Source: a virus
IMG/VR virus record: IMGVR_UViG_3300004151_000006
Location: 188,001 to 252,000 of that record
Direction: 5' to 3' (one strand)
DNA: 64,000 bases
Position numbers and translations under genes: made by a program. The notes under the pieces are model-generated. The model did not search any database. It saw only the letters and a list, made by a program, of their open reading frames with translations, and was not told the origin of the DNA. Below, piece by piece: positions 1 through 64,000 of the stretch. Within the stretch, counting starts at the first letter, position 1. Every line of letters begins with the position of its first letter.

Positions 1-1041
1 GCAGATATTTTACCTGTAGATAATATCATCATGACTTCACCCACTCCTGAGATTTATGATATTACACCACGATCCATTAATAGAAATGTAGTGGATAATC
101 CCAATAATGGAACAGTTGATGTGTTTGCTGGTAATCATAGTTTACTACAACGCAATGCGGCAAATCAAAACGGTAATCCTATTATTGATGCGGAGTTTTC
201 TTCTCCTAAACACCATATGCACTGGGTAGTCAATAATCTTCAAAAAGCTATACTTGATGTACACCCACTGGTTGGTAATGAACAGGCTCTTCTCATGCAG
301 GGTAGTGGTACATCTATGGCTGAAACTTCATTTGATAGTTATATGGATGCAGCTTCACCATCTAATTATAATGATCCTTTAAATAGTAATCATCCCATTG
401 CATTTCCAGATATCTTGCGTAGGTATCCTGATCTTGATATTAAAGATTGTCGTGCACCATATGAAACACCTTGGTATACTGATACTGCTAATCAAGGTGA
501 ATCTACTCCTAAGAATGTAGCACAAGCTGTACTCTCATATACTGTACCTTTCCTTCTCAATGAATTTCAGTTGTGTGATGTTTCATTTCGATATGCTAGT
601 TATATGACAGATGGCATTTCTAATATCAAAGGTATGGATCAGCCCGATATGGTCACAAGTATCATCCCCATGGCAGATGAATTTAGATATCAAAAATATC
701 GAATGTTCATTGAACGTATGAAGATCTTGGTATTTCCAATCTTAGAACAAATCGATGGTCCATTTGATCTCATGATGACATGTTCAGTCTCTGGACCCAG
801 TATCATCAATTTACAATATAAAGATTATAATGCAAATAATAACTTTTCAGGTTTTTATGAAACCAATAATCTTTTTGGTGGTATTAATACACCTCTGGTT
901 GGTACAAAACCTATCTTTGAAAATAATGTCAATGAATTGGCTAAACTCAAAGGTTGTATCCTGGAAGCTGCTATGCCCAATCAGCAGTTTTTCACAACAG
1001 ACAATTGGTCTCCAATGACCGATTGGACTAATCTCGAATAG
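1..1041 (+). CDS. Virion-type protein of unknown function, 5' end outside the window
   Basis: The frame is open from the first base, and the first ATG at 31 has no ribosome binding site, so the gene probably starts upstream and about 346 residues of its C-terminal part are seen here. The protein is soluble in appearance, rich in Asn, Pro and Met, with no membrane segment or recognised motif. It sits 14 bases before the next gene and two genes upstream of a baseplate-like protein, so a virion role is inferred from context only. Confidence 0.6.
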   Translation, partial: ADILPVDNIIMTSPTPEIYDITPRSINRNVVDNPNNGTVDVFAGNHSLLQRNAANQNGNPIIDAEFSSPKHHMHWVVNNLQKAILDVHPLVGNEQALLMQGSGTSMAETSFDSYMDAASPSNYNDPLNSNHPIAFPDILRRYPDLDIKDCRAPYETPWYTDTANQGESTPKNVAQAVLSYTVPFLLNEFQLCDVSFRYASYMTDGISNIKGMDQPDMVTSIIPMADEFRYQKYRMFIERMKILVFPILEQIDGPFDLMMTCSVSGPSIINLQYKDYNANNNFSGFYETNNLFGGINTPLVGTKPIFENNVNELAKLKGCILEAAMPNQQFFTTDNWSPMTDWTNLE

Positions 1042-1055
1042 GGGAGACCACATAT

Positions 1056-2669
1056 ATGGAATCATTCACGAGTCAGGATATCACAGATTTTGTTAAACTT
1101 ATTGTTGAAGCTGGTGGTGGGTATTATGTTGATGCTGATAATGTGATTCGAAGAGAGAAGACTAATGATATTTGGTGTATTGAAACAAATGATACTCCTC
1201 CGCGTAAAGTAAAATTGGTGATTTACAATCACAATCAAAAAGATTCAGATGTCATCATGGTCAATCCATTTATTGAAGGTTTGCAAACATCAAAAGAATT
1301 ACAGTGGTTTTATATCACTAAAAATCTTGTAGTGTCTGTGTATCTCAAATTGCTTTATATTAATATTATCAAAGAATGTTTGAAAGTCAAAGCTAATCAA
1401 GAACTTGATAGTAATATTGTGAAACTTATTTCACCCTATTTGGAAATGGTAGATGATAAGATGTATGCTGAAATTGAAACCATCACAGCTAAGATCCACA
1501 CATTCTGTGACATTTATTGGAATGTGAATAAGAAATCTAGTGAACTCAAAGTCAGTGTACTTTCTGAGAATTTTAGAAAATCTTTTGGTAAGAAGATCCG
1601 TCAGAAGACTTGGACATATCTCATTGAAGTGGCAAAAGCTATCTTTGGTACTGATGATCCATCTTCTGTTTATCGAATGAAATCAGATAATCATGGATGT
1701 GCTAAGTTTGAAGCATTCGCTCAAGTGTTCTTGATGGTATTTAAAGCTTATAGACCGTATTTTGTATTGACTCCTGATTTTAAAGCATTTGATTTTGAAG
1801 CTATGGAGAAGCATATCTCCATGATTCCACTTTATTATCATCGTGCTAAAAACCTTGTGTCTCCAGCTATTGTGGATCAAAAGAAAAAAGCTGTAACTCC
1901 AGCCAATCCTCCTTGGAAGCCAGTTCCAGTTATGGCTACCAATGTGGAATACATTCCACCGGCTGCACCAACAGTGGCGACTCCAGTCATTGGGTCTGCT
2001 CTCGGTACTCCGGTGACACCCACTCCAGTACCAGTACAACAAGCTACAATCCCGACAGCACAAGCCACCGTGCCGGCTATCCCTGTGGCAGTACAGCCGA
2101 TGGCTGCACCGACATATATGCAGCCACCTATCTCTGTGGGACATGCTGTCCAGGCTGCTATGATGGCACCCCAGATGATGAACAATATGTGGGGAGGGTA
2201 TCCCCAAAACCCTATGGTACAGCTGCCACCCATGCCCCAGGTGGCAGCTGTGGGCCAAATGGGTGCACCATACGGTAACATGCCCATGATGATGGGACAA
2301 CAGCAGTATCCCATGATGCAGCAGCCTGGAGCAATGCCCACTCTTGGTCAAGCTATGGGAACTGTACCACAGCAACCACAGATGTATCAGCAGCCCATGC
2401 CTGTAGGGTACCCCAATCAAATGGGATATCCCAATATGGGTATGCAGATGCAGCCAAATATGGGACTCATGGGTATGCCGCAACAGCAGCAAATGATGCC
2501 CATGCAGTATCAGGGTATGATGCCCCAACAGGGTATGTATCCTGGTCAATATCCTATGCAGCAGCAGATGATGCCTGCTAGTGATACCATGACGATGTCA
2601 TCAATTGGTGTGCCGATCCGTATGAGTAATAATCCTGATAATAATCGTGCAGCATATAAACGTGGATAA
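1056..2669 (+). CDS. Unknown protein with Pro/Met/Gln-rich C-terminal tail
   Basis: 537 residues; the ATG follows GGGGAGA at a good distance. Residues 1 to about 270 look globular and mostly helical. From about residue 280 the chain becomes low complexity, dominated by Pro, Met, Gln, Gly and Ala, with recurring PMMGQQQ and QQPMP-like runs, and it ends in a short ordered segment. Such tails are usually disordered and may mediate multivalent contacts or condensation; this is inference. Long antisense open frames across the tail are by-products of the biased composition. A strong hairpin terminator follows. It is probably co-transcribed with the upstream gene. No family is recognised. Confidence 0.75.
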   Translation: MESFTSQDITDFVKLIVEAGGGYYVDADNVIRREKTNDIWCIETNDTPPRKVKLVIYNHNQKDSDVIMVNPFIEGLQTSKELQWFYITKNLVVSVYLKLLYINIIKECLKVKANQELDSNIVKLISPYLEMVDDKMYAEIETITAKIHTFCDIYWNVNKKSSELKVSVLSENFRKSFGKKIRQKTWTYLIEVAKAIFGTDDPSSVYRMKSDNHGCAKFEAFAQVFLMVFKAYRPYFVLTPDFKAFDFEAMEKHISMIPLYYHRAKNLVSPAIVDQKKKAVTPANPPWKPVPVMATNVEYIPPAAPTVATPVIGSALGTPVTPTPVPVQQATIPTAQATVPAIPVAVQPMAAPTYMQPPISVGHAVQAAMMAPQMMNNMWGGYPQNPMVQLPPMPQVAAVGQMGAPYGNMPMMMGQQQYPMMQQPGAMPTLGQAMGTVPQQPQMYQQPMPVGYPNQMGYPNMGMQMQPNMGLMGMPQQQQMMPMQYQGMMPQQGMYPGQYPMQQQMMPASDTMTMSSIGVPIRMSNNPDNNRAAYKRG

Positions 2670-2692
2670 TAGATTGATTCATTGATTATTGT

Positions 2693-2729
2693 GCTACAGA
2701 TAGGGAGCCTGGGGCTCCCTATCTGTAGC
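2693..2729 (+). terminator. Hairpin terminator
   Basis: Two 17-base arms (GCTACAGATAGGGAGCC and its complement) enclose a 3-base loop just after the stop codon. A run of T occurs about 20 bases downstream. Confidence 0.8.
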
Positions 2730-2775
2730 TTAAAGAGTATGTACATCTATTTTTTTATAAGGAGAATAAGACATT

Positions 2776-4338
2776 ATGGGAACAGAAAGCGGTACTATCG
2801 GAATAAAGCCATTAAAGCTATCACTGTATTTTGGTACAGCTGCAGCAGATAAAGAATTTAATGGTAGAGAAATCAAAGTTTATATCACAGATTTTCTTCC
2901 TTATCTGAGTGGTAAACTTGAAGCCACTGAAATAACATCAAAAGTTGGTTTAGAAGACGATAGATCTGATGGTGGATCTGGTGAAGCTAAACAAACTAAT
3001 ACTATCACTGCCACATATTCAGATCTATTCACTAATAGAAAGTGGCCACCTGATATACGTAAAGGTGAACAAGTATTTGTTTTCAATGTGGGGGACAGTG
3101 ATACATATTATTGGTTTTCACTTGGTAGAGATGATAAATTAAGGAGATGTGAAAAATTACGTTGGGAAATCTCAGATGATGTGCAATTTATAAAAGAACT
3201 CACCAATGACAATACTTGGTATGTGGAGATGGTTACTTTACCTGATGAAGAAGGTAACCCAGTAAAACAATTTGTTATATCTACTGCTAAATCTGATGGT
3301 GAAGAATTTAGATATTTGATTAGGATTGATGCGATAGCTAATACACTTCAAATCAATGATGATGCCGACAACATGATACTTATGGAATCTAAAGAGAAAC
3401 GTATATTTTTACGTAACACTGATGGTTGTAGTCTTGAATTAAATAAGAAAAATGCTGCTTTAGTTGCTGTAGATGAACTTACTCTTAAAGCTGGAAAATT
3501 GATAGTCTTTGATGGTCCATTATTAGCAGATCAACAAGATACTAAAGATAAAGCAGCTATCAAAATAGCAGATAATATACATTTCACTGCAAATGAATCA
3601 TTTGTCATTACGACACCCATGTTAGGTATACGTGGTCCGAAAAATGAAGATACTGGTGAAGAAGAACAAGTCAATGTGACTATCTGTGGTACACTCCTCA
3701 CCAAGATGTTTGCAGCTATGTGTACGAGTATGGTTAAGTTTGATCCGAGTGCTTGTGGTGAGAATCCATGTGAAGAAATTGACAGTGAAGAAGCCAATAA
3801 TAATGTAGAATCTTTAGTCATGCGATCTATAGCAATGTTTGGTGCAGAAACTAATACCTTAAAGAGCAGTGGACCTGATGAAGGTAACAGACCTGAAGAA
3901 CTCAAAGAAGAATTTGCTGATGGATGGGGAGCTGATGAATTGAGAGATGATTATCATTTCCATGATAGTAATGTACCATCTACAAGTGCTTCTGCTTATA
4001 ATGGTGTTGAAATAGATATAAATACTGCAAGTTGTAGTGAAACTGGTAATGAAAAAAACAGTGTAGATACTGAATCTGGTAGACACTTGGCTGCATGGGA
4101 TCAAATCACTTCAGCTTTAGATAGAAATTCTGTAGCCATTCAAAATATTCGTGAAGCCATTGATAGACTAGCTGAAGTAGTATTGGATACGAGTGATGGT
4201 TCTAATCCAGAAAAGCAATCTTCATATATGGATATATTAAATGAGATTAAACAAAAGACTGAATATGCCGATAAACTCGGTGTAGAAGCGAGAGTTCTTG
4301 GTGTCAATAGTTTTGTAAAAAATGGTCACACTGGATAA
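2776..4338 (+). CDS. Baseplate hub/spike-like virion protein (candidate)
   Basis: 520 residues, start ATG preceded by AAGGAGAATAAGAC. Residues about 80-125 contain KGEQVFVFNVGDSDTYYW followed by a short turn and SLGRDD, a pattern resembling the OB-fold of phage baseplate hub or spike proteins. Residues about 170-290 form short alternating beta strands (ILMESKEKRIFLRN, SLELNKK, ELTLKAGKLIVF) of the type that builds beta-helical spikes. The C-terminal 200 residues are acidic and helical. The role, assembly of the membrane-piercing tail tip, is inferred from these patterns. Family assignment is tentative; a structure prediction would settle it. Confidence 0.5.
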   Translation: MGTESGTIGIKPLKLSLYFGTAAADKEFNGREIKVYITDFLPYLSGKLEATEITSKVGLEDDRSDGGSGEAKQTNTITATYSDLFTNRKWPPDIRKGEQVFVFNVGDSDTYYWFSLGRDDKLRRCEKLRWEISDDVQFIKELTNDNTWYVEMVTLPDEEGNPVKQFVISTAKSDGEEFRYLIRIDAIANTLQINDDADNMILMESKEKRIFLRNTDGCSLELNKKNAALVAVDELTLKAGKLIVFDGPLLADQQDTKDKAAIKIADNIHFTANESFVITTPMLGIRGPKNEDTGEEEQVNVTICGTLLTKMFAAMCTSMVKFDPSACGENPCEEIDSEEANNNVESLVMRSIAMFGAETNTLKSSGPDEGNRPEELKEEFADGWGADELRDDYHFHDSNVPSTSASAYNGVEIDINTASCSETGNEKNSVDTESGRHLAAWDQITSALDRNSVAIQNIREAIDRLAEVVLDTSDGSNPEKQSSYMDILNEIKQKTEYADKLGVEARVLGVNSFVKNGHTG

Positions 4339-4349
4339 AGGGAGGATAC

Positions 4350-4925
4350 ATGCTTTTTAAACCAAAACAAATATCTAAAGATTATACATTCATTTTAAAA
4401 GATGTTATCTATTCTTTAGAATATCCAACTATAAAGTTTACACAACAATATGAAACAATGGCACCTATTTTAAAATCATGGATCAATGATGAGTGGCATA
4501 TCATTAGTGCTAATCTTGGTATCCCAATTCAAAATAGAGTATTGGTACAATTTGCTAAAATAGTAATAAGACATATAGCCAAACCTGAATATCGTGAGTA
4601 TCTTAGAAAGGTGAGTCAAGATCCTAATGGTTTTACTACTTTTAGTAGATTCATGGACATAATTGGTATGATTCATATTGCATGTGAACCAAAGTTTTTA
4701 GATATATTACGTATACGTTTTTTAAAATCACACATAGATGATGTGTATGGTAAGATGTATAATGGAGAGGAGCCAGAGCTCCTCCCCACTGCTGAAGACT
4801 GGATCAGTTGTATGGAAGAATTTCCATGGGTATGGATCATACCACATATTCAAGTTTTGTTTTATGGCGATAGTAATATACAAACTCAATTCAACGTTTT
4901 ATACCAGCAGCAATTACGGCCTTAA
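4350..4925 (+). CDS. Unknown protein, 191 aa
   Basis: Starts 11 bases after the previous stop with AGGGAGGATAC before the ATG, so it is probably in the same operon. Mostly helical, no Cys cluster, signal peptide or membrane segment. Its last 35 bases overlap the 3' end of a convergent minus-strand gene. Position between virion genes and RNA polymerase genes gives no firm clue to function. Confidence 0.7.
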   Translation: MLFKPKQISKDYTFILKDVIYSLEYPTIKFTQQYETMAPILKSWINDEWHIISANLGIPIQNRVLVQFAKIVIRHIAKPEYREYLRKVSQDPNGFTTFSRFMDIIGMIHIACEPKFLDILRIRFLKSHIDDVYGKMYNGEEPELLPTAEDWISCMEEFPWVWIIPHIQVLFYGDSNIQTQFNVLYQQQLRP

Positions 4926-5256
4926 AAATACTAAGTAATTTATCGATATAACTAGTATCCGGTATACGAACATTAGTATTTAATTGATTAAAATCCATAT
5001 CAGAAACTAATTCATTGATAAACATAAATATCCAAATATATTTAGGATCTTTAATATTGTGATTTTCTTTTAAATAGAGTTCTGGTCTAAAGAGATATTG
5101 TTCCATATCTTCAGGAGTGATAATAACTTTAGTTGAATTATCCAATATTAATTGTTTATGATCTTGAATATAAATACGCCAATCTTCATAAGCTTGATTG
5201 TATTTTGATATATAGTTATTGAGTCTATCTGATAATTTGATCTGATCTAAAGCCAT
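4891..5256 (-). CDS. Unknown protein on the opposite strand, 121 aa
   Basis: The start is set by GGAGGAAATACC directly before the ATG (minus strand, 5256), giving a product beginning MALDQIKL; a longer frame from 5274 would put this site inside the gene. It is helical with several Trp and Tyr residues and has no recognised domain. It is the only minus-strand gene in this part of the window and its 3' end overlaps the plus-strand neighbour by 35 bases. No terminator separates the two convergent genes. Confidence 0.65.
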   Translation of the reverse strand: MALDQIKLSDRLNNYISKYNQAYEDWRIYIQDHKQLILDNSTKVIITPEDMEQYLFRPELYLKENHNIKDPKYIWIFMFINELVSDMDFNQLNTNVRIPDTSYIDKLLSIFKAVIAAGIKR

Positions 5257-5303
5257 GGTATTTCCTCCATACAATAGTGGATTTTATTCATCAAATATGT
5301 ACA

Positions 5304-5313
5304 TATATATTAC
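5304..5313 (+). promoter_or_regulatory. TATATATTAC promoter-like box upstream of polymerase beta-C
   Basis: TATATATTAC exactly contains TATATTAC, the early promoter core known for phiKZ-like phages. It lies 33 bases before the GGAGG-linked TTG start at 5346, which supports that start over the ATG at 5277 upstream of the box. Confidence 0.6.
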
Positions 5314-5345
5314 ATCTAAGAGACAATATAAAGGAGGAATCACAC

Positions 5346-7592
5346 TTGTTAGAACCGGACTCCTTTTGTGGGAATTGTACGGTAGATTTAAGGTTTGTTG
5401 GTATTGGTCCACTCTTATCACCACTTTCAGAGACAGATTCATCCCAACGACTCATGATGTATGGGGCACATTTGCCCCAAGCTATGATCCTTAGTGGATC
5501 TGAAGCACCAGAAATTGGTACAGGTTTTGAATTGTTAGTTGGAAAATATGAATTCAATCCTTCTAAACGTGATAACGATATTCAGATTTTAGCTGCTATT
5601 AGAAAATATATCCCAGAGTGTGGACCATGTCCTATCAAATCAAATTCTAATCCACTCACTACTGTTATCTATCGTGACAATAAAACTGGTGAAGTAAATT
5701 ATTTTGAATTACATAAATATACAAAAGGTAGTGATGGGCATGGTTATGAAAATCAATTGATGAATACACATCTTCTTAGTAAAGACAACTATGTTCCCAA
5801 AGAAGTACAATTTCAAACTTCTCCATGTCATAAAGATAACATGTATGGTGTTGGTCTTAATGTAAAAACTGCTTATATATCTTTAGAATCAATCACTGAT
5901 GATGCATTTGTGATCAGTGAATCATTAGCTAAGAGATGTCAATCTACAGCTATTCGTACTGTCAACTTTCAAGTAGGAATTAATAAAATCCCACTTAATC
6001 TATATGGAAATGAAAGTGAATATAAATTTATGCCTGATATTGGTGAAGCAGTGAGATCTGATGGTATCCTTTGTGGATTTAGAGAACCAGATTCAGTGTC
6101 TTATGCATCTGATACTCAATTTGATGCACTTTCTAGGATTCAACCATTACATGATACTTTATATTTTGCACAACATCCAGAAGGTGTGGTGATTGATATT
6201 AATATTTATGTAAATAAGAAACATAAGATCCCCAGAAAGATCTATGATCAGATTCAAAAATATCAAGATCAGAATCATCGATATCACATGTCTATCATTG
6301 AAGCGTATAATGAAGCTAAACAGCGTGGATATCCCATTTCATATGCATTCAATACATTAGTGACACGTAGTTATGCATTACTTCGTGCAGATGGTCGCGG
6401 AAAGATCCCTGGACTTACGGCTAAACCAAATATTACACTCATTCAAAAGAAAGACCCCATTGAGTTCTTATCTATATCTGTAACTTATATGTATCCTAAT
6501 GAAGTAGCTGCTGGATATAAATTTACTGGACAATGTGGTGATAAGGGTGTTGCGTGTATTATATTACCAGATGATGAGATGCCCATGGATAGATATGGTG
6601 TACGTGCAGATATGATACTTGATCCCGCATCAGTATTTAACCGTATGAATCCAGGACAGCTATATATTCAAGAACTCACTAGAAAGAATTTATTTATGCG
6701 TTGGCGTTTGCATCATATGCGTAATGGTGGAGACATTTATCAACCATTTTCATTTCAATTGCCTGATGGTAGTATGAGTGATCCAGTACCACCCATCGCA
6801 TCCGATATAGTAGTCAATTCACCATATGATTTGTTATTGCAATATTTTCACGATATGAATCCAAAATATGCAGAGATGGTAAAAGCTAATATGCAATCTT
6901 CTATGGATATTGAAAATCTTCTTAATGAAAGTATTAATCATGGTATTTATTTAATCATGCCACCGTTTTTAAAACACACTAAACCTGAATGGTTTTTAGA
7001 AATGGATAGAAGATATCCTTCACCGGCTACTTCAGTACTTATCACTACTAACAGACGTGATGGTAGAAAGAAATATGATTGGACTATCAGTCCAATAACT
7101 ATTGGTTTAAAATATGTATATTGTTTGTGTAAGATTCCACAACTTAAATCTTCTGGTCCCGGATATATCAATCAACACAAGACACCAATTCATCCTTCTA
7201 CACATGCTAAGTTACAATATCCTATTTCACAGACACCAGTGCGTGATGGGGAAGATGAAGTACGTAATAAATCTATGGCAGCAGGGCCTGCACCAGTAGC
7301 ACGTATGATAGCATTACACGCTAATAGTCCAGATGGACTTACTGCACTTATGGAGAATTTAATCTATAATAAGCATCCAACTAAGATCAATCGAATCCCA
7401 ATGACTACCCGTGAACTCATCAATACAAATTGTATCAATATGACTACACAGCATTTGTTTAGTACATTTGGTGTAGACATTTTACAGCAAGTTGGTCCTG
7501 GTGAATCGAGATATGATAGTTATATGGAGTATCTCAATATGGTCAATGGGGGAGTCATCGATGATCGAAGTGGCTTACAGTCAGATAGTTGA
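5346..7592 (+). CDS. RNA polymerase beta subunit, C-terminal half
   Basis: 748 residues. The start is taken as TTG because AAAGGAGGAATCACAC precedes it and the promoter-like box lies between it and the upstream in-frame ATG. The product matches the C-terminal half of bacterial beta: around residues 180-205 TAYISLESITDDAFVISE corresponds to the NFEDSI region. Around residues 390-450 YKFTGQCGDKGV, then DEMPMDRYG and NRMNPGQLY, correspond to the catalytic GDKxxGRHGNKGV segment, with both active-site lysines visible. This is a phage multi-subunit RNA polymerase chain that needs a separate beta N-terminal partner. It overlaps the beta-prime C-terminal gene by 32 bases. The order resembles phiKZ gp71-73/gp74 of the non-virion polymerase, but the assignment to the virion or non-virion enzyme is inference. 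Confidence 0.9.
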   Translation: MLEPDSFCGNCTVDLRFVGIGPLLSPLSETDSSQRLMMYGAHLPQAMILSGSEAPEIGTGFELLVGKYEFNPSKRDNDIQILAAIRKYIPECGPCPIKSNSNPLTTVIYRDNKTGEVNYFELHKYTKGSDGHGYENQLMNTHLLSKDNYVPKEVQFQTSPCHKDNMYGVGLNVKTAYISLESITDDAFVISESLAKRCQSTAIRTVNFQVGINKIPLNLYGNESEYKFMPDIGEAVRSDGILCGFREPDSVSYASDTQFDALSRIQPLHDTLYFAQHPEGVVIDINIYVNKKHKIPRKIYDQIQKYQDQNHRYHMSIIEAYNEAKQRGYPISYAFNTLVTRSYALLRADGRGKIPGLTAKPNITLIQKKDPIEFLSISVTYMYPNEVAAGYKFTGQCGDKGVACIILPDDEMPMDRYGVRADMILDPASVFNRMNPGQLYIQELTRKNLFMRWRLHHMRNGGDIYQPFSFQLPDGSMSDPVPPIASDIVVNSPYDLLLQYFHDMNPKYAEMVKANMQSSMDIENLLNESINHGIYLIMPPFLKHTKPEWFLEMDRRYPSPATSVLITTNRRDGRKKYDWTISPITIGLKYVYCLCKIPQLKSSGPGYINQHKTPIHPSTHAKLQYPISQTPVRDGEDEVRNKSMAAGPAPVARMIALHANSPDGLTALMENLIYNKHPTKINRIPMTTRELINTNCINMTTQHLFSTFGVDILQQVGPGESRYDSYMEYLNMVNGGVIDDRSGLQSDS

Positions 7593-9501
7593 TCCACAGA
7601 CTCCATATTGGCTCATGGAACAACAGGGTATAGCTAAACAGCAAATCATACTTCAACTATCCGATGGTGCAGTCAAAATGTATGCACCCGATGCGATCAT
7701 CAATATGCTCTTGTGGCAAATATTTGTAAAGTTTAATATACCAATCAAGATCGAACATATTCAACCACGCATGCCACTTAATTCAAATAATCTAGCTAAG
7801 ATGCTCACCACTATTCACAATGAAGTAGCATTTATATATCCAGAAAAAGAATTTGAAAGAAAAGATGCTGTATTTACTACTATCAGTAATCTATATAATT
7901 TTATTGTAGAAGAACTCAATGCATATGTATCGAGTATTTCAGCACTTGATCTTTGTAAGATAATCACAGATCCAAAAGTAGTAGCTCTTAAGAAATCCAT
8001 GAATCTCAATACTGAATTGGGCACTGATGTCATTGAACAAAAAATCAATATAGCTAGTGTGGAATTACTTAGATTATTGGGTACTGAAGGTGAACTTTCC
8101 AATCAAACACTTCTTATTTATCAACAGACTGGTACTCTCAATAAGTTCCAAGTACCACAAATGTTATTAGCATATGGTCCACGTACTGATGTAGATGATG
8201 TCATTATTAGATACCCAGTACTTGATTGTGCAGTAGAAGGACTGGGTGATATTAAAGCTTTTGCTATTGAGTCTCTTTCTGCTAAGAAATCTGCATTTTA
8301 TAATAGAGTGGCTGTCACTGAATCTCAGTATACTGGACGTAAGCAGCATATCTTAGCATCATCCATTACTACCATTTATCCTGGTGACTGTGGTACATCA
8401 CTGACTGTAAAATTCTTGATCCATGAGAAAAATTATAAAGCTGTAGTTGGTAAGAATTTCATCAAAGATGGTGTAATGTATACTTTCAGAGAAGAGAATG
8501 AAGTTAAACCTTATATTGGACAATATGTAGAATTGCGTAGCCCATTGGTATGTAGATATCAAGATGGATATTGTTCAGTATGTGGTGGTCTCATTACTAG
8601 AAATATCAATAAGAAAATCAATGCTGGTATCTTAGCATCTATTGCAGTATTTGAGCCAACTACTCAGCGTATCTTATCTGCTAAACATTTAGTGAAAACA
8701 AGTTCACAAGTATATGACGTACCAGTAGAAGCCGCAGAATACTTTACTAGACTTAGTGCTGACATGATCTGTTGGACTACAGCCCTACATACTAAGTTAA
8801 AAGATTTATCTATGGGTGTTTCTAATAAAGATCTACCTGCTGGATCACTTACTGATATTCAGCATATTACCATGAACAAAAACTTAGATGAGGCGAAATA
8901 TAGTAATATCACCAATATCATACTCAGAGTCAATGCTACTGGTGAAGTATTCACTATTCCTTTAATGAATAATAATCAGTGCCCATTTTTCACTAAAGAA
9001 ATGCTTATGTATTTGCGCGATAGATATAAAGACATTGTAGCTGATGGGAATATGTATTGGTTACCTTTAGATGGTACACATCAGTTTCCAATATTTAAGT
9101 CTACAGTGATCAATGATAACATGATGCTCTTTGTGAAATCTGTGAAAGATTGTTTAGAAAGTAACATTGACAGTTATACTTCAGTATCATGTGCATTGAG
9201 AGATTTTTCTGATATAGTTTATTCTAAGGTGGACAATGCTGCACTCATGCATCTTGAAGTATTACTTAAAGCATACTTGATTAGTTCACCACTTGATTAT
9301 CGTATCCCAGTAGTGACAGATCCTGAGAATGTGAGATTTCAAACTCTTAAAAATGTCATAGCAAATAGATCCATTGGACAGAAGTTTGCACATGAATGTT
9401 TGGGTATCTATCTCGGTAATCCTACCGTGTATCTGGTACCTAAGCAAGGATCGGTCTTTGACATCTATGTGGGGATCATTGGTCCAAAGCAAGCTGCATA
9501 G
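7561..9501 (+). CDS. RNA polymerase beta-prime subunit, C-terminal half
   Basis: 646 residues; GGGGGAG lies before the ATG at 7561, inside the end of the beta-C gene, so translation is probably coupled. Around residues 340-385 the sequence CRYQDGYCSVCGGLI, then AGILASIAVFEPTTQRILS, corresponds to the bacterial beta-prime segment TRxGVCAKCYG...VGxIAAQSIGEPGTQLT, which lies after the bridge helix and trigger loop region. The N-terminal catalytic half with the NADFDGD motif is not in this protein and is not seen elsewhere in the window, consistent with split beta-prime genes of giant phages. It would assemble with beta-C, beta-N and beta-prime-N to transcribe phage promoters in the host cell or from the virion. 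Confidence 0.9.
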   Translation: MIEVAYSQIVDPQTPYWLMEQQGIAKQQIILQLSDGAVKMYAPDAIINMLLWQIFVKFNIPIKIEHIQPRMPLNSNNLAKMLTTIHNEVAFIYPEKEFERKDAVFTTISNLYNFIVEELNAYVSSISALDLCKIITDPKVVALKKSMNLNTELGTDVIEQKINIASVELLRLLGTEGELSNQTLLIYQQTGTLNKFQVPQMLLAYGPRTDVDDVIIRYPVLDCAVEGLGDIKAFAIESLSAKKSAFYNRVAVTESQYTGRKQHILASSITTIYPGDCGTSLTVKFLIHEKNYKAVVGKNFIKDGVMYTFREENEVKPYIGQYVELRSPLVCRYQDGYCSVCGGLITRNINKKINAGILASIAVFEPTTQRILSAKHLVKTSSQVYDVPVEAAEYFTRLSADMICWTTALHTKLKDLSMGVSNKDLPAGSLTDIQHITMNKNLDEAKYSNITNIILRVNATGEVFTIPLMNNNQCPFFTKEMLMYLRDRYKDIVADGNMYWLPLDGTHQFPIFKSTVINDNMMLFVKSVKDCLESNIDSYTSVSCALRDFSDIVYSKVDNAALMHLEVLLKAYLISSPLDYRIPVVTDPENVRFQTLKNVIANRSIGQKFAHECLGIYLGNPTVYLVPKQGSVFDIYVGIIGPKQAA

Positions 9502-9538
9502 CTTGATTCCTTTATATTGGCAGGGGCGTTGAAGTACC

Positions 9539-9563
9539 AGGGGATCCCCAAAAGGGATCCCCT
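9539..9563 (+). terminator. Hairpin terminator
   Basis: AGGGGATCCC and GGGATCCCCT arms flank a CAAAA loop, about 40 bases after the beta-prime stop and just before the next gene. Confidence 0.65.
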
Positions 9564-9589
9564 ATCTCTACTCTATGGTTGGAGGTGTT

Positions 9590-10042
9590 GTGGTAAAAAA
9601 CGAATTGACGGAAAAAGAATGGATCATTAGGGAATCTAAAAAGTATTGGGTACATTATTGGTTTTATTTGACATTGGTTTTGTTTTATTCTTTGATTTAT
9701 TTTCCTTTTATTGATAAAACCATTACTTTTGGTGATTTCATGAATACATATATTTATGCAATGTCTGGTATGGCTTCAATTTGCGCGATTAAAGTGTTCA
9801 CAGATTGGGATATCACAGGAGCTATTTATAATAAAGATGGTAATGTGAGATTTATTATATATCTTGCAGCATTTGTTTATCTATTACAGGGGATGGGTAG
9901 AGTAGTAGTAGTTGTCATGTCACATATTAAGTATACATCTTCTTTAGATCTTAGTTTATTATCTATGTTTGGGTTTATATTCATAATCTTTGGAACATAT
10001 TCTATTGATATGATACAGGATCCAAAAGAGTATTATAAATAA
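9590..10042 (+). CDS. Small membrane protein with about four transmembrane segments
   Basis: About 150 residues. GGAGG at 9581-9585 favours the GTG start at 9590; an ATG at 9575 would place that site inside the gene, so the start is uncertain by five codons. Four hydrophobic stretches are visible (around YWFYLTLVLFYSLIYF, FMNTYIYAMSGMASICAI, FIIYLAAFVYLL and LLSMFGFIFIIFGTY). An inner-membrane location is expected. No family recognised. Confidence 0.65.
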   Translation: MVKNELTEKEWIIRESKKYWVHYWFYLTLVLFYSLIYFPFIDKTITFGDFMNTYIYAMSGMASICAIKVFTDWDITGAIYNKDGNVRFIIYLAAFVYLLQGMGRVVVVVMSHIKYTSSLDLSLLSMFGFIFIIFGTYSIDMIQDPKEYYK

Positions 10043-10052
10043 ATATATATCC
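10041..10052 (+). promoter_or_regulatory. AAATATATATCC promoter-like box
   Basis: The recurring AAATATATAT box lies directly after the stop of the membrane protein and about 54 bases before the helicase start. The last bases (CC) deviate from the usual TAT, TAC or CAT. Confidence 0.35.
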
Positions 10053-10105
10053 ACATTTGACTACCATCATACAGGAGAATTACCATGAAATGAGAGGAGT
10101 AATAT

Positions 10106-11575
10106 ATGATTAATATTTTTATACATAATACATATTTTAATTTTGCATGTCCACCCAATGGTGAATTGATATCTGGTAAACTCAATATAAATAGATTCTT
10201 ATGGAATATCACTGAATCTACATGGAATCCACGTATACGAAAATGGCAGAAGCAATATGTGTATTGCTATTATGATAGACGTACAAAGATGTTACATTTT
10301 CCACGATATATTTTAGATCTATTTTTAGAATACATTAAACATGTAGAATATATTACTACATATATACCAGCTTCACCACCAAGAGAGATCAGTGTAAAAC
10401 TAAAACCGAATATCGAAGATAAAGACGATCAGGTGGATCTTATTGAATACATCACCGATCCGAATGAACATGTGAAATTATTAGAAGCTTCTACTGGTAT
10501 TGGTAAGACGTATTGCACTATCAAAAGTGGATTGGTTAAATTGGGTTATGTCACTATGATACAGACTGCTAGTCTTATTGAACAGTGGAAAGTTGAAGTA
10601 CTCAAATTTACTAAGATCAATGAAAAAGATATTTATATATTGCAGGGTAGTAACAGCATAGCTAAATTACTCAAGACTAAAGGATATAAACCAAAATGTA
10701 TCATAGCTTCATTACGCACATTACACAACTATGCAGTATATAAAAAAGAACCCTATATACATTTCCCACCACTCAATGAATTCTTAGCTAAATATGGTGT
10801 AGGATTTCGTGGAGTAGATGAAGTTCATGAAAACTTCTTTGCTAATGTGATGATAGATCTCAATTGTGATGTGGAACATACAGTCAATCTATCTGCCACA
10901 TATGGGAGAAGTAATAATCAAAGTAATAAGATATTTCATTTAGTGTATCCTGAGTTCTTACGATATGGTAGTCACCACAATATGAAATATACGAAGGTAT
11001 TCATGTATGGGTATCAGCTGACATATTACATGGAGAAAGCTAGACTCATTGGTCAGAGTGGATATATGCAATGTAAATATGAAGGTATCATCTGTCATCA
11101 CAAGATCACACAAGATGTATTTTTAGATCAAGTCATTTATCCATTGGTGCAATCCCACTATATCAACTATCATAAACCTGGAGAGAAACTCTTAGTCTTA
11201 TGTTCCACTAGAAACTTAGTAGAATTATTAGCAAGATATCTTTCTCATAAGTATCCAGATCTTAGAGTGATCACTTACATGAGTGAAGATGATGATGAAA
11301 AACACCAGAATTGTGATATTATTGTATCTACTATTAAATCTTCAGGTACTGGTAGAGATATCAAAAAGTTGATCACATGTATCAATACTACAAGTTTTAA
11401 ATCTGAGACACTCACCAAACAATGTTTGGGCAGACTCAGACATATGAAAGATAGAGATACAATATTTATAGATATTTATAATAAACATCTCCACTCACAC
11501 TGTGAACATAAACGGATCAGACAGAAGATCTATGAGGATAGGGCACTCACCTTTCAACAACTTGATATCAACTAA
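10106..11575 (+). CDS. Superfamily 2 DNA helicase, UvsW-like
   Basis: 489 residues, GAGGAGTAATAT before the ATG. Visible helicase motifs: Walker A ASTGIGKT with Lys134; the DEAH-box variant DEVH at 238-241; motif III SAT near 263; and motif VI QCLGRLRH from about 439. The spacing and the N-terminal 100-residue extension fit T4 UvsW-like branch-migration helicases, which unwind stalled forks and recombination intermediates during phage replication. It would act on phage DNA with recombination partners that are not in this window. It is probably co-transcribed with the following unknown gene, 12 bases downstream. The helicase call is firm; the UvsW subtype is inferred. Confidence 0.88.
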   Translation: MINIFIHNTYFNFACPPNGELISGKLNINRFLWNITESTWNPRIRKWQKQYVYCYYDRRTKMLHFPRYILDLFLEYIKHVEYITTYIPASPPREISVKLKPNIEDKDDQVDLIEYITDPNEHVKLLEASTGIGKTYCTIKSGLVKLGYVTMIQTASLIEQWKVEVLKFTKINEKDIYILQGSNSIAKLLKTKGYKPKCIIASLRTLHNYAVYKKEPYIHFPPLNEFLAKYGVGFRGVDEVHENFFANVMIDLNCDVEHTVNLSATYGRSNNQSNKIFHLVYPEFLRYGSHHNMKYTKVFMYGYQLTYYMEKARLIGQSGYMQCKYEGIICHHKITQDVFLDQVIYPLVQSHYINYHKPGEKLLVLCSTRNLVELLARYLSHKYPDLRVITYMSEDDDEKHQNCDIIVSTIKSSGTGRDIKKLITCINTTSFKSETLTKQCLGRLRHMKDRDTIFIDIYNKHLHSHCEHKRIRQKIYEDRALTFQQLDIN

Positions 11576-11587
11576 TGGAGGATGTAT

Positions 11588-12493
11588 ATGGCAAGCTTTA
11601 AAGACAATATGGAAAAGTTTAGACTGTTTAAAAAACAACTTAATGATATTGATCCAGAGTGGATAGTATTGCGTTTGAAGTTTAGTATTGATGTAAAAAA
11701 TCTTGATATTTATGTCCGTGCCAATTTAGAGAAAAATGATAAACAGTATAAATTGAATTTTAATGATTCACCAAATAATGATGATGTTGGATGGGTTGGT
11801 GTGACATCTTCAGAAGTCAATCATAATTTTAGACTTTATATGGGATTGGATAGTTTATTTGATTTCATGATACAATATTACCGACAAGAATGTGCTATTA
11901 GAGATTCTACAGTATTTAATTGCGTTATGCAGCATGATTCCTATTCTATCAGTTATGATCCAAAAGAATGTAACAATGATGTCATGTATCCATTTGTTAT
12001 TTATTATACTGGGGCAGCCAATGATATTGATATCAACTCATTTAAAACTCTTCCTAAATATAAAAGTCTTTTACTCAAGGCTTTAAATAAATTATATGAA
12101 GAAAATGCACTTGCTGATACTATTTGTATTGATGTAGATATTTTTAATGTGAAAGAAAAAGATACACCACAGATCAGTAAATCATTTTGGTATACTGTTG
12201 GAGATCTCCGTAATACCTTAAATACTGCAGCTATGTCAGATGAACGTGATGATAGATTGTATGAATTTTTGAATAAGCTTGAAAATTTATATATTGATGA
12301 ATCACTTATACCCACTACAGTTATTCAGTGTGTGTATACTTTAACAAATAATGATACTTTAATGTTACAATTTTCAATTAATGACAATGATAATCCTAGT
12401 CATAAAGGCTTTATTTATGGTTCTGAGAAATCTATGGGTGTGTTGATTGATATTGAAACTTTGATAAAGAATGGTATCTTTCATAATGAGTAA
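11588..12493 (+). CDS. Unknown protein, 301 aa
   Basis: TGGAGG ends at 11581, so the ATG at 11588 is preferred to the ATG at 11582 that overlaps the site. The product mixes beta strands and helices and has a conserved-looking FRLYMGLDSLFDFMIQYY segment but no recognisable catalytic motif. It follows the helicase closely and ends before a bidirectional palindrome that also serves the convergent minus-strand operon. Confidence 0.75.
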   Translation: MASFKDNMEKFRLFKKQLNDIDPEWIVLRLKFSIDVKNLDIYVRANLEKNDKQYKLNFNDSPNNDDVGWVGVTSSEVNHNFRLYMGLDSLFDFMIQYYRQECAIRDSTVFNCVMQHDSYSISYDPKECNNDVMYPFVIYYTGAANDIDINSFKTLPKYKSLLLKALNKLYEENALADTICIDVDIFNVKEKDTPQISKSFWYTVGDLRNTLNTAAMSDERDDRLYEFLNKLENLYIDESLIPTTVIQCVYTLTNNDTLMLQFSINDNDNPSHKGFIYGSEKSMGVLIDIETLIKNGIFHNE

Positions 12494-12504
12494 TTAATGA
12501 ATAC

Positions 12505-12534
12505 TGCATGGGTGGGGATATCCCCACCCATGCA
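12505..12534. terminator. Bidirectional terminator between convergent operons
   Basis: A perfect 30-base palindrome (left arm TGCATGGGTGGGGAT) lies exactly between the plus-strand stop at 12493 and the minus-strand stop at 12535, so one element can end both transcripts. Confidence 0.8.
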
Positions 12535-14037
12535 TCAAGAGAACTTTATTATTTTTTTGTCTTGTACATATTTAACATTGTTGTTTAAACAGATATAAGC
12601 TTTTTCTAATTGAGTACCGACATACATGGCATGGCCTATATCAGATATACATTGGTTGATATAGAGAAGGTGTTGTATCTCTTGTGGGGTACACCCTTCA
12701 TAGTGTGCTAACTCTATATTTTCATGATCAAAATGATAAGCATGTATGAGCTTTTTATCTGGATCTGTAGTGATTTTAATATATCCATATCTATCTAATT
12801 TTATCCTTGGATGTCTAGTAAGATATGATTCTATTTGATTTGATATTTGACCAATATTGTTTGGATCAAGTGAAATAGAATGTGAGATGATAGTGAGCAA
12901 TCCGACATTTAATTCTGTTTGATAACAAACTCTTTTTAACACTAAAAATAAACCACAAGCATTTTTTATCCAAGCTAATGCACCATTGTGACTACGAAAG
13001 TTTACAGTCAAATGTACTTTATTATCTATCTTTCTAAAAAATAAAGATACCATACAGGGTCTACCTGATATGCGATTAATATCTTTAGTATTGTCCCAAA
13101 GAGTGATATAGCATCTTCTTCTATCACCAGGTAACATGAGTTCATGTATTACTTTTTGAAGATTGTTTTCATTGTTGAAATGTTTAGTGATCCTATTCCC
13201 ATAAGAATAGGTTTGACCTTCATCTATCTCAGGAGACATGAGTGTATCTGCATAACTTTTTAATTCAGCTTTAGTTAAATTACATTCTTTTAACTCCAGA
13301 TCTGTTAGATAATCTATACCTTCTGATTCAATTACCACTTTTAAATTAAGAAGTTCTTTTCTTTGTTTATCATTACTAAATTCTCTCATGACTCCAAATT
13401 TATTAAGCTTGAAGAGTACTTCTCTCCAAGCAGTGAGTACACATTTTTGAATGACTGTGTGTCCAGCTATATTGCTTGGTGCAGTATCAGATATAGCTAT
13501 TAATTCAGGAGATATTACCCTTTTCACAGATGGGTTATCTTTAGGGATATAATGATTGAGATAACTAAGTAGGAGTGGAAGATCAGTGATAGTATTTGTA
13601 GATATGATTTTGAAAGTAAAATTCCTATCTTTAAATTTATATGGTAAGATGAATGGATCTAATAAATATTTACCACAATCAGTATCTATGTAATGTTTAT
13701 CATATTCTACAATTTCTTCAGTGGATACATCTTTATATTGTTGGGTAGATTCAAATCGAAATACCTCATCATTAAAATACGCTTTTAAATAATCAGAGCC
13801 ATGTCCAAGTTCTTTACCAAACACCAACAATGTATCTATTTGTGGGTTGTATAAAAGATTTCTCAATAAAATATTTAATCCACCACCATAGAGTCCACCT
13901 ACTACACATACTGGTCCATTATGACTCAGTGTATTAATGATATTTTCTGGTGGAGACCAGAGGGTACAGATAGCTACTGTACCCTCTTGGTTTATAAGGT
14001 GGACACCTTTGGATGGATATAATAGTTTAATGGACAT
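12535..14037 (-). CDS. Thymidylate synthase-like protein with extra N-terminal domain
   Basis: 500 residues. The C-terminal half carries thymidylate synthase family hallmarks: GDRRRCYITLW, then GRPCMVSLFFR with Cys328 at the place of the catalytic nucleophile, then FRSHNGALAWIKN, equivalent to the RSxD...FN stretch. The Asn that recognises dUMP (Asp in dCMP hydroxymethylases) appears retained, favouring dTMP synthesis, whereas the Asp of RSxD is replaced. The N-terminal half has a VCVVGGLYGGGLNILLRNLL segment resembling the accessory domain found on archaeal-type synthases. It overlaps the dCMP deaminase gene by 11 bases, so the two enzymes would run dCMP to dUMP to dTMP. The fold is fairly sure; the exact substrate is inferred. 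Confidence 0.72.
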   Translation of the reverse strand: MSIKLLYPSKGVHLINQEGTVAICTLWSPPENIINTLSHNGPVCVVGGLYGGGLNILLRNLLYNPQIDTLLVFGKELGHGSDYLKAYFNDEVFRFESTQQYKDVSTEEIVEYDKHYIDTDCGKYLLDPFILPYKFKDRNFTFKIISTNTITDLPLLLSYLNHYIPKDNPSVKRVISPELIAISDTAPSNIAGHTVIQKCVLTAWREVLFKLNKFGVMREFSNDKQRKELLNLKVVIESEGIDYLTDLELKECNLTKAELKSYADTLMSPEIDEGQTYSYGNRITKHFNNENNLQKVIHELMLPGDRRRCYITLWDNTKDINRISGRPCMVSLFFRKIDNKVHLTVNFRSHNGALAWIKNACGLFLVLKRVCYQTELNVGLLTIISHSISLDPNNIGQISNQIESYLTRHPRIKLDRYGYIKITTDPDKKLIHAYHFDHENIELAHYEGCTPQEIQHLLYINQCISDIGHAMYVGTQLEKAYICLNNNVKYVQDKKIIKFS

Positions 14038-14584
14038 TGTCTATTAACAATGATGGAATGGTTCTAATGGATGATGTATTGAAAATACTATTAGTAAAAA
14101 CTTCGATACTTTCTGTAGTTAGAGTCAATTGTTCAAATGTATCAAATTCAGAGATAATAGAATTATCTGGCATTTTATTTGTATTTATTGAAACATATGG
14201 ATATTCATAATAAATATGTTTAACTCCAGCTCTATATAAAATCTCAGCACAATTGATACATGGTGATGTGGTGATATATACACTACCATTAATGACACTA
14301 TTCATCATATTTATAGTTCTTAAGTAATTGAGTGCATTTATTTCAGCATGAATAGAATTACAGAATAATTGTTTTTCAGCAGCTTCACGTTTCTTACAAT
14401 AGACTTTATCTTCAGTAGTTTTATCAATACAATGTTCTTCTCCAGATAATGCACCATTGTATCCAGTTGAAATGATTCGTTTATCATTCACGATCACACA
14501 TCCCACTTTACGTACAGAGCAAGTGGATCGTGAGCTCACGATCTTTGTAATGCACATAAAGTATTGATTCCAATCTGGTCTCAT
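14027..14584 (-). CDS. dCMP deaminase
   Basis: 185 residues, AAAGGAGTAAATAC before the ATG. The zinc site is complete: His79-Ala-Glu81, and Cys109 and Cys112 in SPCINC. STCSVRKVGCVIV and STGYNGA near the N-terminus are typical of the deoxycytidylate deaminase family. It deaminates dCMP to dUMP, feeding the thymidylate synthase-like enzyme encoded immediately downstream with an 11-base overlap. A zinc-binding insertion between residues 50 and 75 (HCID...YCKK) is also usual for phage dCMP deaminases. It acts in the cytoplasm during phage DNA synthesis. Confidence 0.93.
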   Translation of the reverse strand: MRPDWNQYFMCITKIVSSRSTCSVRKVGCVIVNDKRIISTGYNGALSGEEHCIDKTTEDKVYCKKREAAEKQLFCNSIHAEINALNYLRTINMMNSVINGSVYITTSPCINCAEILYRAGVKHIYYEYPYVSINTNKMPDNSIISEFDTFEQLTLTTESIEVFTNSIFNTSSIRTIPSLLIDNVH

Positions 14585-14588
14585 GTAT

Positions 14589-15260
14589 TTACTCCTTTTC
14601 TTTGATTAGTCTATGTGTAGTTCTACCAGATACACCACTAAATACTGAGTTAAAATCTCTATATAAACTTTTATGATTTTGAATACGGGGCCAACGTTTG
14701 ATCATATCTTTAGGTACTGTATCATAGATCTTTACTTCATGCCAAGCCGGACATCCGGGATTCATCATATTTGGAATTGGATATGCATAATACGGATATT
14801 TGTTTAAAGTGGATGAGTTACCACCAATAACAACTATTTGAATATCACAGTGTTCTAACATAGAGAGATAGATACGGTGCATCCCATCACATATCAACCA
14901 ATTAAAATTACCATTTGACATAGTAGAACCTTCTACTATTGGAGGTAAAAGATCAATTTCAAATACACCACCAACATTAGGATATTTAACAGATAGGGTA
15001 ACATATCCATCAAGTTGAAACATATCGATATCGTGCGTCTTTAGTGAATAGTTTAAATTACGAATTTTAATCAATTCATCTTTAGATAAATAATATTGAC
15101 ATGGATAAAGTGTTTCATTTTGTTCATTATTAATTTCTAACCTAACATTACTATCTTTATAAATTTTAATATCTGGATAGCTCATTAAAGTCACTTGTTT
15201 CAATTTATTGATCAATATTTCCACATCATGATGCTTGATATCAATGATTTCCATTTCCAT
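14589..15260 (-). CDS. Unknown protein with a ParB-like DGMHR motif
   Basis: 223 residues. Its start codon overlaps the stop of the HAD gene (TAATG), so translation is probably coupled. LICDGMHRIYLSML near residue 125 resembles the DGxHR loop of ParB/sulfiredoxin-fold proteins, but the rest is not recognisable. The C-terminal part is basic (GRTTHRLIKEKE). It lies between a HAD hydrolase and dCMP deaminase, so a role in nucleotide metabolism or DNA modification is possible but unproven. Confidence 0.7.
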   Translation of the reverse strand: MEMEIIDIKHHDVEILINKLKQVTLMSYPDIKIYKDSNVRLEINNEQNETLYPCQYYLSKDELIKIRNLNYSLKTHDIDMFQLDGYVTLSVKYPNVGGVFEIDLLPPIVEGSTMSNGNFNWLICDGMHRIYLSMLEHCDIQIVVIGGNSSTLNKYPYYAYPIPNMMNPGCPAWHEVKIYDTVPKDMIKRWPRIQNHKSLYRDFNSVFSGVSGRTTHRLIKEKE

Positions 15261-15943
15261 TAGTACATCCCCAATTGACGTCTGTGACTGACGTGTTGTA
15301 GTTGATCCATGTGTGCAAGAATTTGCTCATAAGTGGTCACTGAATATAAATTTTTATGTATTCCAGGTAACTCTTCAAGTTTATGATTAAACCAAATAGC
15401 TTTACCACCAAGCTTTAACATAGGGATAATATCATTGTCCCAATGATCACCTATGATACAAAGATTAGATACATTATATCCAAGATCATCAATCACTTTA
15501 CGATAGAATTCACCATAAGGTTTTCTACATCCCATTTCGTGACTAAGATATTTCTTTTTAGCATTAAGATTGAATTTGATGAAATTATCTCTGAATGCCC
15601 GATAAAAAGGTCCCCAAATATTAGAGACCAAACAATATTCAAATTCAGAATCGATTACACTATTAGTAAATTCTTTACTACCTTTCATTGGAAATGATTC
15701 TAATTCTTGATGTCGAATGATTTCCATAAGTGACACTTTATCTTTTAATTCAAATTCTATACCACAACGATATTCAATATTTCGAACAAGTCCATTGACA
15801 TCATTTCCATAATCCATAGTAAATAAGATTTTTTTGAGTATATCTTTTTTATTTTTTGAGATGTTGATATTTTGCATGATTTGTTGGACTGGTGGTTGTT
15901 TATTGTCTAATAGTGTTTGACCGATATCAAACATAAAGAACAT
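15260..15943 (-). CDS. HAD-superfamily hydrolase
   Basis: 227 residues, AAAGGAGGAACCT before the ATG. HAD motifs in order: FDIGQT with nucleophile Asp6; the VSN motif II (CLVSN); a lysine in GCRKPYGEFY; and IGDHWDND as the acidic motif IV. The residue two after the nucleophile is Gly instead of the usual Asp, as in some HAD subgroups, so phosphatase activity should not be assumed. It is the first gene of the minus-strand operon that ends with dCMP deaminase and the thymidylate synthase-like enzyme, so a nucleotide substrate (5'-nucleotidase role) is a reasonable inference. Confidence 0.82.
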   Translation of the reverse strand: MFFMFDIGQTLLDNKQPPVQQIMQNINISKNKKDILKKILFTMDYGNDVNGLVRNIEYRCGIEFELKDKVSLMEIIRHQELESFPMKGSKEFTNSVIDSEFEYCLVSNIWGPFYRAFRDNFIKFNLNAKKKYLSHEMGCRKPYGEFYRKVIDDLGYNVSNLCIIGDHWDNDIIPMLKLGGKAIWFNHKLEELPGIHKNLYSVTTYEQILAHMDQLQHVSHRRQLGMY

Positions 15944-16023
15944 AGGTTCCTCCTTTAGGATATATTTTTAACAATAAACTATTATGAGATTACAACAATG
16001 CATATAAAGTGATACAATAGATA

Positions 16024-16055
16024 TATGGATGCAGGCGTATACGCCTGCATCCATA
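16024..16055 (-). terminator. Hairpin terminator (minus strand)
   Basis: A perfect palindrome (arm TATGGATGCAGGCGTA) lies just beyond the stop of the 140-residue gene ending at 16065. The stretch 15944-16023 upstream of the HAD operon is AT-rich and may hold its promoter, but no clear box is seen. Confidence 0.75.
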
Positions 16056-16064
16056 CAGTGTGGA

Positions 16065-16487
16065 CTATTCTTGTTTAAGAATAAATGGGAGTGCATTATA
16101 TGCTCTACGGATTTCATTTAATGTATATTGATGTTCAGCTACGTTGGTGAGATTATGAAATGCGGGGAGCATACCTATGACATCTCCAAATGGTCCATGG
16201 ATACTTGCAGCCACTGTAAATGGTTTAGTTTCATCTAAAAATTCAGTGGGGACAGCCTCACCTTTTTCATCATATTGTGCAAAATAGACCCACATATAGT
16301 TCGCACCACAAGGATTTTTCAATGGTACCATAGCACGAGGAAAACCAATACCAGTGTTAGGATCTTTAATAGCTACAGTGATGGTCATATGAAGTAGGTC
16401 AACTAATGTATCAGTATTTTTCAAAGGGATATGTGGAATATTAAAGATATCGGGTACCGGGATATTTTGTTGAGCTTGAAGAGGCAT
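16065..16487 (-). CDS. Unknown protein of the fibre locus, 140 aa
   Basis: AAGGAGAAGATC before the ATG at 16487 (minus strand) sets the start (MPLQAQQ) and excludes a 25-residue upstream extension. Beta-rich with a SIHGPFGDVIGMLP segment; no membrane segment or known domain. It is the last gene on the minus strand after the tail-fibre genes, so a chaperone, adaptor or small fibre component is plausible by position only. Confidence 0.7.
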   Translation of the reverse strand: MPLQAQQNIPVPDIFNIPHIPLKNTDTLVDLLHMTITVAIKDPNTGIGFPRAMVPLKNPCGANYMWVYFAQYDEKGEAVPTEFLDETKPFTVAASIHGPFGDVIGMLPAFHNLTNVAEHQYTLNEIRRAYNALPFILKQE

Positions 16488-16584
16488 GATCTTCTCCTTA
16501 AGGGTATGTGTATGTGTAGACCCATCTGATGGGACATGTAGACTCTCTCGTAGTATATCCAATTTACTTACTCAAAAAAATATA

Positions 16585-17832
16585 TCACGATTTAGCTAAT
16601 CTACACCCAATGACCGAATATCCAGATCCATCCCAATATGAATTGTCATATGTAAATAATCCAGCATTATACCAATCATTACCTCTCCCACCAGATAACC
16701 AAGTATATGGACTATTGGTATATATTGTACAATAATCCGGAAATGTAGAATTAGATTCACTCCCATCAGTTAAAGAAGGTATAAATAATTCCATAAGATC
16801 GTGTATATTTTCATATTCATTGGTACTTGTACCAATAGTGAAACTACCATCACATATATCAACTATCCAACCCCTACCACTAGTATTGTGATCTAAAGTT
16901 AATGTATTGCTATTCAGTGGGTCAGTGAGTAGCAACTGTCTAGTATCTTCATCATATTTTATATTAGGTAAAATACACCAATAATGTGCCCAAAGATCAC
17001 ACATATACAGTGCATTTGATCCAGTTTTTCCTGTCTTAGGATATGTATTATGTGCAGTATTATCACCCCAAATACTTTGTACATTACTACCATTTCCAAA
17101 GATGAGAAGTAATATCTTAAGCAAGCTCATATCCCAAATATCAAAGAGTCTGAATCCAGTATATCCACCGCTATTTCTATTGAGAGCATATGTATTGAAT
17201 GTAGTTGGGGTCTTACTGGCAGTTACAGTTTTATTATATTTAGATGTAATACAAGTTTTTGTCCTCACTGTTTCTGTATTAGCTAAATAGGTACCCCACC
17301 AAATTTTATCTTTGATTGTATTGTCACGTTTAAATGCTGTTGCGGGTCTAAACCCAAGGTTTGGTGCATCAGCTATCCACCAACATTTTTTTCCAACACT
17401 ATCACTACCCATTGGACCGGATACATCCGTTTTGATATACAAGGTTGGTACTTCCATCATGATACATCCATCTATAGTGATTTGTTTTAATTTTGAATAT
17501 ATTGGATGAGAGGTATAAACAAAATCACTGATAAAATTACCCTGCCAATCAATAGTTTTAAATTGTCCACTGCCACCACCAGTAGATACCATACAAATTC
17601 CAACAATGTTAGCTGTTGGTCCAATGATAAAAGGTAGATCTACTATACTCCATTCACTATATCCGAGTTCATCAGTATAATAACGCACTCTAGCATATAT
17701 TGGTTTACCTTCTGGAAGATCTACTCCTTTTTCCACTATATCAATAGATTCAACATAAGTATCTAGATATTCATAGATCAGTGTAGAGAAGTCTTGCACT
17801 ATACTGATTTGAAAATGTGTTTTTGTTTCCAT
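16585..17832 (-). CDS. Tail-fibre protein with FN3-like N-terminus and lectin-like tip
   Basis: 415 residues, AAAGGATTAATT before the ATG. Residues about 5-65 (THFQISIVQDFSTLI...IYARVRYYTDELGYSEWS) match the N-terminal module of the plus-strand fibre protein at 25849, including the YxRVRxxxxExxYSxWS signature of a fibronectin type III-like fibre domain. The C-terminal 200 residues end in WLSGGRGNDWYNAGLF and IGCRLAKS, the pattern of the C-type lectin or formylglycine-enzyme-like fold at receptor-binding tips of phage fibres. It probably binds a host surface ligand. No reverse transcriptase or template repeat is nearby, so there is no sign of a diversity-generating system. Confidence 0.75.
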   Translation of the reverse strand: METKTHFQISIVQDFSTLIYEYLDTYVESIDIVEKGVDLPEGKPIYARVRYYTDELGYSEWSIVDLPFIIGPTANIVGICMVSTGGGSGQFKTIDWQGNFISDFVYTSHPIYSKLKQITIDGCIMMEVPTLYIKTDVSGPMGSDSVGKKCWWIADAPNLGFRPATAFKRDNTIKDKIWWGTYLANTETVRTKTCITSKYNKTVTASKTPTTFNTYALNRNSGGYTGFRLFDIWDMSLLKILLLIFGNGSNVQSIWGDNTAHNTYPKTGKTGSNALYMCDLWAHYWCILPNIKYDEDTRQLLLTDPLNSNTLTLDHNTSGRGWIVDICDGSFTIGTSTNEYENIHDLMELFIPSLTDGSESNSTFPDYCTIYTNSPYTWLSGGRGNDWYNAGLFTYDNSYWDGSGYSVIGCRLAKS

Positions 17833-17877
17833 AATTAATCCTTTTTAAATAGATCTATATGTTGATTATAATGCATA

Positions 17878-17914
17878 ATAGAGTGCTCTCCCTGTGATGG
17901 GGAGAGCACTCTAT
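17878..17914 (-). terminator. Hairpin terminator (minus strand)
   Basis: GAGTGCTCTCCC and GGGAGAGCACTC arms with a 7-base loop and AT-rich flanks, immediately after the stop of the giant fibre gene at 17920. Confidence 0.8.
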
Positions 17915-17919
17915 ATATA

Positions 17920-20900
17920 TTAGATATCCACCGCAACATTGATAGCATCGAAAGTAAATGTCACTGCATCTGAAGTGAGTACTGCATTACTTGCTGGATA
18001 TGTGATGGAGGGTGTGGCAATGATATAATGTGGTTTAATAGTAATATTGTATTGATTAACACTGACACCTCCAACTATAGACCAATCATTGATAGCCCAA
18101 TTATTGCTAGTATCAAAACAATGTTCATATGTAGCAATACCTAAAGTCACTACTGTATCTACAGCCACTTTTGGAAAATATATAGTGATATTCTCATTGG
18201 GTAATATTTCATAATTTTTTGATATACTTAAACCTGTCAATCCAGCACCATCAATAAACCATATGTAATAACCTCTAATTTGATCAGTATCAACACCATC
18301 AGCACCACCAGTCATCGAAACAGTCATTGAATTATTACCAGTTATAGTTGTTATTATACCAGTTACTGTGGGTGCGATTGGATAAGTGTTGATTTTACGA
18401 ACAAATGTTTTTGTAGTAGTTTCTAAACCGTCTGTTGCAGTAACAGTAAATGTAATAGTATCACCACGTACAGCACTGTTCGGTATAGTTATATTGAAAG
18501 TTTCATCATTTATTAAATTAAGCGATTTTGAAAAACCTATATTCGGATAAGTTGTAGAGATATTGTAAGTTATAGTCTGATTGGTACTATTAATATCAGT
18601 TATTCCACTGATTTTACATCCAGAATATATACCACCCCACCCACTATTTCCACTACCTAAAGGTACTAAATAATTTGGTAAATTGAAGATAGCTGAACTT
18701 AAATCTGGTAAACTATTTACAAGTGATGTGACTATTTTAGTAGCAACTTCACAATAATCAGATACTACAATAGTGAAACTGACTGTAGTATTTCTGGTAA
18801 TGTTATTACCAACAGTCATAGTGAATGACTGTCCACCAGGTATTGCAGTAGTATTAAAATCATGAGAAAAAGTAATATTTGCATCATTAGCATATAACCC
18901 ATATTCTACAACAGATTGACCAGCATCAGATGAACTACCACCTGTGATATTTAAAGTGTATATGCCGCCGGGTTTAATAATTGGAGGTAAATTATTAATG
19001 ACTGCACCACTTGCATTTGGTACCGTATTTATAATAGAAGTAAATGTGGTGTTGACAGTTTCTAATCCATCAGAAATGGTTACTGTGAATGTAATTGTAC
19101 TACCACGGGTAGCATCACTAGCAACAGATAAAGAAATATTTTCACCACTAGTGATATCAGTAGATTTGGATAATATCACTTTGGTAGTACTTGGTACAAT
19201 AGACATTTTCAATGTTTGATTATCAATATCTGTAGCAGTGGCTGAAATTGAATAGGTTGCACCAGGTACCAAATATGGAACAACATTGTGTGTAATAGCT
19301 GTTGAAGGTAAGGTATTAATTTTAGTAGTGAATACTTTATTGATGGTAGTTAGTCCATCACTAACAGCAACTGTCACTGTTATTATTTCTCCACGTGTGG
19401 CAGATTCACCTATAATGAGATTTATGCTTTCACCTGAAGCTATTCCGATATTTTTAGAGAATGTGGCATATAATTTATTTGAAGAGATTGAATATGTGAG
19501 TACTTGCCCATCGGGATCAGTAGCACCAGATATAGAAAAAGGTACAGTGCTGTTGGGTTTCACAATACTTGGAATTGTAGTAATAAGATTAGTTATTACA
19601 GGAGTATTATTGATCTTAATAGTTTTAGTAATACTCGATGTTTCAATTCCATCATTTCCAATAATCGTAAAAATAAGTGTTGTGTTTTCAGCGATATCAC
19701 CAATAATTACATCAAATGATTCGTTATGCATTAAACCTGTATTCTTTGAAAATGATACACCAACAGTATTGCAACTGATTGAATAAGTCAATCCACCAAT
19801 AACAGTCACATCAGTCATTCCTGAAAGGGTAGAAGTATAAGAAGTATTTGGTTTTACTATATTGGGTGTATTGAGTATTACATTTGACATATTGGGCAAT
19901 ACGTTAATAAGTACACCCATTGGTGAAGGTGTTGATTCTAAACCATCACTAGCAAAGATAGTAATATTAGGTGAACTACCACGAGTGATATCATTAGTTA
20001 CAGTCATGGTGATTTCTTCATCTGGTGCAATATCTGTAGTTTTGGAAAAACTTACTTTGGGGTCATTGCATACAATAGAATACAAGATAGCTGTCCCATT
20101 TGGGTCATTGAATCCAGAAAAAGAAAGTGGAGTAACTGTACCGGGGGCTACAATAGAAGGAATACCTGCCACCAAATCACCAATAGGTAGAGTATTTATT
20201 GCAGCGGTAAACGTATCTGTATTATATTCAAGCCCATCAAAGATCGTCACCGTAAAGATGATGGTCTTTCCACGAGTGATACCAACCTGTGGTGTAATGG
20301 CGAAAACTTCATTAATTGCAATACCAGCACTTTTAGAGAAATGTACATTTATATCATCACTCGTAATTGAATATGTGAGAGTTTGATTAGACTGTTCATC
20401 AATACTGGATACTGATACATTATAATCTTGTCCAGGTACTAATATTTCAGGTAAATTTTCAATTATAATACCTTCGGGCAATGTATTTACAGTGATAGGA
20501 AAAGTTTTATCTTTTGTAATATATCCATCATGTACAGATACTGTAAATATGACAGTGCTACCACGAATAACATCAGAATCTATTGACACAGTGAGTGCTT
20601 CATTTTCAAGAATATTGTTATCTTTAGAAAAAGTGAATTTCGGATCAGAAGATACAATACTGTATGTGAGTACTTGCCCATCGGGATCAGTAGCACCAGA
20701 TATACTGAATGGTACAGTACTATTGGGTTTCACAATAGTGGGTAAGTTTAATACCATATCGGTGATTATCGGTAATTGGTTGACTTTAAAAGTCTTTGTA
20801 ATCGATATACTTTCCACACCATCAGAAATATCAACAGTAAAAGTAACTATAGTTCCCAGTGGAATAGTTTCAGTGATGGTCATCATAAATGTTTCATTGG

Positions 20901-23900
20901 GTACCAATTTTTCAGATTTAGAAAATGACACATTTAAATTATCAGCACTAATGTCATATGTGAGGTTTTGATTATCCACATCTACACTAGTAATATTCAT
21001 ATCCACAGTTTGTCCAGGGATTACATATTGTGGAAAGTTATTAATAGTAACAATGTTGGAAGGTAAATGATTAATAATAGATGATATAGTTTTTGATGAA
21101 GTTTCTAATCCATCACTACCTGTGATAGTAAAAGTGATAGTACTACCACGAACAATATTACCAACATGGATATCAAAGTTTTCACCGTTAATGAGATCTG
21201 TAGATTTGGAAAAACTAATATCAGAATTATCACAAGTGATGATATATTTAAGATTTGTTTGACCGGGAGTTATATCTGTGATACCCGAAATGTGTACATT
21301 ATTGAGAGTGATATTTGGTGCAAAATATTCAGGAATGACTGCCGTAACATTCGTCATATCTGGTAAAGTATTAATATATGTGGTGAATGTATCCTTAAAT
21401 GCAGATTCTAATCCATCTGATGCAATGACTGTGAAATAAATATTTTCACCACGGATGATTCCGCTACCAATTGACATAGTAAATGTTTCACCTTCAATTA
21501 ATCCAGTTGATTTAGAAAAACTGATATTTGGATTCACTGTTTGAATGGTGTATGTGAGAGTAGAACTATTAATATCAGTAGCACCAGTAATGTTAAGTGT
21601 ATAATCTTCATTGGGGATACAGATAGTTGGGAGATTATTAATATTGAGTGCAGAGAGATCGGGAAGATTGTTGATTAAAGTACCACGAATGTGTTGATTG
21701 GTTTCTAATCCATCACTACCTGTGATAGTAAAAGTGGGATTTGTATTGCGTGCAGTATTACTAATAATAGTATCGAATGGTTCATTAGACGTGAGATCCG
21801 TAGACTTAGAAAATGTAATGGTAGGATCATTGCAAACAATAGAATATGTGAGTGGTTGTGCATGTGTATCAGTAATACCATTTAATTTAGTAGAATATGT
21901 AGCATTGGGTTTTATAATATTTGGTAATGAATAAGATATAGCAGTCATATTAGGAATAGTATTTACTTCATATACCAGTGTTTTATTAACAGATTCCAAT
22001 CCATCCATGACGGTCACAGTAAATGTAACAGCACTACCACGAGTAGTGTTGGTAAAGTTAACAATAATAGATTCACCGGGATCAATATCATTTACTTTAG
22101 AAAAATTGACACTCAGATCACTACTAACAATAGCATATTTAAGAGTTTGGGAATTGATATCACTACCACCATTTAAACTAATTTCATAATCAAAATTGGG
22201 CTTTACAATAAATGGGAGATTGTTTATAATTACATCAGTAGCTATCGGAAGTGTATTGGCTTCAGTGGTAATAGTCATATTGGTGGTCTCTAATCCATCA
22301 GAAATAGTCACAGTTAATGTGATGGGAGTACCACGATCAATGTTGTTAGCTACTAACATGGTAAATGTTTCACCACTGGTAATATCAGTAGATTTACTAA
22401 AAGTGATACCAGTATTATTACTAGAAATACTGTAATGTAAATCTTGTACAATGTCCATATCGGTAGAAATAATAGTAATGGGATAATTTTGTCCAGGGAT
22501 TAACAAATCAGGTACATTATGTGATATCCCAATTGAAGGCAGTGTATTAATAACAGAATAATATTCTTTAGTATTGGTTTCTAAACCATCAAATGTGGTG
22601 ACAGTGAAAGTAATGGTGCTACCACGAACTATATCAGCAGCAAAGCTAACATCAATATTTTCACCATTAGCAATGTTAATATCTTTAGAGAAAGTCACTT
22701 TAGGATCATTGGCTGCAATAGAATATACTATTCCTGGGATAGTCAATGTGGTATCAATAGCACCAATAACAGTAACAGTATGTGTACTATTGGGTTTTAC
22801 AATGGAGGGTACATCAAAATGAAGACCTGTAAGTATTGGAAGAGTGTTGACAATTGACTGTTTTATTGTGGGTGCACTATATTCCAAACCATCCGATCCA
22901 ATGATGGTGAAATTTACGGTATTTCCACGGGTCACATTACCAGTAGTGATAGTGAATATTTCACCTTCTGTAATACCTGTAGATTTGGAGATAGTGATAC
23001 TACCATCATTAACTGTGATTCCATATGTAAGAGTCTGCCCACCAGAGGTATCAGTGATACCAGTAAGAGTTACATCATTATACATCGTATTTGGTTTAAT
23101 GATATTAGGGAGATTAAAATTAATATCTGACATGTTGGGTAAAGTATTAACATATACATCAAACATCTTTTCTACAGTTTCAAGACCATGAGCTTTTACA
23201 GTAAATGTGACTGTAGATCCACGAGAGATATTTGTATTTGTGGTGATCTGAAATGATTCACCATCACTAAGACCTGAGGCTTTAGTAAAAGTTATCATGC
23301 CTTCAGGAGCATTGCTGGAGATATCATACACCAAAGGTACACCACTGTCATTTTCTGTACCATTAATATTAACCATATAGGGAGTATTTGGTTTTACAAT
23401 AGTAGGCAATGTATTGATTTGTGTATTGGTCATATCAGGTAATACATATGCGTGACTCGTAACATTAATATCGATAGATTCCATACCATCAAAGATAGTC
23501 ACTTTAAACAATACAGCATCACCACGAACAATATCATCACTTGTAAAGATGGTCACTGATTCATTGGGAGAAATACCTGTAGTTTTAGATAATGTTACTT
23601 TGGGATGTAAAGATATTACAGTATATGTAAGTGCTTGTCCATCGGGTTCAGTAGAAGTAAATACACATGTGGTATTTTCACCAGGAATGAGGAATGTAGG
23701 AATTGTATGTATTAAATCATTGATAGGGAGTTGATTTACTTTAGTGGTGATAGTTTTTTGGATGGTTTCTACACCATCAGAAATGTCTACTAAAATATCA
23801 ATAGATTTACCACGCAGAACATCATTAGTGACATTCATCTGTACTGGATCATCAGGATGAATATTGGTTGAAGGATTAAAAGCAACATGTGTATCATTAG

Positions 23901-25695
23901 CTAACAGCGTATATGTGATTTCTTGTTCATCAAATTCATTAGAATCAAAAGTAAGATCATACGTAGAGTTGGGTTTGATATAATCTGGTATGTTGTGAGC
24001 TAATACGTTAGATGGCAACATGTTAATTCTAGTAGTAAAGATCTTTGGTACCACTTCAAGACCATCAGTAATTAAACAAGTAAAAGATACGATATTTCCA
24101 CGGAGAACATTATTATTTACAGTGATAGTAATTTCTTCATCAACATTAAGATCGAAAGATTTATTTAAAACGATGTTGGTGGGATCATCAGTAATAATAG
24201 CATAACTAATCAATTGACCATCAACATCATTGACTCCAGAGATTTTGAAATTATAACTACCATTAGGTTTAATGTATTCTGGAAGAGTAGAGTTAATATT
24301 TGTGATATCAGGGAGTGTGTTAATTCTAGTAGTAAATATTTTATTGACAGTAGCACCAACACTATCAGTGACTGTCACTGTGATACTGACTAAAGTACCC
24401 CGATTAATATCCTGTGGCACAAACATCGTGACGGTTTCATTATTATCAATATTGATATTTTTAGTAAATGTAATAGTGGGCTGGTTGGTAGTAATGGCAT
24501 ATTTAAGAGACAATCCTTCTGGATCAACAGCACCAGAGATTGTAAAATCGATATTACTGTCTGGTTTTATGATAGTTGGAATAGATGTTGTGAGAGAAGT
24601 GATATTGGGAAGTTGATTGATCTTAGCTGTATTGAATGTACGAGTACTACTACCCATATAGCTATCAATAGCTATTACATCGAACACGATAGTGCTACCT
24701 GCGGTGGCACTATCAGCTACAATGATAGAGACTATTTCAAGTGGATTGATATTTTCTATTTTAGAGAATGTAATATGTGGATCTGTGGAGACAATATTAT
24801 ATTTGATATTGTGACCATCGGGATCGGTGGCACCAGATAATTGAAAATTGGTGCTAGTGTTTTTAGCTACCAAGTTAGGAAGAGTACATGTTAAAGTAGA
24901 TATATCGGGCAGTTGGTTGATCTTCAAACTAAAAGATTTAGTAGCCATACCATCTTTAGTATCATGTGCAGTCACTAAAAAGGACACAGTACTTCCACGT
25001 TCAGCATCATCGGCAAGAGTAAATGAAATATAATCATTTTCTATGATACCAGAAGTTTGATTAAACACTAAACTTGTATCTGAAATGGAATATAAAAGAC
25101 TATCTCCATAAGGAATATCAATATCAGTAGCTCCAGAAAAAGATATTGAGATGGTGTCTCCAGGATTAGCATAAAGTGGAAGACCATTGCATATTAAATT
25201 AGTGAGATCTGGTGCAACATTGTTGGTGATAGTATATTCTACCATGGTGGGAGGTGAAATATTGTTGACTTCATCATAAGCATAAAACGTGATCACCTGT
25301 TTTTCAAATCGGTCACCCACTAAAGCTATTGTAACTGTAGCACTATTGTTAATAACCTGGGGCTCTTCTATGGTAATGACAGTATCATCAGATTTAATGA
25401 TCTTAAATTTAGTAATACGGGTACCCACCAGCAAAGGTGTGGCTGTCAAAGTGATCATATATTCTTCTTCAGATTCTACTGTAAGAGGACCACTGATGAT
25501 GGGTTTTTCAATAGCTATAGGGATCTTAGCTACTTCAGCACGGATATCAGGGTGTGCTTCTTCACTAATATTGTGTGTAGCAACATAAGCAATATTGGAA
25601 CGCAAAAGGTTACTGGTATTTTCAATTTCAGCACTCGTAACAACTACTTGGTCAATTGCATCCTGCAATGTCTTGAGATCATCAGCTGAAGGCAT
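17920..25695 (-). CDS. Giant repetitive fibre/adhesin, about 23 Ig/cadherin-like modules
   Basis: 2591 residues. AAAGGAGTATCACAT fixes the ATG at 25695 (MPSADDLKTLQ), not an upstream one at 25746. Residues 1-60 are helical and may be the virion attachment or trimer segment. After two leading beta domains come about 23 tandem modules of 95-100 residues. Each carries the pattern PxxIxPNxxYxxxIxGxTDxxxxxLxYSI, FSKSTxIxxGExFxM, RGSTxTFTVTxSDGLE and a closing INTLP. The GATDPDGQxLTYSI signature is that of Ig-like or cadherin-like adhesin repeats, and Asp-rich loops suggest calcium binding. The last 200 residues diverge and may be the tip. No signal peptide is present, as expected for a phage tail fibre. 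Function, host-surface reach and attachment, is inferred. Confidence 0.82.
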   Translation of the reverse strand: MPSADDLKTLQDAIDQVVVTSAEIENTSNLLRSNIAYVATHNISEEAHPDIRAEVAKIPIAIEKPIISGPLTVESEEEYMITLTATPLLVGTRITKFKIIKSDDTVITIEEPQVINNSATVTIALVGDRFEKQVITFYAYDEVNNISPPTMVEYTITNNVAPDLTNLICNGLPLYANPGDTISISFSGATDIDIPYGDSLLYSISDTSLVFNQTSGIIENDYISFTLADDAERGSTVSFLVTAHDTKDGMATKSFSLKINQLPDISTLTCTLPNLVAKNTSTNFQLSGATDPDGHNIKYNIVSTDPHITFSKIENINPLEIVSIIVADSATAGSTIVFDVIAIDSYMGSSTRTFNTAKINQLPNITSLTTSIPTIIKPDSNIDFTISGAVDPEGLSLKYAITTNQPTITFTKNINIDNNETVTMFVPQDINRGTLVSITVTVTDSVGATVNKIFTTRINTLPDITNINSTLPEYIKPNGSYNFKISGVNDVDGQLISYAIITDDPTNIVLNKSFDLNVDEEITITVNNNVLRGNIVSFTCLITDGLEVVPKIFTTRINMLPSNVLAHNIPDYIKPNSTYDLTFDSNEFDEQEITYTLLANDTHVAFNPSTNIHPDDPVQMNVTNDVLRGKSIDILVDISDGVETIQKTITTKVNQLPINDLIHTIPTFLIPGENTTCVFTSTEPDGQALTYTVISLHPKVTLSKTTGISPNESVTIFTSDDIVRGDAVLFKVTIFDGMESIDINVTSHAYVLPDMTNTQINTLPTIVKPNTPYMVNINGTENDSGVPLVYDISSNAPEGMITFTKASGLSDGESFQITTNTNISRGSTVTFTVKAHGLETVEKMFDVYVNTLPNMSDINFNLPNIIKPNTMYNDVTLTGITDTSGGQTLTYGITVNDGSITISKSTGITEGEIFTITTGNVTRGNTVNFTIIGSDGLEYSAPTIKQSIVNTLPILTGLHFDVPSIVKPNSTHTVTVIGAIDTTLTIPGIVYSIAANDPKVTFSKDINIANGENIDVSFAADIVRGSTITFTVTTFDGLETNTKEYYSVINTLPSIGISHNVPDLLIPGQNYPITIISTDMDIVQDLHYSISSNNTGITFSKSTDITSGETFTMLVANNIDRGTPITLTVTISDGLETTNMTITTEANTLPIATDVIINNLPFIVKPNFDYEISLNGGSDINSQTLKYAIVSSDLSVNFSKVNDIDPGESIIVNFTNTTRGSAVTFTVTVMDGLESVNKTLVYEVNTIPNMTAISYSLPNIIKPNATYSTKLNGITDTHAQPLTYSIVCNDPTITFSKSTDLTSNEPFDTIISNTARNTNPTFTITGSDGLETNQHIRGTLINNLPDLSALNINNLPTICIPNEDYTLNITGATDINSSTLTYTIQTVNPNISFSKSTGLIEGETFTMSIGSGIIRGENIYFTVIASDGLESAFKDTFTTYINTLPDMTNVTAVIPEYFAPNITLNNVHISGITDITPGQTNLKYIITCDNSDISFSKSTDLINGENFDIHVGNIVRGSTITFTITGSDGLETSSKTISSIINHLPSNIVTINNFPQYVIPGQTVDMNITSVDVDNQNLTYDISADNLNVSFSKSEKLVPNETFMMTITETIPLGTIVTFTVDISDGVESISITKTFKVNQLPIITDMVLNLPTIVKPNSTVPFSISGATDPDGQVLTYSIVSSDPKFTFSKDNNILENEALTVSIDSDVIRGSTVIFTVSVHDGYITKDKTFPITVNTLPEGIIIENLPEILVPGQDYNVSVSSIDEQSNQTLTYSITSDDINVHFSKSAGIAINEVFAITPQVGITRGKTIIFTVTIFDGLEYNTDTFTAAINTLPIGDLVAGIPSIVAPGTVTPLSFSGFNDPNGTAILYSIVCNDPKVSFSKTTDIAPDEEITMTVTNDITRGSSPNITIFASDGLESTPSPMGVLINVLPNMSNVILNTPNIVKPNTSYTSTLSGMTDVTVIGGLTYSISCNTVGVSFSKNTGLMHNESFDVIIGDIAENTTLIFTIIGNDGIETSSITKTIKINNTPVITNLITTIPSIVKPNSTVPFSISGATDPDGQVLTYSISSNKLYATFSKNIGIASGESINLIIGESATRGEIITVTVAVSDGLTTINKVFTTKINTLPSTAITHNVVPYLVPGATYSISATATDIDNQTLKMSIVPSTTKVILSKSTDITSGENISLSVASDATRGSTITFTVTISDGLETVNTTFTSIINTVPNASGAVINNLPPIIKPGGIYTLNITGGSSSDAGQSVVEYGLYANDANITFSHDFNTTAIPGGQSFTMTVGNNITRNTTVSFTIVVSDYCEVATKIVTSLVNSLPDLSSAIFNLPNYLVPLGSGNSGWGGIYSGCKISGITDINSTNQTITYNISTTYPNIGFSKSLNLINDETFNITIPNSAVRGDTITFTVTATDGLETTTKTFVRKINTYPIAPTVTGIITTITGNNSMTVSMTGGADGVDTDQIRGYYIWFIDGAGLTGLSISKNYEILPNENITIYFPKVAVDTVVTLGIATYEHCFDTSNNWAINDWSIVGGVSVNQYNITIKPHYIIATPSITYPASNAVLTSDAVTFTFDAINVAVDI
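18400..25250 (-). repeat. Tandem coding repeats of the giant fibre
   Basis: About 23 repeats of roughly 290 bases, diverged in most places but locally near-identical. A 42-base stretch at 19493-19534 recurs exactly at 20663-20704, four repeat units away, and a 36-base stretch around 21101-21136 recurs around 21701-21736. These patches point to exchange between repeats. Confidence 0.8.
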
Positions 25696-25848
25696 ATGTG
25701 ATACTCCTTTAAGAGTAGATTTTATCATGTATGTAGTACGATACACGCAGACTATAAGATGGAATTTAGATATATCACTACAGTTGTTATTATTGTCATT
25801 TCCATCCTATAGTCTTTAGATACCATCACCTCTAGGAGGATCACATAT

Positions 25849-27351
25849 ATGGCTACGCCCTCTGGTACTCAATTTCAAGTAGCTACAGATAGTAGCTTTG
25901 CTAATAAACTCATAGACTACTCTGGTGCATACAAGACGAGTCATGTGACTGCTAGTGGTACGCTCACCAAAGGTGTCCCACTGTATAGCAGAGTGAGACA
26001 TGCTAGTGTAGAGACGAGCTATAGTGACTGGAGCAGTACAAAGCAGTTTAGTATAGCGAATTATGTGAAAAAAGTAGTTTATTTTAATAATGTTGTTGGG
26101 TATCTGTTATATTACCATATTTTTACACAATCATTTGACTCAAATTCTAATCTTTTTTATGTCTTTAGATCTCAAACTGATGATTCTTGGAATATTGTAA
26201 AATTAAATAAAAATTTCAATATTCAAAAAGTATTGACAATAATTAATCCTAATCAAATTTTAGCAAATTTTTGTATAGATGCATCAGATAATGTAATTGG
26301 TGTTTTTCGTAATTATGATTCCAATACAACAGCATATTATCCAACTATAGTCAAATATGATAATAATTTGAATGTACGGTGGTGTAAAAAAATAGTGTTT
26401 TTAAATAGTGAAATATCATCAATGCAATATAATTTTATTTATACCGATGGTGATGAAATAATAATTGGGATACAAAGTAGAAACATTGCTAACACTCTTT
26501 TTTATTCACATTTATTGTGGGTGAATACCAATGGTGAAGTGATCAAGTGTGGAATTCTTGGTGGTGGTTATCACAACGATTTTAAAGTTACTTCAATTAC
26601 AAAAGACAATCTTAATAATTTTTATATTAGTTCAGCATACACAGTGGGTGTTGCACAAAATGGTGGTCAAGTGTCTGGTGGGTGTCTCATGAAAATAACA
26701 GATACAAATTCACTCATGTGGGTGAACTCATCGAATCCAAATATTAGCACAACTAATTTTTCCTTTCATGTAATTTTAGGATCTACAATTATAGTCTGCG
26801 ATTATTCTTATATAACTTGTATAAATAATATCACCAAAGATGTCTTGTGGCAAAAAACCATACCATATGGTAGATTTGGTAATATGTTGGTATATTCTGA
26901 AAACATCTATATTCTATATGTAATTTCGACAAGTGCTGCCGGTGTTATTAAAATGGATATGAATGGAAATGTCCACTGGATACGTAGTTTTAAAGTTAAT
27001 AATACTGGGGTTGTACCAATAAGTCTTGGTATTGATAATAAGACTGGTACTATTTGGATTAATGGCGCATTAAATTATAGTGGTACTTCTGGTTATTTTT
27101 GGGGTATGGATCCTGTCGATGGTGCACCAATTGGTAATTTTGTTACAAACAGTACTTTTGCATTTGATACATTCACATCTATATTAAATGTTAGTGGTGA
27201 AGGATTATATGATTTATCAAGTACTTTGGGATATCTTAATGTTACTAACACATCCACAGTAGTCAATACAATCAATTTCGATTATAATTTGTTAGGAATA
27301 ACAGACACTACTGCTACAACACAGATCACTACAACAGTCTGTGATTATTGA
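25849..27351 (+). CDS. Tail-fibre protein with FN3-like N-terminus and propeller-like body
   Basis: 500 residues, TAGGAGGATCACATAT before the ATG. Residues 1-65 (TQFQVATDSSFANKL...LYSRVRHASVETSYSDWSS) are homologous to the N-terminus of the minus-strand fibre at 16585-17832. The body has recurring short-strand blades with NxxGxxxW or DxNLNVRWCKK and DMNGNVHWIR elements, similar to beta-propeller repeats of PQQ-like type. It is transcribed divergently from the giant fibre, with 153 bases between the two start codons. A role as a fibre or receptor-binding component is inferred from the shared module and the locus. Confidence 0.68.
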   Translation: MATPSGTQFQVATDSSFANKLIDYSGAYKTSHVTASGTLTKGVPLYSRVRHASVETSYSDWSSTKQFSIANYVKKVVYFNNVVGYLLYYHIFTQSFDSNSNLFYVFRSQTDDSWNIVKLNKNFNIQKVLTIINPNQILANFCIDASDNVIGVFRNYDSNTTAYYPTIVKYDNNLNVRWCKKIVFLNSEISSMQYNFIYTDGDEIIIGIQSRNIANTLFYSHLLWVNTNGEVIKCGILGGGYHNDFKVTSITKDNLNNFYISSAYTVGVAQNGGQVSGGCLMKITDTNSLMWVNSSNPNISTTNFSFHVILGSTIIVCDYSYITCINNITKDVLWQKTIPYGRFGNMLVYSENIYILYVISTSAAGVIKMDMNGNVHWIRSFKVNNTGVVPISLGIDNKTGTIWINGALNYSGTSGYFWGMDPVDGAPIGNFVTNSTFAFDTFTSILNVSGEGLYDLSSTLGYLNVTNTSTVVNTINFDYNLLGITDTTATTQITTTVCDY

Positions 27352-27362
27352 GATTGGGTGTC

Positions 27363-27395
27363 ATAGTGGGTGGGGCAAAATGCCCCACCCACTAT
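27363..27395 (+). terminator. Hairpin terminator
   Basis: Perfect 15-base arms (ATAGTGGGTGGGGCA) with an AAA loop follow the fibre gene stop, then ATTTC. Confidence 0.82.
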
Positions 27396-27465
27396 ATTTC
27401 ATCATATTTAAAATCAGATATATGGATTTATTTATGTGGGGATTAACACAATAATTGGAAATCAG

Positions 27466-27867
27466 ATGTCAAGGACTAATTACCCAGAGCGTCTTCGTTT
27501 GGCTATCATCAATAAACAACTCAACATCCCACTATATTCAATCTCTGGTGAACTTTTAGCTAGTAGCTATACCCGTATAGTTATTGGTGAAAGAGGGCCT
27601 TATATTGAATGTTTACCAGATACAATTATTTGGTTTAATTTTTATATACCAACTAGTCGCATATGGAAAGCCGATAGTGATATGGTAGATTATGTAGAGT
27701 ATAGATCAAATCAAGATAATGTAAAACTCTATCTACAAAAACGTGAAGTCAACTATGCAACATATAAGATAAACTATGTCTATCTCTCTCCTTTTGATGT
27801 TTATTTTGATCCAGATGGAACTGGAAATTTGATAGTCATCATTGAAAAACTAAAGAAGAATATGTAA
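27466..27867 (+). CDS. Unknown protein, 133 aa
   Basis: No strong ribosome binding site is seen; the ATG at 27466 (MSRTNYPERLRL) is chosen over a GTG at 27436, with low certainty. Beta-rich, with a central segment that may be a small structural domain and basic residues at both ends. It lies between the fibre locus and nrdG. No family recognised. Confidence 0.6.
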   Translation: MSRTNYPERLRLAIINKQLNIPLYSISGELLASSYTRIVIGERGPYIECLPDTIIWFNFYIPTSRIWKADSDMVDYVEYRSNQDNVKLYLQKREVNYATYKINYVYLSPFDVYFDPDGTGNLIVIIEKLKKNM

Positions 27868-27931
27868 TGTTTTACTCTAAACCTCAAATAGAAAATCACC
27901 TGTATCTTATACTCGGGAGGACCAAATCCAT

Positions 27932-28597
27932 ATGACACCATACCGAGATCCACGTGATATCCAAGAGTCCATCGTAGGACATATTCAAAATAGTTGCAAT
28001 GATTGGCCAGGTAAAATATCTACAGTCATCTTTTTATCTGGGTGTAATATCTTTTGTCCAACTTGTCATAATTGGGAGATAGCACATCCTCAAGGAAAAC
28101 TGGATAAAGTATTGCTAGATAATATCCTTATGTATATTCAAGCTAAAAGAAAATGGTTAGATGGAGTAGTCATTTCTGGTGGTGAACCTCTTATACACAA
28201 TAATCTGTCTGATTTAGTATTCCAACTCAAATCTATCTCTGATCTCCCCATCAAATTAGATACTAATGGATTGGATCCCGATGCATTAGATGAGATATTA
28301 GCTACCCAGTATATAGATACAGTCGCTATGGATATCAAAGCCTATTGGGATAAATATCCAACAGTCACTGGATGTAAACAAAAGGATCCAGAATATTTTC
28401 AACATCACATTGAAAGATCCATCCAAGTCATACAAGCTTATCAAGATGTTCACCTCTATTTTCGGACTACCTTGGTACCAGAGATCAATGATCCAATTTA
28501 TCTTGAACAAGTAAAGAGCATCATCCCGGCTGGGTATGTCCATAGGTATCAGACCTATAGACCCATTGACCACACCACTACCAAAGGATCACAGTAG
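27932..28597 (+). CDS. nrdG: Anaerobic ribonucleotide reductase activating protein (radical SAM)
   Basis: 221 residues, GGGAGGACCAAATCCAT before the ATG. The radical SAM iron-sulfur cysteines are Cys38, Cys42 and Cys45 in CNIFCPTC, followed by the GGEP motif for S-adenosylmethionine binding (ISGGEPLIHNN). Size and architecture match NrdG-type activases, which cleave S-adenosylmethionine and create the glycyl radical on NrdD. The nrdD gene starts one base after this stop codon, so the pair is co-transcribed. The presence of an oxygen-sensitive enzyme suggests the host is infected under anaerobic conditions. Confidence 0.92.
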   Translation: MTPYRDPRDIQESIVGHIQNSCNDWPGKISTVIFLSGCNIFCPTCHNWEIAHPQGKLDKVLLDNILMYIQAKRKWLDGVVISGGEPLIHNNLSDLVFQLKSISDLPIKLDTNGLDPDALDEILATQYIDTVAMDIKAYWDKYPTVTGCKQKDPEYFQHHIERSIQVIQAYQDVHLYFRTTLVPEINDPIYLEQVKSIIPAGYVHRYQTYRPIDHTTTKGSQ

Positions 28598-28598
28598 T

Positions 28599-31500
28599 AT
28601 GGAATCCCGTCAGATCGTCAAGCGTGATGGACGTATTGAATCTTGGTCCACACCTCGTATTGGTGATGCTATCTTTAAAGCATTCAAAGCTTCTGGTATC
28701 AAAGATCGAATGATGGCTGATAGACTCGCTAAGAAAGTAGCTGATAAAGTCTTTGAAGATGGTCGTGTCATGGTGGAACAAGAATTCGTACAGGATACAG
28801 TTGAATCTATTTTGATGAAATCGGGATTTGATGAAGTAGCTAGACGGTATATCATTTATCGTGAACAACGTAGAGCTATTCGATCAATGGATACTACATA
28901 CATGCTTGATAGTAAAGAAATTATTGATAGTTATTTAGATGAATCAGATTGGCGTGTAAATGAAAATGCTAATATTGGTATGAGTGTATCTGGTCTTATT
29001 CTTCATATGCAGGGTGAGATGCAGAAAAAATATGTACTCAATAGTGTATATACTAAAGAAATTCGAGAAGCACATATGAATGGGTATTTCCATATACATG
29101 ATTTATCATTCTCACTTGTCGCATACTGCTCAGGATGGTCATTTAGAGATCTCTTATTGGATGGATTTTCTATTAAAAATGCATGCGCTGCAGGACCTGC
29201 AAATCATTTTACTGCTGCACTCGGTCAGTGTGTGAATTTTCTTGGGACTTTACAAAATGAGTGGGCTGGTGCACAAGCATTAAACAATTTTGATACATAT
29301 CTTGCACCATTTATTCGACATGATGGTTTGGATTATGAACAAACTAAACAGGCTATTCAGAATTTTATTCACAGTATTAATACTACTTCTCGTTGGGGAG
29401 GACAATGTCCTTTCACCAATGTCACCATTGATGTAACTTGTCCTGAACATATGAAAAATGAACCCGTGATCATTGGTGGAAAATATCAAGAATCCACCTA
29501 TGGTGAATATCAAACTGAAATGAATATGTTCAATAATGCATTTGTTGAAATTTTAATGAAAGGTGATAATAATGGTTCAATTTTTTCATATCCTATTCCG
29601 ACGTATAATGTTACTAAAGATTTTCCTTGGGAAAGTGAAGTGGTGACCAATGTATTGGGTATGACTGCTAAATACGGTATTCCTTATTTTCAGAATTTTA
29701 TCAATAGTGATCTTGATCCTAAGGATATTCGTAGTATGTGTCCTCTCACTGGTGATACTAAGGTACTAGTCCGATCTACACGTAATTTTACACAAACTGC
29801 GGACATTAAAACAATTTATGAAAGGAGTGTTAAAAATAATTTAGTTTATGAAGTTTGGACACCCGAAGGTTGGTCCTTTGCACGTCCAGTAAAAATGCCC
29901 ATGACAGATGTGTATGAAATTACTCTCAGTAATGGTAGTACAATTAAAATGGGTGAAAATCATCTTCAGCCGGTGCGTGGAATAAATCAACTGGAGATCT
30001 TGTCGGCAAAAGATCTTAAAATGGATATGTGGATTCCGTATAATAAAGATGTAATTCCGAATTATGGCTTAGGAAATTATAGTCTTGGATATGCAGTTGG
30101 TGCTTATCTTGGTGATGGTTCGCTTACCTCTAAAGGTATTCTTTATTCCTTGAATCAAACTACTAAATTAAAGACCGCTTATGAATTGGCTGAAATTTGG
30201 GCATTCTTTGGTTTTAGTTCTAAATTGATTCCTTCTACTGATGGTGAATTGTTAACACTTAGAATTAATGGCCGTCCATGGGATTTAATTTCTGATTATG
30301 TTGGTGGAGATGGTGCTATAACAAAATATATTTCAGATGCAGTGTTTGATACTACTGAAGAATTTAAATTTGGACTTATTGATGGTCTAATGGATACCGA
30401 TGGATCTCGTGAAAAGAAACGTTTATATACTTCTTCTTTGGAACTTGTCAATACACTTAAAACACTCTTTACTCAGCTGGGAAAAAAATGTCGACTGTGT
30501 TCAGTGGATACTCGTGATGGTAGGCTGGGAACTGCGCCAAATTATTGTTTGAGTTTTACAGATAGAACTAGTTATGGTAATATGTTTAATGAAGATTCTG
30601 AATACAATTATTATTCAATTGTTAAAATTGAAAATTTAGGAAAACTTAATAATGAAGAATTGTATTGTTTTGAAGTGGCAAATGCTGATAACTTATTTAT
30701 GTTGGCTGACGGTATGATTACACACAACTGTCGATTGTCTCTTAACCTCAATGAAATTCGTAAGAAGACTGGTGGGTTATTTGGTGCTGGAGATCTGACT
30801 GGTTCAGTTGGTGTAACAACTCTCAATCTTTCTAAATTGGCATATCTTGCTCAAGATGAAAATGAATTTATGGATCTCATTACTGAATATGCTGATTTGG
30901 CTAAAGAATCTCTTGAGATTAAACGTAAATTTGTGAATAAACAATTAGAGTCTGGTCAGATGCCTTGGACTAAGAAATATCTTAAAAATGGATATGGTGG
31001 ACATTTTTCAACTATTGGCATTAATGCTGGACACGAAGCATGCATGAATCTTATTGGTAAAGGCATTGAAACTAAAGAAGGTACTGAACTCATGGTTCGA
31101 GTATTACAGCATCTTAATATACTTACCAAACAGTATCAAGAAGAAACTGGTAATCTCTATAATCTCGAGGCTGCACCTGCAGAAGGAGTAAGCTATCGAT
31201 TGGCTAAACTTGATAGAGAACTTTATGGTAAAAATATTTATATCAGTGGTAATGAAGAAACGCCATACTACACTAATTCTACAAATCTCCCCGTGAACCA
31301 CACCTCTGATGTATTTGAAGCATTGGAACATCAAGATAAATTACAACCTTTATATTCGGGTGGGACAGTTTTTCATTCCTTTTTTGGAGAAGCTATGCCC
31401 GATGTAGAATCAGTAAAAAACTTTCTAATCAAAGCTATGTCTATGACTAAGATTCCATATATTTCTATTACACCCACTTTTAGTATTTGTCCTGAACATA

Positions 31501-31709
31501 AATATATATCTGGTGAACATTTTGAATGTCCCAAATGTGGGTGTGAGACTAGCGTATATTCAAGAATCGTTGGCTATTTCAGAAGTATTTCTCGTTGGAA
31601 TGTTGGAAAAAAACAAGAATTCAAAGAAAGAAAAACATATGATATTGATTATACTGAGTTGAATTCTGAAATGAAAAATAGCACAGTCAACGAAAAGTTG
31701 GAAGTCTAA
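28599..31709 (+). CDS. nrdD: Anaerobic ribonucleoside-triphosphate reductase with intein
   Basis: 1036-residue precursor; start ATG directly after the nrdG stop. Residues about 5-95 form an ATP-cone (VKRDGRIESWSTPRIG). The catalytic ten-stranded barrel follows and is interrupted at Cys381 by a 330-residue intein. The C-terminus has a zinc site (CPEHKYISGEHFECPKCG) and the glycyl radical motif RIVGYFR, with Gly992 of the precursor (Gly662 after splicing). Removing the intein leaves 706 residues, the usual NrdD size, joining RSM to CRLSLNL at the active-site cysteine region. It reduces ribonucleotides to deoxynucleotides without oxygen, using formate as reductant in known members, and supplies phage DNA synthesis. 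It is followed by a terminator and an HNH endonuclease gene. Confidence 0.93.
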   Translation: MESRQIVKRDGRIESWSTPRIGDAIFKAFKASGIKDRMMADRLAKKVADKVFEDGRVMVEQEFVQDTVESILMKSGFDEVARRYIIYREQRRAIRSMDTTYMLDSKEIIDSYLDESDWRVNENANIGMSVSGLILHMQGEMQKKYVLNSVYTKEIREAHMNGYFHIHDLSFSLVAYCSGWSFRDLLLDGFSIKNACAAGPANHFTAALGQCVNFLGTLQNEWAGAQALNNFDTYLAPFIRHDGLDYEQTKQAIQNFIHSINTTSRWGGQCPFTNVTIDVTCPEHMKNEPVIIGGKYQESTYGEYQTEMNMFNNAFVEILMKGDNNGSIFSYPIPTYNVTKDFPWESEVVTNVLGMTAKYGIPYFQNFINSDLDPKDIRSMCPLTGDTKVLVRSTRNFTQTADIKTIYERSVKNNLVYEVWTPEGWSFARPVKMPMTDVYEITLSNGSTIKMGENHLQPVRGINQLEILSAKDLKMDMWIPYNKDVIPNYGLGNYSLGYAVGAYLGDGSLTSKGILYSLNQTTKLKTAYELAEIWAFFGFSSKLIPSTDGELLTLRINGRPWDLISDYVGGDGAITKYISDAVFDTTEEFKFGLIDGLMDTDGSREKKRLYTSSLELVNTLKTLFTQLGKKCRLCSVDTRDGRLGTAPNYCLSFTDRTSYGNMFNEDSEYNYYSIVKIENLGKLNNEELYCFEVANADNLFMLADGMITHNCRLSLNLNEIRKKTGGLFGAGDLTGSVGVTTLNLSKLAYLAQDENEFMDLITEYADLAKESLEIKRKFVNKQLESGQMPWTKKYLKNGYGGHFSTIGINAGHEACMNLIGKGIETKEGTELMVRVLQHLNILTKQYQEETGNLYNLEAAPAEGVSYRLAKLDRELYGKNIYISGNEETPYYTNSTNLPVNHTSDVFEALEHQDKLQPLYSGGTVFHSFFGEAMPDVESVKNFLIKAMSMTKIPYISITPTFSICPEHKYISGEHFECPKCGCETSVYSRIVGYFRSISRWNVGKKQEFKERKTYDIDYTELNSEMKNSTVNEKLEV
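29739..30728 (+). mobile_element. Intein with LAGLIDADG homing endonuclease inside NrdD
   Basis: Residues 381-710 of the NrdD precursor. Block A starts CPLTGDTKVLVR; the block B region has MGENHLQPVRG. Two LAGLIDADG-type helices are visible (YAVGAYLGDGSL near 495 and FGLIDGLMDTDGS near 591). The C-terminal splice blocks read CFEVANADNLFMLADG then THN, followed by the first extein residue Cys711. All residues for protein splicing (Cys1, block B His, terminal His-Asn, Cys+1) are in place and the frame is intact, so it should be active. Insertion in the conserved active-site cysteine region of NrdD is typical intein behaviour. Confidence 0.93.
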
Positions 31710-31713
31710 TATA

Positions 31714-31743
31714 GAGTGGGGTGGGCAGTGGCCCACCCCACTC
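31714..31743 (+). terminator. Hairpin terminator
   Basis: GAGTGGGGTGGGC and its complement with an AGTG loop, directly after the nrdD stop. Confidence 0.82.
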
Positions 31744-31758
31744 CATTTACTTTTTAAA

Positions 31759-31768
31759 CATATATTAT
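31759..31768 (+). promoter_or_regulatory. CATATATTAT promoter-like box
   Basis: AAACATATATTATT contains TATATTAT, one base from the TATATTAC core. It lies 15 bases after the terminator and about 40 bases before the HNH gene start. Confidence 0.5.
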
Positions 31769-31809
31769 TTTAATGTATCCATAACTAAAATTCCTGGAGG
31801 AATTTGTAT

Positions 31810-33312
31810 ATGCGGGCTATTTATAATGAAGATATGGATTTCTTTGATAAATCCATATCTGATGAACAGTGGTTTCTCAATAAAATTTTAGAAGGAAGAT
31901 TTGAATTATTAGAAAATGATACGGTGATCTATGATAAAGTAAGAAATACTCACAGAAAACCTGGAATAAAACATAATGGTGATACTCCATCCGTCCGGTA
32001 TAAAGTGTATGATATTAAAATTGCATCCCCACAACGTGGTAAGAGATCAATTTATCTTCATAAATTTGTATTTATATTTTATACAAAAAATATAGTACTA
32101 AAAAATACTTATTTAAAGTTTAAAGATGGGAATATTGGGAATACAAGTTTTGATAATTTGGAATTAGTATATAAACGAAAAGAAAATGATGATTTTTATA
32201 ATGATGAAATTTCTGCAAAGCAATGGTTTTATTCTGAAATTATAAAAGATCGTTTTGTATTATCTGAAAATGATACTAAAATATACGATAAGGTGCGAGA
32301 TAAATATGTCATACCTGGAGAATTTTCAATTTATTATAAAGACAATAAACGCAAAAAGAATTATCTTCGGTATTGCGTTGATTCTAGTATTCCGTATTAT
32401 AAAGAACGGTATATTCAATTGCATCAATTCGTTTGGATGTATTATCATAAACAATTGATACCTGAAGGACATGAGGTACACCATAAAGACGAAGATAAAC
32501 ACAATAATTGGCATGGAAATTTAGAACTGATATCTAATTTTGACCACATGCGACATCACAACAACAGTACAGAACGTCGACAAAAATTGACATCTCCTGA
32601 AAGTATAGCTCGACAAGTGAAACATAGACTATTATATCGAATGTTAAAACATAAGTATTGTTTTTCTGAAAAGAAGCTTTGTAGTAAGTGTAAAAGGTTA
32701 TTACCATTTATACGTTTTGATAAAGCAAACGAACAAAATTATATTTTAAAGTTAGAATCACTATGTAAAGAATGTAAATATATTTTATATGGGGACAATA
32801 AAAAGAACATAGACCGCTATCAATTCCCATCCGGGGTTTTATCAGATAAAATTGTTCTTGATATAAGATTTTTATTTAACATTGTAAATCAATCTTTCTA
32901 TCTTGTACAAAAGAAGTATCCTAACATTTCTAAACAAGATCTTAAAGATATCATTCTAGGTAATACATACACTCACATAGATACACTTCATGGTATCCAC
33001 GATACTCCTTATAGAAATGAAAAATATATCAATCAAATTGAACACTGTCATATACAACATGCATACAAACAGGCTGATTTCACTCCAGAAGAGTTATCCA
33101 AGATCTATGGAAGATCATTAAATGAAATTATCTATGTACTTACCGTAGGAAGGTATAGACCAGAAATAGAAATGGTAATGGATGTGCAGAAGTATGTGAA
33201 ACTATATAACGGGATATATACACAGCGTGAAGAATATATAATTGATTTCAATAAACTCAAGGAACGTGATATTAGTATCCCCACCAATGTGGTAGCTGGT
33301 GAATTAGTTTAA
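31810..33312 (+). CDS. HNH homing endonuclease-like protein with duplicated domain
   Basis: 500 residues; CTGGAGGAATTTGTAT before ATG 31810. Two related units lie in tandem. The first (DKSISDEQWFLNKILEGRFE...YDKVR) lacks the HNH histidines. The second (NDEISAKQWFYSEIIKDRFV...YDKVR) ends in EGHEVHHKDEDKHNNWHGNL and ISNFDHMRHHNN, a full HNH nuclease signature. A Cys4 zinc-finger-like pair (CSKCKRLL...CKECKYIL) follows, with a 150-residue C-terminal region that may bind DNA. Free-standing HNH enzymes in phages are mobile and nick or cut genes lacking them. Its location right after the intein-containing nrdD, and the intron in the beta-subunit gene, make a homing role plausible. The same N-terminal unit starts the gene at 63868. 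Confidence 0.83.
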   Translation: MRAIYNEDMDFFDKSISDEQWFLNKILEGRFELLENDTVIYDKVRNTHRKPGIKHNGDTPSVRYKVYDIKIASPQRGKRSIYLHKFVFIFYTKNIVLKNTYLKFKDGNIGNTSFDNLELVYKRKENDDFYNDEISAKQWFYSEIIKDRFVLSENDTKIYDKVRDKYVIPGEFSIYYKDNKRKKNYLRYCVDSSIPYYKERYIQLHQFVWMYYHKQLIPEGHEVHHKDEDKHNNWHGNLELISNFDHMRHHNNSTERRQKLTSPESIARQVKHRLLYRMLKHKYCFSEKKLCSKCKRLLPFIRFDKANEQNYILKLESLCKECKYILYGDNKKNIDRYQFPSGVLSDKIVLDIRFLFNIVNQSFYLVQKKYPNISKQDLKDIILGNTYTHIDTLHGIHDTPYRNEKYINQIEHCHIQHAYKQADFTPEELSKIYGRSLNEIIYVLTVGRYRPEIEMVMDVQKYVKLYNGIYTQREEYIIDFNKLKERDISIPTNVVAGELV

Positions 33313-33328
33313 GTATAATAGTATTACT

Positions 33329-33364
33329 ACTATCACACACCCGGATATCCGGGTGTGTGATAGT
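33329..33364 (+). terminator. Hairpin terminator
   Basis: A perfect 36-base palindrome with 18-base arms beginning ACTATCACACACCC, just after the HNH gene. Confidence 0.8.
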
Positions 33365-33444
33365 CCCTAATGCTGTTCATTATCATTTAAAAAATATATT
33401 AGTCATTTGTTGGGTACTAAATTTTCAACTCAGAGGTGGGGTGT

Positions 33445-34044
33445 ATGTCATTGAGTAAGTTAACTAGAGATTGGTTATGGTCTATGTTTATTGCAAGAAT
33501 ATTCTTTGCCTATTCATATACCATTTCTACGGTGTATCTTTGGAATCATTTGGAGTCTAAACATAACGCAGTAGCTGGTATATTGGCTGCAGGATTTGGT
33601 ACTGTTGCATCACAATTTTGTTTAAATGGTCGCATCCGGACATGTATCCTAAAACATGGGATATCACTCTTACTGATAATAACAGCCATTGATGCTGGAA
33701 CAGAATTGTTCTTATTGGTGAGTCCATTTACTAAGTTGATTGGGGATGTGATAGCTGGGCCATTTACATATCAGATCCTCAAGATGTTGGTGTTGGAACG
33801 TAAAAATGTTATCTATCAAAATCCTGAAGATCGTATCTTGTTTGATGTAAAATTTGATAAATACACCAATTTGGCCTTGGTGGTTGGATGTGTTGGGGTA
33901 TTGTGTTATTCTCCAGATATTGAAGTAGTGGTAGGTATCTCTGTGTTAGCAAATGTGCTACAATTTGGGTTAATGGTTTGGAGATTTAAACTATGTGATA
34001 GATACATGTGTCACCATGGATTGGAATTTGCCATAACACGGTAG
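33445..34044 (+). CDS. Multi-pass membrane protein
   Basis: 199 residues; GAGGTGGGGTGT before ATG 33445 excludes an upstream GTG. Five to six hydrophobic helices are visible (for example FIARIFFAYSYTISTVYLW, AVAGILAAGFGTVASQF, ISLLLIITAIDAGTELFLLV and LALVVGCVGVLCY). An inner-membrane location is expected. No family is recognised. It is a single-gene unit bounded by terminators on both sides. Confidence 0.75.
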   Translation: MSLSKLTRDWLWSMFIARIFFAYSYTISTVYLWNHLESKHNAVAGILAAGFGTVASQFCLNGRIRTCILKHGISLLLIITAIDAGTELFLLVSPFTKLIGDVIAGPFTYQILKMLVLERKNVIYQNPEDRILFDVKFDKYTNLALVVGCVGVLCYSPDIEVVVGISVLANVLQFGLMVWRFKLCDRYMCHHGLEFAITR

Positions 34045-34052
34045 ATGATGTG

Positions 34053-34078
34053 GTGGGTGGGGGATATCCCCCACCCAC
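34053..34078 (+). terminator. Hairpin terminator
   Basis: GTGGGTGGGGGAT followed by its exact complement; a T-run occurs about 15 bases downstream. Confidence 0.82.
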
Positions 34079-34197
34079 AATGATGGGGTATTTATTTTTT
34101 TTTATAATGCCGATTGCATAACTAATCTATTTAGTTTATAGTCTGAAATTATATATGTCCTAAATCTAATATAGTCCAAATGATATGGGAGGACATC

Positions 34198-34560
34198 ATG
34201 ATTAGATTTATATTCAGATTGCATATAAGATGTAATAATCAATGCTTGATAGTGGAAGATACATTGGAAGAATTTTGTAAAGCATATTTAAATCATACTG
34301 ATGAATCATTAAAAGAATATAAAGAAAAACATTGGACTGATTTTGGACAAAGCCTGTTCAATGATTTTATTTTAAAGTTAAGAACAAACAATGGAATGTA
34401 TACTGGATCTCAATCTCATCACTTAAAGGTATATCATTTAGAATTATTCACTATTAGACAATATGAAGAATATCGACTTAACAAGATTGCTGAAGAATTT
34501 ATACCACCAACCAATGTTTCAAAATTGTGGGATGATGCACCCACACAGGAGGAATCATAA
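34198..34560 (+). CDS. Unknown protein, 120 aa
   Basis: GGGAGG before the ATG at 34198 sets the start. Small alpha/beta protein with an acidic C-terminus; no recognised motif. Its stop overlaps the next start by one base (TAATG), so the two are translationally coupled. The 119 bases between the preceding terminator and this gene are AT-rich without a clear promoter box. Confidence 0.7.
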   Translation: MIRFIFRLHIRCNNQCLIVEDTLEEFCKAYLNHTDESLKEYKEKHWTDFGQSLFNDFILKLRTNNGMYTGSQSHHLKVYHLELFTIRQYEEYRLNKIAEEFIPPTNVSKLWDDAPTQEES

Positions 34561-35051
34561 TGACTACAGATAAACATCCCACAGTCCAAATGTTTGAAAC
34601 ATCTGATGCTACTATGACCAATGCACCCAATGGGTATCTCATCATCCGTGAAAAAGAAAGCGGTAGTCTCACTGTACAGTGGTTTAATCCTGGTACTGAA
34701 AAAGAATTGTTTCAGATGATGAAAGAAGAAGTATTGAAACATATTAAAAAGGGTAATCGTATCTTGTCTGGTGGAAAATATCAAATTTGGGGTGTAGCCA
34801 CTAAGAGTTTTAAAATGTATAATCTCAATTTAAATGTCCCCAGTGGGATTGTTCCAATTGATCATAGTGTTAATCTTATTCCTAAGAAAGATGATATCTT
34901 GAAATTGAATCAACATGTTGGTGACATTATACGGAATAATGTATTCAGTAGCAATGATGAAGATTTTCAATCAGACCTCGATACTTTGAAAGTGATCATT
35001 GATAATCACCAAAAAGATGCTAAATTTATGATAGGTCTGTCGGAAGAATAA
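34560..35051 (+). CDS. Unknown protein, 163 aa
   Basis: AGGAGGAATCATA before the ATG. N-terminal beta-rich part (GYLIIREKESGSLTVQWF) and an acidic helical C-terminus; no known family. Middle gene of a three-gene operon. Confidence 0.75.
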   Translation: MTTDKHPTVQMFETSDATMTNAPNGYLIIREKESGSLTVQWFNPGTEKELFQMMKEEVLKHIKKGNRILSGGKYQIWGVATKSFKMYNLNLNVPSGIVPIDHSVNLIPKKDDILKLNQHVGDIIRNNVFSSNDEDFQSDLDTLKVIIDNHQKDAKFMIGLSEE

Positions 35052-35055
35052 ATCT

Positions 35056-35787
35056 ATGATATTAACAAATCTTACAAAAAATCCATGTATTCAATGTGAT
35101 CATTGGAAACGTACGAAATATAATAAAGGTATTAGTATATCAGAATTTGGATCATGTGCTTCAAATAGAGTGATCAATCTTACTAAAGATGCGGATATAA
35201 AAGATATTTTTGCTCCAGGATCATTGCAGTATATCGGTATCTCTTCAGATAACGATTGTGAAGTATTGCTTCGTACTCATGCATGGTTTGGTTGTAGTAA
35301 TTATGGGCTTATCAATGGTGATGAAAATAGAAATATGATTAATTGTGTTACTAGATACCCGAGACTGTTTGAAGATAGCATCATTAAACGTGAATTGTTA
35401 AATGGTGTGATGTATAAGTATCTTTATGCTGAAAAGAATAGAGCTGTAGTAAATTTTCAAGATAATGTGGTCATTGAATTTCATGTCCTGAAAGAAGATT
35501 GTGGTCCAAAAGAATATGAATTATTTTTAAAGATGCTTGATGAATGGAAACAAGCCACACATATCTTTACACCAGAAGAATTGAATAATGAAGAAAATAT
35601 AGAACAAGAAAAAAATAGACCATACAACACCATGGGTTTATCGTATTTTATTAAACATATTGCAGAACCCAAATATGCCTTAGATATATATGATCTTAAA
35701 CTTACAGAATACTATCTAGAAAGTAAGTACAATCAGCAACTCCTTTTTGTACGGCTTGAAGGTATCTTTGGTGGATGCAATTCGTGA
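35056..35787 (+). CDS. Unknown Cys-rich protein, 243 aa
   Basis: Starts 4 bases after the previous stop; only a weak binding site (GGAAGAATAAATCT), so coupling to the upstream gene is likely. The N-terminus has a possible metal site: CIQCDHW, GSCAS and HAWFGCSN place four cysteines with a CxxC pair within 80 residues. The rest is alpha/beta without a known motif. It ends the operon before a palindromic terminator. Confidence 0.72.
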   Translation: MILTNLTKNPCIQCDHWKRTKYNKGISISEFGSCASNRVINLTKDADIKDIFAPGSLQYIGISSDNDCEVLLRTHAWFGCSNYGLINGDENRNMINCVTRYPRLFEDSIIKRELLNGVMYKYLYAEKNRAVVNFQDNVVIEFHVLKEDCGPKEYELFLKMLDEWKQATHIFTPEELNNEENIEQEKNRPYNTMGLSYFIKHIAEPKYALDIYDLKLTEYYLESKYNQQLLFVRLEGIFGGCNS

Positions 35788-35791
35788 TAGG

Positions 35792-35817
35792 TGGGTGTAC
35801 CCCATGGGGTACACCCA
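35792..35817 (+). terminator. Hairpin terminator
   Basis: A perfect 26-base palindrome beginning TGGGTGTACCCCA. Confidence 0.8.
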
Positions 35818-35827
35818 TCATCATGTT

Positions 35828-35840
35828 AAATATATATTAC
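35828..35840 (+). promoter_or_regulatory. AAATATATATTAC promoter-like box
   Basis: AAATATATATTAC includes an exact TATATTAC core, 11 bases after the terminator and 45 bases before the next start codon. Confidence 0.62.
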
Positions 35841-35884
35841 TTTTATGAATCAGTAATTTATTTCAACTCTATGGAGGAAAGACT

Positions 35885-36262
35885 ATGGTTAATCAAGAAG
35901 AGAATGTGTTGAGTCCGGATGAACAATATAGAAAAGATATTATCACCTTTGTTAAATTATTATGTGATCAGAAAAAATTACTTACTTTTAATTTTACATA
36001 TACCCTTGGTGTGGATGATTCTAATGTAAATGAAATTTTAGAATTTGTTTCTAAGGTACCAGATTCACTTAAAGAAATGTTTCAGATTGATATCTTAGAA
36101 GAAAATTGTCACAAAAGAAAAAAAGATGATGTGGATATTCATACAGGACAATGGTGCATGGCCAATATGGAGACACTTTTTAACTATGTGAGTAAGTGTC
36201 AACAGGAAATGAATGATACAATTATTGCTATGTTAGAAACTATTGCTGTGGAACATAGGTGA
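35885..36262 (+). CDS. Unknown protein, 125 aa
   Basis: TGGAGGAAAGACT before the ATG. Acidic, helical protein with one short basic patch (HKRKKDD); no membrane segment or known motif. First gene after a promoter-like box and head of a run of five or more small genes reading to 37905. Confidence 0.72.
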   Translation: MVNQEENVLSPDEQYRKDIITFVKLLCDQKKLLTFNFTYTLGVDDSNVNEILEFVSKVPDSLKEMFQIDILEENCHKRKKDDVDIHTGQWCMANMETLFNYVSKCQQEMNDTIIAMLETIAVEHR

Positions 36263-36297
36263 TCTAAACTTAAAGTTGTTCATTAAAGGAGAACCCC

Positions 36298-36687
36298 ATG
36301 GCAGAACAACTTATCGTTCGATTGACTGGTATCATTGACGATAGTGCAGTGGTGCTGGACTTTACTATTGAAGATCTATTAAAACGTATGTGTGAATTTA
36401 CTGATGATTATATTCTTGAATCAAAAGCTGAGCATGATGATGGTTGGAATATGTTAGCCACTCTTACACTATGCAATGGTTTTAAAAAGAGACCATTGAT
36501 GGTACTAAGTCACAGACATATACCAGATCCAATTCCATCTGATCAAGTGGGTGAATATGTTAAAAATTTCTTTATTTATGAACTGCTGATGTTTATCCAT
36601 GATGAATCTGAAGAATCTTTACGTAAAGATGATATATGGTGTATTGTACGATTCCCGCATCATAAGGAGAATCCATATGTCCAATAA
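36298..36687 (+). CDS. Unknown protein, 129 aa
   Basis: AAGGAGAACCCC before the ATG. Alternating strands and helices, acidic; contains HRHIPDP and a C-terminal VRFPHHKENP stretch but nothing diagnostic. It overlaps the next gene by 11 bases. Confidence 0.72.
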   Translation: MAEQLIVRLTGIIDDSAVVLDFTIEDLLKRMCEFTDDYILESKAEHDDGWNMLATLTLCNGFKKRPLMVLSHRHIPDPIPSDQVGEYVKNFFIYELLMFIHDESEESLRKDDIWCIVRFPHHKENPYVQ

Positions 36688-37222
36688 AAGACATCTCATG
36701 CTTAGAGATAGAGCTGTTGGTAATAGCTTTGCTTTAGTATATTCTGCATCAGTAGATAAACATAAAAGTGATTATGAATTTTATTGTGCTGCACAAGAAG
36801 AATTGGAAATGATGAGAAAGTTTCCGACTGTAGTCACTTGTATGTTTACAACAAAGATAATGAGCTTATGTGAAGAAGCTCCAGATACTCCATGGAAAAA
36901 ATATACTCAAGGTATGCGTGAACACTTTATCATTTATCCCGATGTAAAGACTATTCATGTTTTTGATAATATTGGATATCATAAAGATTGGTTTAGTGAT
37001 ATCACAAAATGTATTTATACTTTGAATAAAAATGGCATTGCTTATTATGTTGATTATTTGGATTGTCCAAATTACATTGATGAGTTACAAGAACGTTTTC
37101 ATATTCTAGATAACTATTTTGAATCTTTAGAAGCTAGATGGAGTGATGTGCATGATCCCTGTGACTTGAGTGATAAGTTTGAAGTATCTGATATTCAACG
37201 TATCTTAGGTGAAATAGAATGA
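36677..37222 (+). CDS. Unknown protein, 181 aa
   Basis: AAGGAGAATCCAT before ATG 36677 sets the start inside the end of the upstream gene; an earlier in-frame ATG at 36599 has no site. Mixed alpha/beta with a helical C-terminus; no recognisable motif. It overlaps the next gene by four bases (ATGA), so it is coupled. Confidence 0.72.
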   Translation: MSNKRHLMLRDRAVGNSFALVYSASVDKHKSDYEFYCAAQEELEMMRKFPTVVTCMFTTKIMSLCEEAPDTPWKKYTQGMREHFIIYPDVKTIHVFDNIGYHKDWFSDITKCIYTLNKNGIAYYVDYLDCPNYIDELQERFHILDNYFESLEARWSDVHDPCDLSDKFEVSDIQRILGEIE

Positions 37223-37683
37223 ATAATAATGATACACATAGTGAAATGGTTCCAGCATATTGGGATAATTTATATGATACACTCTTTAGACCTAAGATAT
37301 TAGAAGTCTATCATGATTGTTGTGAAGAACTTGAATTGGAGATCTTTCCAAGTGAAATATGCAAAAAGTTAAATGATACCATGAAATTATTAGAATATAC
37401 TGCAGTACTTGGGATTGCTACATATCTAGATAGAATGGATAAACAAATAAAATATACTAAAGATATTAATTTCATCATGCCTGGTTGGTTATCATTTATT
37501 GGTGCTACAAATAAAGAAGATTATCCATCAAATACATATATCCTTTCAATAAATATTGTGAGTAAAGATATGCTAGAACATATATTTGTAACTGTGAGTA
37601 TGGAATTTTATAAAGGTAGATCTGATGGTATGATGGAATTAGTCACCACACTTTATGAAGTTGTACCAGAATACGTCCAATAG
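37219..37683 (+). CDS. Unknown protein, 154 aa
   Basis: Start overlaps the previous stop (ATGA). Acidic N-terminal helices with two adjacent cysteines (DCCEELELE) and a beta-rich second half; no known family. Confidence 0.72.
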   Translation: MNNNDTHSEMVPAYWDNLYDTLFRPKILEVYHDCCEELELEIFPSEICKKLNDTMKLLEYTAVLGIATYLDRMDKQIKYTKDINFIMPGWLSFIGATNKEDYPSNTYILSINIVSKDMLEHIFVTVSMEFYKGRSDGMMELVTTLYEVVPEYVQ

Positions 37684-37704
37684 AATTTAAAAGTTAATAT
37701 CAAT

Positions 37705-37905
37705 ATGTCCAATTCAACAGCAAGTCAAATTAATTTATCTGGAGTGAATACTGATTTTGATGGAGATGAAATACTTTACATTAAAATACAAAAACCACGT
37801 AAATGGTTATCTGGTAAAGAAAATAAACGTATCCATAATAAAATTACTAAACGTGGTCGTCCATTTAATATTAAAAATATAAATAGATTTCCAAAGTTAA
37901 ATTAA
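37705..37905 (+). CDS. Small basic protein, 66 aa
   Basis: Lys/Arg-rich, especially the C-terminal half (KPRKWLSGKENKRIHNKITK), suggesting nucleic-acid binding. The start lacks a good binding site. It lies right before the terminator at 37908. Confidence 0.55.
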   Translation: MSNSTASQINLSGVNTDFDGDEILYIKIQKPRKWLSGKENKRIHNKITKRGRPFNIKNINRFPKLN

Positions 37906-37907
37906 TG

Positions 37908-37945
37908 GATAGGAGGAGGACCACCATAATGGTGGTCCTCCTATC
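37908..37945 (+). terminator. Hairpin terminator
   Basis: A 17-base stem with a 3-base bulge on the left arm (right arm ATGGTGGTCCTCCTATC), followed by an AT-rich stretch. Confidence 0.78.
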
Positions 37946-37988
37946 TACTTTATATTTTTTAATAAAAGTACGACATTCATTACGCTAT

Positions 37989-38001
37989 AAATATATATCA
38001 T
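37989..38001 (+). promoter_or_regulatory. AAATATATATCAT promoter-like box
   Basis: AAATATATATCAT lies after the terminator at 37908 and runs directly into the first stem of a structured leader element. Confidence 0.5.
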
Positions 38002-38050
38002 CTATGCGAAGACACATAGATGATGATGTCTCGGGGACTCGACATGATCA
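37997..38050 (+). ncRNA. Candidate structured leader RNA, copy 1
   Basis: A 10-base-pair stem (ATCATCTATG with CATAGATGAT) closes loop CGAAGACA. A second element follows, GATGTCTCGGGGACTCGACAT, with a stem ATGTC/GACAT. A second copy at 61985-62038 keeps the loop core and the second element while the first stem changes in a compensatory way. The second element can partly pair with the first loop (GTCT with AGAC), so a pseudoknot or switch is possible. It lies about 100 bases upstream of the protease start; the rest of the leader holds two more hairpins (38073-38091 and 38099-38112). Confidence 0.6.
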
Positions 38051-38150
38051 TTTGTGTGAATCAAATCGAATATCATCACATGGTGTGATGAATACGATGG
38101 GTCATATAACCCAAATACTTTTAGTCTTAAACTTTCTCAGGAGTATACTC

Positions 38151-40295
38151 ATGGCTAAGATCATCTTTCTTATCATGGTGTCAATGTTGTTAGCAGATCA
38201 TAGCTTTGGTCAGACCAAAAACAATGATCTCCCCACAGTGGAAGAAGTACAGGATAATATCCAAAGATCTGGTAAGCAGTGGACAGCTAAACGCAATAGA
38301 TTCATGGATATGAGTCAGGCTGAGATCGATGCCACACATGGAGCAGATGATTGGTCTACTCTCTCCAGAGATATGGATCTCAAAGGTTTAGAGGGTTCTC
38401 CATATGACAAAGATGTCACTGGTGTCCTCACTGATAATCCCCTTCCATCAGCACATGATTGGAGGAATCATAATGGAAAAGATTATACTACTCCAACCAA
38501 ATATCAATCCAGCTGTGGTGCATGTGTCACATTTGCAACAGTTGCTATATGGGAAACACTCCTTAAGATTCAGTACTTGGATGAAAGACCTTCATTCAAT
38601 CCGGATCTCAGTGAACAGTTTATAGTTTCATGTCCATTACCGAAATCTTGTTTTGGAGTCAATCCAACTTTTACAATACCGGATATGGTACAAAACGGTA
38701 CTTATTCGGAGACATACATCCCATACATTGCAAAGCCAGTACCTTGCAGTGAAGTGACAAGCGGTGTTGATCTTACAAAGATTGGGCATTATCGTGTTAT
38801 GAATTATGAACATGTGGTTGTGTATGAACCCGGTGGAGATGATGTGAGTATTGACATGTTAAAACGTATGTTGGTGGAGATTGGACCATTTTTCACAGTG
38901 ATGATGCAATACGATGATTTCTATCTTTATGCGGGTGGAGTATATTCCACAACACCAACTGCGAGTTATCGTGGGCTTCATGCCGTCTGTGTGATTGGGT
39001 ATGATGATGCTGAACAATGTTTCATTGTGAAAAATTCATGGGGAGATTGGTGGGGAATAAATGGTTATTTTAAGATAGCCTATTCAGAAGCTACAAAATT
39101 ATCCCGTACTACATTTGGCTTAGATACATGGGCATTTTCTGGTGCTGTCATTGATCGTGAAGAACCAGAGCAAGAGATACCCCCAATAGCCAAAGTCATA
39201 AACTTTCCCACAGGTACAATATATGCACATGATCGGGTGTACAATGTAACTTCTGAACCAGCAACTGCAGTATCATTTGCTTTTCGTACTGATGGTGGTA
39301 CCTGGAGTGAACAGATACCCATTTTAGGATCTTTGTGGATCTATGATCCCACTGATGGTCCACATACACTTGAAGTGATTACATGTAGTGTATCTGGTGC
39401 TTGTCAATCTAAAAATGATCCCACTACATATCATTGGATCAATGATACTACACCTCCAGAATTTATCAATATCACCAATCCACCAGCTGCTATCACTGAT
39501 GTCACATCTTACGTATTCAATGTCACTGCGAGTGCAGATACTGTAAAATATATGTGGGCATCTGATTTAATAAGTGGCTGGTCTGCTATGCTACCAATAT
39601 CAAATGCAACTATCACTTTAAATGATGTCCCCGATGGTAAACATTATATTATTCTGGTAGCCAGTGATGTAATCGATAATTACAGTGAGCACACTCGGGT
39701 GGAATGGACGGTATCGAGTAAAATCACAGCATTGTTAAGTGATCTCCCAAATATCAAAACTACAGATACTTCAACACGGATCACGGTATCTTCTAATTCA
39801 TCAAAATACATTGGATATCGATATCGTCTTGATGGTAGTATGTGGTCTGCAACTGCAGATAAAGATACAAAGATACAGTTATCTGGGTTATCAACAGGTG
39901 TACATACTCTTGAAGTAATTGCAGTGGGGAGTGACGGTAGTATTCAAGATGAAACTGCTACTTCAATGTATGCTTGGATAATTGAAGAAGCCGCTGCAGC
40001 TGTAGCAGTATTGCAAAATCCACCTGATTCAGTATCTACCGCATCGAAATATCAACTGTATGTTGGTGGGGAAAATACCGTGGCATATAAATATTCTATC
40101 GATGGTCAACCTTTATCACAGGAGTATGATATCAACACACCTATCAATTTGACACTTTCATCGGGCCTGCACATACTCCGGTTGTCAGGAAAGAATAATG
40201 CTGGTGTATGGCAAGAAAGTTATACCACTAACAGTTGGACAGTCAAACGGTCTACTGTAAACCTTGGTGCAGTCTATCAGCTATTATTGAATTAA
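38151..40295 (+). CDS. Secreted papain-like (C1A) cysteine protease with beta-sandwich repeats
   Basis: 714 residues; CAGGAG seven bases before ATG 38151. Residues 1-21 (MAKIIFLIMVSMLLADHSFG) form a signal peptide. A pro-region of about 90 residues is followed by the C1A catalytic domain. QSSCGAC gives Gln119, Cys122 and nucleophile Cys125 with papain spacing. LHAVCVIGYD gives His277 and KNSWGDWWGINGYFKI gives Asn295. All catalytic residues are present. After residue 340 come three or four repeats of about 85 residues ending in HTLEVI...YxWI-type strands, resembling FN3/Ig-like binding domains. It would be exported to the periplasm or outside and may attack host surface or envelope proteins, or be carried on the virion. 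The function is inferred. Confidence 0.88.
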   Translation: MAKIIFLIMVSMLLADHSFGQTKNNDLPTVEEVQDNIQRSGKQWTAKRNRFMDMSQAEIDATHGADDWSTLSRDMDLKGLEGSPYDKDVTGVLTDNPLPSAHDWRNHNGKDYTTPTKYQSSCGACVTFATVAIWETLLKIQYLDERPSFNPDLSEQFIVSCPLPKSCFGVNPTFTIPDMVQNGTYSETYIPYIAKPVPCSEVTSGVDLTKIGHYRVMNYEHVVVYEPGGDDVSIDMLKRMLVEIGPFFTVMMQYDDFYLYAGGVYSTTPTASYRGLHAVCVIGYDDAEQCFIVKNSWGDWWGINGYFKIAYSEATKLSRTTFGLDTWAFSGAVIDREEPEQEIPPIAKVINFPTGTIYAHDRVYNVTSEPATAVSFAFRTDGGTWSEQIPILGSLWIYDPTDGPHTLEVITCSVSGACQSKNDPTTYHWINDTTPPEFINITNPPAAITDVTSYVFNVTASADTVKYMWASDLISGWSAMLPISNATITLNDVPDGKHYIILVASDVIDNYSEHTRVEWTVSSKITALLSDLPNIKTTDTSTRITVSSNSSKYIGYRYRLDGSMWSATADKDTKIQLSGLSTGVHTLEVIAVGSDGSIQDETATSMYAWIIEEAAAAVAVLQNPPDSVSTASKYQLYVGGENTVAYKYSIDGQPLSQEYDINTPINLTLSSGLHILRLSGKNNAGVWQESYTTNSWTVKRSTVNLGAVYQLLLN

Positions 40296-40305
40296 TCTAT
40301 GATGA

Positions 40306-40331
40306 CATGGGGGACCATTCGGTCCCCCATG
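40306..40331 (+). terminator. Hairpin terminator
   Basis: CATGGGGGACC and its complement with an ATTC loop after the protease stop, followed about 20 bases later by TTTTTTT. Confidence 0.82.
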
Positions 40332-40359
40332 CCCTTACAAATGCTACTCATTTTTTTAT

Positions 40360-40372
40360 AAATATATATCAT
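40360..40372 (+). promoter_or_regulatory. AAATATATATCAT promoter-like box
   Basis: AAATATATATCAT, about 29 bases after the terminator and 55 bases before the zinc-ribbon gene. Confidence 0.5.
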
Positions 40373-40427
40373 AAAATTGAATGTGGATTAAAATCTGATT
40401 AACACTTTAACAATGAGGTAAAATGTT

Positions 40428-40652
40428 TTGGCTGGAAATTTATGTTCATTAATTGCTGTGACTGGTAAAGGCCGTGGTCCCCGTCAACCTGAAGTCAGGC
40501 CCGACACTGGACGTGAAGCTGTCATCTCCTTACATCAGCGTAAGGGGATGGTTACCTGCAAAGTGTGTAAGACACGATTTCCTCGATTTAAGATGAAGCA
40601 TGGGTTATGCCCATTCTGTCATCACGACCGGAAACAGAAGATTGAGGATTGA
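40428..40652 (+). CDS. Small zinc-ribbon protein, 74 aa
   Basis: TTG start at 40428 preceded by GAGG at a 9-base distance; the ATG at 40423 is in another frame that stops after nine codons. Residues 49-67 carry CKVCKTRF...CPFCHH, two CxxC pairs typical of a zinc ribbon, embedded in a basic chain, so nucleic-acid binding or a transcription role is likely. The gene is clearly higher in GC than most neighbours, as are the next two genes. Confidence 0.75.
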   Translation: MAGNLCSLIAVTGKGRGPRQPEVRPDTGREAVISLHQRKGMVTCKVCKTRFPRFKMKHGLCPFCHHDRKQKIED

Positions 40653-40657
40653 TTTTA

Positions 40658-40682
40658 GGGACCTGGGCAATGCCCAGGTCCC
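40658..40682 (+). terminator. Hairpin terminator
   Basis: GGGACCTGGGC and its complement around a CAATG-type loop, directly after the zinc-ribbon stop. Confidence 0.8.
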
Positions 40683-40740
40683 GTATCAAATATAGTAGAT
40701 ATCTTTTTATTAACAATGATTATGCTGATCATCTTTTTTC

Positions 40741-40753
40741 AAATATATATAAT
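40741..40753 (+). promoter_or_regulatory. AAATATATATAAT promoter-like box
   Basis: AAATATATATAAT between the terminator and the next two genes; it deviates from the common TAT or CAT end. Confidence 0.4.
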
Positions 40754-40815
40754 CAAAGTGAAGTCAATAGGATATCCCACTGACTAATCGTCTTAACATC
40801 CGAAAGGAGAGCATC

Positions 40816-41016
40816 ATGGCTACTACCTTTACGGGACTCCTTGATCGTGAACCGATCGTCGGGGTCCTCCCCGAATTTTGGTGGCACGATGAGACCCGTC
40901 CTGGTTTTACCCTGGTGCTCGACCAGGATGTCCAGGACCAAATCAATACTGGAAACTGTGACTGGACAGCTATGGCTGACAGTCTTGGTGCCCAGGCTAT
41001 AGGGGCTGCCGCATGA
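40816..41016 (+). CDS. Unknown small protein, 66 aa
   Basis: GAAAGGAGAGCATC before the ATG. Acidic and compact (FWWHDETRPGFTLVLDQDVQ); no known motif. GC-rich codon use. Overlaps the XRE regulator start by four bases (ATGA), so the pair is coupled. Confidence 0.72.
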   Translation: MATTFTGLLDREPIVGVLPEFWWHDETRPGFTLVLDQDVQDQINTGNCDWTAMADSLGAQAIGAAA

Positions 41017-41324
41017 ACACCTCCATTATCCCAATGAGGAGACCGCTCTCTTCTCCTCCCATGCAACTGAAAGAAGCTGCCAAATCCAGCATGAATCGAC
41101 TCATGCTGGCTGAGATGACTTGTCGAAAGGCGGGTCATCGGATCCGGGTCCTACGAATAGCTTATCGCATGACCCGTGAGGACATGGCCCAGCGGGTGGG
41201 TCTTACCCCCAGTCAGATTGAGGAACTGGAAAGCTGCAAGGGGAATACTTGCAGAAATCTCCTCAAACAAGTGGCTTCCTTCTTCAAAGTGCCGGTCGAC
41301 GAGCTGGCACTTGACTGTCAGTAG
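41013..41324 (+). CDS. XRE-family helix-turn-helix regulator
   Basis: 103 residues; its start overlaps the upstream stop. Residues about 42-100 (RIRVLRIAYRMTREDMAQRV, then GLTPSQIEELESC and FFKVPVDELAL) match the Cro/C1-type helix-turn-helix: five helices with Q43-like and ExG-like positions and the usual FxVPxDEL ending. The N-terminal 40 residues are basic. It may repress phage or host promoters, or act with the small acidic partner encoded just upstream, an arrangement resembling antitoxin pairs. Higher GC than the surrounding genes suggests a different origin or strong expression. Confidence 0.82.
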   Translation: MNTSIIPMRRPLSSPPMQLKEAAKSSMNRLMLAEMTCRKAGHRIRVLRIAYRMTREDMAQRVGLTPSQIEELESCKGNTCRNLLKQVASFFKVPVDELALDCQ

Positions 41325-41329
41325 GGTCA

Positions 41330-41365
41330 ATGGGATGGGTACCCCATTTGGGGTACCCATCCCAT
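41330..41365 (+). terminator. Hairpin terminator
   Basis: 16-base arms (ATGGGATGGGTACCCC) with an ATTT loop, just after the XRE stop. Confidence 0.82.
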
Positions 41366-41439
41366 GTCACATGGTACTCATATTTTTTGATATATACATT
41401 ATAGTTCTGATATCAATACAAAATTCCACGGAGGAACAC

Positions 41440-41772
41440 ATGCTTAGTGAAGAACAAAAACTCCCCATCTTCAACTATGGAAAGATCGTGGTATGGCGAG
41501 TATCATACTTCCGAAAGGATGATACTACGCTTCATGATAACCTTTTTACCAACCATGATTTCAGTCTGCAGTTTCTTGGTGGGGGTTGGCCACTCACTGA
41601 AAATGAAGAATTCCAGTTTATTCAAGAACTTCTCGGCACCAAACGGTGGTATCCTCAAATCAAATCTTATATCGAAATGGTCCGGATCCAAAAGATCCAA
41701 CTCGACTTCGGTCGGGATGAAAATGTCAGATTCAAGGAAACCGTCACCATCATCGGCAACTGGACCCATTGA
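41440..41772 (+). CDS. Unknown protein, 110 aa
   Basis: GGAGGAACAC sets the ATG at 41440; upstream in-frame starts belong to the previous unit. Beta-rich, Trp-containing small protein; no family recognised. Bounded by terminators on both sides. A weak TGATATATACATT stretch around 41388-41400 may be its promoter. Confidence 0.72.
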   Translation: MLSEEQKLPIFNYGKIVVWRVSYFRKDDTTLHDNLFTNHDFSLQFLGGGWPLTENEEFQFIQELLGTKRWYPQIKSYIEMVRIQKIQLDFGRDENVRFKETVTIIGNWTH

Positions 41773-41784
41773 TCGCATGCTAGT

Positions 41785-41810
41785 GGAGCAGCCCCATGTG
41801 GGGCTGCTCC
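41785..41810 (+). terminator. Hairpin terminator
   Basis: GGAGCAGCCCC and its complement around ATGT, followed about 20 bases later by a T-run. Confidence 0.8.
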
Positions 41811-41896
41811 CATCAAACATGTATCTCTACCTTTTTTTATTGGTATTTTGGTGCGATTCTATAGATCACATACATCCTCTCTAAGGAGATTTATAT

Positions 41897-44800
41897 ATGT
41901 TGACTATGCAGGACTTTTTCTTTGAATGTGATGATATTGAAACAAATATCATCTCCAATGAAATGTTTAACTATCCAAGATTTAAACTTAATTATCATAA
42001 CTGGAAGTATTCCTTCTTGACTAATAATTTTTTTGACATTGGTACAATGCAATTGCCATGGGATGCTACGTATCATACTGCAGATAATTGGTTTGGTGGC
42101 GTACAACAGGACTATCCAAATATAGTCAATGATCCTTTTATCTCTAACGAAATGTATTATAAATGGATCTATCATCAAACTATATTTCAATTAAATGGTC
42201 CTATTCAATATGATACTAAATACAACTATTTGACTAGTGGGTTGTCTACTATCTTAAATGCATTTCGATCACAATATAAAGCACAGTTTCGATATCTTCA
42301 AAAATTAGAAGACACTCCAAGAAAGAAAGAATCTCTCACTATCATTAATTACAATCCTTTATTTAGATGTTACACATTTGGTGCATTGCAATATTTTAAG
42401 AAAGTAAATTTGATATTATCTACTATGTTTAATACAGTAGCTCACATGATTGATATGTATCCAGATAAACATCAATATATCTTGATCCCATGGAATAATG
42501 AAATCTATACTCAAGATCAATTTACACGTACAAAGAAAAAGATCGATATCTCTTCATTGAGAAATCCCAATAGTTTTCATTTTATTTTTATGGTCTATTT
42601 GATGAATTTCATTGATCCTAATACTGATCTTGGACTCTTTAATCAATATCCAGAAAAGTACTGGAAAGAAACTAATTTAGTATTTCGAAATGGTAATAAA
42701 GCCACTATCTTTAATTTAGAAGATCTCAAGACTCTTAATGATAAAAATAGAGCCTATCTCAAGGTAGTATCGCATCTCAATATCTTATCTACCATAGGGA
42801 GCAGTACTATAGTACTGGATACCTCTGAAGTAGATGGTATCTCTGGACCAACAGATCGTATCCCAGTGATCACTGAGACTAAATGTACTATCTCATTACC
42901 TGATATCACTACAGTACCTTTAGATAAGACTAATCCTGAAGTCACTGATAAATCAGAGAGTGTCTCTAAAGATCCAGTACCTATCGTAGATACTACACAG
43001 AGTATCATGCCTAGCAGTATCATTGGTACAACCAAATCAGTGATCCAAAAGACTTTTATCCCTATGGTAAAATCCACAGTATCTATTATGCCTAAAGTGA
43101 TCTCTAAATCAGATACACCAAATCAAATATTAGAAGACACTAAACCTGTGATGAGAAATCTCATTCCACAATTAGCTTCTAATATCACCCAGATAGAATC
43201 AGAGACTGATCCCAATGTAATCAAACAGCGTAGTAAAGAATATTTAGAAGACATTGATGCACAAGCTGTAACATATATTGATAATAGAGAAGATCTCACC
43301 CCAAAACAAAAAGAAAGACTCAAGACTGTAGCAAAGAAATATAAACAAGTCACTATTGGTGAAGAGACTCTTCAAGATATCATCCTTAAAAACAATGATG
43401 TACTCATTGATGAAGATCCACCACAGTCTGTGATAGATACTTTACCTGATAAGACTATGGCTAAATCAAAAGCATTTCATTTTGATAAAGCTTATATCCA
43501 TAAAACTATGAAAAAAGACTTAGCCAGCATTGCTGTAAACTTTAATAAACTTGGTATGTTTTTGACAGATATTAAGACTTCACAGACTATTAATGAATTG
43601 ACACAATCTGAAGAATACACTTTTAAGTTTGAAGATGTCCAAGGTAAATCACATACTGTCAAATTCAGCGTGCCTATCATTGATAGTAATGGATATTGTT
43701 ATATCAACGGTGTCAAAAAGTATTTGAAGAAACAAATGATCAATATCCCAATTTGTAAGATAGGTGAGAATAAGGTTTCTATGGTCTCCAATCAGAATAA
43801 AGTATTGATCTTGCGTAATGAAACTAAAGCTCATAGTTTTGATACACAGATAGATAAAATAGTAGAACTTGGAAAATCAGTACTTAATATAATCTATGGT
43901 ACACTGGATCTCAATCTTTCTTTAGCTTATGAATATGTCTCCATTGCACAAAAATATAATACCATTACTATTAAATCACAAGATGGTAAATCACATACTT
44001 TATGTTTTGATTATTATAATAGATTTAAAGATATTGCTGATGTAGCACTACATTCTAAATTAGATGCATTGGAGAAACAATATGGTACACTCTTTGGTAA
44101 AGATGGTCATACTGGATATTATTTTATTGATACTAATAACTTAGTCAGTTTGATTACATTGGATAGAAAAGATATCACACCTTCAGATGTGGTATCTATT
44201 GTAGATATCTTTAAGACTACATATCCTAAAGAGTTAGCTAGTAAGATAGGTTTCATCACAGAATGGATAGATATTAACTTAGTCTCTAAACCTTTACCTG
44301 TTGGATTTATCTTAGCATACCGATATGGTCTAGTCAACATGATGGATCACCTTGGGGTGAAATATAAGCTCTTAGCTAAACGTGGTAATAGTGTGTTAGA
44401 AGAGAGTGAATTCTCAGGTGAGAATGTTATTTCTGCTACTGAGTCTTTTGATACTTTGACTATGGATAAAGTGATCAATATTGATACTCGTAGGAAATGG
44501 AAGATCGATGATGTCAAACATCTTGAACTTTTAGAAAAGTACAATATATCTAAAACTGAATGTATCATCAGTGGTAGTGCTGCTATGATAGCACATCGAT
44601 ATCCGAACTGTATCAACAATGATCTTGATATTGTGGTGACTGATAGAGTATATGCTAAACTTAAAAAGGATACTACAAATTTTTCAGTACATAAAGCACG
44701 TGATGGTATTGGTACTGATATAAAATTGGTCAGCAAAGATGAGAAACTTGAGATCACTAAATATTTCCATGCTTTATCTGAAGAATATACTTTTGATGTG

Positions 44801-45870
44801 GTGAAAAAAGAAAGTGTGAATGTCATTGATGAATATATGTTCACTGATTTGGATTTCTTATTTAAAATGTATACCAAACTCAATAGACCTAAAGATCAAG
44901 ATAAGATCAAATGGTTGACGGAACATCAAGGTAAGACAGTAGCTGCCAATGAATCCCTGATATCACATGTGACTGATAAAATCATCTATATTGAAGATGA
45001 AGCACATCATTTGGTGAATGCTAATGAAGCACTCACTGTAGATAAGTACACTTACACCCCTGGGGATATAGTCATCAAATTCAAAGATTGTAATTTAGTC
45101 TTCAATAGGTATCCCATGTATCAATCTTTGATCATGTGTGGGCTCGATCATTTCAATACCCAAGCATATACCTTTGATGAATTTAATATGAAAGATGTAT
45201 ATTACTCACTCATGGAAGATAGGGGTATCAAATCTAACTACCTTAAAGCTGTTAATAGTTTCTTTGATCTCTTTATGGACCCTATCACCAAAGATGTACT
45301 TCAGCAGATGGGTGAACCAACTAATGTACAAGATCTCCTGATCAGAGCCAGTGTATTACTTACTACCAAAGATCATAAAGAGGCTTCATCTATAGCCAAC
45401 CACCGTATCCGTAGCTATGAACAATTCAATGCTATCATCTATAATGAAATGGCTAGAGCCTATGCAGCCTATCAAGTGGGTAGAGGTAAAGGTAATACTT
45501 TCAGTGTGAATCCCAATGCTGTATTCCAACGTATCATCCAGAACCCATCATTCACTATCGTAGAAGATATCAATCCTATCCAGGAATTAAAAGAAAGAGC
45601 TGGATTTACTTTTGCTGGTGTGGGTGGTCGTACATCTGAATCTTTTGTAGTGGATGATAGACGGTATCCTGAAGATGGTATTGGTATCATCTCTGAATCT
45701 ACAGTCGATAATGCTAAGGTCTCCATGAATGCTTATCTCACTGTTGATCCAACTATAGCTAATACTCGTGGTATCATTGATATTGAAGCTTTAAATAAAT
45801 TAAGTTCTAGTAATGTACTCAGTGTCACTGCACTTAATGCACCATGTGCAATGCATGATGATGGAGATGT
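41897..45870 (+). CDS. RNA polymerase beta subunit, exon 1 (with embedded nucleotidyltransferase-like domain)
   Basis: TAAGGAGATTTATAT before the ATG; about 1325 residues to the proposed splice site, while unspliced reading continues to a stop at 45916. Residues about 560-640 include the beta N-terminal core (GYCYINGVKKYLKKQMINI, like GxFIINGxERVIVxQ). Residues about 1235-1295 (GFTFAGVGG...DDRRYPEDGIGIISE) match the bacterial fork-loop segment GFEVRDVH...IETPEGPNIGLI. HDD at 1320-1322 starts the next conserved motif. Residues about 882-1010 are foreign to beta: ISGSAAMIAHRY...NDLDIVVT, TDIKLVS and a final FLFKMYTKLNRPKDQDKI helix form a nucleotidyltransferase-like domain. Residues 300-450 are low complexity. 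It is one of two beta subunits in the window; here the halves are fused, unlike phiKZ. Confidence 0.85.
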
Positions 45871-46244
45871 TGAATACACAGAAGATTCAGCATTATCTCT
45901 CTGTCCCACCAAATAGTGATATTTGGATGGTATCTCCCCTAATTGCTGGGATACCCTTAGAGCCATTCTACCTAAGCGGAGTGTGAAAACACACACGTGT
46001 CGAAAGACAGGTTGGAAAAGTGAATGGATTGGGTAATCAGCAGCGAAGTCCCTAAAGACACTATGTCCATGGGATGTGTTCAACGACTGACCGCTTATCA
46101 CGGTGTACACACTGAGTGGTGTGGAAATGGGGAGCACCCCAAGTGGGTGAAGGTATAGTCTCATCTGCATTGAAAGATGCAGCAGTACAGTATATTTATA
46201 CTGTACGGGATTGTAGGTAACGCTACAGTCCGAAGACACATGAG
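45871..46244 (+). ncRNA. Group I intron in the RNA polymerase beta gene
   Basis: The conserved group I core is readable: P element AATTGCTGGGA at 45941, Q AATCAGCAGCGAAG at 46035, R GTTCAACGACTGAC at 46078 and S AAGGTATAGTC at 46150. P4 pairs GCTG with CAGC and P7 pairs GACT with AGTC. Exon bases 45863-45871 (GGAGATGTT) pair with the guide GGTATCTCC at 45929-45937, ending in U-G pairs, which sets the 5' site at 45870 or 45871. A terminal G at 46244 (or 46242) keeps the exons in frame. CAAA at the start of exon 2 can pair with TTTG upstream of the guide (P10). About 374 bases long, with no internal reading frame, so it should self-splice but needs an endonuclease from elsewhere for mobility. 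Confidence 0.9.
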
Positions 46245-47391
46245 CAAACGCATAAGTTTTATATCTACCCAGATGAGTCATGTGGTGGCTACTAAAGACC
46301 TTGATCTTTGTAGAGTCCGTACTGGATATGAAAATATGATAGGACAACAATGTAGTAGTACATATGTTGGTATAGCAAAACAAGATGGTGTAATCACACA
46401 AGTAGATAGAGCTAATAATATCCTTAGAGTGGATTATAAAGATGGAACAGCTGATGTGTATAGTTTTGGTGAACAATACACCAATATCTCTGGTATGTAT
46501 ATTACACAACATCTCATTTGTGTCGTAGACCAGGGTGATAAAGTAAAGAAAGGTGATATACTCTGTTTCAATGATCAATATTTTAAAATGGATAAATATA
46601 CTAAACAATTAAATGCTGGACATGGTGTGTTAGCTAAAGTGGTACTTATGGAGACCGATAATACACTTGAAGACAGTAATGCTATCACTAAACAGTTTGG
46701 TAAAAGACTTACCATCACACCCACACATACTCGAGATATTGTATTGACTAAAAATAGTGTGATACATCAATATCTTACAATAGGTACACATGTAAAGAAT
46801 ACTGATACTATATTGGTGTTTGAAGATGAAGATCTTGGCGATATGGGATCACTCACTGGTGGGGATATCTCAACTTTAGAGATGTTAAAGACACTTAATA
46901 AAAATATGCCTAAAGCTAAACATAGTGGTGAAATAGTCAAGATAGAGGCTTTTTATGCCTGTCCTATATCTGAGATGGGTGAATCTGTAGCTAAACTTGT
47001 CACTGAATGTAATAAATCTAAATTAACTAAATATAAGTTCTCTCGTGGTACCAATATGGAATATGATTATATTCCGCCCACAGTACTTCCTGAAAGGACT
47101 AAATATAAAGGTAATGAATTTGATAAGGATACGGTAGTCATTCAGTTTTATATCAAAGAGGATATAGCACATGGTGTTGGTGATAAAGCTGTACTTGGAA
47201 ATCAATTAAAAAGTACCTCTAATGAAGTATTAGAAGAACCTATTCTTTCTGAATCTGGTATAGAGATAGATGTCGTATTTGGTACTGCTAGTGTAGCAAA
47301 TCGTGTTGTACTTGGATGCTTTTTATCTGGTAGTGCATCTAGAGTATTGGAAGAATTACAATATCAAGCTGTAGATATGTATTTTAATTAA
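46245..47391 (+). CDS. RNA polymerase beta subunit, exon 2 (C-terminal part)
   Basis: Spliced exon of about 382 residues, giving a beta subunit of about 1706 residues. It opens with KRISFISTQMSHVV, equivalent to NRALMGANMQRQAV that follows HDD in bacterial beta, so intron removal restores the motif. TLEDSNAITKQFG corresponds to NFEDSILxSE. HGVGDKAVLGNQLKST, then SGIEIDVVFGTASVANRVV, correspond to the catalytic GDKxxxRHGNKG and PVDIVLNPLGVPSRMN segments, with the active-site Lys in GDK retained. An ATG at 46240 lies in the intron and need not be used. Two bacterial-type beta C-termini (this one and 5346-7592) imply two distinct phage polymerases, as known for phiKZ virion and non-virion enzymes. 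Confidence 0.87.
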
Positions 47392-47401
47392 CTACTGATA
47401 G

Positions 47402-47437
47402 AGATGGATGTAGGGGCATATGCCCCTACATCCATCT
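47402..47437 (+). terminator. Hairpin terminator
   Basis: A perfect 36-base palindrome with 18-base arms starting AGATGGATGTAGGGG, after the beta gene. Confidence 0.82.
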
Positions 47438-47444
47438 GCATTGA

Positions 47445-47457
47445 ATATATATATTAT
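47445..47457 (+). promoter_or_regulatory. ATATATATATTAT promoter-like box
   Basis: A TATATTAT core (47450-47457) eight bases after the terminator palindrome and about 67 bases before the next start codon. Confidence 0.5.
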
Positions 47458-47523
47458 TCACATGATACAATGTATTTATTTTTAAGGATCACTATCAATG
47501 ATTTGAAATGGAGGTAAATCCAT

Positions 47524-48360
47524 ATGGGTAATGATTCAACAAATCATACAAAATTGATTCATAGTATATTAAATAATTTAGAAGATACTGCCTATGGTCA
47601 GAAAAGAGAAATGATGCATGAGTTATATAACACCGATATCTATTGCCCATCAATTACTCCAATGAAAATACCATCATGTAAATCAGGAGTATTATCTATA
47701 ATGAAAACATTTCCACTAGATATGAATCTTGGTAAAACTCTATATTTCAATGAATTGGAGATACGTAAATATGAAGCTTTTGATAGTGATGTAAAGATAC
47801 CAGAATCTATCACTGTAGGAAGCATTGCTTTATATTTATCTGAGAGTAAACAATGTAGTGTTATGGAACTTTACAGTACAATGGATCCTTATCAGAAATA
47901 TAAATTAGCTATAGTGTTTAAAGATAATATGTTCATTGAACCATTGAAGATCTTTTTATTTCAAAAGTTATACAGTTATATGGGAGGGAGTCCATTATAT
48001 CAGGATATACACAGTGTGTTTGGTAATGACAGTATCAATCTACGTGCGGATCCACGACATATATATGTAAAATGTAATAAAGATACAATAAAACCACATG
48101 AGGTAACTAAATATATTTATTATGATAAATCAAATACATCATCAGAAACATTGAGTGGACGTTGGGATGATACATCCAGAGTAGAGTATTTAAATTATAA
48201 ACATGAATTGTATAAAGATGATACCTGCATACTACTTGAGATCTTACATATTGAAGATATAACTATATTGCATAAACATATGCATACATCTAGACAATAC
48301 ACAAAGTTAGATAGCTGGTTAGGTGTAAATCTCAATATACGGAGTATCTATGGGATATAG
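47524..48360 (+). CDS. Unknown protein, 278 aa (paralogue pair member 1)
   Basis: GGAGGTAAATCCAT before the ATG. Residues about 75-140 (LEIRKYEAFDSDVKIPESIT, then MELYSTMDPYQKYKLAIVF) are related to the next gene's IEIRKYECLDTWLAIPDQFE and VELYNGTDILNSEYKMSIL, so the two arose by tandem duplication. Beta-rich, no membrane segment or catalytic motif. It overlaps the next gene by 11 bases. Confidence 0.75.
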   Translation: MGNDSTNHTKLIHSILNNLEDTAYGQKREMMHELYNTDIYCPSITPMKIPSCKSGVLSIMKTFPLDMNLGKTLYFNELEIRKYEAFDSDVKIPESITVGSIALYLSESKQCSVMELYSTMDPYQKYKLAIVFKDNMFIEPLKIFLFQKLYSYMGGSPLYQDIHSVFGNDSINLRADPRHIYVKCNKDTIKPHEVTKYIYYDKSNTSSETLSGRWDDTSRVEYLNYKHELYKDDTCILLEILHIEDITILHKHMHTSRQYTKLDSWLGVNLNIRSIYGI

Positions 48361-49363
48361 TGGATGTGAGTTATTAAAACCCATATCAAGTACAAATCAA
48401 GATTTGATATATCGACCATATTTAATAAAAATACAAGATATAAACAAAGAAATAAAAGAGATAGAAGAAATATTAGAATGTAATAGAAGAATATATTACG
48501 ATCGGTGTAATGATGGTTTTGATAATAAAAGTCTTGTAGAAAATATTGATTTATTAGTTAAAAAATTAGAAAAGAAAAGAATTGAATGGTGTGAATATGA
48601 CAAGAAAATCAAGGAGGTAAAATTAATGAGTGTGACAAATCACATGAAAGATGAGATCGCATATCCATTTGGTATTAATATCAACAATGCTATTCTCATA
48701 GATCCCATTGAAATCAGGAAATATGAATGCTTAGATACATGGTTGGCTATCCCAGATCAATTTGAAATCAAATGTATTGGTATGTATAGTACTAAAAATG
48801 GAAATAGTCGTGTTGTTGAATTGTATAATGGTACAGATATACTTAACAGTGAATACAAGATGAGTATTTTGACTACAGATGCAAAAGCTAATGCTATTAG
48901 AGAAATTATATTCTTTGAAAGAGCAGAGATCGGTAATGTGGTTACAGATATTGAACAATATCGTACATTACGAAAGATGTGTGGTGATGGATATATCACT
49001 TTAAATTGGGAAAATGATGAAGTGCCAATGGAACGTATTTATACTCGTATATTGGATAATCAAGATCTGAGTAAATCATCAGAAAAGACCATCTCTAATC
49101 ATAAACTATTTTACAATAAAGTCATTGATCCAAAGAATAATAAAGAATATGCACATGAATGGAGTTTCCAATGTCCGATTGATAGTGTACCATATATCAC
49201 AATGTTGTATGAAGATAAAGATACTCAAGTTGGTGAATTGGTAGAATTTGATTGTTTCAATTATAGAGAAGGATATCGCGGTAGCGATTTTAATGCAAGG
49301 CATGTAATTATTTGGGTGGGGGTAAAACTTAGTTTGACAAATATTAAAGGTATCTATGTTTAA
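48350..49363 (+). CDS. Unknown protein, 337 aa (paralogue pair member 2)
   Basis: CGGAGTATCT precedes the ATG at 48350. The first 90 residues form a helical coiled-coil-like region absent from the paralogue. A very good internal site, AAGGAGGTAAAATTA, precedes an in-frame ATG at 48625 (MSVTNHMKDEI) that matches the start of the homologous part. So either two forms are made or the short one (246 residues) is the main product. Function unknown. Confidence 0.72.
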   Translation: MGYSGCELLKPISSTNQDLIYRPYLIKIQDINKEIKEIEEILECNRRIYYDRCNDGFDNKSLVENIDLLVKKLEKKRIEWCEYDKKIKEVKLMSVTNHMKDEIAYPFGININNAILIDPIEIRKYECLDTWLAIPDQFEIKCIGMYSTKNGNSRVVELYNGTDILNSEYKMSILTTDAKANAIREIIFFERAEIGNVVTDIEQYRTLRKMCGDGYITLNWENDEVPMERIYTRILDNQDLSKSSEKTISNHKLFYNKVIDPKNNKEYAHEWSFQCPIDSVPYITMLYEDKDTQVGELVEFDCFNYREGYRGSDFNARHVIIWVGVKLSLTNIKGIYV

Positions 49364-49372
49364 GGAGGGATG

Positions 49373-50350
49373 ATGAAAAAATATAGTTGGATAACTTTAT
49401 TTATTTTATCAATAAGTCTCATTGCTAATATCACTTATGCTAAAGGTAGTAGTAGTAGTAGTAGTAGTTCTAGTGGAAGATCATCGTCATCATTTTCTTC
49501 TAGTAGTAAATCTAGCAGTAGCTTCAGTAGTAGTAGTAAACCAAGTACACCCTCATATACTTCATCATCTAGTAAACCCACTGGTATTACATCATCTAAT
49601 TCAAGTAATACACCTAGCAGTACTATACCCAAGACACCAATAATTTATAGTAATACAACCAAGTCAACCACCATCTCTAGTGGTAGTAATAATACAATCA
49701 AACCAAATAATCCACCTAAACTCAATTATATTCAGAATGCAAATACACCCACTAAAAAGACTGAAGATGTGAAAAGTTATCGTACGGAGAAAGCTCGATA
49801 TACTTTTAATACTTCAACTCCTCCAGTGACTACAAGATCAACTATCCCAACGAGTAATCGTAGCTGGTCTAGTTATGATGAATACAAATCTAATCAACGT
49901 AGGTATTATACTGAGCACAATTGGAATCCTCCTGTTTATATTTACAACACCTATCCTTCATTTGGTGGATTCTCTAATCCATGGTTATTTTTCATGTTAG
50001 GTAATATGTCATCGAATTTCTTTTATCATAGACAAGATGATCCTGGTGTAAAGACATTCTTAGCTGAAGCAGAAAGATTATCTACTGATAATAAAGAATT
50101 AAAAGATCAATTAGCTAAAGTAAAAGCTGATATGGAAAAATTGAAACAAGATGGTACTACTATAGAAAAAGAATATTTTCCCAAAGATCAGGATCCTGAT
50201 ATAGCCACTGAATTGGAAATCGATGATGATGATGAAAGTAGTGATTTTGGTACTATCTTAGTATCTATCTTAATCATCGGTATGTTTATTTGGATAGGTG
50301 TTGTAGCTATACGTATTTTACGTAGACATAAACAAAAGAGAGATTGGTAA
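49373..50350 (+). CDS. Secreted Ser-rich membrane-anchored protein
   Basis: 325 residues; AGGAGG is too close to the first ATG at 49370, so the second at 49373 (MKKYSW) is preferred. A signal peptide or anchor (WITLFILSISLIANITYA) is followed by about 60 residues of nearly pure Ser with Lys, Thr and Pro. A Tyr/Trp/Pro-rich segment and a coiled-coil stretch (residues about 220-260) follow. A C-terminal membrane helix (FGTILVSILIIGMFIWIGVVAI) leads to a basic tail (RRHKQKRDW). The Ser/Pro part would lie outside the cytoplasmic membrane. It overlaps by one base with a 41-residue membrane peptide gene and precedes a PspA-like gene, so a membrane-stress or envelope module is suggested. Confidence 0.75.
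   Translation: MKKYSWITLFILSISLIANITYAKGSSSSSSSSSGRSSSSFSSSSKSSSSFSSSSKPSTPSYTSSSSKPTGITSSNSSNTPSSTIPKTPIIYSNTTKSTTISSGSNNTIKPNNPPKLNYIQNANTPTKKTEDVKSYRTEKARYTFNTSTPPVTTRSTIPTSNRSWSSYDEYKSNQRRYYTEHNWNPPVYIYNTYPSFGGFSNPWLFFMLGNMSSNFFYHRQDDPGVKTFLAEAERLSTDNKELKDQLAKVKADMEKLKQDGTTIEKEYFPKDQDPDIATELEIDDDDESSDFGTILVSILIIGMFIWIGVVAIRILRRHKQKRDW
49446..49620 (+). repeat. AGT/TCA-rich triplet repeat coding poly-Ser
   Basis: Runs of AGT triplets (seven or more in a row at about 49449-49470), with TCT and TCA Ser codons, form a low-complexity coding tract liable to slippage and length change. Confidence 0.75.
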
Positions 50351-50475
50351 TGTATGAATGGATCGACCATTTATTGTTTGATAATCCAAGGCTTACTATC
50401 TATACATTACTTGGTATAATTGTTGGGATGATTATAAGTCTTATATACACTGTAATTCGCAGTAGATTCGAATAA
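50350..50475 (+). CDS. Single-pass membrane peptide, 41 aa
   Basis: ATG overlaps the previous stop (TAATG), so translation is coupled. The product begins MYEWIDHLLFDN, has one hydrophobic helix (YTLLGIIVGMIISLIYTV) and ends in a basic RSRFE. It is too short for most automatic annotation, but its position between two membrane-module genes supports it. Confidence 0.6.
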   Translation: MYEWIDHLLFDNPRLTIYTLLGIIVGMIISLIYTVIRSRFE

Positions 50476-50495
50476 ATCCTAAATACGGAGGTAGC

Positions 50496-51380
50496 ATGTT
50501 TTCACCAATTGCGGTTTTTGCAAGTATGATAGTGTTACTTGTTATAAGTCTTGGTGTGGGATGGCTTGTTAATGACATTACACAACCCTCTAACAGAAGG
50601 AGAAAGACCATGGGCCTGTTCGGAAAGCTGTTTGGCGTCAAAGTCGATCGCATCAAGGATGCCATCCTCAAGAGTGATGTCCTTGGTAACCCCAATGACA
50701 TTTCTGAAGCACAGCTGCGGGAATACCAGGAAAAGTGGGAAGAAATCACCACTCGTCTTGGCACTGCCACTCAGCGTCTGGCCAAAGAACAGCGGGATGT
50801 GACTGAGCTTGAAGAAGCTATTCGCATCCACGTCATCGGTGCCAAGAAGATGCAGGAAAAGCGCGATGCTGCCGGCACCGAAGAAGAAAAGAATCGATTC
50901 CAGGTCAAGATCGACCAGATGGTCGGCGACATCAAGTCCATGCAGGCCAAAATGGACATCGAAAAGGCTGAAGCCACTACTGCTTCCAGCCATGTCAATC
51001 TGTTGCAGGAAGCGGCAGATAAATGCATGGAACGCATCAAGTCCCATCGCAAGGCTATCCAGGATGCCAAAGATAACCTTGAGTCTGCCAAGCTCAAGCG
51101 TGACATGGCCAAGGATCGTGAAGAAGATGCCAAGCTGGTCTCTGGCCTGGTAGATCCCAATGCCATCGGCATCAACAGTGCCCTGGATGCCATCAACAAA
51201 GTGGCCCAGGATCTGGAACAAGAAGCTACCATCGCCAACCAGCGGGCTGACATGCTCCAGTCTGATGTGGCCAAGGATTCTCCGGATGCTGACATCCGTC
51301 AGGTCTTGGAAGAAGCCAAGAGCACCACTCCCAAGGGTACTCCTGAGTCCACTGACGACTTCTTGTCCAAGTTCAAATAG
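50496..51380 (+). CDS. PspA-like coiled-coil protein, two possible starts
   Basis: Two in-frame starts have good sites: CGGAGGTAGC before ATG 50496 (294 residues, adding a membrane helix FASMIVLLVISLGVGWLV) and GAAGGAGAAAGACC before ATG 50610 (256 residues, MGLFGKLFG). The common part is an almost continuous coiled coil (residues about 40-240) with an amphipathic N-terminus, like PspA/IM30 membrane-remodelling proteins, and ends in a DDFLSKFK tail. From 50610 the GC content and codon use (GCC, ATC, CTG) change sharply from the upstream gene, as if the GC-rich gene had been joined to a short AT-rich leader. It may protect or reshape the inner membrane during infection. Confidence 0.68.
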   Translation: MFSPIAVFASMIVLLVISLGVGWLVNDITQPSNRRRKTMGLFGKLFGVKVDRIKDAILKSDVLGNPNDISEAQLREYQEKWEEITTRLGTATQRLAKEQRDVTELEEAIRIHVIGAKKMQEKRDAAGTEEEKNRFQVKIDQMVGDIKSMQAKMDIEKAEATTASSHVNLLQEAADKCMERIKSHRKAIQDAKDNLESAKLKRDMAKDREEDAKLVSGLVDPNAIGINSALDAINKVAQDLEQEATIANQRADMLQSDVAKDSPDADIRQVLEEAKSTTPKGTPESTDDFLSKFK

Positions 51381-51390
51381 CACATGCTAA

Positions 51391-51424
51391 GGATAGGGTG
51401 CACCCACATGGGTGCACTCTATCC
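51391..51424 (+). terminator. Hairpin terminator
   Basis: 15-base arms beginning GGATAGGGTGCACCC with an ACAT loop and one G-U pair, after the PspA-like gene. Confidence 0.8.
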
Positions 51425-51447
51425 ACCTTGTTATCCATTTATTTTTT

Positions 51448-51460
51448 AAATATATATTAT
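51448..51460 (+). promoter_or_regulatory. AAATATATATTAT promoter-like box
   Basis: AAATATATATTAT, 23 bases after the terminator and about 41 bases before the next start. Confidence 0.55.
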
Positions 51461-51501
51461 TTATTTGGTGTTTATGTTAAAATCTATAAGGAGGATGTCA
51501 T

Positions 51502-52320
51502 ATGGCCAAACATTATAGGGCAGCATTGGTCCGTGGTGATATGGAACTTACCAGCAATCAAATCAAACAAAATAAAGCTCTTGTCAAAATGTTTAATATG
51601 ATGCGTGAAGAAGAATTCTATATGAATTTAGTGAACATATTATTTATGTATGCTACACAAAAGAAAGAATTAGAAGTCTTACCTGAAGATATTGTATATA
51701 TCACCATGGATGGAGATATCAAATTTAAGATGATATTGACTCAAGAAAACATTGATGTATTTAAACAAGCTGTTGTGAGAAGTGTCATAGATGGTGAACA
51801 CACCGTAGTGGAATCACACAGTATTTCAGATGTATTTTTAATGACTAAAAAGAACTTTGAAAAGTTTCATTATCGGGATACTCCGGGAAAGATCTTCGTG
51901 TTAGTCAGTGGTTTCAGCAAAGCAAATGCTCTTAAAATCCTGGAGCAATATGATAGCATGTTGGATAAATCCGACTGGGAGGATATTACTCATGAAAAAT
52001 ATACAGAATTAAAATCGGGTATTGAAGCTATAGCTGAAGAGTATTTTTACAATAATGGTGTCCCCTACAACGATGACTCTATAGAACTCATGCTTGCAGT
52101 ATCTATCATTTTGGATTCATTTACCATAATTGATTATGATTATTTAAATTGGTATAAATCCATTGGTAAAAAAGATGCTATGAATTTTCTTGAATTGTTG
52201 GAGGATGTCATTGAAGAAGACAAGTTGAACTATTATCAAGATCTTGATACATTGAAAGAAAAGATCAAAGTACTCAAAGAAGAGTTGTTGGCACATTACA
52301 CCCCTAAACGTGTAAAATAA
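51502..52320 (+). CDS. Unknown protein, 272 aa
   Basis: AAGGAGGATGTCAT before the ATG. Mostly helical and acidic with a C-terminal coiled coil (DTLKEKIKVLKEELLAHY); no catalytic motif recognised. First gene of a small operon with two short genes following at 12 and 16 bases. Confidence 0.75.
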   Translation: MAKHYRAALVRGDMELTSNQIKQNKALVKMFNMMREEEFYMNLVNILFMYATQKKELEVLPEDIVYITMDGDIKFKMILTQENIDVFKQAVVRSVIDGEHTVVESHSISDVFLMTKKNFEKFHYRDTPGKIFVLVSGFSKANALKILEQYDSMLDKSDWEDITHEKYTELKSGIEAIAEEYFYNNGVPYNDDSIELMLAVSIILDSFTIIDYDYLNWYKSIGKKDAMNFLELLEDVIEEDKLNYYQDLDTLKEKIKVLKEELLAHYTPKRVK

Positions 52321-52332
52321 AGGAGAGACTAT

Positions 52333-52599
52333 ATGTCCATTATTCTGGAATTGATACGGGCGCACCCATTTCTTACATATCTAAACATAGGGATCTTAAT
52401 TATTGCGTTTTCAATTTTGATCAGGTCTAATATCACCAAAACCAACATATTGAAAAAAATAAATGATCATATCTGCGATCGCATAATTTATGAAAATGTC
52501 AGTCCGATCTCCGTAGGGATTTCACTTTTCGTGTGTTTTCTTATTTGGCCACTGTTCATATTCTTATTGTTTTTCCATTTTACACCCAAAACCAAATAG
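52333..52599 (+). CDS. Small membrane protein, 88 aa
   Basis: AGGAGAGACTAT before the ATG. Two hydrophobic helices (LTYLNIGILIIAFSILI and VGISLFVCFLIWPLFIFLLFF) separated by a basic loop. Size and topology would fit a holin-like or other inner-membrane peptide, but nothing else in the context supports a lysis role. Confidence 0.68.
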   Translation: MSIILELIRAHPFLTYLNIGILIIAFSILIRSNITKTNILKKINDHICDRIIYENVSPISVGISLFVCFLIWPLFIFLLFFHFTPKTK

Positions 52600-52615
52600 T
52601 AGGGGAATTTTTCAT

Positions 52616-53254
52616 ATGCTTCGTATTTGTATGCAGGATCTGGCTGATTTCGTCAATCAAGATTCTCCTGGACAGATCAAACATCTGGAAGACTTTATGT
52701 CTTATAATCTGGATGTTTTTCAAACCTTTAATAATATTGTGCGAAGTGGAAGGGTCAAACTTTCTACGGAAATCGGCAACCGCCCTTACAATGAAATGAC
52801 GGAGCAATTTACTGTGTTTTGGTGGATGCGTCATAGTAATGTTGAAACCACTTTGCTCATCTTACAATGGTTGAGTCAGAGTAATAAATTCATTCATCGT
52901 GAGCAGGTGTTGGACATTTGTACCAAGGTATGTATCACCATTCTCAATCATTCCATTGATTATTATACCACCGAGAGGTATCTCGGATTTGCTTTTCGTG
53001 TGGAACAATATTTGACCAATCCCATCAAAGATGCATCGGAGTTTGATGATATTGGAAAAGATATTGTAAGGGATTATTGTGATGCACACTTGATCCTAAA
53101 CCATATAACAGCTGAAGATAATGTGGCATGGTTTTGTTTAAAACGTATGCCTTGGGCAGCATACACTTTCTATCGAGATGATACTACCACCAAGACATTT
53201 CCAATTGAGCTTCGATCAAAGATTGAAAAGCTTTTGGAGTATGAGCTTGGCTAA
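52616..53254 (+). CDS. Unknown protein, 212 aa
   Basis: GGGGAATTTTTCAT before the ATG. Helical, with Trp-rich segments (FTVFWWMRHSN, VAWFCLKRMPWAAYTF) and several Cys; no known family. Ends the operon before a palindromic terminator. Confidence 0.72.
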   Translation: MLRICMQDLADFVNQDSPGQIKHLEDFMSYNLDVFQTFNNIVRSGRVKLSTEIGNRPYNEMTEQFTVFWWMRHSNVETTLLILQWLSQSNKFIHREQVLDICTKVCITILNHSIDYYTTERYLGFAFRVEQYLTNPIKDASEFDDIGKDIVRDYCDAHLILNHITAEDNVAWFCLKRMPWAAYTFYRDDTTTKTFPIELRSKIEKLLEYELG

Positions 53255-53282
53255 TGTATAAACACATCTAAACCCTTCTAAC

Positions 53283-53308
53283 TGGAGTGGGGAATATTCC
53301 CCACTCCA
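53283..53308 (+). terminator. Hairpin terminator
   Basis: A perfect palindrome, arm TGGAGTGGGGAAT, 12 bases before the radical SAM start. Confidence 0.8.
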
Positions 53309-53320
53309 CCTGAGGTAATC

Positions 53321-54028
53321 ATGTATATCCAAATCACTGATCGTTGTAATATGTCATGTGTACATTGTGGTCATAATTGTACTACTGTTGGTAATGACAT
53401 GGATGTTAAAACTTTTGCACAGTCCTGTAAATTGGCAGTTAAATTTCACTATGATATTTGTATTGGTGGAGGAGAACCAACACTCCATAAAGATTTTGAA
53501 AGATTTCTTGAAATCAGCTTGGATCATTCTGATAATGTCAATTTGGTGACTAATGGAACCAACACCAAAATGTCCTTATTTTTAGCAGAATTGGCTGCTG
53601 ACGGTATTATTCATTGCACACTATCTCTTGATAAATATCATGATCGTTCTATGGTTAGCCAAGATGTGATCAATGCATTTCAAAAGGACACTACCAACAA
53701 AAAAGATCATCGACATATACAGGATGTCTCTGAACCAGGACACCGGCTAGTATATGCTGGACGAACAATACTCTCCAAAACAAAAGGTCTCATTGATCAG
53801 GAAATCAGAGATGATTGTTTTGGTCCTGGATTCCATGTGAAACCAGATGGTCGTTTATATCACTGTGCTTGTCAAATGGTCTCATACAACACAGTGTTCA
53901 ACCCCACTTTTCATCGAAACATTTATCGCACACGGTATACCTGTTCTGAACGGGATCCATGGCGCAAGTATTTGCGTATGACCAATGATGATGAAGATTG
54001 GGAAAAGATGGTTTGGAGGGGATATTAA
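53321..54028 (+). CDS. Radical SAM protein of unknown substrate
   Basis: 235 residues; GAGGTAATC before the ATG. Cys9, Cys13 and Cys16 (CNMSCVHC) form the radical SAM iron-sulfur site; GGGEPTLHKDF is the S-adenosylmethionine motif; NLVTNGTN and LSLDKYHD follow the usual order. Additional cysteines near the C-terminus (DDCFGPGFHVKPDGRLYHCAC, later YTCSE) suggest an auxiliary cluster of SPASM or twitch type, as in peptide- or cofactor-modifying enzymes. It is a single-gene unit with no candidate precursor peptide next to it and is distinct from NrdG. It is unlikely to be an activase because of the auxiliary cysteines. The substrate is not predictable from the sequence. Confidence 0.85.
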   Translation: MYIQITDRCNMSCVHCGHNCTTVGNDMDVKTFAQSCKLAVKFHYDICIGGGEPTLHKDFERFLEISLDHSDNVNLVTNGTNTKMSLFLAELAADGIIHCTLSLDKYHDRSMVSQDVINAFQKDTTNKKDHRHIQDVSEPGHRLVYAGRTILSKTKGLIDQEIRDDCFGPGFHVKPDGRLYHCACQMVSYNTVFNPTFHRNIYRTRYTCSERDPWRKYLRMTNDDEDWEKMVWRGY

Positions 54029-54076
54029 ATTCAATGGATTTAATCAAATACTTTGATTTAACCTTTTAACATGTGA

Positions 54077-54120
54077 CACATAGCACAGATGGTAGCACAT
54101 GCTACCATCTGTGCTATGTG
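54077..54120 (+). terminator. Long perfect hairpin, probable terminator
   Basis: Exact 20-base arms starting CACATAGCACAGATGGTA with an ACAT loop; the longest perfect stem in the window. No T-run follows directly, and the next gene starts 22 bases later. Confidence 0.7.
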
Positions 54121-54141
54121 ACTATTATAAGGAGTATTTTT

Positions 54142-54960
54142 ATGGGATGTATACCAAGACATAAGGATCCAAGAGTCAGTATCTTTAAACAGTATATGAA
54201 TTTTAATTCCATTAGTACAAACATTATTATTGCACGTGGTACTCCTAACTATGTCAGTATTTATCATAATCAACAAAACACTGCATTGAAGTTTGTATTT
54301 AAATCAGAATATAGTGAAGGTGATGCTTCTATCACTAAGAACAATAATGGTGCAGCATTGCGTATCAATTCAGCACATATTGGAAAATATATTGATTTAG
54401 TTAAACAGATACCCATCTATCAAAGCTTGAGTGATCCATATGTTTGGTATTTACCTATTGATCATAAATCAGATACAGTAAAGCCATATCACATTGTTGA
54501 CAATGACACTTGGATTCAAGATCCTGTGATCATTCGAAATACAAAAGATGTATCTATATTCACTATTACTTATTGCCCACAAACTACAACGTGTATGAAT
54601 GCAATATTCAGTACTTCAGTTTCACAATTAGATAAATATCCTAAGTTTTTCATGAGTAAATCTATTTACTTTGATTATGATACTACCATTAATAAGGTAG
54701 CCATTAAATTTAATCATCCATTTAAATATGGACATAATTTATACAATACAATGTATGGTAATAATGCATGTATTGATATTGAGCATATCAATATGATATA
54801 TGGGTATTATGGTAAAGATCTGATAGATAAAACTGTGAAAAAATCACATTCACATTATTTTAAGATAGGATATCATCCCACTGATGATGGAGTATATGTG
54901 ATAGAGGATATCTATACCACACAAAGTTGTATGGTCAATGCTAATGAATGTGAAAAATAA
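54142..54960 (+). CDS. Unknown protein, 272 aa
   Basis: AAGGAGTATTTTT sets ATG 54142; the frame is open upstream but lies in the hairpin. Beta-rich. YVSIYHNQQNTALKFVFKSE resembles YVKVYYHPKFNIFKFVFTSE of the next gene, so they are diverged duplicates. No membrane segment or known motif. Confidence 0.72.
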   Translation: MGCIPRHKDPRVSIFKQYMNFNSISTNIIIARGTPNYVSIYHNQQNTALKFVFKSEYSEGDASITKNNNGAALRINSAHIGKYIDLVKQIPIYQSLSDPYVWYLPIDHKSDTVKPYHIVDNDTWIQDPVIIRNTKDVSIFTITYCPQTTTCMNAIFSTSVSQLDKYPKFFMSKSIYFDYDTTINKVAIKFNHPFKYGHNLYNTMYGNNACIDIEHINMIYGYYGKDLIDKTVKKSHSHYFKIGYHPTDDGVYVIEDIYTTQSCMVNANECEK

Positions 54961-54975
54961 GGAGTCTGTATCTCT

Positions 54976-55689
54976 ATGGGTAAAGAAAGGTTGGATCATC
55001 CAACGATAGCATTCTGTAGTGGTCAACTCATCTTCAATCAACAGGTAGTCAAACTTCAACCTGACATGCAATATGTGAAGGTATATTATCATCCTAAATT
55101 TAATATATTCAAATTTGTATTTACATCTGAGGATGAAATTGAAATCAATAGTCTCAAACTCTCTACACAATGCAGTAATTATTCATGTTCCTCATGTAGC
55201 GTAATATCACATATCTTTAATAAGTTTGGTAAAATGGATCTCACTAAATATTCACTCATCTATCGTAAACATAGAGATGCATTTTATCTCTTGTTGGACA
55301 ATATCAATATCAGTACTGAGATAATTGATTCTTTTATTCCAATGGAAATACGTGATGAATTTAAACCATATACATTCACGATATACAATTATAAATCAAG
55401 TCAGCGTGGACATTTTAGTAGATCATTCAAAGATGTATTAATATATGAAGAATATGATACTGTCAATTTTGTAATAGATAATGATGATGTCTATTTAGTA
55501 TTTGATATTGATGGTCCTAAGATATATCCACCTATCAGAGGAAGAGGATATTCATTTTCTTGTACTAATATTTTACCATCTATTTATAAAACATTTAACA
55601 AATCAGATAAATATATGATGCTCCCTCACCCACAGAGAGCACATACTTATCTGATCAAGGAGTACACCCATGGATCCCATCACCCTTAA
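54976..55689 (+). CDS. Unknown protein, 237 aa
   Basis: AAGGAGTCTGTATCTCT before the ATG. Beta-rich with a Cys cluster (CSNYSCSSC) around residue 65. A distant paralogue of the upstream gene. It overlaps the next gene by 20 bases. Confidence 0.72.
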   Translation: MGKERLDHPTIAFCSGQLIFNQQVVKLQPDMQYVKVYYHPKFNIFKFVFTSEDEIEINSLKLSTQCSNYSCSSCSVISHIFNKFGKMDLTKYSLIYRKHRDAFYLLLDNINISTEIIDSFIPMEIRDEFKPYTFTIYNYKSSQRGHFSRSFKDVLIYEEYDTVNFVIDNDDVYLVFDIDGPKIYPPIRGRGYSFSCTNILPSIYKTFNKSDKYMMLPHPQRAHTYLIKEYTHGSHHP

Positions 55690-56176
55690 TAAAACTATCT
55701 TGTCCTATACTTCTGGATCCCAGAGTGTAACTGAATTGTATCAGTTTGTTACAAACCTTCTTAAAAGTATCCCCATCACGTATGGTAATACATCACGATT
55801 GAGTGAAGAAACTATGCATTATCAAGTATTGTCATTGCTTTCTACTGAAGATGCTGAGACATATTTGGGATGTATCATTGAAAACAATGGATTTAAGTGG
55901 ATCAAACATTGGATCGATGAACAATATTTACGTGCAGCTAAAAATCAATTCATCTATCAAGATGTTCATATACGTATTGACACTGATAATCATGGTAAAT
56001 ATTTTATCACCCTTGATTATGATCGTATCAAAAGTACTCAACCCTGGTTGGTCTCTCACATCAAGACACTCCCTGATACGGGTATCATCACTGTGACTAT
56101 GTCTATGCAATTGTATGCGAAAGATGTGGATGAAGTCAACATGATCAGTGATACAGAAGATACTCCGGTGACATAG
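55670..56176 (+). CDS. Unknown protein, 168 aa (family with 57029-57544)
   Basis: AAGGAGTACACCC before the ATG. The sequence plan (LNKTILSY at the start, IKHWIDEQYLRAA in the middle, DTGIITVTMSMQLYA at the end) is shared with the gene at 57029 (LDKTISEY, IKYWITNPYGSVA, PKGTVHVKHDIRVNA). The two are paralogues separated by one other gene. Function unknown. Confidence 0.73.
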   Translation: MDPITLNKTILSYTSGSQSVTELYQFVTNLLKSIPITYGNTSRLSEETMHYQVLSLLSTEDAETYLGCIIENNGFKWIKHWIDEQYLRAAKNQFIYQDVHIRIDTDNHGKYFITLDYDRIKSTQPWLVSHIKTLPDTGIITVTMSMQLYAKDVDEVNMISDTEDTPVT

Positions 56177-56195
56177 CTCTTTAATCATGCATTTC

Positions 56196-56224
56196 TAGGA
56201 GTGGGACAATATGTCCCACTCCTA
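56196..56224 (+). terminator. Hairpin terminator
   Basis: TAGGAGTGGGACA and its exact complement around an ATA loop. Confidence 0.8.
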
Positions 56225-56285
56225 TGAATATGTTAATTAATATGACATATTTTCTTTTTATAGTCTAGAAAGGAGGATATTAGCC

Positions 56286-57008
56286 ATGACCACATCTCTC
56301 ATAGGTTGTGAAATGTGTGAGTATATTGAATTTAAATATGATCACTGTGATAATGATGATAAGAAAAAACTATTAGCTGATAACATTGTAAAATGTAATT
56401 GTGAAATCAATGTGTTTGATATTGCAGCTAGTCAATGCGGTGTTGGTAGTGTTGATTACACTGATCTGATCTTAGATAATGGATACATTGAAGCTATTGT
56501 ATTCAACCTTAAATATAAAGATGAAGTGATCTCTCTTAAAATGGACATCAGTAAATATGTATATTCCAGATATGGATTACATAAAGATACAACTACAGCT
56601 GCCACTAGGGTAGCTAAATTCTGTGGATCATTTAACGTGGCAGAGCTCATTGAAGAGAATCTTGAATATAGGTCGTTGTTATCATCTGTTCCACCGGATA
56701 TCTATATTGGTTTAGAATTTAAAAGTTATATTGATTTACAATATGGAAATCTCCACAGTAAAGTGATATCCACATATAGTGATGGATTTAGTACAATATT
56801 TGAATTATTAGATATTGGATACATCCCAAAACTGTGTATCCATAAGGCAAATGATACTCCTACATTACATGTTACAGACATGACCCATGTCTCTAAAGTC
56901 ACTTTAGATGAATATGCTCAAATTGAATATGATGCCAAACATTATAATGTGATCAGTATCAACTGTAGTCAAGATCAATGGACACTCACTCTCACTAAAT
57001 GTAAATAA
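56286..57008 (+). CDS. Unknown protein, 240 aa
   Basis: AAAGGAGGATATTAGCC before the ATG. Beta-rich with an N-terminal Cys/Asp-rich part (CEMCEYIEFKYDHCDNDD) that might bind a metal; no family recognised. Forms an operon with the next gene, 20 bases downstream. Confidence 0.72.
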   Translation: MTTSLIGCEMCEYIEFKYDHCDNDDKKKLLADNIVKCNCEINVFDIAASQCGVGSVDYTDLILDNGYIEAIVFNLKYKDEVISLKMDISKYVYSRYGLHKDTTTAATRVAKFCGSFNVAELIEENLEYRSLLSSVPPDIYIGLEFKSYIDLQYGNLHSKVISTYSDGFSTIFELLDIGYIPKLCIHKANDTPTLHVTDMTHVSKVTLDEYAQIEYDAKHYNVISINCSQDQWTLTLTKCK

Positions 57009-57028
57009 ATACAAAAGGAGATAACATC

Positions 57029-57544
57029 ATGAGTATCATCTCATTAGACAAGACCATCAGTGAATATGTGATCACTGATCTTGATCTGGATACTACGTTG
57101 ATCATATTGTATAGTCTACTCGATGATCAAGTACAGAATTTACTTTATAATATTTCTATTGATATGGATGAAGATACTAAAGACAGACTCAAAAATGATC
57201 ATGTTAATAAATTGTTGTATATTTGGTATAGGTCTATACATCCTGATGATAGGTTGGCATATATCAAATATTGGATCACCAATCCCTATGGTAGTGTAGC
57301 TATCATGATGTTGGATACCTTATCTAAACATAGTTCTTATTATAACCATTCATCTTCATATATCGTAGTATCACAATTGAGTCTTCAACCAGATCAATAT
57401 CAAATCACTATCACTCTTGATCATCTTAGGTATGAAGATGCTGTGCAGCTCATCTCTCATCTACCGCCTAAAGGTACAGTGCATGTCAAACATGATATCC
57501 GGGTGAATGCAGCAGCTCTGCCTACTCTTGATGTGACTACATAG
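57029..57544 (+). CDS. Unknown protein, 171 aa (family with 55670-56176)
   Basis: AAAAGGAGATAACATC before the ATG. Paralogue of 55670-56176 as described there; the order of a larger beta-rich gene followed by this family occurs twice in a row, so the unit itself seems duplicated. Confidence 0.73.
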   Translation: MSIISLDKTISEYVITDLDLDTTLIILYSLLDDQVQNLLYNISIDMDEDTKDRLKNDHVNKLLYIWYRSIHPDDRLAYIKYWITNPYGSVAIMMLDTLSKHSSYYNHSSSYIVVSQLSLQPDQYQITITLDHLRYEDAVQLISHLPPKGTVHVKHDIRVNAAALPTLDVTT

Positions 57545-57549
57545 GGAGA

Positions 57550-57576
57550 GGAGTGGTGGCACTATGCCACCACTCC
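57550..57576 (+). terminator. Hairpin terminator
   Basis: GGAGTGGTGGCA and its complement around CTA, directly after the stop, with TTTTTT about 20 bases later. Confidence 0.82.
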
Positions 57577-57684
57577 ATCCACCCATCATGATATATCTCT
57601 TTTTTAGAGGAATAATATGTATCTCTATTGATCAATAGTTTATAATGTTTAATCGATACATTATTTATAAGGGGAGAAAAGATT

Positions 57685-57828
57685 ATGACTATCATCAAAG
57701 ATATAATGAAATCTCTTAAAGATAGATTGATAGGATATATACATTTTCTTACTATAAGGATCAAGTTATCTAAAGGAGATACTCATCCTTCATTATTCAA
57801 ACATACTAAGGAGAAACAAGATGACTAA
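57685..57828 (+). CDS. Small basic protein, 47 aa
   Basis: AAGGGGAGAAAAGATT before the ATG. The product is Lys-rich (MTIIKDIMKSLKDRLIGY, then FLTIRIKLSKGD) with one short amphipathic stretch. Its last eight bases overlap the next gene, consistent with coupled translation. Confidence 0.55.
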   Translation: MTIIKDIMKSLKDRLIGYIHFLTIRIKLSKGDTHPSLFKHTKEKQDD

Positions 57829-58228
57829 AGTCTTTTTAGGTGGTACTACCAATGGATCAGATTGGAGAGAGAAGCTCATACCTGGACTATCTATCAATTA
57901 TTATGATCCGGTAGTACTCCATGATTGGACTAGTACACATAAAGAGAAAGAGATTAAGATGAGAGATGAATGTGATATCCTTTGCTATGTCATTACACCT
58001 AAAATGACTGGAGTTTACTCTATAGCTGAAGTAGTAGATGATAGTAATAAACATCCACATAAAGTAGTCTTTATGGTACTCACTTTAGATGATGGTGAAA
58101 CCTTTAGTAGTGAACAATCTAATAGTCTACTCAGTGTGGGGACTATGATAGAAGCTAATGGTAGTACTTGGGTACGTAGTGGAAAGATACAAGATCTTTG
58201 TGATACTCTCAATTATTTCATGGACTGA
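57821..58228 (+). CDS. Nucleoside 2-deoxyribosyltransferase-like protein
   Basis: 135 residues; AAGGAGAAACAAG before the ATG. KVFLGGTTNGSDWR at the N-terminus, YDPVVLHDW, and CYVITPKMTGVYSIAEVVDDS match the nucleoside deoxyribosyltransferase-like family with its Rossmann-type half and the Glu in SIAE that acts as nucleophile in related enzymes. The family exchanges or hydrolyses the base of deoxynucleosides; it could salvage host nucleotides or remove modified or defence-related nucleotides. The actual substrate is unknown. It adds to the nucleotide-metabolism genes in the window. Confidence 0.82.
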   Translation: MTKVFLGGTTNGSDWREKLIPGLSINYYDPVVLHDWTSTHKEKEIKMRDECDILCYVITPKMTGVYSIAEVVDDSNKHPHKVVFMVLTLDDGETFSSEQSNSLLSVGTMIEANGSTWVRSGKIQDLCDTLNYFMD

Positions 58229-58235
58229 TATAATA

Positions 58236-58263
58236 GGGTGGGTGGGCATATGCCCACCCACTC
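58236..58263 (+). terminator. Hairpin terminator
   Basis: 14-base arms (GGGTGGGTGGGCAT) with one G-U pair. Confidence 0.8.
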
Positions 58264-58280
58264 CAGTCCAATAGATATTT

Positions 58281-58293
58281 AAATATATATTAT
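58281..58293 (+). promoter_or_regulatory. AAATATATATTAT promoter-like box
   Basis: AAATATATATTAT, 17 bases after the terminator and about 42 bases before the start at 58336. Confidence 0.55.
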
Positions 58294-58335
58294 ATTTAAG
58301 ATGAAACTTTATTGTGTTTCATAGGAGGAATAACA

Positions 58336-59031
58336 ATGAATTCGATGGGTAAGTTGTTAACTACTGAGGATGATCGATCAGAACATATCAAAGCAAACAT
58401 TCATCGTATCATACGGATAATTTGTGAAAAAACTCTTAATGTTATTAATATTAATAAAATTTTAGAAACATATTGGGAAACTTTATACCATGAGTATCTT
58501 AAATATCTACATTTACAAGAAAATAATCTCGTAAAACTGGATTATTCTAAAACCAATCCACACAATAATCTCAATGGATGCATTTATAAATTTATTCATG
58601 GTGAAATAGAACATGAAATAAAAGAAACTGGTAACATCTGGTGGGTATTGAAACTTACGTTTAATGTACATGAATATTTAGTTACCACAGATGATCTCCC
58701 ACCAAGTACACTTATTTTAAAATTATTACCCAAAGAAATTGAAGAATTTAAGAAAGTATTGACAATAATAGATACTAATCAAAAACCCTATGAAAAAGAA
58801 ACTAAAGAACGTTGGGATAATCTCGATAAATCAAGTCAAATTGTGGCGTTGAATAAATTGTCGTGTCATCCCGAATTTAGTGAAATAATTTTCTCATACA
58901 TACAAGAGAGAAAAATGTTACCCACTGGAACAATAGTTACACATATTGATATTAAAATTGACAATTTGGATGAATTCTTTATATCTTTAGAAAAATATAT
59001 GCTAATTTATCCTGGAACATCACTTTTGTAA
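58336..59031 (+). CDS. Unknown protein, 231 aa
   Basis: TAGGAGGAATAACA sets ATG 58336. Helical, with a C-terminal part (VALNKLSCHPEFSEIIFSYI) echoed in the next small gene (VILRLEEFSEFEGISISYT), which suggests a partial duplication. Head of an operon of seven genes with overlapping starts and stops running to 61977. Function unknown. Confidence 0.72.
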   Translation: MNSMGKLLTTEDDRSEHIKANIHRIIRIICEKTLNVININKILETYWETLYHEYLKYLHLQENNLVKLDYSKTNPHNNLNGCIYKFIHGEIEHEIKETGNIWWVLKLTFNVHEYLVTTDDLPPSTLILKLLPKEIEEFKKVLTIIDTNQKPYEKETKERWDNLDKSSQIVALNKLSCHPEFSEIIFSYIQERKMLPTGTIVTHIDIKIDNLDEFFISLEKYMLIYPGTSLL

Positions 59032-59309
59032 TGGATACTCAACAAGTAAAAGAGTATTGGGAGAATCTCCCCAATTGTGAAAAAATTAGAGTAATATTAC
59101 GATTAGAAGAATTTTCAGAATTTGAAGGTATTTCAATTTCATATACATGTACATCATACCCACTACCAGTTGGGCATGATGGAATTATAATGTATTCAAA
59201 GGTATATTCTGATATAAAAACAGATCCTTTTGATAAGTTTTTAGAAGTATTAACCTGGTGGTTATCAACTAAGGAGGGACAAGTATATGAACGAAGCACA
59301 AAAATCTAA
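59031..59309 (+). CDS. Unknown protein, 92 aa
   Basis: Start overlaps the previous stop (TAATGG). The protein resembles only the C-terminal third of its upstream neighbour. It overlaps the next gene by 23 bases. Confidence 0.65.
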   Translation: MDTQQVKEYWENLPNCEKIRVILRLEEFSEFEGISISYTCTSYPLPVGHDGIIMYSKVYSDIKTDPFDKFLEVLTWWLSTKEGQVYERSTKI

Positions 59310-59919
59310 ACTTAAAAATAATATCAAAAATCAATATACTGTTATTAAAAGATTATCAAATCAATTAACTAGAGATAAAAAGGAGTATATACGACTCATT
59401 ATCAGAGATATTGGTTTCTATATAGGTAGAACCTTTTATTTAAAGAGTAATCCTGAAAAGATATTTCAAATAGAAGAGACACATATGAATGATTTGGAAT
59501 TTAAGACCATCACTTGTAAGAACAATCAAACATATGAAAAAACCATATGGTCCATACCTGAGATACTGAATATGAAAGCTGATATTTATTTCATTGATAT
59601 CACAGGTGGACCACCCATTTCATATAACAAAGATGTGTATGTTTCTAATTGGGAGAAGTACTATAATTTAAATGATTTACAACATATCATGTTTATTTTA
59701 GATGTACTTTGTCCCATTCTTGAATATGAAAATTATTTGGAATTTATCTTTTATAAAAACAATATGCAAATGCAGCGTATATCAGTCAGAGATGACACTA
59801 TCTTAGATGATATCATGTGTGAGATAAATACCACCAATCTCTTGAATCTTCATATCAGTAGACAATATGATTGGGCTGACATTAATACGAAATATCAATC
59901 TACTAATGGGGATACATAA
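59287..59919 (+). CDS. Unknown protein, 210 aa (GFYIGR family)
   Basis: AAGGAGGGACAAGTAT before the ATG. N-terminal helices of about 45 residues, then DIGFYIGRTFYL; the same plan recurs in the next gene (DNGFYIGREFGF) and, more weakly, in the one after (FAIFVSNTIFI). Three tandem diverged copies of one family. The GFYIGR segment is the only conserved motif seen. Role unknown. Confidence 0.72.
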   Translation: MNEAQKSKLKNNIKNQYTVIKRLSNQLTRDKKEYIRLIIRDIGFYIGRTFYLKSNPEKIFQIEETHMNDLEFKTITCKNNQTYEKTIWSIPEILNMKADIYFIDITGGPPISYNKDVYVSNWEKYYNLNDLQHIMFILDVLCPILEYENYLEFIFYKNNMQMQRISVRDDTILDDIMCEINTTNLLNLHISRQYDWADINTKYQSTNGDT

Positions 59920-60482
59920 TGCCTATGCTCATAGATAAAGATATCAATCAATTGAAATCAGAAGCATTGGCATATGACCAAGCTATCAAATGTTTAGAAT
60001 CTTATATGGCTAAAGCAAATTTGAATATCTCAATATTGACATGTATGGATAATGGTTTTTATATTGGTAGAGAATTTGGATTTTTAAGATATGATAAAGA
60101 TCAACCAATTATAATTGGTAAAATCATAGATATTGGAATTGATAACACCATGATAATTGAATTTAATATATTAGAAACAACCAATACATTCAAATGTCAG
60201 CTGATTATAAATACGACTACTTTGTTGCCACAGTATATTCATATTGAAGGTGGGACATTTGGAAAACTTTTATTGATTGAATTGATTTACTTTTTAGATA
60301 TAGATATCCCCAATAAATCAATATTGTTTAAGGATGATCCATATCAAAAGAATCTTAAATTGTATAAAGCATTGGATATCACTGAAAGGACTAAGCTATA
60401 TGGGTATGGTGATGACTTCATATTGAATCAAACTCTATCTAAGGATAGTACTACTGAGCTATTGATACAACTATCTGAATAG
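59919..60482 (+). CDS. Unknown protein, 187 aa (GFYIGR family)
   Basis: ATG overlaps the previous stop. Second copy of the family described for 59287-59919, sharing also an IEGGTFGKLL segment that parallels ITGGPPISYN. Probably coupled translation. Confidence 0.72.
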   Translation: MPMLIDKDINQLKSEALAYDQAIKCLESYMAKANLNISILTCMDNGFYIGREFGFLRYDKDQPIIIGKIIDIGIDNTMIIEFNILETTNTFKCQLIINTTTLLPQYIHIEGGTFGKLLLIELIYFLDIDIPNKSILFKDDPYQKNLKLYKALDITERTKLYGYGDDFILNQTLSKDSTTELLIQLSE

Positions 60483-60492
60483 GAGGAATGAC

Positions 60493-61137
60493 ATGACACA
60501 ATTTAATATCCCTATCTTAAAAGTTCATCTCAATATGTTATCAAATAGAATTGTGGGCATGCTTGAGGAATCAAAACAAATAGAAAAAGCTATCAGCAGT
60601 GATCTTGATTCTATAAAGACAGTATTATCTGAATTTGCTATATTTGTATCTAACACTATATTCATAAGTGATTTACCAGATTTAAAAGACACCACCTTTA
60701 AAACTGTTGATATGGATGTTGTTGTGGAAAACAATGATATTGTTATTAAATTAAAAGTATTGAGACATACAGTTTTAGAATCTTCCATTACATTTAAACT
60801 AGATGAATTGACCCACTTTTTGAAACACACTACAGTGGTAGAAGAGAATTGTCATATTGATATCCCAGAAGTTTGGAAAGGTCAATATACGCTACCAACC
60901 ATTGAAGAATTTAGTAATTATCAAATATGTATATTAAATAAACAAGTTGAAAGGTTGATTACGACATACCATAAAGATAATGTGAAGGTGTTAGATAGTG
61001 ATGATGCAACATACATTACTGTATCAGTTAAACCAACAGTGAAAGTCACTAAGATGTTGAAGATCTATATCAGTGGTGCACATGAACATGGTTTTATTGT
61101 TACACAAAAACCTATTGGAGATATTGATGTCAAATAA
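60493..61137 (+). CDS. Unknown protein, 214 aa (distant GFYIGR family member)
   Basis: AGGAGGAATGAC before the ATG. It has the same layout (helical N-terminus, FVSNTIFI strand, beta-rich middle) but the GFYIGR motif is lost. It overlaps the next gene by 11 bases. Confidence 0.7.
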   Translation: MTQFNIPILKVHLNMLSNRIVGMLEESKQIEKAISSDLDSIKTVLSEFAIFVSNTIFISDLPDLKDTTFKTVDMDVVVENNDIVIKLKVLRHTVLESSITFKLDELTHFLKHTTVVEENCHIDIPEVWKGQYTLPTIEEFSNYQICILNKQVERLITTYHKDNVKVLDSDDATYITVSVKPTVKVTKMLKIYISGAHEHGFIVTQKPIGDIDVK

Positions 61138-61606
61138 GAATCTCATTAAAAATGAGGATGGTACATATTCTGTAGTATTGTGGGATTCGATTAAATCAAA
61201 TATCAAATATGATCTCGATTCTATCGAGCAATGTATCATAGTACCAACTATTGGATTTAAATCGAGATGTGATGGTCGTATAGCATTTGGTGAACTGGAC
61301 CCAATATATACAGAAAATATGGCTGAATACATGGAGATAAAAACAACGAATATTTCACATATGTTTACTGGAGTTGAATGTATCTGGCCAACAGAAGATA
61401 AACGTAGATTAGTGATAGCAGCTAGAGTGTTACCAATGGGTCCACATAAACGTCATTTACAAGACCATATTGATAATAATTGGGAATTGCAATTTAAGCC
61501 TAGATGGTTGGTAAATACAAATATCACACATACTGATGTAATATCTATAATTACTTTTGATTGGTACTACAATGCACCATATACTGTATGTAAGGAGACA
61601 CTATGA
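61127..61606 (+). CDS. Unknown protein, 159 aa
   Basis: TGGAG precedes ATG 61127 (MSNKNLIKNE) within the end of the upstream gene; an earlier ATG at 61073 has no site. Beta-rich with a conserved-looking GVECIWPTEDKRRLVIAARV stretch; no family recognised. It overlaps the next start by four bases. Confidence 0.72.
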   Translation: MSNKNLIKNEDGTYSVVLWDSIKSNIKYDLDSIEQCIIVPTIGFKSRCDGRIAFGELDPIYTENMAEYMEIKTTNISHMFTGVECIWPTEDKRRLVIAARVLPMGPHKRHLQDHIDNNWELQFKPRWLVNTNITHTDVISIITFDWYYNAPYTVCKETL

Positions 61607-61977
61607 CTATATCATCCGTGACTAAGATTTGTAATGCTTATGAAGCTGGATTTGGTACTGGTATGGAGCTTAAATTTACACATATAAATCCATATTTTCT
61701 AGATACTGAAGAATCTAAAGCTTGGAGTATTGGACTTAAAGAAGGTGAGAAACGTAGTATGGAGATTGAAAAAAATAAGATCACACTCTCAGATAGATTT
61801 GAAGCTATGGATATAGAAAAACAAATGCTATTTAATGCAAAGTTTACTTCACAAATATTGACAAATGCTACTATTAAAGAAGCATTGAAGCTATGTGATT
61901 TATTGATAGAAAATGTGCCAGATGAACAAGTGATACTCTATAGATCAGCTTTGGGTATTGTGACCAAAATAGACTAA
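61603..61977 (+). CDS. Unknown protein, 124 aa
   Basis: AAGGAGACACT before the ATG. Helical protein whose first part (NAYEAGFGTGMELKFTHINP, then AWSIGLKEGEKRS) has the repeated short GxGxG/LGLKEG pattern seen in proteins counting paired helices; no known domain. Last gene of the operon; no terminator is evident before the leader element at 61985. Confidence 0.7.
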   Translation: MTISSVTKICNAYEAGFGTGMELKFTHINPYFLDTEESKAWSIGLKEGEKRSMEIEKNKITLSDRFEAMDIEKQMLFNAKFTSQILTNATIKEALKLCDLLIENVPDEQVILYRSALGIVTKID

Positions 61978-61989
61978 AATATATATCAT
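61977..61989 (+). promoter_or_regulatory. AAATATATATCAT promoter-like box overlapping the stop region
   Basis: AAAATATATATCAT lies at the stop codon of the upstream gene and runs into the leader element, as in the copy at 37989. Confidence 0.5.
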
Positions 61990-62038
61990 TTCCTCGAAGA
62001 CTCAGAAATGATGATGTCTCGAGGACTCGACATGATCA
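61985..62038 (+). ncRNA. Candidate structured leader RNA, copy 2
   Basis: The stem ATCATTTC/GAAATGAT encloses CTCGAAGACTCA; then GATGTCTCGAGGACTCGACAT is identical to copy 1 except for one base. Compared with copy 1, two stem pairs change on both sides (C-G to T-A and A-T to C-G), which keeps pairing. The ribosome binding site of the next gene (GGAGGG) lies eight bases downstream, so the element could control translation of the membrane protein. Confidence 0.6.
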
Positions 62039-62055
62039 CCTATTCGGAGGGACAC

Positions 62056-62451
62056 ATGAAAAAAGAACACACAGTCTATTATCAAGTGTTAGTACTCTTA
62101 TTGTGGGTAGGTGTTGCATATCTTGGTAAATGGGGATTTATTTCTTATGAACCTGGTATGCGCAATCAGACAGTGTTAAAGTTCACTATCACAGATTTCA
62201 TTATATATACTGCAATATTCTTTATCAACATAAAGATGTATCATTATTTTATTTCAGCAGCAGTATATTGGAATAAACATTTTAATATGTTGCTATTTAG
62301 TATCATTATACTGGTACCATTTATTTATTTAGGTAAACATACCTATATGCAACTTGCATATGAGGGAATACTCAACATTATTAATGTGTACATGATAGAT
62401 ACTGTTTTGTGTACTATCTTTCATAAACGATATGAAAAGAGTCTTGCATAG
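62056..62451 (+). CDS. Small membrane protein, 131 aa
   Basis: GGAGGGACAC sets ATG 62056. Four hydrophobic helices (VLVLLLWVGVAYLGKW, FIIYTAIFFINIKMY, MLLFSIIILVPFIYL and INVYMIDTVLCTIF). The layout resembles the membrane protein at 9590-10042, but similarity is weak. Its leader carries the structured element shared with the protease gene. Confidence 0.7.
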   Translation: MKKEHTVYYQVLVLLLWVGVAYLGKWGFISYEPGMRNQTVLKFTITDFIIYTAIFFINIKMYHYFISAAVYWNKHFNMLLFSIIILVPFIYLGKHTYMQLAYEGILNIINVYMIDTVLCTIFHKRYEKSLA

Positions 62452-62493
62452 ACGGTGTAAATCATACTGTTTTACATAGTTTTATATCACATA

Positions 62494-62512
62494 TGGATCT
62501 GATATAGATCCA
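62494..62512 (+). terminator. Weak hairpin
   Basis: TGGATC and GATCCA around a 7-base loop between the membrane protein and the next GC-rich gene; much weaker than the other terminators. Confidence 0.35.
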
Positions 62513-62564
62513 CTACTGACAAAGGTTCTCATTCAACATCCTTTTACCTCAGGAGTACAGACTC

Positions 62565-62822
62565 ATGGCTATCAAAGTCATTGTCGAAGTCGAAGATGGG
62601 GATGTCACTGGCGTCCAGTCCAATGAAGCTATGGACGTCATGGTCTTCAATCGGGATAAGGCTGATCCGACTAGCTCTGACTATGTCGAGGATGCTCTTG
62701 GTGCACCTGCCCAGATGGCAGTGTTTCATGTGGAACCAGTCACAGATGTCGCTGATCTTTATGACACCTATGCGACCAGTCCCGATGCACTGATTGATTG
62801 TGCATGTGAAAAAGAAGAATAG
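62565..62822 (+). CDS. Unknown acidic protein, 85 aa
   Basis: CAGGAGTACAGACTC before the ATG. Asp/Val-rich with CACEKEE at the end; no motif. GC-rich codon use, unlike the AT-rich neighbours on its left, similar to the 40428-41324 and 50610-51380 genes. Confidence 0.7.
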   Translation: MAIKVIVEVEDGDVTGVQSNEAMDVMVFNRDKADPTSSDYVEDALGAPAQMAVFHVEPVTDVADLYDTYATSPDALIDCACEKEE

Positions 62823-62836
62823 TCAATAGTGTAGGA

Positions 62837-62868
62837 GTGGAGTAGGAGATCATGATCTCCTACTCCAC
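62837..62868 (+). terminator. Hairpin terminator
   Basis: A perfect 32-base palindrome, arm GTGGAGTAGGAGATCA. Confidence 0.82.
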
Positions 62869-62920
62869 CACTCTATCTTATGCACCTTTTACTTTTTCTC
62901 TACTAGGAGGGATACCATCC

Positions 62921-63568
62921 ATGGATGCTCAGACGACTGCTCCGACTGAAGGTCAGGAGACTCCTAAGACTCCTGATTTCGAACAAGCATATGGTGTGAT
63001 CCAACATCTGGAAACACTCATTGAGATGCTCAAACGTACTCCTGATCTTAAGATCCAGATCAATGATGCATTCAATTTCTTTTATCTTTGTATGCCCTTT
63101 TTCAAAAATGAAGTATTTTATGAAAATGTATTTGAAGAATTTTATCCTAAGGATAATCCCTCGCATGATATCGTGAAGCCCATGTTTGATATGATGATGA
63201 TCAGATACAAAGAGATGTTTGGATTTGAAAAAGTGAATATGTTATCTCCTGAAGACTTTCAAAAACTCTTGTATCAAGGTGCTGTACTTAAAGAAGAATA
63301 TGAGATGTTTACTGGACAAAAGCCCATGGATACTCCTCCTCAGATGGATCCTAATATGGAAGCACAATTACGTGAACGTAATATTAATTTGAATGATCTG
63401 AAGATCGATCCCAGTAAGATGGAGACTATCCATCTGGATCCTTCTCAGATGGAGACGATCCATATTGATCCTAAAGATGTGGGTAATGTGGAAGATATTA
63501 TGGGTGATCTCAGTACCGGGTCTACTGTAGTGGATGAAGCTATCAAAGATACATTAAATCAGAAATAA
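62921..63568 (+). CDS. Unknown acidic protein with short tandem repeat, 215 aa
   Basis: AGGAGGGATACCATCC sets ATG 62921. Acidic, helical middle part; near the C-terminus an 11-residue unit is repeated (DPSKMETIHL, DPSQMETIHI, then a degenerate DPKDVGN). A Pro/Thr-rich N-terminus and a disordered-looking tail suggest a flexible scaffold-like protein. A 42-residue Gly-rich gene follows 23 bases later. Confidence 0.75.
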   Translation: MDAQTTAPTEGQETPKTPDFEQAYGVIQHLETLIEMLKRTPDLKIQINDAFNFFYLCMPFFKNEVFYENVFEEFYPKDNPSHDIVKPMFDMMMIRYKEMFGFEKVNMLSPEDFQKLLYQGAVLKEEYEMFTGQKPMDTPPQMDPNMEAQLRERNINLNDLKIDPSKMETIHLDPSQMETIHIDPKDVGNVEDIMGDLSTGSTVVDEAIKDTLNQK

Positions 63569-63591
63569 TAATAGTATAGGAGGAAGAGATC

Positions 63592-63720
63592 ATGCGCAAA
63601 TATACCTTTGGTGGTGGTGGATCTGTCCAGACAATGGGTGGAGCTAGTGGATGTGTTGGTGGAGCTGGTGCTAAAGATCCTGGGGTCAAACACCCTGTGG
63701 AAAAGAGCACTGGTAAATAA
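63592..63720 (+). CDS. Gly-rich small protein, 42 aa
   Basis: AGGAGGAAGAGATC before the ATG. Composition is Gly-rich (FGGGGSVQTMGGASGC, then VGGAGAKDPG) with a basic end. Probably disordered. The good binding site and following terminator support a real gene. Confidence 0.6.
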   Translation: MRKYTFGGGGSVQTMGGASGCVGGAGAKDPGVKHPVEKSTGK

Positions 63721-63743
63721 ACGTCAAGTGACTGTAGTCATCT

Positions 63744-63779
63744 ACACCTACACCGGGGGATATCCCCCGGTGTAGGTGT
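63744..63779 (+). terminator. Hairpin terminator
   Basis: A perfect 36-base palindrome, arm ACACCTACACCGGGGGAT, followed by AT-rich sequence with TTTTTT. Confidence 0.83.
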
Positions 63780-63812
63780 GATATTAAATATATATTTTTT
63801 CATACGAAATAT

Positions 63813-63825
63813 AAACATATATTAT
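63813..63825 (+). promoter_or_regulatory. AAACATATATTAT promoter-like box
   Basis: AAACATATATTAT, identical over 13 bases to the box before the HNH gene at 31810. It stands before a gene with a related N-terminus, so promoter and gene may have been copied together. Confidence 0.55.
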
Positions 63826-63867
63826 TATCATGTATTGGATAGATCATCACTACAGGAGCATCTCACG

Positions 63868-64000
63868 ATGTTGACTATATCTAAAGATCCTAGGGATACC
63901 ACAGATCCTTCAGAAATAGATCCATTCTACGATAACACCATATCAAATGAACAATATTTCCTTCAAGCTATAATAAATGGAAGATTTATATTGGAAGGTG
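63868..64000 (+). CDS. HNH endonuclease-like protein, 3' end outside the window
   Basis: CAGGAGCATCTCACG before the ATG; 44 residues are visible. DNTISNEQYFLQAIINGRFILEG matches the start of both units in the 31810-33312 protein (DKSISDEQWFLNKILEGRFELLE and NDEISAKQWFYSEIIKDRFVLSE). The nuclease part would lie beyond the window, so the call rests on this N-terminal similarity alone. Confidence 0.6.
   Translation, partial: MLTISKDPRDTTDPSEIDPFYDNTISNEQYFLQAIINGRFILEG

Follow-up and report, generated by a model that had tools for sequence, protein, structure and literature searches.

Two neighbouring reading frames in the DNA analysed here (the window, 64,000 nucleotides, bases 188,001-252,000 of a 286,688-base virus record) look like separate genes, and the original prediction took them to be one RNA polymerase (RNAP) beta gene, split at the HDD..R motif by a group I intron at 45871-46244. 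This raises the questions of whether the intron is real, where exactly the two exons would be joined, and whether the element is mobile.

That the two frames belong together can be seen from the protein matches. The frame from 41897 onward and the one that runs up to 47391 match phrog_3148 at the consecutive positions 775-1050 and 1052-1420, which makes them parts of one RNAP beta subunit, with the split in the HDD..R motif as predicted. The orthologues, at ca 30-33% protein identity, are the virion RNAP (vRNAP) beta subunits of the phiKZ-like phages (phiKZ gp178, PhiPA3 gp211/209, EL gp186/187). In comparisons with solved structures, the DDaKR of the profile aligns with the cellular HDDANR, and the insertion thus lies directly behind the second conserved Asp, as in PhiPA3, where the intron has been placed after the Asp equivalent to E. 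coli RpoB D675 (PMC11620839). A separate observation concerns residues ca 829-1056 of the protein (window ca 44381-45064), a stretch of ca 220 residues that is missing in relatives such as L113. It bears the nucleotidyltransferase-like motif GSAAM...NDLDIVVTD, with a match to phrog_12854 (E=4e-6) and one to DUF7277 below the cut-off.

The Rfam covariance search, which had been proposed as a check, supports the group I assignment. The RF00028 match at 45862-46182 on the plus strand covers the full model (1-253) with 64.5 bits, against a gathering threshold of 50, and E=4.5e-14. It is the only RF00028 match in the whole record. The P, Q, R and S core elements named originally are all present, together with P3-P9 and P9.1/P9.2. 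The features of the locus, all on the plus strand, are the following.

41897-45862, plus strand: 5′ exon of the virion RNAP beta gene, 1322 codons, ending CAT GAT GAT (open reading frame and phrog_3148; end set by homologous junctions)
45863-46242, plus strand: group I intron, 380 nt, ORF-less, IA-like with P7.1/P7.2 present (RF00028, same-site homologues, covariation)
45860-45867, plus strand: 5′ strand of P1, with U45862 as the splice-site U in the U-G wobble (minimum-free-energy fold; the relatives also end in GAU^)
45868-45892, plus strand: L1 stem-loop (UGUUGAAU/AUUCAGCA), where PhiPA3-type introns hold the endonuclease gene (fold; comparison with L007)
45898-45905, plus strand: 3′ strand of P1, the internal guide sequence (IGS) UCUCUGUC, with G45903 opposite U45862 (spacing of GUC to the P element)
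45909-45926, plus strand: P2 hairpin (two-sided changes in 7/7 pairs)
45934-45939, plus strand: 5′ strand of P3, partner 46129-46134 (two-sided changes in 6/6 pairs)
45944-46042, plus strand: P4-P5-P5a domain with the P and Q elements (Rfam, covariation)
46049-46074, plus strand: P6a/P6b (covariation)
46085-46088, plus strand: 5′ strand of P7, R element GUUCAACGACU, partner 46157-46160 in the S element (invariant in 9 introns)
46090-46123, plus strand: P7.1 and P7.2 hairpins (5/5 pairs of P7.2 covary)
46129-46149, plus strand: 3′ strand of P3, and P8 (covariation)
46165-46231, plus strand: P9, P9.1 and P9.2 hairpins (covariation; fold of the 3′ domain, z = -4.88)
46242, plus strand: terminal intron G, omega G (alignment of 3′ ends)
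46243-47391, plus strand: 3′ exon of the virion RNAP beta gene, AGC AAA CGC, read S-K-R-I-S-F (phrog_3148 positions 1052-1420; spliced frame open)

The ends of the intron, 45863-46242, were placed by homology, P1 pairing and reading frame. From the homologous junctions, the 5′ boundary is GAT(45860-45862)^GGAGATG and the 3′ boundary GAAGACACATG(46242)^AGC AAA CGC. The join GAT|AGC AAA CGC gives HDD-S-KR, in phase 0 after the second Asp, and the beta frame stays open across it for 1704 aa. The same DD^xKR insertion pattern is found in PhiPA3, 201phi2-1, 2050HW, HPP-Temi, Kodama, EL and the contigs L073, L098, L099 and L100. For EL the junctions read GAC GAT^TGAG...ACG^GTC AAA CGA, and the intronless relative GXNNE2 has GAC GAT|GTG AAG CGA. 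In the lowest-energy fold of 45851-45925, GAUGGAGA (45860-45867) pairs with UCUCUGUC (45898-45905), so that the exon-end U45862 forms a wobble with IGS G45903, and the last intron base is G46242. A clear P10 was not found for this intron.

This placement differs at both ends from the original one, in which the 5′ end lies 8 nt and the 3′ end 2 nt too far downstream, and the protein consequently has two residues too many. Splicing after U45870 and G46244, which would yield HDDGDVKR, does have some points in its favor, since a U-G pair also occurs in the 9-bp pairing AUGUUGAAU/AUUCAGCAU, involving U45870, and the reading frame is kept across the join. However, DD (or ED) is separated from KR (or a variant, e.g. 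RR) by exactly one residue in 98/98 distinct uninterrupted relatives, six of which have the motif DDSKR, and the two added residues would break this constant length. The IGS G would then be G45890, at a distance of ca 50 nt from the P element downstream, while in those same-site introns that could be parsed the GUC of the IGS lies mostly 36-37 nt upstream of it, and 27 nt in 2050HW. The 5′ site would also be displaced by 8 nt from the shared insertion point, and it is G46242 that aligns with the intron ends of the relatives. We therefore regard this junction as very unlikely, and neither the join HDDGDV|KRISF nor the option of an extra Ser with almost the same 5′ site is supported. G46244 as the last base is out of frame with a 5′ site at GAU45862. 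The pairing of AUGU^UGAAU with AUUCAGCAU, which agrees with the original junction, is itself real; we rejected this register of P1 as the splice-site helix and retained it as a stem in L1. For the junction 45862/46243 the predicted cDNA sequence is GCATGATGATAGCAAACGC, also given as GATGATAGCAAACGC, and for the original one it is GATGGAGATGTCAAACGC.

We now consider whether the fold is maintained in the relatives. Nine same-site introns were aligned, and 14 helices, including the P3/P7 pseudoknot, were modelled with 80 pairs; EL and Kodama were left out of this count, as both have long insertions and EL was misaligned. In the alignment, 87.8% of the cells are paired and 52/80 pairs show two-sided changes. 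The covariation score is 0.445, compared to 0.192 +/- 0.015 in shuffled alignments, none of which (0/500) reaches it. When the partner is slid by 1-3 columns only 36-44% of the cells are paired. As the model was derived from the window's intron, it has an advantage over this control, but it is the other rows that supply the two-sided changes. P2, P3, P6a and P7.2 covary fully and P7 is invariant. A chance origin of the pairing is thereby excluded, and a pseudoknotted P3/P7 core with P4-P6 and P8 is strongly supported by the covariation. Group IA introns are marked by P7.1 and P7.2, and the presence of both here suggests an IA-like subgroup.

The intact fold also bears on the scenario of a dead, relic intron and a beta subunit made as two polypeptides, from 41897-45916 and from a frame that begins at 46177 or 46240. 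Stop and start codons are in frame for both halves, and split subunits are a normal feature of jumbo-phage RNAPs (PMC7598289). Against this, no core helix is disrupted, the intron retains the invariant bases of P7 and P4, and the break would fall inside the DD-x-KR motif. Moreover, in 201phi2-1 the gene that holds the same intron is recorded as a single joined CDS, identified by mass spectrometry. This scenario is thus extremely unlikely. The group I intron in the beta gene is, as far as can be read from sequence, genuine, with splicing as the expected outcome, and we hold with high confidence that 45863-46242 is a self-splicing, IA-like intron in phase 0 after the second Asp of H-D-D-x-K-R, an endonuclease-free member of a mobile set of same-site introns.

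According to the mechanism that we propose, the transcript would fold into P3-P9, and exogenous guanosine would attack after GAU45862, held by the IGS UCUCU-GUC via the U-G wobble. The freed 5′ exon would then join A46243 with release of the intron at G46242, and the ligated mRNA would code for a single beta subunit that reads HDDSKR. The predicted beta subunit of this phage is hereby corrected, with an exact junction supplied.

The closest comparison among known systems is PhiPA3 gp211-gp210-gp209 (PMC11620839), which shares the orthologous vRNAP beta gene, the identical point after the DD pair, a core that is ca 65% identical, and the architecture of the 3′ end. Unlike the window's intron of 380 nt, it spans 1352 nt, and its L1 encodes the HNH nicking endonuclease gp210. 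This enzyme targets phiKZ gp178 and has been described as a DNA-cutting enzyme deployed against rival phages (Birkholz et al. 2024, PMC11620839). The intron of 201phi2-1 gp273/274 (NC_010821, where the annotation has the gene interrupted by a mobile element) is at the same site, is ORF-less (336 nt) and has a core ca 67% identical to that in the window; it lacks the P5a extension, and the exon proteins are ca 31% identical. Polymerase genes are indeed recurrent targets, as was noted originally, but the comparison made there with phiKZ gp71-73 missed these identical-position introns in PhiPA3 (PMC11620839) and 201phi2-1. Group I introns with cores related at ca 55-60% are also present in LP14, nepoznato and PS119XW/PA7 (an RNAP locus elsewhere in the genome), in other genes and at other insertion sites. 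The kind of element and its insertion site are hence already known, and the window's copy is a further ORF-less case. Beyond PMC11620839, PMC12908238, PMC11878797 and PMC7598289, the present analysis contributes a broad survey of occupancy at the site, evidence that introns were gained and lost there in a scattered manner, and a corrected junction for this phage.

The survey comprised two alignment-based scans of IMG/VR, pattern scans and phage records. Alignment profiles were needed because searches for close relatives in viral contigs with the 3′ exon protein found none and a megablast of the locus gave no match. Since only the best 80 loci per scan were kept, the counts are lower bounds and the frequencies biased. 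An intron at exactly the DD site occurs in at least about 20 distinct phages, and roughly eight of these introns are ORF-less (336-415 nt), namely those of the window, L073, L099, L145, L168, EL (unannotated there), 201phi2-1 and HPP-Temi. Introns of 1305-1682 nt, with an L1 insert of endonuclease size, are found in PhiPA3, 2050HW, Kodama, L098, L100, L116, L146, L152, L160, L166 and L179, plus L147. The inserts of PhiPA3, 2050HW, L098 and L100 match HNH/NUMOD-type families, that of Kodama matches NUMOD1 with an HNH annotation, and the others were classed by length. In a comparison with 50,697 phage records, the window's intron matches best, at the DNA level, the introns at this site in HPP-Temi, PhiPA3 and 201phi2-1 (70-78% over 53-69% of its length), despite exon proteins that are only ca 30-33% identical.

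Nearest to the window's intron is the ORF-less one (357 nt) at the same site in L099 (IMG/VR contig 3300035034_000875), with 69% identity and 95/84 support. It sits in a distant exon, 30% identical in the N-terminal part, and this suggests lateral movement. No intron is present at the DD site in the nearest exon relatives of the window, L114, L117 and L113. On a tree of 126 beta proteins, approximate because it was built by a quick method and has many open forks, the 18 intron rows require 18 changes, the maximum for 18 rows. The label used on this tree demanded GAT before the gap, so that the count of 18/18 GAT holds by construction and is not evidence. Near-identical pairs with and without the intron are EL/GXNNE2, L160/L041 and HPP-Temi/phiHQ. 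In the last two, the exon bases beside the intron differ synonymously (GTAGATGAT vs GTCGACGAT, and GATGAT vs GATGAC), as would be expected from co-conversion during homing. Among 30 introns there are seven label changes, and a single clade for the 19 same-site introns is not rejected (p-AU 0.101); as these are not a proven single clade, the DD site may have received introns on more than one occasion. We place the window's intron in a mobile set that repeatedly occupies the DD site in phiKZ-like phages.

As for present mobility, the intron has no endonuclease frame, in agreement with the original prediction; the longest sense frame in it is 44 codons. On the antisense strand, a frame of 126 codons, which belongs to a 291-codon ORF over the locus, matches no Pfam family. 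In the whole virus record, neither a homologue of PhiPA3 gp210 nor a GIY-YIG gene was detected. The intron has either lost an HNH endonuclease or never carried one, and would now be immobile or reliant on an endonuclease in trans. The latter option draws on three free-standing HNH_3 genes in the record (window 31804-33312, G000:C1 ca 110757 and G000:C1 252144-252641) and on the relatives that encode HNH at the L1 position. However, none of the genes in the record is a detectable gp210 homologue, and at least two of the HNH genes adjoin an NrdD-like ORF or the RNAP beta′ gene, for which cutting of those loci is the simpler explanation. One follows the NrdD-like ORF (judged by eye) and one adjoins the RNAP gene with the DADVDGD motif. 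Mobility in trans at present therefore appears improbable, and we infer an intron that homed in the past and is now immobile.

It is tempting to ask why ORF-less copies persist. As an occupied site would escape cutting, they might shield the phage from the DD-site endonucleases of rivals, a passive immunity kept after endonuclease loss; we offer this tentatively and regard it as rather doubtful. If true, vRNAP beta would be contested at its DD site, with alleles that attack, are immune or are susceptible. Introns fill the target site of the 'weapon' endonuclease of PhiPA3 in very diverse jumbo phages, whose exon proteins are ca 30% identical, and endonuclease-bearing, endonuclease-free and empty alleles coexist, even between near-identical phages. 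A single case study thereby becomes a population-level system for testing gain, loss and protection.

Some further observations were made at or near the site. The Serratia phages 2050HW (L011) and Kodama (L015) have equal exon identity values to the window protein and different endonucleases (328 aa vs 413 aa), which suggests replacement of the intron or the endonuclease. In L147 (IMGVR_UViG_3300036546_000129, 2470-4040) two group I introns, both matching Rfam, stand in tandem in vRNAP beta, one at DD^ with the long insert and the second 11 nt downstream, with the micro-exon CCAAAACGAGT (P-K-R-V) between them. L155, with an Rfam match, likewise has its insertion after P-K-R-V (GT^), and it is one of seven phages (L013, L141, L155, L156, L157, L177 and L182) in which an insertion lies a few codons past the DD site and DD-x-KR is intact. 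The only DD interruption seen beside GAC is the intron of Vibrio phage BONAISHI (L012, 2308-2822), inserted 3 nt downstream of the common site, apparently after GGT (HDDG^KR). Finally, the vRNAP gene clusters of Vibrio phage Yong MS32 (L002, 1065-1471 and 4221-4581) and phage EL (L004, 1784-2156) contain more group I introns, located upstream of RNAP genes or between them.
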